Assembly: GCA_028693955.1 (NCBI GenBank)
Contig: JAQUUH010000010.1
Span: 1 to 32,105, forward strand
Length of the DNA stretch: 32,105 nucleotides
Source: Bacilli bacterium
Lineage (GTDB): Bacteria; Bacillota_I; Bacilli_A; RFN20; UBA1709
Reading direction: 5' to 3'
Position 1 is the first letter of the stretch; every line of letters starts with the position of its first letter. The notes under the pieces are model-generated. The model made no database searches. It was given only the letters and a program-made list of their open reading frames with translations, and had not been told where the DNA came from. Both the position numbers and the translations under genes were made by a program. Positions 1-32,105 of this stretch are shown here, in pieces.

Positions 1-260
1 CAATAATCCCTATTGCTCATAGTATTCCACTAAATATTGTTGGTACTCTTGTTGGAGCTATTATTACTGAAAGAGTTTACGCTGTGCCTGGAATGGGCAA
101 AATGTTAACTGACTCAATTAATAATTATAACAACGCAATGATTGTTGCTCTAACATTTATCTATACAGCATTATCAATATTAGGTTTGCTACTTGGTGAT
201 ATTTTAATTTCAATGATTGATCCAAGAATTTCATTTGAAGGCGAAGGGGGGAGAAAATAA
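1..260 (+). CDS. oppB: Oligopeptide ABC transporter permease OppB, C-terminal part (5' end outside window)
   Basis: The open frame enters from the left edge and gives the last 85 residues of a membrane permease. It carries the typical OppB/DppB ending: an ERVYAVPGMGKML segment (the conserved 'E.vf..pG.G.l' stretch), a hydrophobic helix near the end and a short tail after IDPRISF. It forms one half of the transmembrane channel that brings peptides across the cytoplasmic membrane. Its stop overlaps the oppC start by one base (TAATG), so the two are translationally coupled. The substrate-binding protein OppA is not in the window and may lie upstream. The family call is firm; the substrate class (peptides) is inferred from the family. 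Confidence 0.9.
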   Translation, partial: IIPIAHSIPLNIVGTLVGAIITERVYAVPGMGKMLTDSINNYNNAMIVALTFIYTALSILGLLLGDILISMIDPRISFEGEGGRK

Positions 261-1207
261 TGGCAGAAAAAAAGAATAAAGATGATTTATTTGTCCTTGC
301 TGACAATAGATCTAGTGACGCTGAAAAAATATATGCTCCAAATTATTCATATTGGCGCTCTGTTGTTCGTTCTTTCTTCTCAAAGAAGACTAACTATGTA
401 GCCTTGGGAGTATTAATAGTAATACTATTATTATCTTTCATAAATCCTTTAGTTTCTGGCTACACTACTGATGCTCCAAATATCAATAATGGTGATTTAC
501 ACCTATTGCCACCTGGAACAACATTTGATGGAATCTTCTACATATTTGGAACCGACCATCAAGGAGACTCATTATTTGCAGCTATTTGGGCTGGTGCAAG
601 AACATCTCTAGTACTCGCACTTGTTGCTTCTGCAATAAACATGAGTGTTGGTGTTGTTGTTGGTGCTTTCTGGGGTTATTCAAAAGCTGTTGACAAGATT
701 ATGACTGAAGTATATAACATTATTTCCAATGTACCATTCATACTATTTGTAACCGTATTTATGTACATAGCTGGTTCTGGCTTCTGGCAGTTGGTTGCTG
801 CTATGACCATTACTGGTTGGATTGGAATCGCGTATTTTATTAGAACTCAAGTAATAATCATTCGTGACCGTGAATATAATCTAGCTTCTAGATGTCTAGG
901 AACTTCTATTCCACGAATGGTTACAAGAAATATTCTCCCTTATTTAACATCTGTTATCGTTACTCTTTTATCAAGAGAAATTCCATCTTATATTTCATAT
1001 GAAGTCTTCTTATCCTATATTGGGGTTGGTATTGATGCCAGCACTCCATCATTAGGAAGAATGATTCAAATGTATGCAACTTGGATGGATCAAAAACCAT
1101 ATGTATTTTGGATTCCTGTTGCTGTAGCAGCTTGTGTAACTATATCACTTTATGTAGTTGGACAAAATCTTGCAGACAGTTCAGATCCAAAGACACATAT
1201 GATTTAG
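260..1207 (+). CDS. oppC: Oligopeptide ABC transporter permease OppC
   Basis: This is a 315-residue inner-membrane permease, the usual length for OppC/DppC. A charged cytoplasmic N-terminus leads to the first membrane helix at about residues 45-65. A large external loop follows, then the binding-protein-dependent transport domain with about five more helices. The EAA-type loop that contacts the ATPases is visible around RCLGTSIPRMVTRNILP, and the family ending GQNLADSSDPK is present. The start is fixed by a GGGGGGAG ribosome site inside the end of oppB. It pairs with OppB as the channel of the peptide importer, energised by OppD and OppF just downstream. Nothing is unusual in it. Confidence 0.93.
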   Translation: MAEKKNKDDLFVLADNRSSDAEKIYAPNYSYWRSVVRSFFSKKTNYVALGVLIVILLLSFINPLVSGYTTDAPNINNGDLHLLPPGTTFDGIFYIFGTDHQGDSLFAAIWAGARTSLVLALVASAINMSVGVVVGAFWGYSKAVDKIMTEVYNIISNVPFILFVTVFMYIAGSGFWQLVAAMTITGWIGIAYFIRTQVIIIRDREYNLASRCLGTSIPRMVTRNILPYLTSVIVTLLSREIPSYISYEVFLSYIGVGIDASTPSLGRMIQMYATWMDQKPYVFWIPVAVAACVTISLYVVGQNLADSSDPKTHMI

Positions 1208-1224
1208 ATTGGAGGTAATTAAAA

Positions 1225-2664
1225 ATGGAAAGAAAAAAATTACTTACAATTCGTCACTTAGATGTTAAATTTAACGTTCGTGCTAGAATACTATCCGCAA
1301 TAAGAGATATTACAATGGAAATATATGAGGGAGAAAATATTGCTATTGTTGGAGAATCTGGTAGTGGAAAATCAGTCTTAACAAAAACATTTACTGGTAT
1401 GCTTGAATCTAATGGGGTAATTTCTCATGGTAAAATTATTTATCATAATAAAGAACTTGAAGACACAAGTGTTCATGTTGATCCACTAGATGTCTATTTC
1501 TATAAACAAATTAAAAAAGAACTACTAGAAGCCTTAAAATCATGTACAAGCGAAGAAGCAAAGAACTTGAACACTCCTGAAAGACTTAATACTCTTGCAG
1601 TAGATTTAATGTGTTCAATAGATAGATTCCCATTCTTTAAAAAGTTTGGTGCTTTCTTCAAATTAAAAAAGATTTTCTCTGGAGCTATAAAGGATAACAT
1701 ATTATTAACAGATAAAAAAATTGATCGTTTAATTGCTAAGGTTACTTTCAAAGTATCTCCTGTTGATAAAAATTACGTTTTACCAGTTAAAGGGGATAAT
1801 ATTAAGGCCGTTTGTACAATTGATTTAGCAAAAATTAAACTAAATAAAGATTGGCAAAAAATAAGAGGCGTAAGAATTGCTACTGTATTCCAAGATCCAA
1901 TGACATCCTTAAATCCTATTAGATCTATTGGTTCACAAATTACAGAAGTAATCATTAAACATAGAGGATTATCAAATGAAGAAGCTAAAAAAGAAGCTAT
2001 AAGTTTGATGGAAAAAGTTGGAATTATTGATGCTGCTAAAAGATTTAATGAATACTCATTTCAATATTCTGGAGGAATGAGACAAAGAATAGTTATCGCT
2101 ATTGCATTAGCATGTAGGCCTCAAATATTAATTTGTGATGAACCTACAACTGCTCTTGATGTTACAATACAAGCTCAAATTATCCAATTAATTAAAGATT
2201 TACAAAAAGAATTTGGATTTACAACTATCTATATTACACATGATTTAGGAGTTGTTGCTTCTGTTGCAGATCGTGTTGCAGTTATTTATGCTGGTCAAAT
2301 AGTAGAAATTGGTAAAGTAGAAGAAATATATTATGAACCAAAACACCCATATACTTGGGCTCTTCTATCTTCATTGCCACAACTTTCAGAAAAAGGATCT
2401 GAATTATTCTCAATAAAAGGAACTCCGCCTTCATTATACAATGAAGTAAAAGGCGATGCTTTTGCACCAAGAAATCCATATGCACTAAAGATTGATTTTG
2501 TTGAAGAACCTCCAATGTTTGAAGTAACTCCAACACACTTTGCAAAAACTTGGCTATTAGACCCAAGAGCTCCAAAAGTTGAATCACCAAAAATAATTCA
2601 TGATCTTCATATCAAAATGGCCGCAAAAGCTAATTTGGAAGGAGTGATGGATGATGCCAAATAA
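1225..2664 (+). CDS. oppD: Oligopeptide ABC transporter ATPase OppD with a large insertion
   Basis: This is the cytoplasmic ATPase of the peptide importer, 479 residues. Walker A (GESGSGKS) is at 43-50, the Q-loop [10 protein letters not shown] has Gln223, the signature SGGMRQR starts at 282, and Walker B is LICDEPT with Asp305-Glu306. The C-terminal oligopeptide-transporter extension (about 370-460) is present but has no obvious cysteine cluster. The odd point is the distance from the Walker A lysine to the Q-loop glutamine: 174 residues here, against about 50 in ordinary OppD. About 125 extra residues (roughly 81-207) therefore sit inside the nucleotide-binding domain. The core motifs are all intact, so it should be an active ATPase. 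An AGGAGG-like site (GGAGGTAA) precedes the ATG. It overlaps oppF by 14 bases. Confidence 0.93.
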
Positions 2665-3625
2665 TAAAGAAGTAGTTTTGTCACTTAAAAATATTAATAT
2701 AGTATTTAAACAAGGAAAGAAAAAATTTCATGCAGTTCATGATTGTAGTTTTGATATTTATAAAGGTGAAACATTTTCTCTAGTTGGTGAATCTGGTAGT
2801 GGAAAGACCACAATCGGAAGAGCAATTGTACGTATAAATCAATTAGAAAGTGGCGAAATAATTTATAAAGGAAAAAAGATTTCTGGACAAATTCCGAAAG
2901 AAGAAGACCGTCAAGTAATTAGAAACATTCAAATGATATTCCAAGACCCAGCCTCTTCATTAAATGAAAGAGCGACTGTTGATTATATAGTTAGTGAAGG
3001 TTTATACAACTTTCATTTATATAAAAGTGAAGAAGATCGTTTGAATAAGGTAACTAAAGCTATGGAAAGTGTTGGATTATTGCCAGAACACATAACTCGT
3101 TACCCACATGAATTTTCTGGTGGTCAAAGACAAAGAATAGGTATAGCCCGTTCAATTGTTATGGAACCAGAATTTATCGTTGCTGATGAACCAATATCAG
3201 CACTTGATGTTTCTATAAGAGCTCAAGTTTTAAATCTTTTAAAACAATTCCAAGTTGAAAGAGGTCTAACATATTTATTCATTGCTCATGACCTATCTGT
3301 TGTAAGATTTATTTCTGATAGAATTGCCGTTATTCATAAAGGAAGGATAGTAGAATTGGCAGAGTCTGAGGAATTATTTAACTTCCCTCTCCACCCTTAT
3401 ACTCATTCCTTAATGTCAGCAATCCCTATCCCTGACCCAATACTTGAAAAGAAAAAGAAATTATTTACATACGATGGAAGTGAACATGATTATTCTGTTG
3501 ACAAGCCTTCCTGGGTAGAAATTAAACCTGGCCATTTCATTTTTGCAAATGAAAAGGAAAAGGAAATTTATAAAAAGAAGATTCAGGAAAGAAAAATTCA
3601 CAACGAGGAATTCGAAAAAAAATAA
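2651..3625 (+). CDS. oppF: Oligopeptide ABC transporter ATPase OppF
   Basis: This is the second ATPase of the importer, 324 residues. Walker A (GESGSGKTT), a Q-loop [10 protein letters not shown], the signature SGGQRQR and Walker [11 protein letters not shown] are all present. The C-terminus has the OppF/DppF extension. It heterodimerises with OppD under the OppB-OppC channel. Two adjacent ATG codons (2651 and 2654) follow the GGAG site inside the end of oppD; the second has the better spacing, so the start is uncertain by one codon. The last roughly 35 residues are rich in lysine and glutamate and look like a free charged tail. A strong terminator follows within 25 bases, closing the operon. 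Confidence 0.93.
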
Positions 3626-3647
3626 ACTTGAAAATCTCTGAATAGAT

Positions 3648-3676
3648 AAAAGAAGGACCATTAAGGTCCTTCTTTT
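3648..3676. terminator. Bidirectional rho-independent terminator between oppF and the ApbE-like gene
   Basis: A perfect 12-bp stem (AAAAGAAGGACC pairing with its complement at 3665-3676) closes a 5-base loop. A-rich and T-rich flanks provide U-tracts in both directions. It lies between two converging genes and should end both transcripts. Confidence 0.92.
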
Positions 3677-3689
3677 AATTTATTTTATT

Positions 3690-5000
3690 CTAATCTATTA
3701 TTTCAACATCTATTTCAGAATCTGTAAAATAAATATATTCTTGAACTTCTTTACTAATTATTGCTTTTATATCATCATACCCAACATTTAATGTAGCATT
3801 ATAAACTCCTAAAATGTATGTTGAAGATGATGATAATTCGGAGATTTTTTGCTTAGTCAAGTCAAAAGGAGAATTCATCATTAATAAAGCATTATACAAT
3901 GTATCTTGAAATGAATTTGAAGAAGTGATAATCTGAATTGCTCTAAAATTATTTATTGGATATCCTGTAGTTGCATCATAATATAAATATCTTATAGCAT
4001 CATTATCTTCTTTATGAATACCATAATTACCAGAACTTAAATAATCTCCTATTGTAACAACATTGATGTTTCCTAAAACATAGGTATTACTAAAAGAATT
4101 ACTAGCTCCTGTTTTTATATTATTAGGATCTGCTAAAGATATATCCCATGTTGAAGATACAGGATGATTACCTAAAGTTTTTACATTACCCTCACCAGTA
4201 TAAATGTATCCTTTTATATAATTTTGTTCAATTAAATCATCATATAAATCATTAATAGCATATATTGAAGAAAAAAATTGAGTATTCAAACTGATACTAT
4301 TGCTACATTCTGAAGAAACATTATAAATTATACTCATTTTACTGTCATCAAATATTAAGGAATCTTCTTTTTCTAGTTGAGATAATGAACAACTAACAAT
4401 ATTTTCAACTTTTAACTTATTTACTTCATCATAAATTGGATCTGTAAAAGTGGGATCACCAGAAAGAATTTGATCTTGCCAATAACTATATAACTCTCCA
4501 GCAAAAACATTAAATACTCCCGATGAATCAATAGAATACTGATATAATTCTTTAAGGGTATCATAAAGAAATGGTTCAACAATAATCTCTTCGCCAGGAT
4601 GTTCATTAATATATTTTAAATTTATAACATCAGCATAATTATTATTTGTATCTAACAACATAAAAGTTTTTCCTAAAGATGAATTGTATATGCCTTCTAA
4701 AACTTCATTGTTAGTTAACATACTTTGTCTATCTTCATCAAAATAATAATTTATTTTTATGTCTCCATAATATGGATACAACTCTTCACCATCTTTTGTC
4801 GTTATTTTTTCAAGTTCTATATTACTCCATCCAGGTTTCTTACTAAATAAATCAACAATTCCTTTTGTTATAAAAAATACTGCAACACCAAGAAATATTA
4901 TCAATAATACTACTCTAATAACAATATTTAATTTTCTTTTCTTATCCTGCACAATATCACCATTCTTTACTGACTTACATTTTATAATAATTTGCGCCAT
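3690..5000 (-). CDS. Membrane-anchored, divergent ApbE-like (FAD:protein FMN transferase fold) protein
   Basis: 436 residues. A cytoplasmic N-terminus is followed by one membrane helix (about 27-47) and a long outside domain. The outside part aligns by eye with ApbE flavin transferases. It has an ISPELF-like segment followed by SSGVFNVFAGELYSYW (family: sdGaFDptvgpL..lW), a G..PV..TWDISLADP stretch (family: G..W.vgI.dP), and DYLSSGNYGIH...DATTGYPI (family: tSGdy...HiiDPrTGyP). Key positions look lost: the GGIAKG-type flavin/metal motif is replaced by LNTQFFSSIYAIND, and the late D-A-x-S/T metal site reads QDTLYNAL. It may therefore be a weak or non-catalytic relative, or a lineage-specific form. 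It follows nifJ but is separated by a terminator hairpin. The family call is moderately sure; its activity is unknown. Confidence 0.6.
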   Translation of the reverse strand: MAQIIIKCKSVKNGDIVQDKKRKLNIVIRVVLLIIFLGVAVFFITKGIVDLFSKKPGWSNIELEKITTKDGEELYPYYGDIKINYYFDEDRQSMLTNNEVLEGIYNSSLGKTFMLLDTNNNYADVINLKYINEHPGEEIIVEPFLYDTLKELYQYSIDSSGVFNVFAGELYSYWQDQILSGDPTFTDPIYDEVNKLKVENIVSCSLSQLEKEDSLIFDDSKMSIIYNVSSECSNSISLNTQFFSSIYAINDLYDDLIEQNYIKGYIYTGEGNVKTLGNHPVSSTWDISLADPNNIKTGASNSFSNTYVLGNINVVTIGDYLSSGNYGIHKEDNDAIRYLYYDATTGYPINNFRAIQIITSSNSFQDTLYNALLMMNSPFDLTKQKISELSSSSTYILGVYNATLNVGYDDIKAIISKEVQEYIYFTDSEIDVEIID

Positions 5001-5018
5001 TTTTCCACTTTATTATGT

Positions 5019-5050
5019 ATTTAAAAAAGGAGTTTCCTCCTTTTTTAAAT
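5019..5050 (-). terminator. Terminator/attenuator hairpin after nifJ
   Basis: A perfect 14-bp stem (5019-5032 with 5037-5050) closes a 4-base loop. In the minus-strand transcript it ends in a run of six U. It follows the nifJ stop by about 5 bases and precedes the ApbE-like gene by about 20. It should end most nifJ transcripts, with any read-through supplying the next gene. Confidence 0.85.
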
Positions 5051-5055
5051 ATTTA

Positions 5056-8000
5056 TTACCATTTTGACATGTTTTTTAAACGATTATATCTTTTTTCAGC
5101 ATACTTTCTTGATAAATCTATTAACTCATCTGCATGATTAGGATTAATTATTGGCAATTGACTAAACCTGATTTCTGTAGCTACAAAATCTTTAAATTTT
5201 TCAAAATTTGGTTCTGCACAATCAATAACTAATGGATTCTTCCCTTGATCTTCTAATCTTGGATCATATCTATATATTGGGAAATATCCACATTCTACAG
5301 CTTTTTTCTCTGTTTGCTGATGATTCATCAACCCACCTTTAATTCCATGTTCAATACATGGAGAATAGGCAATAATTATTGATGGTCCATCATAACTTTC
5401 TGCTTCTTGTAATGCTTTTATTACTTGATTTGGATTAGCCCCCATAGCAACTTGAGCAACATAAACATTTTGGTATGCCATTGCTATTGCAGCTAAATCT
5501 TTTTTAGCTGTTTTCTTACCAGCTGCAGCAAATTTTGCAATAGATCCGGTTTGAGATGACTTGGAGGATTGTCCACCAGTATTTGAATAAACTTCTGTAT
5601 CTAAAACAAGAATATTAACATTTTCTTGACTTGCTAATACATGATCAAGTCCACCATAACCAATATCATATGCCCAACCATCTCCACCAATAATCCAAAC
5701 AGATTTATTTATAATATCATCTTCATATTTTAATAATTCTTTGATACCACTAGATTTTGATTTATTAACTAAATCTATAATCTTTTCCTTATAATCACGT
5801 CCATTTTTAATAGACTTTTGTTCTTCAAGATATTTCTTTAGAAGTTCTTGTAATTCCTTTTCACATTTATCGATATTATTTTCAATAATATTTCTAATTG
5901 TTTCTAATTTATAGTTTAAAGCAACTCTCATTCCATAACCATATTCTGCATTGTCCTCAAATAATGAATTTGCCCAAGCAGGCCCTTCGTGATTTTCATC
6001 TGTTGCAAATGGAGTTGATGGAACTGCTCCACTATAAATTGAAGAACATCCTGTGGCATTAGCAATCAACATATCTTTGCCAAATAGTTGTGTAACTAGA
6101 CGGTAATATGGTGTTTCACCACATCCAGCACATGCACCGGAAACCTCAAAATAAGGCCTTAGCAATGATGCTCCTTTAACATTATTAATTGGGAAATACT
6201 GAGATTTATATTCTATCTTTTTATACAAATAATCGGCTGCTTCTCCTTGTGCCAATTGTGTTTTTACATCTACCATTTTTAGAGCTTTATTTTCTGGCTT
6301 TGTTGGACATTCAACAACACATAGTCCACAACCAACACAGTTTTCTGGAGACACTTGAATTCTATATTTCAACCCTTTAACATTTGGTCCACCCATAACA
6401 GGTAGCAAATCATTTTTAACAATATCAGGAGCATTTTCAACTTCTTTATCATTTAATATAAATGCTCTAATTGTTGCGTGTGGACAAACAAATGCACATC
6501 TACCACATTGAATACATGCTGAACTATTCCACATTGGAACTTCTGAAGCAATTGTTCGCTTTTCTTGATAAGTAATATCATTTTTCATTGTACCATCCAT
6601 TATATTATTTTTAGTAAAAACTGATACAGGAATGTCATTACCATCTAATTCAGCAATTTTCTTAACATATTGACTAAAATATTCATCATCATTTTTATGT
6701 TCAATTACTTTTATTACTAGATCTTTCCACTTTGGATCAACAATAATCTCTTTGATTGCTGTCCCTCCAAGTTCTATTGCTTTGAAATTTAACTCTACTA
6801 TTTCTTTACCCTTTTTGCTATAGGCTTTTACTACTGCTTCTTTCATATACTTTTGAGCATCTTCATATGACATGATTGAAGGATTAAGTTTAAAAAACGC
6901 TGATTGTAAAATTGTGTTTGTTCTTCTACCCATTCCAATACTTTCTGCAATATGAGTAGCATCAATTATATAAAATTTTGCATTTTTTTCGGCTAATTGC
7001 TTTTTAAGTTTATTTGGCAATTTTTGTACTATTTCTTGTTCATTAAAAGTTGTGTTCAATAAGAATGCCCCGCCTTTTTTCAAATTGCATAACATATCAT
7101 ATTTAAACAAATATGTATCTAAAGAACAAGAAATAAAATCTGCATTTTTAACATAATATGTAGATCTTATTGGACTTTTACCAAATCTCAAATTGCTTCT
7201 TGTGGCTCCACCAGCCTTTTTAGAATCATAAGCAAAATATGCTTGAGAATATAAATTTGTATGATCACCAATTATTTTAATTGAGTTCTTATTTGCAGAA
7301 ACTGTTCCATCTGAACCTAACCCATAAAACAAACAAGAAGTATAATCATTTTCAACATAAAAATCTTTATCCTCTTTTAATGATTTAAAAGTTACATCAT
7401 CATTAATACCTATTGTGAAGCTATGGAAAGGATCTTTAGAAATTAAATGATCGTATACAGCTTTTATTTGACGAGGTTGGACATCTTTACTAGATAATCC
7501 ATATCTACCTCCAATAATTAATTCAATACCTTTGAAATTATTTGTTAATGCATTATAAACATCAAGGTATAGTGGTTCTCCTAAAGAGCCAACTTCTTTT
7601 GTTCTATCAAGAACTGCTACCCTTTTTACTGATGTAGGCAATACTTTTATTAAGTGTTCTATTGAGAATGGCCTATATAGATGAACTTTGATTAGACCTA
7701 CTTTTCTACCTTTTCTAACTAGTTCATCTATTACTTCAGAAATTGTCTCACTAACAGAACCCATTGCAACTATTACATCTGTAGCATCTTTATCACCATA
7801 ATAAACAAATGGTGCATAATCACGCCCTGTTAATTTAGATATCTTTCTAAAATAATCATCAGCGATTTCAATGACTTTTTCATAGTGCTTATTTTGAGCT
7901 TCTCTTCCTTGAAAATAAATATCATCATTTTCATTTCCCCCTCTAGTAACAGGGTTTGTATGGGGATTTAAAGCCTTTTTACGAAATTCTTCTAAAGCTT

Positions 8001-8598
8001 TATTATCAAGAAGTTTTTCTAAATCGTCATAATTTTGAAGTTCAACTTTCTGAATCTCATGTGAAGTTCTAAATCCATCAAAAAAATGAAGTACTGGGGC
8101 CATTGCTTTTATTGCTACTAAATGAGCAAGCGGAGCTAAATCAGCCACCTCTTGAACTGAATGTGAACAAATCATTGTTACTCCAGTTTGTCTAACAGCA
8201 TAAATATCTTGATGATCACCAAAAATTGATAGTGATCTTGTCGCTAAAGATCTTGATGAAACATGTAGTACTGCTGGCAATAATTCACCAACCCATTTGT
8301 AAATATTAGGAATCATCAATAATAACCCTTGAGATGCAGTGTATGTAGTTGCAAGTGAGCCTGCTTGTAATGCTCCATGAACAGCTCCTGAAGCACCAGC
8401 TTCGGATTGCATCTCTACAACTTTAACAAGACTTCCAAAAATATTTTTCTTACCTTTTGCAGACCAAGCATCAACGTGTTCTGCCATTGGAGATGAAGGA
8501 GTTATAGGATAAATACCCGCCACCTCAGTAAAAGCATATGAACCATATGCTGCTGCCTCATTTCCATCCATTGAAACAAAATTCTTCTTAGTTACCAT
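5056..8598 (-). CDS. nifJ: Pyruvate:ferredoxin (flavodoxin) oxidoreductase
   Basis: This is an oxygen-sensitive cytoplasmic enzyme converting pyruvate plus CoA to acetyl-CoA and CO2 while reducing ferredoxin. It is 1180 residues, full length for the single-chain form. The N-terminal pyrophosphate/pyrimidine-type domain begins at MDGNEAAAYGSYAFTEVAG. A 2[4Fe-4S] ferredoxin domain has Cys695/698/701/705 and Cys754/757/760/764. CAGCGETPYY and ATGCSSIYSG supply ligands for the third cluster. The thiamine-diphosphate motif GDGWAYDIGYGGLDH and VYSNTGGQSS follow. An ATG 15 bases upstream (8613) lies inside galU. The ATG at 8598 has GAGGAGG at ideal spacing and starts at the family position, so I chose it. 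It lies one base after the galU stop, so it is co-transcribed with galU and the Rex-like gene. It implies anaerobic fermentation. Confidence 0.97.
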   Translation of the reverse strand: MVTKKNFVSMDGNEAAAYGSYAFTEVAGIYPITPSSPMAEHVDAWSAKGKKNIFGSLVKVVEMQSEAGASGAVHGALQAGSLATTYTASQGLLLMIPNIYKWVGELLPAVLHVSSRSLATRSLSIFGDHQDIYAVRQTGVTMICSHSVQEVADLAPLAHLVAIKAMAPVLHFFDGFRTSHEIQKVELQNYDDLEKLLDNKALEEFRKKALNPHTNPVTRGGNENDDIYFQGREAQNKHYEKVIEIADDYFRKISKLTGRDYAPFVYYGDKDATDVIVAMGSVSETISEVIDELVRKGRKVGLIKVHLYRPFSIEHLIKVLPTSVKRVAVLDRTKEVGSLGEPLYLDVYNALTNNFKGIELIIGGRYGLSSKDVQPRQIKAVYDHLISKDPFHSFTIGINDDVTFKSLKEDKDFYVENDYTSCLFYGLGSDGTVSANKNSIKIIGDHTNLYSQAYFAYDSKKAGGATRSNLRFGKSPIRSTYYVKNADFISCSLDTYLFKYDMLCNLKKGGAFLLNTTFNEQEIVQKLPNKLKKQLAEKNAKFYIIDATHIAESIGMGRRTNTILQSAFFKLNPSIMSYEDAQKYMKEAVVKAYSKKGKEIVELNFKAIELGGTAIKEIIVDPKWKDLVIKVIEHKNDDEYFSQYVKKIAELDGNDIPVSVFTKNNIMDGTMKNDITYQEKRTIASEVPMWNSSACIQCGRCAFVCPHATIRAFILNDKEVENAPDIVKNDLLPVMGGPNVKGLKYRIQVSPENCVGCGLCVVECPTKPENKALKMVDVKTQLAQGEAADYLYKKIEYKSQYFPINNVKGASLLRPYFEVSGACAGCGETPYYRLVTQLFGKDMLIANATGCSSIYSGAVPSTPFATDENHEGPAWANSLFEDNAEYGYGMRVALNYKLETIRNIIENNIDKCEKELQELLKKYLEEQKSIKNGRDYKEKIIDLVNKSKSSGIKELLKYEDDIINKSVWIIGGDGWAYDIGYGGLDHVLASQENVNILVLDTEVYSNTGGQSSKSSQTGSIAKFAAAGKKTAKKDLAAIAMAYQNVYVAQVAMGANPNQVIKALQEAESYDGPSIIIAYSPCIEHGIKGGLMNHQQTEKKAVECGYFPIYRYDPRLEDQGKNPLVIDCAEPNFEKFKDFVATEIRFSQLPIINPNHADELIDLSRKYAEKRYNRLKNMSKW

Positions 8599-8599
8599 T

Positions 8600-9478
8600 T
8601 TATTCCTCCTCATTAATTTTTCTTAAATAATTTTTTGCTTCTTTACCAATATCTTCTCGTGTTAAAGCAAAATCTATTATCGCCTTAAAATAACCAAATC
8701 TATCACCAACATCATATCTTTTGCCTTCAAAATCATAGGCATATATTGATTCTTTTTCAAGAAGCGAGAAAATAGAATCTGTTAGTTGAATTTCCCCACC
8801 AAATCCAGGCTTTTGTTTTTCAAGATATGCAAAGATTGAGTTTGTTAGAATATATCTTCCAAGTATTGCAACATTGCTAGGTGCGGCCTCAAAATTTGGC
8901 TTTTCTACCATTCCTATAACTTTATATTCTCTTCCTTGAAAATTACTATAACTAATTATCCCATATTTATTTACATCTGCGGCTTCAACAGTTTGTACTC
9001 CAAGTATAGTACAGTTATATTTATTATATAAATCAATCAACTGCTTAGTTGCTCCATTATCTTTATTAACTACAATGTCATCTCCTAATAAAACAGCAAA
9101 ATCTTCGCCATCAACAAAATCTTTTGCCATTAAAATAGCGTGTCCTAAACCCTTTTGTTCATTTTGATATGTAAAAGTTATATTACACATTTTTTCGCTT
9201 TCACGTAACTTAACTAATAAATTATCTTTTCCTTTATCCAGTAAAAATTTTTCAAATTTTTTATTACAAGAAAAATAATTGATTATATCTTTTTTATCTT
9301 CATTAACTATTATTAGAATTTCACTAATCCCAGCTTCTATTGCTTCTTCAACAATAATTTGAATAGTTGGAATGTCCACTATTGGTAGCATTTCTTTGGA
9401 AATTGCTTTTGTTATTGGCAAAAACCTTGTTCCAAATCCAGCTGCAGGTATTACAGCTTTTTTTATCTTTTTATCCAT
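8600..9478 (-). CDS. galU: UTP--glucose-1-phosphate uridylyltransferase
   Basis: 292 residues, standard length. It makes UDP-glucose from UTP and glucose-1-phosphate in the cytoplasm, feeding glycolipid and surface polysaccharide synthesis. The N-terminal nucleotide-binding signature is PAAGFGTRFLPITKAISKEM. The metal/uridine motif LLGDDIV, the sugar-binding stretch VEKP, and the GGEIQLTDS and YDVGDRFGY blocks are all in place. The start has an AGGTGAT ribosome site. It sits between the Rex-like gene (6-base gap) and nifJ (one-base gap), so all three are probably one transcript. I see no direct metabolic reason for a galU-nifJ pairing. The identification is secure. Confidence 0.96.
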   Translation of the reverse strand: MDKKIKKAVIPAAGFGTRFLPITKAISKEMLPIVDIPTIQIIVEEAIEAGISEILIIVNEDKKDIINYFSCNKKFEKFLLDKGKDNLLVKLRESEKMCNITFTYQNEQKGLGHAILMAKDFVDGEDFAVLLGDDIVVNKDNGATKQLIDLYNKYNCTILGVQTVEAADVNKYGIISYSNFQGREYKVIGMVEKPNFEAAPSNVAILGRYILTNSIFAYLEKQKPGFGGEIQLTDSIFSLLEKESIYAYDFEGKRYDVGDRFGYFKAIIDFALTREDIGKEAKNYLRKINEEE

Positions 9479-9484
9479 GATTTA

Positions 9485-9892
9485 TCACCTATTTTTCATT
9501 TGTCTCAATTCTTCATTTATTAATTTTTTTAGATCCTTTAATTGCTTCTCATTTAAAATTGCATTCCTATTAATAATACCTCCTGGTATAGTCATATTTT
9601 TATAAACAAAATCTCCAATACCTTCATATATAGTTTTTACTTTGCTTTTTTTAATATGTTTTTTAGAGGGAGATTTAGTATTTATAAGTTTTTCTAAAGG
9701 ATTAATTAAAGTAGCTACATTATACTTCTCATCCAAACGAATAATTGGATCAAAATAAGCTAAATCTTCTCTAATAACACTATCTCTTATACCTATACTC
9801 ATTGCAATATCATTTATTGTGATATTCTTTTTTTTAAGTTTTTGTATTATTATTAAATATTTTCTTGCTTTAACTTTAGTGAGTTTTGCCAT
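9485..9892 (-). CDS. Rex-like winged-helix DNA-binding protein lacking the NAD(H)-binding domain
   Basis: 135 residues. Residues about 8-70 resemble the N-terminal DNA-binding domain of the redox repressor Rex: ARKYLIIIQKL, then IAMSIGIRDSVIREDLAYF (Rex: l....v..atiRrDfsyfG), then EKYNVATLI (Rex: GYnvdyL). A full Rex is about 210 residues with a Rossmann domain carrying a glycine-rich GxGxxG motif. Here that domain is absent and replaced by about 60 basic residues ending in a probable helix (NEKQLKDLKKLINEELRQMK). It may bind DNA but cannot sense NADH in the known way. It leads the galU-nifJ operon, so redox or autoregulatory control is a reasonable guess. Its stop is TGA followed directly by TAA, the only TGA stop among confidently called genes. 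The domain call is by eye. Confidence 0.55.
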   Translation of the reverse strand: MAKLTKVKARKYLIIIQKLKKKNITINDIAMSIGIRDSVIREDLAYFDPIIRLDEKYNVATLINPLEKLINTKSPSKKHIKKSKVKTIYEGIGDFVYKNMTIPGGIINRNAILNEKQLKDLKKLINEELRQMKNR

Positions 9893-9935
9893 ATAGACTA
9901 TTATCCCCCCTCAAAAATAAATAAACTACACTAAT

Positions 9936-9944
9936 ATTTTAGCA
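9936..9944 (-). promoter_or_regulatory. Probable extended -10 promoter of the rex-like/galU/nifJ operon
   Basis: On the minus strand the sequence reads TGC-TAAAAT, an extended -10 element, about 44 bases before the Rex-like start. No good -35 box is seen at the expected distance. A G-rich ribosome site (GAGGGGGG) lies between it and the ATG. Confidence 0.45.
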
Positions 9945-9984
9945 TATGCAACTAATAAAATAAACCACACAAAAGGTGAAAAAA

Positions 9985-10128
9985 ATGATACTTATTTCAA
10001 GACATAAAAAAAACAATATATTAAATGATAATTATGAAAGCGATTACATTATTCTAACGCATTGCATGCCATTAATAATATTGGTAAAATTAGGTGAAAT
10101 TGAAATGAGGGTGAAGAAATGTGGTTGA
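9985..10128 (+). CDS. Possible small protein upstream of, and overlapping, the Crh-like gene
   Basis: A 47-codon frame starts with ATG preceded by AAAAGGTGA at good spacing. It ends in TGA eight bases inside the Crh-like gene, an arrangement like translational coupling. The peptide begins MILISRHKKNNILND, has a hydrophobic middle (YIILTHCMPLIILVKL) and a basic end. I recognise no family. Against it: the cre box (10035-10048) and a good promoter (10062-10090) for the downstream gene lie inside it, so it may be a chance frame in a regulatory region, or a leader. Confidence 0.3.
   Translation: MILISRHKKNNILNDNYESDYIILTHCMPLIILVKLGEIEMRVKKCG
10035..10048 (+). promoter_or_regulatory. Catabolite-responsive element (cre box) upstream of the Crh-like gene
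   Basis: TGAAAGCGATTACA matches the Gram-positive cre consensus TGWAANCGNTNWCA at every position. It ends 13 bases before the -35 box of the Crh-like gene, the place where CcpA tends to activate in Firmicutes. It is also about 90 bases upstream of the divergent rex-like promoter. The ccpA gene is not in the window. Confidence 0.7.
10062..10090 (+). promoter_or_regulatory. Promoter of the Crh-like gene
   Basis: TTGCAT, 17-base spacer, TAAAAT: a good sigma-A type promoter ending 30 bases before the GTG start. Confidence 0.6.
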
Positions 10129-10384
10129 AGAAAAATTCATAATTAAAGCACAAAATGGACTAGGTTCTCGCCCAAGTGCATCTTTAGTTTTTGAGGCAAA
10201 TAAATTTAATTGTACATTAAAATTAAAATATGCTGATGATATTGCCAATATGAAATCTATTATGAGTATTATGGCTTTAGTAATTAGAAAAGGCGAAGAA
10301 TTTGAAGTCATATGTGAAGGTGAAGATGAAGTAGATGCTTTAAAACATATAAAAGAATATATGGAGAAGATTGAATTAGTGTAA
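10121..10384 (+). CDS. HPr-family protein without the phosphocarrier histidine (Crh-like)
   Basis: 87 residues, the length of HPr and Crh. The active-site region reads NGLGSRPSA where HPr has tGlHaRPa, so position 15 is Gly (codon GGT) rather than His. It cannot carry phosphate in PTS sugar transport through His15. The regulatory serine is kept exactly at Ser46 in NMKSIMSIMAL, the target of HPr kinase/phosphorylase. This is the logic of Bacillus Crh, where position 15 is Gln and P-Ser46-Crh acts as a CcpA corepressor. The GTG start is chosen because it gives the family N-terminus and has GAGGGTG upstream. It is a single-gene unit with its own promoter and a perfect cre box, and ends in a terminator. 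Regulation by CcpA is inferred; the protein family is clear. Confidence 0.85.
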   Translation: MVEEKFIIKAQNGLGSRPSASLVFEANKFNCTLKLKYADDIANMKSIMSIMALVIRKGEEFEVICEGEDEVDALKHIKEYMEKIELV

Positions 10385-10385
10385 A

Positions 10386-10413
10386 AAAAATGAGACCTCT
10401 TGGTCTCATTTTT
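10386..10413. terminator. Bidirectional terminator between the Crh-like gene and the OB-fold lipoprotein gene
   Basis: A perfect 12-bp stem (AAAAATGAGACC and its complement) with a 4-base loop and T-runs on both strands lies between convergent genes. It closes the 7-kb ABC-nuclease operon on the minus strand. Confidence 0.92.
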
Positions 10414-10431
10414 CTTTATTCTTTTTTAAAA

Positions 10432-11418
10432 TTATTCAACTAATTTAATATCATCTGCTCCACCAAGGAAAGTAACTCTTGGAACATTTGGATTATATGT
10501 TGTATAGTAAATTACATCAATGTTTACGGTTTTTCCATTAAATGCTTTTAAAGCATCTGTAGAAGAGGCTGGAGAAGCATAAATTTGAATCGTGCCTGTT
10601 CCATCTACTGTTTTTGCATTAACATAACTTCCAGCATCGATAACTAAATCGACATTATAAACTTTTCCATGAATTGTTGGATCAGTATTACCATCTAAAG
10701 CAACTAAGTCTTCTGAAGATATTTTTGTAACTTCATTTTCAAAGGCAACATTACGTTGTAAAATATCAACTGTTGCTTTATTTGGGAATTGATATGTTGA
10801 TTTATATTTACTAAATGCTCCTGAGACTTGAATCTTATCTCCAAGTTGAATCTTATCAATATCAGGTGATTTGTAAACTAACATGTTATTAGTTCCATCA
10901 GTAATCCAATAACTTCCAGAAATAACATTATTTACTATGCCAACAAAAGATATTTCATCACCAAGTGCTAATGTTTCTGCTTCAACATCATCAAGCATTT
11001 TTTGAATTGTTGGATATGCAATTATTTCTGTAGCATATGGCATAATATAACCACTAATTTCTTTAGAAGCTGTCTTGCCATTATGTTCTACTGTACCTGT
11101 AAGAGAATAGGCAACTGCTTCTGCTCCTACATCTGGACGTGTAAAGACAATTTTCTTTGTATTTTCATCAAAATCTAATATCTCAACACTATCACTATCT
11201 TCTGTCCAGTTAATTTCTAATTTTTCGCCATCTTTTGTAACATATTTAGGGGCTGTTAGGTTACTAGATACTTGTGTATAGCCACTAATAACAATAGCAC
11301 CGGCTGCAGAATCTACTAATTCTTGATCAACATCAACTTTACTTCCACAACCAACCAAAACTGTTGATAATAAAGCTGTTGACATAACCATGAATGAGAC
11401 TTTTTTAATAAACTTCAT
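10432..11418 (-). CDS. Surface lipoprotein with probable OB-fold domains
   Basis: 328 residues. The lipoprotein signal peptide ends in the lipobox LVGC (Cys24), so the mature protein is anchored on the outside of the membrane. A bacterial Ig-like stretch at about 45-130 (DGEKLEINWTEDSDSVEIL...) precedes two OB-fold-like modules. The first is about 150-215 (GDEISFVGIVNNVISGSYWITDGTNNMLVY...GDKIQVSGAFSKY). The second is about 230-320 (GKVYNVDLVIDAG...VNIDVIYYTT). Such folds often bind single-stranded nucleic acid, but no ligand can be read from sequence. It is the last gene of the operon, 17 bases after the nuclease, with its own AAAGGAGTG ribosome site. Its position suggests a helper in capturing nucleic acid; this is inference. 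Confidence 0.65.
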   Translation of the reverse strand: MKFIKKVSFMVMSTALLSTVLVGCGSKVDVDQELVDSAAGAIVISGYTQVSSNLTAPKYVTKDGEKLEINWTEDSDSVEILDFDENTKKIVFTRPDVGAEAVAYSLTGTVEHNGKTASKEISGYIMPYATEIIAYPTIQKMLDDVEAETLALGDEISFVGIVNNVISGSYWITDGTNNMLVYKSPDIDKIQLGDKIQVSGAFSKYKSTYQFPNKATVDILQRNVAFENEVTKISSEDLVALDGNTDPTIHGKVYNVDLVIDAGSYVNAKTVDGTGTIQIYASPASSTDALKAFNGKTVNIDVIYYTTYNPNVPRVTFLGGADDIKLVE

Positions 11419-11435
11419 TTATTATTTCACTCCTT

Positions 11436-12755
11436 TTATTCAATTTTTTGTGCATCTTTATATTCTAATCCATCGTTATTTCCTAAAAGTATTTGATATT
11501 CATCATAATACTTGACTAATCCACCAGTGATTTTATAGTTTTCACCAACTATGAAATAATCGTTTTGATATTTAGGATTAACTTCCGAATTAATTCTAAT
11601 ATTCAGTGTTTTACTAGTTCCCATTATTTTCCCATAAATAGTATAGTTACTATTATCATCTTTTTCGCCAATACTTGTAATTTCTATATTAGATTGAACG
11701 AGTTTCCCAAAATATTTTTCTAACTCTGTATTAGAGTCAATAATCTCTGGTTCAAAAATATTATCTTTAGATATTATTTCTAATTTTTCTTTACCTATTT
11801 GTGATGTTTTTAAATCTGATAATTGCATAGAACCATTAAATGTTGTTGCCCTACAATAAAATTTAATAATATATCCTGGTTTAACGCTTGAAGCAAGTCC
11901 ACTAGAATATCCTGCATATGCATATATACCACCATATTCATAGTCTCCTGTGACCTCATTTAAAGAAGGATAAACATCTCTTACAAATAAAGAATCTCCT
12001 ATCAATCTAACTACCATCACTTCAAGTCTCAACTTATATCCACTAGAATCAGACCCTGCAACAGATCCATAATAAGAGAAATTATTTATTAATTCATAAA
12101 TACTTATCTCTTTTGCTTCCCCAGAGTAATCATAATCTGGGTCATTTTCGCCATATACTCTCCTATATGAATATCTAGCATTCTCTTCAGCTGCTCTAAA
12201 ATATGATAAATATTTACTAGCAGTGAATAAATTGTTTTTTGTATATGCTTCTTCAAGTAATTCTAAATTTAGCAATCTATACTTATCTGAAAAATCATTT
12301 TTATACCATACCCAGGAAAGATATCGACCACCTGAACTATCAAATTTTCCAAAAATATCAATTTCACTTTCAAGAACAATACTTGAAGCACTTGTTAACA
12401 TATTACATGTGAAATTGCTCGCTGGTTTTCCCCAAGGATCTATTTTGCCAGTTGATTCTGGAGTATCAATCCCAAGAAATCTAACTCTTATATTGTCATT
12501 ACCAACATAAAACCCAGCAGTATCTCCATCAATACAAGAACTTAACCTAACTTCACCTATTCCATCATATATAAAATTTTTATTTGAAAAATCTGTATCT
12601 AAATCTAGTAAATCTGTCTGATTAGTATTCAAATATGTTTGCTCATGAGAACTACTAGAATTACTATTTGAACTTGTAGATGTACTTGTTCCTCCACAAG
12701 AAGAAATCAGTAAAACTATTATTAATATTGATATATTTCGATAAAACACTTTCAT
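11436..12755 (-). CDS. Staphylococcal-nuclease-type (thermonuclease) surface lipoprotein with C-terminal OB-like domains
   Basis: 439 residues. The signal peptide ends at the lipobox ISSC (Cys20), followed by a Ser/Thr/Asn linker (21-36). The SNase domain spans about 64-205 and keeps the catalytic set: D76-G-D78-T, Arg92, D97-T-P-E100 and Arg144 in GGRYLSWVW. These match Asp19/Asp21, Arg35, Asp40, Glu43 and Arg87 of staphylococcal nuclease. It should cut DNA and RNA outside the cell with calcium. About 230 further residues form what look like two OB-type modules (about 220-325 and 345-430), absent from simple secreted nucleases. The gene follows the solute-binding protein by 19 bases and shares its operon. 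The ribosome site is weak (GACGGATT), so it may depend on coupling. Nuclease identity is firm. Confidence 0.9.
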   Translation of the reverse strand: MKVFYRNISILIIVLLISSCGGTSTSTSSNSNSSSSHEQTYLNTNQTDLLDLDTDFSNKNFIYDGIGEVRLSSCIDGDTAGFYVGNDNIRVRFLGIDTPESTGKIDPWGKPASNFTCNMLTSASSIVLESEIDIFGKFDSSGGRYLSWVWYKNDFSDKYRLLNLELLEEAYTKNNLFTASKYLSYFRAAEENARYSYRRVYGENDPDYDYSGEAKEISIYELINNFSYYGSVAGSDSSGYKLRLEVMVVRLIGDSLFVRDVYPSLNEVTGDYEYGGIYAYAGYSSGLASSVKPGYIIKFYCRATTFNGSMQLSDLKTSQIGKEKLEIISKDNIFEPEIIDSNTELEKYFGKLVQSNIEITSIGEKDDNSNYTIYGKIMGTSKTLNIRINSEVNPKYQNDYFIVGENYKITGGLVKYYDEYQILLGNNDGLEYKDAQKIE

Positions 12756-12774
12756 TTTAATAATCCGTCTTTAC

Positions 12775-14229
12775 TTATTTATAATTTGGTAATTGTGCTA
12801 CAGCTTCAGCAATTGCTTGATCAACGGTTTTTTCACCCTCTGTAACTGCAGGAATAACATTACCAATTACTGTTCTTACATCACTTGAACCAATAAATGC
12901 AGAATCAGTAAATGCAGTAAACTTTACACTACCTTCAAAATATGATGGAGCAACTTTCTTAGAAGCAATTTTTACTAAGTCTGAAGCATTTGTGATTCCT
13001 GTTGAATCCATTAATGCTTGATAAGCAGCAGATTCTGTACCTGATTTTCTAACTGGTAAGTAACCAGAATCGATAGCAAATTGAGTATTTCCTTCTGTGC
13101 TTGTCAAATATTTAATTAATAACCAAGAAGCTAATTTTTGATTATCTGTACCGTTTGCTAGCATTGCAATATTTGTTCCTTGTTGAATAACAGCAGCTTT
13201 ATCTGCTTCATAATAAGGAATCTTTGCAACTCCAACTTCAAATAAATCTCCGCTAGGGACATTGTATGTAACACCTGCTGATGATCCAACACTCATCATT
13301 GTTCCTAAAACAACAAATACGTTAGATGCATAATCTTGCTCCCATGTTGCTGGAGTAGCAAATAGATGATCTTCATACATATCTTTGAAGAATTGAACGG
13401 CTTCTTTTGTCTTGTCATTGTCAAATAATATCTTACCTTTTTCAAATGTCTCACCAACTGAAGTGTATTCTCCACCCCATTGACGAGTAATTGTGATAAG
13501 CATATTTGCTGCAGAATCGTATGATGCTGGATAGAAAGTATCAAGTGTTACACCACTAAAATCCAATCCTGATGCAGCATCAATTTTTGTTGCACTATTT
13601 AAAACGTCTTCAACAATAGTAAGAATTTGTTCAGATACTGAACGGTATTCTGCCCATGTTTCAGGAACTTCTAAATTATGTGCATCAAAGAATGTCTTAT
13701 TATAAGTCAAAACTTCTGTCGATTTGTTGAATGGTAAACCAAATGTATACCCTTCATAAAATTGTTGGTTTTCAACCATATAGTTGGCATAAATATCGTC
13801 GAAATCATCTAAGCCAATTTCTGAATCTTTTGCTTCAATAAAATCATTTAGTGGTACTAAAACTTCACCTGCTAAATATTCTGCAAAATGATCAGGATAG
13901 CCTAGAACAACATTTGGAGTATTTCCTGTTGGAATTTCCAAAGTTACAGCTTGTTTCAAATTGTCATATCCACCTTTTGTCTCTAATTCAACATCAATAT
14001 AAGGATATGCCGTTTCGAAATCAGCAACAACATTTTGAAGAGCAGCTTCTGTGCTTGAACCAAATGGATGCCAGAATTTAATTGTTGTTGTTGTTGCTTC
14101 TAAAGTATCTAAAGAAACAATGTTAACTTCTGGCAAGTTGTAATCATCTCCGCCATTACCACCACAACCAACAAGTGCAGTGGCAGATAATACAGAAACA
14201 AGTACTAATGTAGATAATGTTTTTTTCAT
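12775..14229 (-). CDS. ABC transporter solute-binding lipoprotein (family 1, carbohydrate/UgpB type)
   Basis: 484 residues. The signal peptide and lipobox LVGC (Cys22) are followed by a short Gly/Asp linker. A family-1 extracellular binding protein fold then begins at TIKFWHPFGSSTEAALQNVV. The conserved family stretches are visible: TPNVVLGYPDHFAEYLAGEVLVPL, then YGLPFN-like FGLPFNKSTEVLTYNK, and later ASWLLIKYLTS. The family binds sugars, glycerol-phosphodiesters or related phosphates. The ligand here cannot be read, and linkage to a nuclease makes a nucleotide or nucleoside product possible. It is fed by the permeases and ATPase encoded upstream. A hairpin in the 63-base gap before it may stabilise its own mRNA, since binding proteins are needed in excess. 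Confidence 0.88.
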   Translation of the reverse strand: MKKTLSTLVLVSVLSATALVGCGGNGGDDYNLPEVNIVSLDTLEATTTTIKFWHPFGSSTEAALQNVVADFETAYPYIDVELETKGGYDNLKQAVTLEIPTGNTPNVVLGYPDHFAEYLAGEVLVPLNDFIEAKDSEIGLDDFDDIYANYMVENQQFYEGYTFGLPFNKSTEVLTYNKTFFDAHNLEVPETWAEYRSVSEQILTIVEDVLNSATKIDAASGLDFSGVTLDTFYPASYDSAANMLITITRQWGGEYTSVGETFEKGKILFDNDKTKEAVQFFKDMYEDHLFATPATWEQDYASNVFVVLGTMMSVGSSAGVTYNVPSGDLFEVGVAKIPYYEADKAAVIQQGTNIAMLANGTDNQKLASWLLIKYLTSTEGNTQFAIDSGYLPVRKSGTESAAYQALMDSTGITNASDLVKIASKKVAPSYFEGSVKFTAFTDSAFIGSSDVRTVIGNVIPAVTEGEKTVDQAIAEAVAQLPNYK

Positions 14230-14263
14230 TTCATCTTCCCCTTTTCTTAATAATTTATATAAA

Positions 14264-14281
14264 CATCACGCACAAGTGATG
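14264..14281 (-). promoter_or_regulatory. Intercistronic hairpin before the solute-binding protein gene
   Basis: CATCAC and GTGATG form a 6-bp stem with a 6-base loop and no U-tract in the minus transcript. It is probably an mRNA processing or stability element rather than a terminator. Confidence 0.4.
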
Positions 14282-14292
14282 AGTATACCTAT

Positions 14293-15171
14293 CTAACCTT
14301 TTATACCGCTTCTTGATACACCTCTCATTATGTATTTTCTAAATGCTATAAAGAAAACAATAAGTGGTGTAGTAACAATAGTTGATGCGGCAAGTTGCAT
14401 ATTCTGCTGAGTTCTAAAATCATCTGTAAAAACTGTCATAAGACCATTAGCAATCATTCTGTGAGGACCTGCATTGGCAACAAGTTGTGGCCATATATAA
14501 GCATTCCAAGCACCCATTAGACTTAAAATAATTATTGTAACTATTGAAGAAATAGCAATTGGAATCATTACTTTAAATAAGTATTTAAAATCTCCAACAC
14601 CATCAACTTTTGCTGCTAAATATAATTCATTAGGAATTTGTTTAAATGATTGTCTTAAAAAGAATATATAGAATACACTAACACTAAATGGGAAAATAAG
14701 AGCTCTATAAGTCTCCATCCATCCCAAAACTGATATTGTCATGTAATTTGTTATTATCATCATTTCTCCTGGTATCATCATTGTAACTAAAAGCACTGCA
14801 AATAAAGCATCTCTTCCTTTAAAATTTAATCTTGAAAAAGCAAAAGCTGCTCCTACAGTAGTAATTACAACTAAAGTAGTTGTACAAATAGAAACAAATA
14901 ATGTATTTAAAAAATATTTACCAAATAAAGATACTTGACTAAAAACATAAATATAATTCTCCCAAGCAATATATTTTGGGAATAATGTTGGTTTTAACAA
15001 ATCTGCTTCTGCTGTTGTTTTTAATGATGTAACCAACATCCAATAAAAAGGAATTAAAATAAATATAGCTACTAACACCAAAAAAGAATACAAGAGAAAT
15101 TGACTTAAAAATCTTTTTCTTTTATATGAACGAAGAGCTTTTTCATTGGCAAAATACATTTCTTTTTCCAT
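14293..15171 (-). CDS. ABC transporter permease, MalG/UgpE type
   Basis: 292 residues with about six membrane helices. The EAA loop reads AAKVDGVGDFKYLFKVMIPI, the contact site for the ATPase. The N-terminal hydrophobic segment FLILIPFYWMLVTSLK and the motif FFLRQSFKQIPNEL are typical of carbohydrate-type (CUT1) second permeases. It forms the channel with the permease encoded just upstream (12-base gap). An AAGGAGGGG ribosome site precedes the ATG. It is part of the ATPase-permease-permease-binding protein-nuclease-lipoprotein operon. The family call is firm and the substrate is undetermined. Confidence 0.93.
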   Translation of the reverse strand: MEKEMYFANEKALRSYKRKRFLSQFLLYSFLVLVAIFILIPFYWMLVTSLKTTAEADLLKPTLFPKYIAWENYIYVFSQVSLFGKYFLNTLFVSICTTTLVVITTVGAAFAFSRLNFKGRDALFAVLLVTMMIPGEMMIITNYMTISVLGWMETYRALIFPFSVSVFYIFFLRQSFKQIPNELYLAAKVDGVGDFKYLFKVMIPIAISSIVTIIILSLMGAWNAYIWPQLVANAGPHRMIANGLMTVFTDDFRTQQNMQLAASTIVTTPLIVFFIAFRKYIMRGVSRSGIKG

Positions 15172-15183
15172 AATTACCCCTCC

Positions 15184-16134
15184 TTAATAATGTACCCTTT
15201 TTTTACTTACATAAAGTTGGATACCAGTAAAGGCTAAAATAATTAATAGCAATATAACAGATCCTGCAGAGGCCTTCGATAAATTACCAGGTGTCATTAA
15301 ACTTGGTAACAATTTATAAACATAACCTACAACAGTTATCCACATATTAGTATCTCCTGCTGGACCAAAAATATATGAACCTCTTCCAAAAACAGCAATT
15401 ACAGATTCATATGCCTTAAACGCTCCAATAAATGAAGTTATCGTAATATATGCAATCATTGGTGAAAGTAATGGAACTGTAATTTTCCAAAATACTCTTG
15501 CCCTAGATGCTCCATCAATTCTTGCAGCCTCATAGTATTGTTTATCAATGCTTTGTAAACCTGACAAAAATACTAGTATTTTAAAAGCTAATCCTGACCA
15601 AACAGTATAGCAAGTTATTACAAAAAGAGCAGACCAATAACCTTTTGTTGTAGCATCTGTAAGCCAAGCTATTTTATCTCCACCAAAAGTTTCAACTATT
15701 AAATTTATTAATCCATTATTTGTAGAAAACATAACCTTAAATACCATACCTAAGGCTATTGTGTTTGTTACATATGGCAAGAAGAATATTGTTTGAAAAA
15801 TATTTTGTAGTCTTTTAATATTATTCAAACATACAGATACAAGTAATCCAAGAATTACTGATATTGGAACAGATATTACTACCATTACCATAGTATTTTT
15901 TAAAGCTGTCAAAAATATAGGATCTCTTAAGACATTAATATATTCTTGAAATCCAATACCCTGATAACGATGACTTATGGCAAATATTCCTGCATTTGCT
16001 CTAAATTGGAACCCTTCCATAAATGACATTATTGTTGTGTTTACTAGTGGAAAAAACATAAACACGACTAGAAATATCATCGCGGGGGCTAAAGCTATCG
16101 CCGCTTTCCAACCATCTTTTTTATCTTCTAGCAT
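15184..16134 (-). CDS. ABC transporter permease, MalF/UgpA type
   Basis: 316 residues with about six membrane helices. The EAA loop is EAARIDGASRARVFWKITVPLL, a textbook CUT1 permease motif. The first helix (APAMIFLVVFMFFPLVNT) and the TIFFLPYVTNTIALGMVFK stretch also fit. It is the partner of the MalG-like permease. Its ATG overlaps the stop of the ATPase gene (TAATG), showing coupled translation. Nothing in the sequence fixes the substrate. Confidence 0.93.
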   Translation of the reverse strand: MLEDKKDGWKAAIALAPAMIFLVVFMFFPLVNTTIMSFMEGFQFRANAGIFAISHRYQGIGFQEYINVLRDPIFLTALKNTMVMVVISVPISVILGLLVSVCLNNIKRLQNIFQTIFFLPYVTNTIALGMVFKVMFSTNNGLINLIVETFGGDKIAWLTDATTKGYWSALFVITCYTVWSGLAFKILVFLSGLQSIDKQYYEAARIDGASRARVFWKITVPLLSPMIAYITITSFIGAFKAYESVIAVFGRGSYIFGPAGDTNMWITVVGYVYKLLPSLMTPGNLSKASAGSVILLLIILAFTGIQLYVSKKRVHY

Positions 16135-17198
16135 TATTTAATCCTCTCCCCTGTCTCTTCAAATATATACATTCTTTTTGGAGTGAATCCTAATCTGCTT
16201 TTATCGAAAACATCATTATAGTGGTCACTTGGAATTATTATTCTTACTTTACTATCATTTTGATTTTCAACATTACCAACGACAGTGATATCTCTTCCAA
16301 TATGTTCTACAAATTCTACATTTATCTCTATTTTACCTTTATTATCTAAATAGAAAGCTTCTGGTCTTACACCAACAACAACATTTCTATCTTCTCCTTT
16401 AAATCCTTTATCCAATTCCACTCCATTTACTGACAAAACACCAGTTTTAATCTGTCCATGGAAAATATTAATGGCTGGATTTCCTAAAAACTTTGCTACA
16501 AACAAATTGGCTGGTTCATCGTATACTTTTTGAGGATGATCCATTTGTTGAAAGACTCCAGCATTTATTAATATTATTTCATCAGAAATAGACATTGCTT
16601 CTTCTTGGTCATGAGTAACAAATATTGTAGTAATACCAGTTTCTCTTTGAATTTTCTTTATTTCTTCTCTAGTTTGCAATCTTAATCTTGCATCAAGATT
16701 ACTTAATGGTTCATCAAGAAGCAAAACACGAGGCTTTTTAACTAACGCTCTAGCAATAGCAACTCTTTGTTGTTGACCTCCAGATAATTCTTTTGGTTTA
16801 CGGTCCATCAATTTTCCAATATCAACTAAATCCGCCATCTCTTGAGCTATTTTAATAGCCTCATCTTTAGGCATTTTCATGTTTTCTAGAGGAAACATTA
16901 TATTTTGTCTAACCGTTAGATGTGGATATAAAGCATAGTTTTGAAAAACTAAGCCAATTCCTCTTTTTTCGGGTGGAACATTAGTGACATCACTGTCACC
17001 AAAAAATATCTGACCTTGTGTTGGCTTGTGAAGACCAGCAATCAAATAAAGAGTTGTTGATTTTCCACATCCCGAAGGACCTAGAAGACCAATCAATTTT
17101 CCTGAAGGAATTGTAACATCTAAATCATTAAGTGCTTTAGCAACATTACCCTTCCGATCAGTAAAGTGTTTAGATAAGCTTTTTAATACTACTTCCAT
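16134..17198 (-). CDS. ABC transporter ATPase, UgpC/MsmK/MalK type
   Basis: This is the cytoplasmic ATPase of the operon, about 354 residues. It has Walker A GPSGCGKST, Q-loop VFQNYALYPH, signature LSGGQQQR, Walker B VLLLDEPLSNLD and the His switch THDQEE. The C-terminal TOBE/OB regulatory domain of the MalK group spans about 240-350 (VVVGVRPEAFYLD). An ATG at 17213 is in frame, but the codon at 17198 (MEVVLKSL) has GGGAG eight bases upstream and matches the family start, so I prefer it. It is the first gene of the operon, after a promoter and a cre-like site. Some CUT1 ATPases serve several transporters, so it could also energise others. Confidence 0.93.
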   Translation of the reverse strand: MEVVLKSLSKHFTDRKGNVAKALNDLDVTIPSGKLIGLLGPSGCGKSTTLYLIAGLHKPTQGQIFFGDSDVTNVPPEKRGIGLVFQNYALYPHLTVRQNIMFPLENMKMPKDEAIKIAQEMADLVDIGKLMDRKPKELSGGQQQRVAIARALVKKPRVLLLDEPLSNLDARLRLQTREEIKKIQRETGITTIFVTHDQEEAMSISDEIILINAGVFQQMDHPQKVYDEPANLFVAKFLGNPAINIFHGQIKTGVLSVNGVELDKGFKGEDRNVVVGVRPEAFYLDNKGKIEINVEFVEHIGRDITVVGNVENQNDSKVRIIIPSDHYNDVFDKSRLGFTPKRMYIFEETGERIK

Positions 17199-17228
17199 AT
17201 TCAATTCTCCCATTTATGCATATTAATA

Positions 17229-17242
17229 TAACATCGATAACA
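17229..17242. promoter_or_regulatory. cre-like / LacI-family operator in the ABC-nuclease operon leader
   Basis: TAACATCGATAACA agrees with the loose cre pattern TGNNANCGNTNNCA at all fixed positions except the second. It has the central CG and partial dyad typical of LacI/CcpA operators. It lies about 30 bases before the ATPase start and well downstream of the likely promoter, a roadblock position. The assignment is tentative. Confidence 0.4.
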
Positions 17243-17337
17243 ACCAAAAAATACAAATCATATATTGTCAATTAAATGATAACACAAAATGCATTAAACT
17301 TGTTTAGCATATTAGTATTTTTGTTTATTATAACTAC

Positions 17338-17366
17338 ATTATAGTTAAAAAATGCTACTATGTCTA
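17338..17366 (-). promoter_or_regulatory. Promoter of the ABC-nuclease operon
   Basis: On the minus strand: TAGACA, 17-base spacer, TATAAT. This would give a leader of about 130 bases that includes the cre-like site. Confidence 0.55.
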
Positions 17367-17401
17367 TTTAGGTTTTTAATTTATATATACTTTTTTACAT
17401 T

Positions 17402-18133
17402 CTAGGCACTAATGACTTTAGGTTCCGCCTCTTTTTTCTTAGTTTTTTCATACTCTTCTATTGCTGCACTTTTTTCTTCAAAGGTCTCAAAGATAATAGT
17501 TTTATCAATATCAATAACCCTTGTTCCTGCAATCAAATCATGTAGTGCTGTTTTCTTTTTAGTAAAAATTGCAATTATAAAAGAAAGTATTAAAGGTATT
17601 GGCGAAAATGTTAAAACAGATATAATTGATTCTACTGCATATATTCCTATTATAAATCTCGCAAAAACTGCCCAATTGGCAACTTTTAATCCTTTTGAAT
17701 TAACAAGTCCTAATCTCATTAATTTTTTGCCTAGAGTTTGACCATTTTTAAAGACTAATGGTAAAACAAAAAAAACTAAAATTTCTGAAATAAAAAGATC
17801 AAAAGATATTTGAATTATCTGTAAAGTCGTAATGTCTTGTGCTAAAGACATAACACTTTCATCATTTTTAAAAGCATCCAGAATAGATTCATCAACATCT
17901 TCTATATAAATTAGATTATCTTCTTCATCTTTATATGCTATACCATAATCTATTTGGTAGCTTTCATATTGAGATATTTTGGCATCATACTGCCATAGAT
18001 TATTTGCTACATTTTTTGTAATTAATATGTCTATTGTTACAAAAATACACAAAACTATTATTAAATCTACAATTAAAGCGGCAACTCTACTAAACATTTT
18101 GCCATTATATACTTCATACATATAAAAAACCAC
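17402..18133 (-). CDS. RDD-family membrane protein (copy 1)
   Basis: About 240 residues. It opens at YEVYNGKMFSRVAALIVDLIIV, which carries the Arg...Asp of the RDD family (R..AalID) in the first helix. It then has a polar outer loop of about 65 residues, a second helix, FKNGQTLGKKLMRLGLVN, and two more helices. A charged tail ends the protein. RDD proteins are of uncertain function; some act in ion exchange or osmoprotection. The start is uncertain: GTG at 18133 sits too close to AAAGGTAG, while ATG at 18121 is a family-like start. It is the last gene of the copA-csoR-nrnA-cysQ run and abuts the previous gene. A clear paralogue is present at 26290-26895. Confidence 0.8.
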   Translation of the reverse strand: MVFYMYEVYNGKMFSRVAALIVDLIIVLCIFVTIDILITKNVANNLWQYDAKISQYESYQIDYGIAYKDEEDNLIYIEDVDESILDAFKNDESVMSLAQDITTLQIIQISFDLFISEILVFFVLPLVFKNGQTLGKKLMRLGLVNSKGLKVANWAVFARFIIGIYAVESIISVLTFSPIPLILSFIIAIFTKKKTALHDLIAGTRVIDIDKTIIFETFEEKSAAIEEYEKTKKKEAEPKVISA

Positions 18134-18960
18134 TACCTTTCATAAAATTCTTTTCTAGATTTATTTAAAGCTATATACCCATCATAGTTATTAACATCTT
18201 CTTTGTTATAGACATATTTTTCAGAATTTGGTTTACTAAAAACTCCTCCTGCTTCGCTAACTAATAAATCACAAGGGGCTATATCCCATTCTTTAGAACC
18301 TGGCGCAAGTTTTAATTGAACATCAATCTCTCCTTTAGCAAGTAGGCAACTTTTATATGAACTACCACACTTTTTAACCTCTTTAATTAAATTTTTATTT
18401 TGAGATATAAACTCTAAATCTTTTTTAGAAACATGTTCTCTACTAATTGCAAGGATTAAATTATCTTTTTTATTTGAGACTTTAATTTTTAAATTTTCTC
18501 CTTTGTTATTTAAAATGTAACTTCCTTTACCTTTTATTGCATAATATAACTCATTAATAACTGGAACCATTATTAAACCCAAAACGATTTCTCCATTTTT
18601 TGCTAAAGCAATATTAATTGCGAACTCATCATCATGCTTTATAAAATCTTTTGTGCCATCTAAAGGATCAATTATCCAAATATATTCTTTTTCCAAACGA
18701 CTTTTATCATCATTTGTTTCCTCACTTAAAATACCATAACTAGGAAATGCATCTTTTAATTGATCAACAATTATTTTATTTGAAATGTAGTCTGCTCTAG
18801 TAACAGGTGAATTATCGTTTTTAATCTCAATATCTAAACTTTTTGATGATTCATAAACATCCATTACAGCAGCACTTGCTTTAATAATTGCTTCTTTAGC
18901 AATGGCAAACTCTTTAGAATATAGCTTCATAGTGTTCTGCAGATTCCTTACATAAATCAT
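18133..18960 (-). CDS. cysQ: CysQ-like 3'(2'),5'-bisphosphate nucleotidase / inositol monophosphatase family
   Basis: Up to 275 residues. The magnesium-binding set of the family is complete: Glu in SEETND, then DPLDGTKDF, and the late WDIAPCDLLVSEAGG. CysQ removes the 3'-phosphate from pAp, giving AMP. Relatives act on inositol phosphates or fructose-1,6-bisphosphate, so the substrate is a likely call only. Start: the first ATG (18960) overlaps nrnA by 47 bases and has AAAGGA five bases upstream. The ATG at 18930 (MKLYSKEF) fits the family's usual N-terminus better but has a poorer site. Adjacency to nrnA, whose product can also hydrolyse pAp, supports a role in pAp or short-oligonucleotide clearance. 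Confidence 0.82.
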   Translation of the reverse strand: MIYVRNLQNTMKLYSKEFAIAKEAIIKASAAVMDVYESSKSLDIEIKNDNSPVTRADYISNKIIVDQLKDAFPSYGILSEETNDDKSRLEKEYIWIIDPLDGTKDFIKHDDEFAINIALAKNGEIVLGLIMVPVINELYYAIKGKGSYILNNKGENLKIKVSNKKDNLILAISREHVSKKDLEFISQNKNLIKEVKKCGSSYKSCLLAKGEIDVQLKLAPGSKEWDIAPCDLLVSEAGGVFSKPNSEKYVYNKEDVNNYDGYIALNKSRKEFYER

Positions 18961-19879
18961 CTAAATCCTTTAGCAATTGTTCTGCTATCTCCCAAGAAGG
19001 AACAATAGCTCCTGAAGCTAATTTATGACCTCCGCCTCCGTATTTAGTGGCAATTATATTTACTGGTAAAGCTTTTGATCTAAGTTCAACTTTAACTTTC
19101 CCATCTTCTTTTTCAGAAAAGAAAACATGGATATTTACTCCCTCAATGTTTGACAAAACATTGACTGACCCTGCTCCATAATTTTCATTAATATTAAATT
19201 GTTTTCGCAATTCACTAGTAATAAACATATAGGCTACTCCATGCTCTGTTGTTTTGTAATTCAATTGGCAATACCCTTTGAATCTTACTTCTTTTTCTGT
19301 ATTTTCATAAATAAAAGAATATAAATTATTTATATCTACACCCTTATCAATTAATTTAGCAGCATATATTAATGTTTGAGCTGTTGTATTTGAAAATAAA
19401 AATCTACCTGAATCGGTAATAATGCCACAATATAAATTCGTTGCAGCCTTTGAATTAATCTTTGCATTATTATCGAAAGCCATTTTAGTAATCATTTCAC
19501 AAGTTGCCATACTTGAAGTGTCAACCCATTCAATACCACCGAATTCTTCAACAAAAATATGATGATCTATTTTAATTATCTTTGAAGAAAATAAAAATCT
19601 TTGATCATCTATTCTCGCTTTATTTGCAACATCTAAAATTATCACAAGTGATTGCTTTATTATCTCATCACTCAAATCAGTGTCTGTATCTCCCATTATT
19701 TTTGACCAGTGTGATGATATTTCTCCAGCACAATAAACTTTTTTGGTTGGAAAATTAAAAGTAATTAATTCTTTTAATCCCATTTGTGCTCCATATGCAT
19801 CTCCATCTGGCTTTATATGTCTAAATATAACAATACTTTCTGCTTTTCTTATCTCTTGCCAAATCTTTTTTGTAATCAT
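18914..19879 (-). CDS. nrnA: NrnA-type DHH/DHHA1 phosphoesterase (oligoribonuclease / pAp phosphatase)
   Basis: About 321 residues from the chosen start. The DHH domain has HIKPDGDAYG, ILDVANKARIDD, the IDHH motif and the GIITDSGRF stretch. The DHHA1 domain ends in GGGGHKLASGA, which binds substrate. NrnA degrades 2-5 nucleotide RNAs to monomers and dephosphorylates pAp. The frame is open to 19960, but that longer start runs into csoR and adds a non-family leader. ATG at 19879 (MITKKIWQEI) follows GAGTGAT and is the family position, with 19891 as an alternative. It lies in the copA-csoR operon and overlaps the cysQ-like gene. The identification is strong. Confidence 0.9.
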   Translation of the reverse strand: MITKKIWQEIRKAESIVIFRHIKPDGDAYGAQMGLKELITFNFPTKKVYCAGEISSHWSKIMGDTDTDLSDEIIKQSLVIILDVANKARIDDQRFLFSSKIIKIDHHIFVEEFGGIEWVDTSSMATCEMITKMAFDNNAKINSKAATNLYCGIITDSGRFLFSNTTAQTLIYAAKLIDKGVDINNLYSFIYENTEKEVRFKGYCQLNYKTTEHGVAYMFITSELRKQFNINENYGAGSVNVLSNIEGVNIHVFFSEKEDGKVKVELRSKALPVNIIATKYGGGGHKLASGAIVPSWEIAEQLLKDLDDLCKESAEHYEAIF

Positions 19880-19931
19880 TTTATCACTCATTTCTGCTTT
19901 TAATTTTAATTGATAATAATCATTTTTACAA

Positions 19932-20204
19932 CTATAAAGACTTCTCTGCCATCTTCTCAATTATTTTTTCTAACTCTTTAACTTTGCTATCAACATCATT
20001 GCTATTAATTGCATCTTTTACACAATGTTCTAGATGGGATTTTAATATTTCTGTATTTACTTTACTTAAAATCGCATAAGTAGCTAGTATTTGGTTAGAA
20101 ATATCTATACAATACCTATCTTCTTCAACCATTTTCAATATTCCTTCTACTTGACCTCTTGCAGTTTTCAACAAATTGTTAACCTTATTTTTATCAGCTT
20201 TCAT
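19932..20204 (-). CDS. csoR: CsoR-type copper-sensing repressor
   Basis: 90 residues, all-helical CsoR/FrmR family (DUF156). The Cu(I) ligands fall at Cys32, His57 and Cys61, the same spacing as Cys36/His61/Cys65 of the founding CsoR. This separates it from the formaldehyde sensor FrmR and from persulfide sensors of the CstR type, which lack the histidine. RARGQ-like TARGQVEGI at 14-22 is the DNA-facing helix start. It binds DNA without copper and releases when Cu(I) binds. The ATG overlaps the copA stop (TAATG) with AAGGAGAT upstream, so it is co-translated with copA. The predicted operator lies before copA, so it represses its own operon. Confidence 0.93.
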   Translation of the reverse strand: MKADKNKVNNLLKTARGQVEGILKMVEEDRYCIDISNQILATYAILSKVNTEILKSHLEHCVKDAINSNDVDSKVKELEKIIEKMAEKSL

Positions 20205-20413
20205 TATTTTATCTCCTTAACATCATATCCAGCACCAGAAATTGCCTTGCTTATTTGTTCATCACTAACTTCCTTATTTAGATTTACAAGAGCTAGCCCT
20301 GTTTTTAAAACCACTTCCACACTAGTTATACCATCTATTTTTCTTAATGCTTCTTCAACTTTTTTTTTGCAATGTTCACACATCATTCCCTCAATATAAA
20401 CTTCTTTCTTCAT
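20204..20413 (-). CDS. Possible free CopZ copper chaperone made from an internal start inside copA
   Basis: An ATG in the copA frame at 20413 is preceded by AAAAGGAGGG with a 7-base spacer (20421-20430), one of the strongest ribosome sites in the window. Initiation there would give a 69-residue protein with GMMCEHC, the size and motif of CopZ. It would be produced alongside full-length CopA. Alternatively, two genes were recently joined by loss of a stop and the site is a relic. The sequence shows the site; use of it is inferred. Confidence 0.5.
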   Translation of the reverse strand: MKKEVYIEGMMCEHCKKKVEEALRKIDGITSVEVVLKTGLALVNLNKEVSDEQISKAISGAGYDVKEIK

Positions 20414-22648
20414 AACTTTTCCCTCCTTTTTATTAATTTTAAAACTTTTTAATCTAAGAGCATTTAAAACTACACACACCGAACTAAAACTCATTGCCAA
20501 AGCACTTATCATTGGATTAAGTTTTAATGAAAATGCTTGATAGAAAATACCTGTTGCAATTGGAATACCTATTATATTATAAATAAATGCCCAAAAAAGG
20601 CTTAGCTTTATATTGTTTATAGTTTTACGACTTAATTCTATTGCACCATAGACATCTAATAAATCATTCCTTACAAGTACTATATCGGCAGATTCTACAG
20701 CAATATCTGTACCACTTCCAATTGCAATGCCTACATCAGCCATCATCAATGATGGGGCATCATTTATTCCGTCTCCACACATTGCAACTTTCAAACCTTT
20801 GCTTTGAATATCTTTAATAACTTTGCTTTTTTGTTCTGGTGTCATTTCACTATATACTTTATTAATATTTACTTTTTCTGCTATTGATTTAGCACTTTCT
20901 TTGTTATCACCAGTTATCATAATAACTTCAATTCCTTTTTCAATAATGCCTTTTATAGCCTCTGCACTGCTACTTTTTAAAACATCACTGACTCCAATAA
21001 AACCAATAAATTTATTGTTTTTTGCTATATATAAATTAGTCATCCCTTGTTGAAATTCTTTTTCATAATCATCAATTTTAACATTATTTTCTTCTAAATA
21101 ACTCTTATTACCAACTAAATATTTATCATCATTAATAACGCCAAAAACACCACGACCTGAAATTGCTTCAAATTCTTCAATATCATAAATGTCATCAACA
21201 TTATTATCTTTTGCATATTTAATTATAGCCTCGGCTAATGGATGCTCTGATTTTTTTTCTATTGAAGAAACTATACCTAATAATTCTATTTCATTAATCA
21301 AACTAAAAACACTAACTACTCTTGGTTCTCCTTTTGTTATAGTTCCTGTTTTATCAATTGCAAGTACATCAATATTATTAAGCATTTCTAATGCTTCAGC
21401 TTTTTTAATTAAAATTCCATTTTCTGCTCCCTTGCCTGTTGCTACCATAATTGCTACAGGGGTTGCTAAGCCCAAAGCACAAGGACAAGATATTACCAAT
21501 ACTGATATTGCCATTGATAAAGAAAATTCAAAATCTTTTCCTAAAAATAACCAAATTGCCAAAGTAATAAGTGATATTGCTATTACTATAGGAACAAATA
21601 TCCCACTTATTTTGTCAGCCAATCTTGAAATTGGAGCTTTTGAATTACTAGCTTCTTCAACAAGAGAAATTATTCTAGATAAAGTAGTATCTTCACCAAT
21701 CAATTCAACCTTATAAATAAAATATCCACTTTTATTTATGGTTCCTGCAAGAACTTTGCTGCCTTTTCCTACTTCAATAGGAAGACTTTCTCCGCTTATT
21801 AAAGATTGATCAATACTAGAACTTCCTTCAACAATAATACCATCAACAGGCAAAGACATTCCTGGCTTTATAATTACTAAATCACCAACCACTATATCAC
21901 TTACCAAAACTTCTAATTCTTTCTCTTCTTTTTTTATAATTGCAGTTTTAGGAGCTAAATTTATTAGCTTAGTAATGGAATCACTTGTTTTTCCTTTAGA
22001 AACCTCTTCAAGATATTTTCCAAGTGTTACTAATGTCAATATTGTACCTGTTGCTTCAAAATATAAATCAGCATGCATTATATCAACAAAATGTCCTCCA
22101 TTATTTATGTTACTAATAATCATAAAAATCATAGAAATTATTCCATATAAAAATGCTGAAGCTGATCCTATTGCTATTAATGAATCCATATTAGGATCTA
22201 ATTTAAATAATCTTTTAAATCCCACCTTAAAATAATTAAAATTTAGTATTATTATTGGCAAAACCAACAATATTTGCAAACAAGAAAACCATATATAATT
22301 TTCTGATTTTGTTAAAAATAAAGGCATAGGTAACATTAACATGCTACCCATTGAGACATACATTAATGGAATTAAAAAAACTATTGAAAGCAAAAGTCTT
22401 CTCTTCATATTTTTAACTGAAGTGTCTTTATTTGCCTCAATATTTTCACTAACATCATAGCCTGCACTTTTTATTGCAATAAATATTTTACTTTTACTTA
22501 TTACTTTTTCATCATAATCAACAAACATTATATTGGTCATTAAATTTACATCAACACTTCTTATACCACTTAATTTTTTAACGGATCTTTCAACACTATT
22601 TTTACAAGCAGCACAAGTCATACCGATTATTCTATATTTCTCTTTCAT
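20204..22648 (-). CDS. copA: Cu(I)-exporting P1B-type ATPase with fused C-terminal CopZ-like domain
   Basis: 814 residues. The N-terminal heavy-metal domain has GMTCAAC (Cys12, Cys15). Eight membrane helices follow. The actuator loop is SGESLPIE, the membrane metal site CPC is at 388-390, the phosphorylated Asp432 is in DKTGT, and SEHPLA and GDGIND are present. The Cu(I) signatures YN (IYNIIG) and M.xSS (AMSFSSVCVVLNALRL) mark it as a copper pump, moving Cu(I) out of the cell. After the last helix a 15-20 residue linker leads to a second heavy-metal domain from residue 746 (GMMCEHC, Cys757 and Cys760). This domain looks like a complete CopZ chaperone and has its own ribosome site. The operon has a strong promoter and a CsoR operator. 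Confidence 0.95.
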   Translation of the reverse strand: MKEKYRIIGMTCAACKNSVERSVKKLSGIRSVDVNLMTNIMFVDYDEKVISKSKIFIAIKSAGYDVSENIEANKDTSVKNMKRRLLLSIVFLIPLMYVSMGSMLMLPMPLFLTKSENYIWFSCLQILLVLPIIILNFNYFKVGFKRLFKLDPNMDSLIAIGSASAFLYGIISMIFMIISNINNGGHFVDIMHADLYFEATGTILTLVTLGKYLEEVSKGKTSDSITKLINLAPKTAIIKKEEKELEVLVSDIVVGDLVIIKPGMSLPVDGIIVEGSSSIDQSLISGESLPIEVGKGSKVLAGTINKSGYFIYKVELIGEDTTLSRIISLVEEASNSKAPISRLADKISGIFVPIVIAISLITLAIWLFLGKDFEFSLSMAISVLVISCPCALGLATPVAIMVATGKGAENGILIKKAEALEMLNNIDVLAIDKTGTITKGEPRVVSVFSLINEIELLGIVSSIEKKSEHPLAEAIIKYAKDNNVDDIYDIEEFEAISGRGVFGVINDDKYLVGNKSYLEENNVKIDDYEKEFQQGMTNLYIAKNNKFIGFIGVSDVLKSSSAEAIKGIIEKGIEVIMITGDNKESAKSIAEKVNINKVYSEMTPEQKSKVIKDIQSKGLKVAMCGDGINDAPSLMMADVGIAIGSGTDIAVESADIVLVRNDLLDVYGAIELSRKTINNIKLSLFWAFIYNIIGIPIATGIFYQAFSLKLNPMISALAMSFSSVCVVLNALRLKSFKINKKEGKVMKKEVYIEGMMCEHCKKKVEEALRKIDGITSVEVVLKTGLALVNLNKEVSDEQISKAISGAGYDVKEIK

Positions 22649-22651
22649 TTT

Positions 22652-22670
22652 ACCACCCCCATAGGGTGTC
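22652..22670. promoter_or_regulatory. csoR operator: CsoR operator before copA
   Basis: The minus strand reads ACCCTATGGGGGT, one base away from the Bacillus subtilis CsoR core ACCCTACGGGGGT. It lies between the -10 box and the copA ATG and overlaps the G-rich ribosome site, so bound CsoR would block transcription start. Confidence 0.8.
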
Positions 22671-22673
22671 TAT

Positions 22674-22702
22674 ATATTACAACTACTACTCAAAAATGTC
22701 AA
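22674..22702 (-). promoter_or_regulatory. Promoter of the copA-csoR operon
   Basis: TTGACA, 17-base spacer, TAATAT: a near-consensus sigma-A promoter. The -35 box lies two bases beyond the stop of the desulfidase gene, so no terminator separates the two transcription units. Confidence 0.85.
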
Positions 22703-22704
22703 AA

Positions 22705-23964
22705 CTATTTTACAAGAACCTTCATTATTTCCTCATCTGTTTTGCTCATTCCATCTCTTCCAATATTAGAAACAATAGAAATAGTTTCATCAACATTATC
22801 TTTTAAAATTCCTTCGTCATTGGCATAACATAAATTATTCATTGCTAAATGGTGTGCCATTATGGCCGAATCAAGTGATGCTGCAATTTTAGCCGCACAT
22901 GATGCCTTTGCACCATCACATATAATACCTGGTACAGTTGCCAAGTGATTTTTTAAAGTTTTTATTACTTGTTCTTTGCTTCCACCAGCAAGATAAGTAA
23001 TCGCTGCTCCCGAACTACCACAACTTGAAACAACACCACAAAAAGCACTCAAAGATCCTATCTTATTTTTTTGCGCTATTGTAAGTAAGTTAGCAAGTAA
23101 AAGAGCCCTATACATTTTTTCAGTATCTATATTATTTTCCATGGCATAAATAATTACTGGCAACGAAGAAGATAACCCTTGATTTCCGCTACCAGAATTT
23201 ATTACAACACTCATATTACAACCACACATTCTAGCTTCACTTGCACTTGAAGTATATGCCTTAATTTTTCCAAAAACACTTTTATCATTATTTAATATTA
23301 TTTTACCAATATTTAATCCAAAATTAGGATGATCTATCGAATATTTTGCTATTTCTAAATTATGTTTATACTGAGGTTCTAAAATAGAAACAACTTTTTC
23401 TATATCAATACTTTCAATAAATTCATATATTTTATTAAAAGTCAATATTCCACTATAATTATCTAAATTATTATTATCTTTATATTTTTTATTTTCATAA
23501 ATTATATTACTATTTTTCTTTATTTTTACAACATTAAGATGATAATCTTTTATTTCTACAAAAATATTGTCTTTAGAACCCTTTAAATCTATTTCTAAAT
23601 GTAGTTTACAATTAGTTTTAAGGTTTTCTAATTTTATTTTTTTATTATTCACAAACTCTTGTGCAAGTTTTTTTTCTTTATCTGTAATTTTTGAAATGCA
23701 ATCAAACCCTAGTTTGGAATCTCCTCCAAATATTCCTAATGCACAACTAGCATAAACTCCATAAAATCCTTCACATCCTGGAACCATGGCGCATCTTGCA
23801 TTTTTTATTATATTACTGGAACAATATAGGATTGCTTCTACAGGATCTTCTTCCAAAAAACTTCTTGCAACAGAAGATAAATAGGCAATTGCCAAAGGTT
23901 CTGTGCACCCTTTGGCCTCAACAAGTTCTTTTCTAAGCAATTTAATATATAGTTCTTGTTCCAT
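22705..23964 (-). CDS. cyuA: UPF0597/CyuA-family L-cysteine desulfidase (serine dehydratase alpha-like)
   Basis: 419 residues, usual length for the YhaM/CyuA group. The opening LLRKELVEAKGCTEPLAIAY is the family signature, with the conserved Cys-Thr-Glu-Pro. Further conserved cysteines, probable iron-sulfur ligands, are in CEGFYGVYASCALG, MCGCNMS, SSCGSSGAA and the later ICDGAKASCAAK. Members break L-cysteine down to pyruvate, ammonia and sulfide under anaerobic conditions; some may act on serine. AGGAGAT precedes the ATG. It follows the SdpI-like gene by 12 bases. Pyruvate made here could feed NifJ. The family is certain; the exact substrate is likely rather than proven. Confidence 0.88.
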   Translation of the reverse strand: MEQELYIKLLRKELVEAKGCTEPLAIAYLSSVARSFLEEDPVEAILYCSSNIIKNARCAMVPGCEGFYGVYASCALGIFGGDSKLGFDCISKITDKEKKLAQEFVNNKKIKLENLKTNCKLHLEIDLKGSKDNIFVEIKDYHLNVVKIKKNSNIIYENKKYKDNNNLDNYSGILTFNKIYEFIESIDIEKVVSILEPQYKHNLEIAKYSIDHPNFGLNIGKIILNNDKSVFGKIKAYTSSASEARMCGCNMSVVINSGSGNQGLSSSLPVIIYAMENNIDTEKMYRALLLANLLTIAQKNKIGSLSAFCGVVSSCGSSGAAITYLAGGSKEQVIKTLKNHLATVPGIICDGAKASCAAKIAASLDSAIMAHHLAMNNLCYANDEGILKDNVDETISIVSNIGRDGMSKTDEEIMKVLVK

Positions 23965-23976
23965 GTTTTTAATCTC

Positions 23977-24627
23977 CTAAAGTGATTTTTTATATGCTCT
24001 TTTAGAAAATATGTAAGATAATATGACATCTAGCAAAAGAATAACTACTAACAAAATCATACAATTTATGCCACTTAAGAAAAACAAACTACCAATTAGA
24101 ATAATCAAACCACTTATTAACATAATATAACATCCATATAATTGACTTATTTGCCAAGATTTTTCATTTTTCATACTATACGATGTTCTTAACCCAAAAA
24201 TAGAATTTAATTTTGCTTTTTTCATTAATGGGGCAATTATTATCAATACTATACCTAGCATTGAACTCATAATTTTATAAATATCAAAATTGAAATTATA
24301 TGTAGTATTAGAAGTTATTAAATATGCCTTCACATTGAAAACTATTGTCATTACCAAAAAAACTATAAGCATTACAATTCCACTTATTAAAAGTATTTTT
24401 ACATTTTGTTTTTCTTTAGTAATTTTAATCATTAACAAGAAAAAACCATACATTACTAAAGAAGCTATTGGTATAATTATCATCTCATATTTACTTCCCC
24501 ATCTATCTATTTCTCCTAAAGCATTGTAATGAGCTGGAATAGAATCAGGAAGAAAAAACAAAAATACAATAGTTACTAAAAATGGTAAAATCATTGTTAT
24601 CAAAAATATTATTTTGTATTTTTTCAT
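23977..24627 (-). CDS. SdpI/DUF1648-family membrane protein
   Basis: 216 residues with about six membrane helices. After the first helix comes PDSIPAHYNALGEIDRWGSK, the clear DUF1648 signature. Later FGLRTSYSMKNEKSWQISQ matches the SdpI segment (G.Rt..t..n...W...n). SdpI is the immunity and signalling protein against the SdpC toxin in Bacillus subtilis. Most relatives sit far from toxin genes and their role is unknown. No sdpABC genes are visible here. It begins a two-gene unit with the cysteine desulfidase. A GGGGGAG ribosome site and an extended -10 promoter precede it. Confidence 0.85.
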   Translation of the reverse strand: MKKYKIIFLITMILPFLVTIVFLFFLPDSIPAHYNALGEIDRWGSKYEMIIIPIASLVMYGFFLLMIKITKEKQNVKILLISGIVMLIVFLVMTIVFNVKAYLITSNTTYNFNFDIYKIMSSMLGIVLIIIAPLMKKAKLNSIFGLRTSYSMKNEKSWQISQLYGCYIMLISGLIILIGSLFFLSGINCMILLVVILLLDVILSYIFSKRAYKKSL

Positions 24628-24647
24628 AACTCTCCCCCTTTTTAAAA

Positions 24648-24656
24648 ATTATATCA
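24648..24656 (-). promoter_or_regulatory. Extended -10 promoter of the sdpI-like/cyuA unit
   Basis: The minus strand reads TGA-TATAAT 20 bases before the SdpI-like ATG, a consensus extended -10. The -35 region is poor. Confidence 0.6.
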
Positions 24657-24813
24657 CAAGTAAAATAAACCTTTAAAGTCATTATTAATATAAAATATAT
24701 TTTATTTACACCAAAATGATTTATATGTATAAACAAAATACTTACATTATAATTTTTCTTAAACTCACAAATATTTTTTATCTTAATACAACTTCTTAAT
24801 AACATTATTGTTA

Positions 24814-24933
24814 CTACTTTTCTCTTGACATCTTTACTCTATCTTCTATATTAGGAATAGAAGAAGTAGATGCAACCAACTTTTTGGGATTAAGTTCCCG
24901 AAGCGGGGAGTCTATTTCTTTTTTTATGTACAT
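24814..24933 (-). pseudogene. Possible gene remnant or very small ORF in a non-coding stretch
   Basis: Between the SdpI-like promoter and the tRNA (24657-25092) I find no convincing gene. A 39-codon frame is the most protein-like part. It begins MYIKKEIDSPLRELNPKK and has a STSSIP segment, and it is richer in G and C than its surroundings. The same frame continues upstream for a few dozen codons but is broken by stops (one TAG 12 codons before the ATG), as in a decayed gene. The ribosome site is weak (GGCGGA, only three bases before the ATG). I recognise no family. A small structured RNA is another possibility. Confidence 0.2.
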
Positions 24934-25092
24934 TTGTCCGCCAATTTTAACAATTTTGTCTTTCTAGTCTACTTGACCTTGATTGTATTTTATTTCTTAT
25001 ACAAGTACTGAAAAAGAAACAATCAATTATATTGACAATTTATAGAATTCATACATTTTTCGTACATTTTAACAAAAACTTAAATAAGCAAA

Positions 25093-25118
25093 ATAAAAAA
25101 TCCCCTATTAATAAAGGA
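25093..25118 (-). terminator. Terminator after tRNA-Lys
   Basis: A 7-bp stem (25101-25107 with 25112-25118, two G-U pairs) with loop TTAA is followed by six U on the minus strand. It lies 25 bases after the tRNA. Confidence 0.75.
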
Positions 25119-25142
25119 CTTTCTTTTTTTATAAAATTTAAA

Positions 25143-25219
25143 TGGTGGACCATGAGGGATTCGAACCCGCGACCCACTGATTAAGAGTCAGTTGCTCTAC
25201 CAAGCTGAGCTAATGGTCC
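25143..25219 (-). tRNA. tRNA-Lys, anticodon CTT, CCA end encoded
   Basis: The cloverleaf folds fully: acceptor GGACCAT/ATGGTCC, D arm GCTC/GAGC, anticodon arm ACTGA/TCAGT with loop CTCTTAA, T loop TTCGAAT. The anticodon CTT reads AAG lysine codons. CCA is encoded at the 3' end, common in Firmicutes and Mollicutes. One oddity: the T stem GCGGG/CCCTC has a C-U mismatch at pair 50-64, where the usual tRNA-Lys has CCCGC. The promoter and terminator are both visible. Confidence 0.95.
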
Positions 25220-25238
25220 AAATAAACTGCGCCTTATT

Positions 25239-25267
25239 ATATTATCGCAATTTATCAATTTTTTCAA
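25239..25267 (-). promoter_or_regulatory. Promoter of tRNA-Lys
   Basis: TTGAAA, 17-base spacer, TAATAT, with a GC-rich GGCGC stretch after it resembling a stringent discriminator. The -10 box ends about 20 bases before the tRNA. Confidence 0.7.
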
Positions 25268-25275
25268 TAACTTTA

Positions 25276-26196
25276 TTAGTTTTTTAAGTATTTATTAATA
25301 CTATCACTTATTTTCTCTTCATATGCTTTACTATCAACCCTGTAGGCTAATGTATGTGCTGCTTTATCAATAATCAATATATCTTTAGAAGAAGGACAAA
25401 TATTGTAAAGTTCATAAGCAAATTTTACAGGAACAAATGTATCATCATTCCCATGAATAAACAACATTGGATATCTTGAATTTTTTACATGATCTATTGG
25501 GTCACATTCTTTTAAATAAAAACCCATTTTCATTTTACAAAACAAAGATACAAGAGGATAAAGTATCCATGCTGGTATAAATATTTCTTGTTTCATCTTA
25601 TAGAAAAACTCTTCTTGTGCTGAAGCAAACCCGCAATCTTCAACAATTAGTGATAGATTTTGTAACTTCAAATCTGATATAGACATAATTGTTGCAGACC
25701 CCATAGAAAAACCATGCAAAATTATCTTACTATCACCTTTAAGATTTAAATAATTTATCCAGCCAAGCAAGTCTTTACTATCTACAGCTCCCATCCCAAT
25801 ATATTTACCTTCACTTAATCCATGTGCTCTTAAGTCTATAAGAAGCACATCACAACTAAATTTTTCATAATACATTTGAGCAAGCTCTAGCATCCTGTTA
25901 CTATTTGATCTATATCCATGTACTAAAATTACTGTTTTGTTATTATACGGTCTATTTTTTATATATCTAGCGCAAAGTTTTAAGCCATCAAAAGAAGCAA
26001 TACTAACATTTTCTATTTCTTGCTTATCTAACCATTTAATTGTTTTTTCATAGTTATTTATTTTAAATCTTGCCCTTAAATATTCTTCATCAAAATATTT
26101 TCTTCTCTTTCTAACATAAAAAACTTTCATAAAAACAAAATAACTAAGCAATATTATGATTATGACTATAGCAAAAAATATAATTATATACTCCAT
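25276..26196 (-). CDS. Membrane-anchored alpha/beta hydrolase
   Basis: About 306 residues. An N-terminal membrane helix (about 3-25) is followed by a basic stretch and then an alpha/beta hydrolase fold. HGYRSN forms the oxyanion region, the nucleophile elbow is GFSMG (Ser), the acid lies in HGNDDTFVP and the histidine in AAHTLAY, so the triad is complete. It resembles the YqkD/BAAT-like 'serine aminopeptidase' hydrolases; the substrate is unknown. The catalytic domain probably faces the cytoplasm or membrane surface, but orientation is not fixed. A GTG at 26205 is in frame, but ATG at 26196 has GGGGTGA at proper spacing, so I chose it. A single-gene unit follows the RDD operon terminator. Confidence 0.85.
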   Translation of the reverse strand: MEYIIIFFAIVIIIILLSYFVFMKVFYVRKRRKYFDEEYLRARFKINNYEKTIKWLDKQEIENVSIASFDGLKLCARYIKNRPYNNKTVILVHGYRSNSNRMLELAQMYYEKFSCDVLLIDLRAHGLSEGKYIGMGAVDSKDLLGWINYLNLKGDSKIILHGFSMGSATIMSISDLKLQNLSLIVEDCGFASAQEEFFYKMKQEIFIPAWILYPLVSLFCKMKMGFYLKECDPIDHVKNSRYPMLFIHGNDDTFVPVKFAYELYNICPSSKDILIIDKAAHTLAYRVDSKAYEEKISDSINKYLKN

Positions 26197-26235
26197 AAAA
26201 TTCACCCCAGATAGTCATATAATAGCATAAATTAG

Positions 26236-26268
26236 TTAAAAAAAAGTATTGTTTTAATCACAATACTT
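26236..26268 (-). terminator. Terminator of the yhfT-thioesterase-mtnN-RDD operon
   Basis: A 9-bp perfect stem AAGTATTGT/ACAATACTT with a 7-base loop is followed by a run of eight T on the minus strand, 22 bases after the RDD stop. Confidence 0.88.
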
Positions 26269-26289
26269 AAAATAAATTATCTAGTATCC

Positions 26290-26895
26290 TTATCTTTCTA
26301 TACGTACATCAACTGGTTTATTTTCCTCATCAGTTATTTTATTTTCTTCCTTTTTAGCAAATTCAACCAATATTTCTTCGTCTTCAACAACTACGGTATT
26401 AACTAGAAGATCATGAATTGCTTGATGGTATTGGTTAACAAGTGAGAACAAAAGAGATATTGCAAATGGAATAAAAACTGCAAATAAAGAGAAAACATAC
26501 TCTACTCCCCATATTCCAATAATAAATCTTGTGAAAATTTTCAAATTTGTTAACTTAGAACCATTTTTATTGACTACTTTTATTTTTAATAGTTTTTTTC
26601 CTAATGTTTTTCCGTTTTTAAAATACATTGGAACAAAAAAGTAAACAAGTAAACCTGCAACAAGACCAGATATTGCATTTATTAAATATCCAAATCTCAA
26701 TGTTGATTCTTCAACATTATATATTGCCTCCATTTTATCTGGCCCCAAAATTAATTCTAATAAAGGTCTAACTCCCATATTCAACAACAATATCAACCCT
26801 ATAAAAATTGCAACGTCAATTAGAAACGCTAAAGTCCTAGGTCCCCATCCAGCAACCACAAACCTATATTTTTTGTTTTCAACACTATTATCCAT
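26290..26895 (-). CDS. RDD-family membrane protein (copy 2)
   Basis: About 201 residues. The N-terminal WGPRTLAFLIDVAIF holds the Arg...Asp pair of the family. Then come an outer loop, helix 2, FKNGKTLGKKLLKIKVVN, TRFIIGIWGVEYVFS and AIHDLLVNTVVV, and an acidic tail. It is clearly paralogous to the protein at 17402-18133 (shared FKNGxTLGKKL, RFIIGI and HDL blocks). Function is unknown; RDD proteins have been linked to ion transport in some bacteria. The first in-frame ATG (26901) touches the AAGGAGA site, so the second ATG (26895), eight bases from it, is the better start. It is the last gene of its operon, as is copy 1. Confidence 0.85.
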   Translation of the reverse strand: MDNSVENKKYRFVVAGWGPRTLAFLIDVAIFIGLILLLNMGVRPLLELILGPDKMEAIYNVEESTLRFGYLINAISGLVAGLLVYFFVPMYFKNGKTLGKKLLKIKVVNKNGSKLTNLKIFTRFIIGIWGVEYVFSLFAVFIPFAISLLFSLVNQYHQAIHDLLVNTVVVEDEEILVEFAKKEENKITDEENKPVDVRIER

Positions 26896-26910
26896 TGTCA
26901 TTCTCCTTAT

Positions 26911-27609
26911 TTATAAAACATTTACTAATTCAAATAGTATTCTAGTGATTTTTTCACTAGAAACTTTAACACTATCTTCAAAAGATAGTACTTGATTGTC
27001 TTGACCTATAATATCACTTATAGTCCTTAAAACTAAACACTTTGTATTAAACATAAAGCATACTTGTGCTATTGCTGCACTCTCCATATCTACTGCCCCT
27101 ATTTTAATATCAAAAAAATATTTACTAATTAAACTATCTATTAAATCTCTTTTTGTAGTAAAAGAATCATTTGATATAATAGTTCCAACAAAGTAAGGAT
27201 AATTTAATTTTTCACATACTTCAATAGTTTTTTCAATTAATTTTGCATCTGGAGAAAAACTTTTAGGGCATTTAGCCATTTGTCCATATGAATAACCAAA
27301 TGCCATTAAATCTACATCACCATATACTTCACTTGTTGAAATGAAAATATCTAATGGCTTCATTTCTTTATTGATTCCTCCACATGTTCCAACATTAATT
27401 ACTTGGTCTACTTTGTAATTTGAAAGTAACAATGTTGCTGTAATTGCAGAAGCAACTTTGCCAATTCCCGATTTTACAAGAACTATTGGAATATTATTTA
27501 GTTTCCCTTCAAAAAACACAAAATGTTCTACAGCATTTACTTTTTGTATAATCATTTGTTCTTTTATTTTGGCTATTTCTTCATCCATAGCTCCAATTAT
27601 ACCAATCAT
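26911..27609 (-). CDS. mtnN: 5'-methylthioadenosine / S-adenosylhomocysteine nucleosidase
   Basis: 232 residues, standard length. It cleaves adenine from methylthioadenosine and S-adenosylhomocysteine in the cytoplasm, recycling methylation by-products. The catalytic set is visible: Glu in GAMDEEI, the phosphorylase-fold GTCGG, the substrate-binding VDMES with its Glu, and the catalytic Asp in RTISD. ATAGGAGG precedes the ATG. It lies two bases after the thioesterase stop in a four-gene run, so co-transcription is nearly certain. The identification is secure; why it travels with a thioesterase is unclear. Confidence 0.96.
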   Translation of the reverse strand: MIGIIGAMDEEIAKIKEQMIIQKVNAVEHFVFFEGKLNNIPIVLVKSGIGKVASAITATLLLSNYKVDQVINVGTCGGINKEMKPLDIFISTSEVYGDVDLMAFGYSYGQMAKCPKSFSPDAKLIEKTIEVCEKLNYPYFVGTIISNDSFTTKRDLIDSLISKYFFDIKIGAVDMESAAIAQVCFMFNTKCLVLRTISDIIGQDNQVLSFEDSVKVSSEKITRILFELVNVL

Positions 27610-27611
27610 AA

Positions 27612-28343
27612 TTAACCTCCTATAAAATCTAACATTGCACTAAAACATATTTTATCATCAACGCTACCATGAATTTTAAGTTTATCATTCACTAATGACC
27701 ATTCAAGTTTTACTAATTCTCCAATTTTTATTTCCTTAACATAATTAATTTGTACTGACTTTGCAAAATGAGTTTTTAAAAATATTGGATCAATAATATT
27801 AAATATCCAATCAAAATACTTAGTATTATTAACATGCTGATTTAAGTCAATATCACAATATACACTCTTATAATATGTTTGTTTATCTAAATTATCCATA
27901 TTTAATGATGCAGGTAAAGTCAATGGAATTAAAGCATTTTCATCTGTTTTAAAATAGTTGATTTTGCCTTCGGGAGCAAGTATTACTTGGTGAGTTTTTA
28001 CATCTATTATACTCCACAATTCTACTGCTTTACCTATTTCTATACCTTCTTCATCTTCAAATAATGTATAGCGTGGGTATATAAACTTTATTGGCGTACT
28101 AACCCAAGTTTTAACAGTTATTTGTTCTTCTGAAGATGGTATTCTAGCCATCTCAACTTTTGCTCTTGCAATAACCCAAGCCAAATTTGCTTTTATTAAC
28201 TCTGAATTATCGCTTTTAATTGTTGACATATGATGTGAACTAATCTCTTGTATAACATCTAGTATAGAAGAATATTTCCACCTATCATGCATATCAACAT
28301 CACTATTTTTTACATATATCTTTTCTACAAATACATTACTCAT
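27612..28343 (-). CDS. Acyl-ACP thioesterase (FatA/FatB family)
   Basis: 243 residues, the size of bacterial acyl-ACP thioesterases. Two hot-dog domains are visible: the first about 5-130 (DVDMHDRWKYSSILDVIQEISSHH), the second about 150-240. The second carries CDIDLNQHVNNTKYFDW, matching the catalytic Asp-Asn-His block of the plant FatB type (DLDVNQHVNNVKY). It releases free fatty acids from acyl carrier protein in the cytoplasm, setting chain length for lipids. TAGGAGGC precedes the ATG. It sits between the YhfT-like gene and mtnN. Confident family call; chain-length preference cannot be read. Confidence 0.92.
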   Translation of the reverse strand: MSNVFVEKIYVKNSDVDMHDRWKYSSILDVIQEISSHHMSTIKSDNSELIKANLAWVIARAKVEMARIPSSEEQITVKTWVSTPIKFIYPRYTLFEDEEGIEIGKAVELWSIIDVKTHQVILAPEGKINYFKTDENALIPLTLPASLNMDNLDKQTYYKSVYCDIDLNQHVNNTKYFDWIFNIIDPIFLKTHFAKSVQINYVKEIKIGELVKLEWSLVNDKLKIHGSVDDKICFSAMLDFIGG

Positions 28344-28357
28344 AACTTTGCCTCCTA

Positions 28358-29641
28358 CTAAATAAGTAAATTTAACATTTTAAGAACATTTATAACAAGA
28401 CCCATCAAAATAATTGAAGTTGGTCCTATTGCTATTTGTTGAACATATTTTTTTTGAGAGTTACGATTTATAAACCAAAAAGCAAACACCCATATAAATC
28501 CAACACCAGGGTAAATATTGTTAGCAACAAGCATTGAGCCAACAAGTAAAGAAAAATCTAAAACTACCATTGATGATACTCTCATATTTTCCCCCATAAC
28601 TCTCATCGATTGTCTTTTATCTAAAAAATTAGCAACGACTTTAAAACTTGTAGCTTCAAGATATGCAAAACATAACCCCAATATTATAGCAACAACCAAA
28701 CCCAAAGTGCCATTAATATAAGTAGCAAAATAACCAATCATTATCGAAAATCCATATCCTATGGGATTAAAAGCTCCACTTTCGCTTGAACTATTGAAAA
28801 CTTTTGGTATAACTGAAAGCGTTATAAATAGCATCACAAATCCTGCTTGTACTCCACTTCCAACCGATAAAAGAATTTGGGCCAATACATCTGTAGAAAC
28901 AATAAAATAATATGAACCTGCAGCTAAAATTCCACCCATTATTGTTAAAAACCATTTATTTTTTCTAATTATTTCAATATTATCTTTAAATTGTATTATT
29001 TGTTCATTATTAAATTCCACTTTTTTCTTATTTTTAATAGAAAGAAGTAAATATATTAAGGTCCCCACAAAAAAAGCAGTACCTACAGCAAGATTTGGTA
29101 AAAATCTCAATGTCAAAATATATATTAATAATGTTATAAAACACGCAGATAAAGATTTTTTAGGACCATGTTCAATTCCTATAGCCACAGCAGGAATAAG
29201 AGCAAAACACATTAATATTGGGCCAAAAATTCCGCCAAGTTGACTCATAAAATCTATTGTAAATATAGTTGGGAAATATTGCATAAATAAATCAAATATA
29301 ATACTTAATGATCCAGCAACGATTGCTCCTGTTAAACAGCTCAAAAAAGTCCCTTTAATAGTCTTTTCAAAATATAACCCGATAATATCACTAATAACAA
29401 AAATTATATAAAAAGATAGCAAATTAGTTGCAATAGAAATCGGCAACATTGCCCCTAAAATAAAAGGAACTCCAAGTTTTATTGCATGTTTATATAATTC
29501 TTTTCTATTTATATCATTATAACGATATTCTCCATATGAGGAACGTAATTGGTGATTAAAAATGGCAATCCCCCTATTGGCTAGAAAAGAAGAATAACCA
29601 CCAATAATAGTAAAGAAAAAAAGTTTAAGAAAATTAATCAC
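28358..29641 (-). CDS. yhfT: YhfT-like multi-spanning membrane protein
   Basis: 427 residues with about eleven to twelve hydrophobic segments and short loops. The opening GGYSSFLANRGIAIFNHQLRS, the middle FALIPAVAIGIEHGPKKSL and the closing MGENMRVSSMVVLDFSLLVGS resemble E. coli YhfT (for example LLAHRSAAVFHDGIRP and NIRNAMNMLMEVALLVGS). YhfT is an uncharacterised membrane protein of the yhfS-yhfZ cluster. The start is GTG, with AAAAGGATGAT upstream and no better ATG in frame. None of the other yhf genes is near. It heads a tight operon with the thioesterase, mtnN and an RDD protein. A transporter role is plausible but unproven. The family call is from recalled similarity. Confidence 0.7.
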   Translation of the reverse strand: MINFLKLFFFTIIGGYSSFLANRGIAIFNHQLRSSYGEYRYNDINRKELYKHAIKLGVPFILGAMLPISIATNLLSFYIIFVISDIIGLYFEKTIKGTFLSCLTGAIVAGSLSIIFDLFMQYFPTIFTIDFMSQLGGIFGPILMCFALIPAVAIGIEHGPKKSLSACFITLLIYILTLRFLPNLAVGTAFFVGTLIYLLLSIKNKKKVEFNNEQIIQFKDNIEIIRKNKWFLTIMGGILAAGSYYFIVSTDVLAQILLSVGSGVQAGFVMLFITLSVIPKVFNSSSESGAFNPIGYGFSIMIGYFATYINGTLGLVVAIILGLCFAYLEATSFKVVANFLDKRQSMRVMGENMRVSSMVVLDFSLLVGSMLVANNIYPGVGFIWVFAFWFINRNSQKKYVQQIAIGPTSIILMGLVINVLKMLNLLI

Positions 29642-29707
29642 TATTTAATCATCCTTTTAATATATTATTTTATCATATTAGCAAATAATAAACTATATGA
29701 TTTATAA

Positions 29708-31825
29708 CTAACTCCCGTATTCATCAAACAAATTCAAATCATCAATTCCAATATCAATATTTTTTTCATCAATTTTAATATCTAATTTTTTTATAGTATC
29801 ATATAAAATAACTGTACCCCATGAATCTATTTTACAATAAGCCAACAATGCTTTAATAAAATCATCATGCTCTTGTTTTTTTAACTTTTTTGAAGCATTT
29901 TTTCTTAATAATGTTTGATACACATCTAAAGCTACTCCACCATTATGAACTTGACCTTGTTTATAATCTAATGTTGATTGTAAATCATAACTTAATCCTT
30001 GATACCACGAATAAATTTTTTCATCTTTGATAATATTTGGTTGTGTAACCTTTAAAGAATTTCGACCATTAAAATCTTTTCTATACCACCAGCCATATTG
30101 AAAGAAATCCAATAAATCTACAATTCTTTCTACACTAATAGCACATAACTCACCAAACTGTGGATACTTTTCTCCCATTCTTTTAAATTGAGTTGTTTCA
30201 AAACTTTTGTTATAAACTATCAATGTAAATTTACCATTCTTATAATCCACATTTTCTTTTTCTAATTGGTTTTTAAATGTTAATAGTAGATCTTGTTCAG
30301 GATTTTTATAACCATCTTCAAAAGGATGCCCAATAAACTCATAATGAGAAATGCCTCCCCCTTTACCAATTACAAAATTGTGTTTATCTAAATCATAATT
30401 TTCTTCAACAACATGCATGGAATATTGACAACATATCTGTTCCCAAGGTCTTTGGTTTTCAACAAGAGGAATGGGATAAGAAAAAGTCTCAAAATCAAAA
30501 AATATTAATGGATAAATAGTATAATCTTTGTCAAGAAGTTCTTTTAAATATTTCTTTTCAATAAAATTTATACCACTATAATGGTTTTTTGCACATTCTA
30601 TTTGCATTCTAGCAATAGATTTATATTTTAAACCATCAGAATTTCTTTTTTTAATTAAAGGATATTTCTCTTGTACTATTTCATGAGGAATTTCGTTTAT
30701 TTTATAAACTCCATTTTCAATTAATCTTTGGGTTGTTGCATAATTTCCGCCATTTTTCATGTTATTAGTTAATGTAAATATATGATTATCATCTATTTTG
30801 GGATGACATATACTTTTCATTATACATCCCTGATTTTTACGACATTCATACATTAAATATGTTGGCGGTTCTTTTTTACTGTATGCTGCTTCTTCAACTT
30901 TTATTTTTAATTCTTCTAAATCCGGATAATCTCTATTACCTTTTTGGTTTACATACATCTTGTTTTCAAAATATTCCAAGAAAGTATATTCTTCTTTTTT
31001 TGATGAAAGGTAGACTTTGTCATATATAACAAATAATTTATCTAGATACTCTTTATCTATTGGATAAGACATTTCTTCTTTTTTAAGTTTAAAATTAGGA
31101 TTTAAACAAATAAAATTAAGACCTGAAATCTTTAAACCACAACTTTTATATACATCATATTGAAATGCCAAATCGTATAAATATTGCCTTTTTGGCTCTC
31201 CAACTACAACCATTACCTCTCCGTTATTTTTTTTAACTTTAGATCTATAAATTTTGTTAGTACCTTTTACTTCATATATTTGTAAACCAACTGGAGTTTT
31301 AATAGCAATATCCCATCTTGCTAAATATTTATCATTACTAACTTGTCCTTCTAAGATAATTTTAACTTTAGGATTATTTAATAATTTTTGGGTGTTATCT
31401 TCAATTTTTTTGGAAGAGGTCTCCTCAATCCCATCAACACTACCATCAACAGTATCTGCCCTATAGGCAATATCTTGAAAAAATTCAATAGCATACAATC
31501 TTGATAAATTGGAAACTTCTTGAAAGTTTTTCATTTCATTTATAAAATTCGTGACATAATCATCACTAGAACTCTTACTAATTTCTTTTTTTACTTCACT
31601 ATATAAATTAGGAAAACTTCTTATCAATTCATATATTGTATCAATATTCTCTTGTTTAATATCTTCATCATCAACTTCAATTTTTTCAAGAATGTCTTCA
31701 TCGTTTATATTACTTTCAACCATTGATTTAATGATTTTTAAAACTCCAGACTCATTACACATTAGATAGGCGAGCTTAGGACATTTTCTAATCGAATACA
31801 TTTTAATTGCTTCTTTATTTATCAT
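29708..31825 (-). CDS. DUF2779 protein: PD-(D/E)XK nuclease domain joined to a DEDD-type exonuclease domain
   Basis: 705 residues. The N-terminal half looks like a Cas4/RecB-type nuclease: an opening SIRKCPKLAYLM, a core with Asp172 (RWDIA) and Glu185-x-Lys187 (YEVKGT), and a later QYLYDLAFQYDVY resembling the QhxxY helix. Cys15 with Cys328, Cys334 and Cys340 could hold an iron-sulfur cluster as in Cas4 and AddB. The C-terminal half (about 440-690) has exonuclease-like motifs: Asp444-Phe-Glu446, YNKSFE at Asn539, and YCKID with Asp667. The Asp of motif II is replaced by Glu543. DUF2779 proteins occur in Mollicutes and elsewhere with no established role, with repair or defence as possible guesses. 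AGGAGG fits the ATG; it has its own promoter and is a single-gene unit. Confidence 0.82.
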   Translation of the reverse strand: MINKEAIKMYSIRKCPKLAYLMCNESGVLKIIKSMVESNINDEDILEKIEVDDEDIKQENIDTIYELIRSFPNLYSEVKKEISKSSSDDYVTNFINEMKNFQEVSNLSRLYAIEFFQDIAYRADTVDGSVDGIEETSSKKIEDNTQKLLNNPKVKIILEGQVSNDKYLARWDIAIKTPVGLQIYEVKGTNKIYRSKVKKNNGEVMVVVGEPKRQYLYDLAFQYDVYKSCGLKISGLNFICLNPNFKLKKEEMSYPIDKEYLDKLFVIYDKVYLSSKKEEYTFLEYFENKMYVNQKGNRDYPDLEELKIKVEEAAYSKKEPPTYLMYECRKNQGCIMKSICHPKIDDNHIFTLTNNMKNGGNYATTQRLIENGVYKINEIPHEIVQEKYPLIKKRNSDGLKYKSIARMQIECAKNHYSGINFIEKKYLKELLDKDYTIYPLIFFDFETFSYPIPLVENQRPWEQICCQYSMHVVEENYDLDKHNFVIGKGGGISHYEFIGHPFEDGYKNPEQDLLLTFKNQLEKENVDYKNGKFTLIVYNKSFETTQFKRMGEKYPQFGELCAISVERIVDLLDFFQYGWWYRKDFNGRNSLKVTQPNIIKDEKIYSWYQGLSYDLQSTLDYKQGQVHNGGVALDVYQTLLRKNASKKLKKQEHDDFIKALLAYCKIDSWGTVILYDTIKKLDIKIDEKNIDIGIDDLNLFDEYGS

Positions 31826-31845
31826 ATTCTTCGCCTCCTAATAAT

Positions 31846-31874
31846 ATTTTAGTTTTTTAAATACTTTTATTCAA
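31846..31874 (-). promoter_or_regulatory. Promoter of the DUF2779 gene
   Basis: TTGAAT, 17-base spacer, TAAAAT, ending about 20 bases before the ATG and just after the pduL-like terminator. Confidence 0.65.
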
Positions 31875-31880
31875 GTTAAT

Positions 31881-31908
31881 AAAAAAGAAGGCTTGTTAAA
31901 CCCTCCTT
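31881..31908 (-). terminator. Terminator of the pduL-like gene
   Basis: AAGGAGG pairs with CCTTCTT (one G-U pair) around a 10- to 12-base loop and is followed by a T-run on the minus strand, 10 bases after the stop. Confidence 0.75.
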
Positions 31909-31917
31909 TTAAAATAA

Positions 31918-32105
31918 TTACTTAACTATTTCTCCATATACTGTTCCAGAAAATGCACCAGCATTTGCCTCATCAGTATCAACATGCATTGCTAATGCAT
32001 AACTTGGACTAACCCTTACAACAACATCTCCCAAAATAAGACTTCTTTCTGGAGAATCTACTTTTACTTTCACTATATCTTTATCTTTTACTCCAAGTTC
32101 TTCTG
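31918..32105 (-). CDS. pduL: PduL-type phosphate acyltransferase, C-terminal part (5' end outside window)
   Basis: The last 61 residues of a frame running off the right edge. DVVVRVSPSYALAMHVDTDEANA matches the PduL ending, with the conserved metal-binding His of the H-x-DTDEAN block. PduL exchanges CoA for phosphate on acetyl- or propionyl-CoA. In an anaerobe with NifJ it would make acetyl-phosphate for ATP formation by acetate kinase. Only the end is visible, so it cannot be told whether an encapsulation peptide (microcompartment form) is present at the N-terminus. A terminator follows. Confidence 0.85.
   Translation of the reverse strand, partial: EELGVKDKDIVKVKVDSPERSLILGDVVVRVSPSYALAMHVDTDEANAGAFSGTVYGEIVK

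Follow-up and report, generated by a model that had tools for sequence, protein, structure and literature searches.

In E. coli, programmed −1 frameshifting within copA gives rise to a 70-amino-acid putative chaperone, which derives from the 5' part of the gene (PMC5009743). Internal in-frame initiation has been demonstrated experimentally for Cas11, which is made from within cas8/cas10 (PMC11899642 and papers cited therein). CopA of Archaeoglobus fulgidus, for its part, possesses two metal-binding domains (MBDs), and the isolated MBDs cannot replace CopZ in vitro (PMC11970713), a failure that would be one reason for needing the free form of the chaperone. Here, we analysed a copper-export locus within a stretch of DNA of 32,105 nucleotides, referred to as the window, and consider it likely, with a probability of roughly 0.78, that internal in-frame initiation yields free CopZ besides a CopA-CopZ fusion protein, which would make this a dual-product copper-export gene. 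The locus comprises the following features:

20204..22648 (minus strand): fused copA-copZ open reading frame, 814 amino acids, with an N-terminal HMA domain (GMTCAAC), a Cu P1B-type ATPase (VISCPCALGL, DKTGT, SEHPL) and a C-terminal CopZ-like HMA domain
20421..20430 (minus strand): internal Shine-Dalgarno (SD) sequence AAAAGGAGGG, within the copA frame, where it reads ..N-K-K-E-G..
20420..20414 (minus strand): 7-base spacer AAAAGTT between AAAAGGAGGG and the ATG
20411..20413 (minus strand): internal ATG in the copA frame, the putative CopZ start codon
20204..20413 (minus strand): predicted free CopZ copper chaperone, 69 amino acids, MxCxHC type, complete ferredoxin-like fold
19932..20204 (minus strand): csoR-like gene for a copper-sensing repressor, 90 amino acids, PF02583, presumptive C..H..C ligand pattern (RYC; SHLEHC)
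22654..22668 (minus strand): probable CsoR operator CACCC-TATGG-GGGTG, an inverted repeat between promoter and copA ATG
22674..22702 (minus strand): sigma-70-like promoter for copA, TTGACA-17-TAATAT, by consensus match alone

A preliminary description of this DNA had stated that the copA frame runs on into a complete CopZ-like domain with the motif GMMCEHC, and that AAAAGGAGGG, seven bases and an ATG follow each other in this frame at the junction. Both statements hold. Translation of 22648..20204 revealed 814 codons with zero internal stops, in which an N-terminal HMA domain (residues 5–65) is followed by the P-type ATPase core and a second, C-terminal HMA domain carrying GMMCEHC, and the three junction elements occupy 20430..20421, 20420..20414 and 20413..20411 on the minus strand, opening a frame for a 69-residue product. 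The motifs of a CopA-type Cu(I) P1B ATPase, i.e. SCPC, DKTGT, SEHPL and a CxxC-type HMA domain with GMTCAAC, can all be read in the sequence, and the copper ATPase profile TIGR01511 scores 592 bits as compared to a cut-off of 397.

The start of the csoR-like gene overlaps the copZ stop, and the residues RYC and SHLEHC of its product are those that we take, from knowledge of the family, to be the C..H..C ligands. CsoR operators are described as G-tract pseudopalindromes (PMC3902906). Since a CsoR-like repressor and an inverted repeat of this type accompany a copper ATPase, copper is the likely metal of the operon. The ribosome site of copA itself (GGGGGTGG) overlaps the probable operator in a very short leader, and the internal copZ site lies clear of it. 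Directly downstream of csoR follow genes for a DHH/DHHA1 phosphoesterase (18914..19960, minus strand) and an inositol-monophosphatase-family protein (18133..18960, minus strand), whose frames overlap. Elsewhere in the window, 29708..31825 (minus strand) encodes a 705-amino-acid DUF2779 protein with no function assigned.

Structure prediction for the 69 residues counted from the internal ATG returned a complete ferredoxin-like HMA fold that starts at residue 2 (mean pLDDT 96), and the closest PDB structure is CopZ (6ff2; TM 0.89). The cut-offs of two curated CopZ families were not reached (62.6 and 62.7 bits as compared to 91 and 85), and because of these scores we use the safe name CopZ-like, which refers to fold and motif, rather than calling the domain an equivalog. 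The chaperone motif CxHC is present in 94% of the fused C-terminal domains of related genes and in 77% of separate CopZ proteins, but in none of 307 N-terminal HMA domains of CopA, and for 212 of 216 fused C-terminal domains the nearest neighbour is a separate CopZ and not any N-terminal HMA domain. The predicted N-terminal peptide of the 69-residue CopZ includes MKKEVYIEGMMCEHCK.

The internal ribosome site had been described as strong, which was confirmed against a local background formed by the 26 genes of the window. The duplex energy of AAAAGGAGGG with the anti-SD sequence amounts to −12.3 kcal/mol, placing the CopZ ATG first among the 217 in-frame internal ATGs of these genes (runner-up −9.3 kcal/mol) and above all 26 predicted gene starts, the strongest of which reaches −11.8 and that of copA itself −9.7 kcal/mol. 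The 16S anti-SD sequence was not found in the draft genome and is probably missing from the assembly. Synonymous recoding of the linker of the window gene, with amino acids fixed, gave a p value of 0.035.

For comparison, loci were gathered by protein similarity together with their neighbouring regions. They represent the order and class of the window genome itself, the family to which a Roseburia-like genome belongs, the order that includes a Christensenella-like genome, and a wider clostridial class. Every junction was read, and the set was dereplicated at 90% amino acid identity. It holds 217 fused genes, 66 genes with a separate adjacent copZ, 32 without an adjacent copZ and three that are cut off, a composition that is no population frequency of the fused state, as the loci are mostly best matches to the window protein. 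Fused copA-copZ genes occur in Bacilli as well as in several groups of Clostridia, and the core identity across those with an internal start ranges from 39 to 78%. One gene from an uncultured Bacilli bacterium (L043) shares its junction with a gene from the window's order (L017). An assembly or frameshift artefact, considered in the preliminary description, is ruled out, as many relatives have the same layout and both fusion and start recur in relatives only 52–58% identical to the window gene.

The proposal that initiation takes place internally, within the 3' end of copA, gained strong comparative support from the 216 fused genes with enough sequence for start counts. In 205 of them an in-frame ATG lies 3–25 codons ahead of the GMxC motif, and the SD sequence is conserved in 203 of 216 at ΔG ≤ −5 and in two more by inspection. 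Median SD energies are −9.0 for the fused internal starts and −9.65 for separate copZ starts (n = 66) as compared to −2.2 for internal ATGs of the CopA core (n = 4,872); accordingly scored, 83% of the ATG-bearing fused genes and 82% of the separate copZ starts reach −8 kcal/mol or lower, whereas 1.35% of other in-frame CopA ATGs do. Such strong sites are present in every sampled group (36/50, 22/27, 36/44, 30/38 and 47/57 fused genes). When the set is reduced to 36 representatives below 55% identity, 35 have the ATG, all 35 at ≤ −5 and 27 at ≤ −8. mRNA folding around the internal ATG is weak (−1.5 versus −9.8 kcal/mol). As a control, second HMA domains within CopA N-termini were inspected, where an upstream ATG was found in nine of 41 cases and an SD of ≤ −8 in none. 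What recurs at the boundary of the C-terminal domain is a strong, conserved SD with a start codon in the parent frame.

Building on the observed sequence, domain completeness, conservation and their statistics, we infer initiation at the internal ATG, function of both products and a hand-over of Cu(I) between them. Ribosomes starting at the copA ATG would synthesize the 814-amino-acid CopA pump, with CopZ as its C-terminal metal-binding domain, while other 30S subunits would bind to the internal AAAAGGAGGG on the same mRNA and start at the ATG at 20413, yielding free CopZ of 69 amino acids. The latter would pick up cytosolic Cu(I) and pass it to CopA, and the CsoR encoded downstream would turn the operon on in response to copper.

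One alternative, which we regard as unlikely, also has free CopZ arising from an old ribosome site of its own, yet treats the fusion as incidental, copA having lost its stop next to copZ and the long protein being a tolerated by-product. An easy path to fusion is indeed visible, as separate pairs as well as out-of-frame overlaps are found near fused genes in a tree computed with FastTree from 312 CopA cores. In three loci (L081, L085, L111), copA reads on across the ribosome site of copZ and overlaps the latter gene out of frame, which plausibly represents an intermediate between separate and fused genes. Against a purely incidental fusion stand the linkers, which measure 2 to 107 codons and, over a total of 4,936 codons, show not a single in-frame stop, as compared to 231 and 499 stops in the other two frames and ~314 expected in shuffles. 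A fused gene has no stop by definition, so the weight is carried by the long linkers and not by the bare zero. Moreover, the fusions persist over large clades of the tree, which requires 14 changes between the fused and the non-fused state. Because the linkers stay free of stops, the fused protein, on this comparative evidence, is also maintained, although it may be a tolerated by-product.

The same tree bears on a suggestion of the preliminary description, namely that copA and copZ were fused recently. Separate copA and copZ with a stop just ahead of the same SD, for which it had advised looking, were found in close relatives (L004, L009, L075, L259), and near the window gene fused and separate genes are intermixed, so that, with the tree unrooted, either state may have come first in this small clade. 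The suggestion of recency fits these relatives but not the group as a whole: since genes as deeply diverged as 39–78% core identity share the fused state with internal start, this state is, by comparison of these genes, mostly old and maintained.

Dual initiation also has to be weighed against synthesis of the fusion alone, in which case the C-terminal HMA domain would be a metal-binding domain attached to the pump, much like that of Archaeoglobus CopA, with its two reported MBDs (PMC11970713), and SD and ATG a decaying relic. This alternative, which could draw on the absence of the start from eleven fused genes, is very improbable: the C-terminal domain is of the chaperone type CxHC, and the strength of the start equals that of true copZ genes across 39–78% identity and exceeds both null models. 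For the fused set, the observed mean SD energy is −9.33 as compared to −2.5 for codon-permuted linkers and −5.47 ± 0.16 for synonymous recodings, and the Stouffer z over the synonymous null is 6.2 for the 35 representatives below 55% identity. With amino acids fixed, 20% of the genes reach p ≤ 0.05 individually; this per-gene signal is modest because Lys and Glu residues of the linker carry part of the SD motif. The two nulls rule out chance from a K/E-rich linker as the whole cause, though the linker contributes. The motif falls into each of the three codon phases (147, 44 and 9) and encodes 77 different tripeptides. A recent relic is likewise ruled out for the group as a whole by retention over deep divergence and by just nine changes on the tree in whether a fused gene has the start. 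The eleven fused genes without the start are scattered over the tree, which indicates that the internal start is dispensable in some lineages; two further start-less calls were overturned by inspection, as L321 uses GTG and the motif of L339 had been mis-set.

Ribosome pausing has been proposed as a role of SD-like motifs within coding regions. That the purine-rich motif merely slows ribosomes while the last membrane helices insert or fold is hardly credible and is ruled out by its spacing, as the distance to the ATG is constant (7.9 ± 1.5 nt) whereas that from the last helix varies (60 ± 49 nt), and the ATG itself is retained in 205 of the 216 genes.

Other sources of free CopZ were sought in the genomes concerned. 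The draft genome of the window, which is 95% complete, has three HMA matches, two in the fused gene and one in another ATPase, and no stand-alone HMA or copZ gene was found in it, so that the internal start would be the sole source of free CopZ there. Among 71 start-bearing genomes, ~22 lack a further small HMA gene and ~49 have one. The latter figure compares with nine of the ten start-less fused genomes searched, the tenth having none; as the contrast is not significant, compensation for start-less fusions by a separate copZ is not distinctive. In several Clostridia-type genomes, a second small HMA gene encoding GM(M/A)CGMC..HVN(D/E)A lies 20–120 nt downstream of four fused copA genes (L130, L170, L215, L222) and of one copA (L328), and its product is, by its motifs, a different small copper protein.

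If dual initiation occurs as proposed, it would constitute a second, independent bacterial route from a single gene to both a copper pump and the matching chaperone, and it would affect many species in which annotation would list just an ATPase. For gut-type Bacillota, the existence of a small protein missing from annotation is predicted, and dual initiation would account for some of their genomes being without stand-alone copZ (~22 of the 71 with the start). The natural series of separate genes, overlapping genes, fusions with a start and fusions without one could serve to test the reasons for which the two proteins become joined in some cases. Beyond the locus, we think that these genes probably form an old, Bacillota-wide copA class, in which pump and chaperone share one frame, the chaperone is made by internal initiation, convergent with frameshifting in E. 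coli copA, and the ratio of the products is set by the relative strengths of the two ribosome sites on the shared message. No published description of an internal CopZ start was found in the open-licence literature, where absence is not proof. The proposed mechanism is already known in kind, whereas the setting in which it would operate here is new and widespread, and it is well supported by the comparison of sequences.

Among known systems, copA and copZ as neighbouring genes in Bacillota (L004, L009 and L075; copZA of B. subtilis) encode the same two proteins, and the three loci have the SD and ATG of copZ in common with the fused genes, but a stop codon separates the two. Like the fusion, Archaeoglobus CopA is a copper ATPase that bears HMA-type domains at its ends, of which we take one to be C-terminal, but Archaeoglobus has a separate CopZ, and its copA is not known to us to have an internal start. 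Cas11 is alike in that an in-frame internal SD and ATG near the 3' end provide a small C-terminal protein; it differs in being a CRISPR effector subunit rather than a metallochaperone, and in having been demonstrated experimentally. In E. coli, finally, a single copper-pump gene also provides the full pump and a small CopZ-like chaperone, and the parallel drawn in the preliminary description stands as a functional analogy but not as homology: the E. coli chaperone is N-terminal and stems from the 5' end by frameshifting and termination, whereas the chaperone domain described here is encoded in the zero frame by the 3' end, where an internal in-frame ribosome site would release it.
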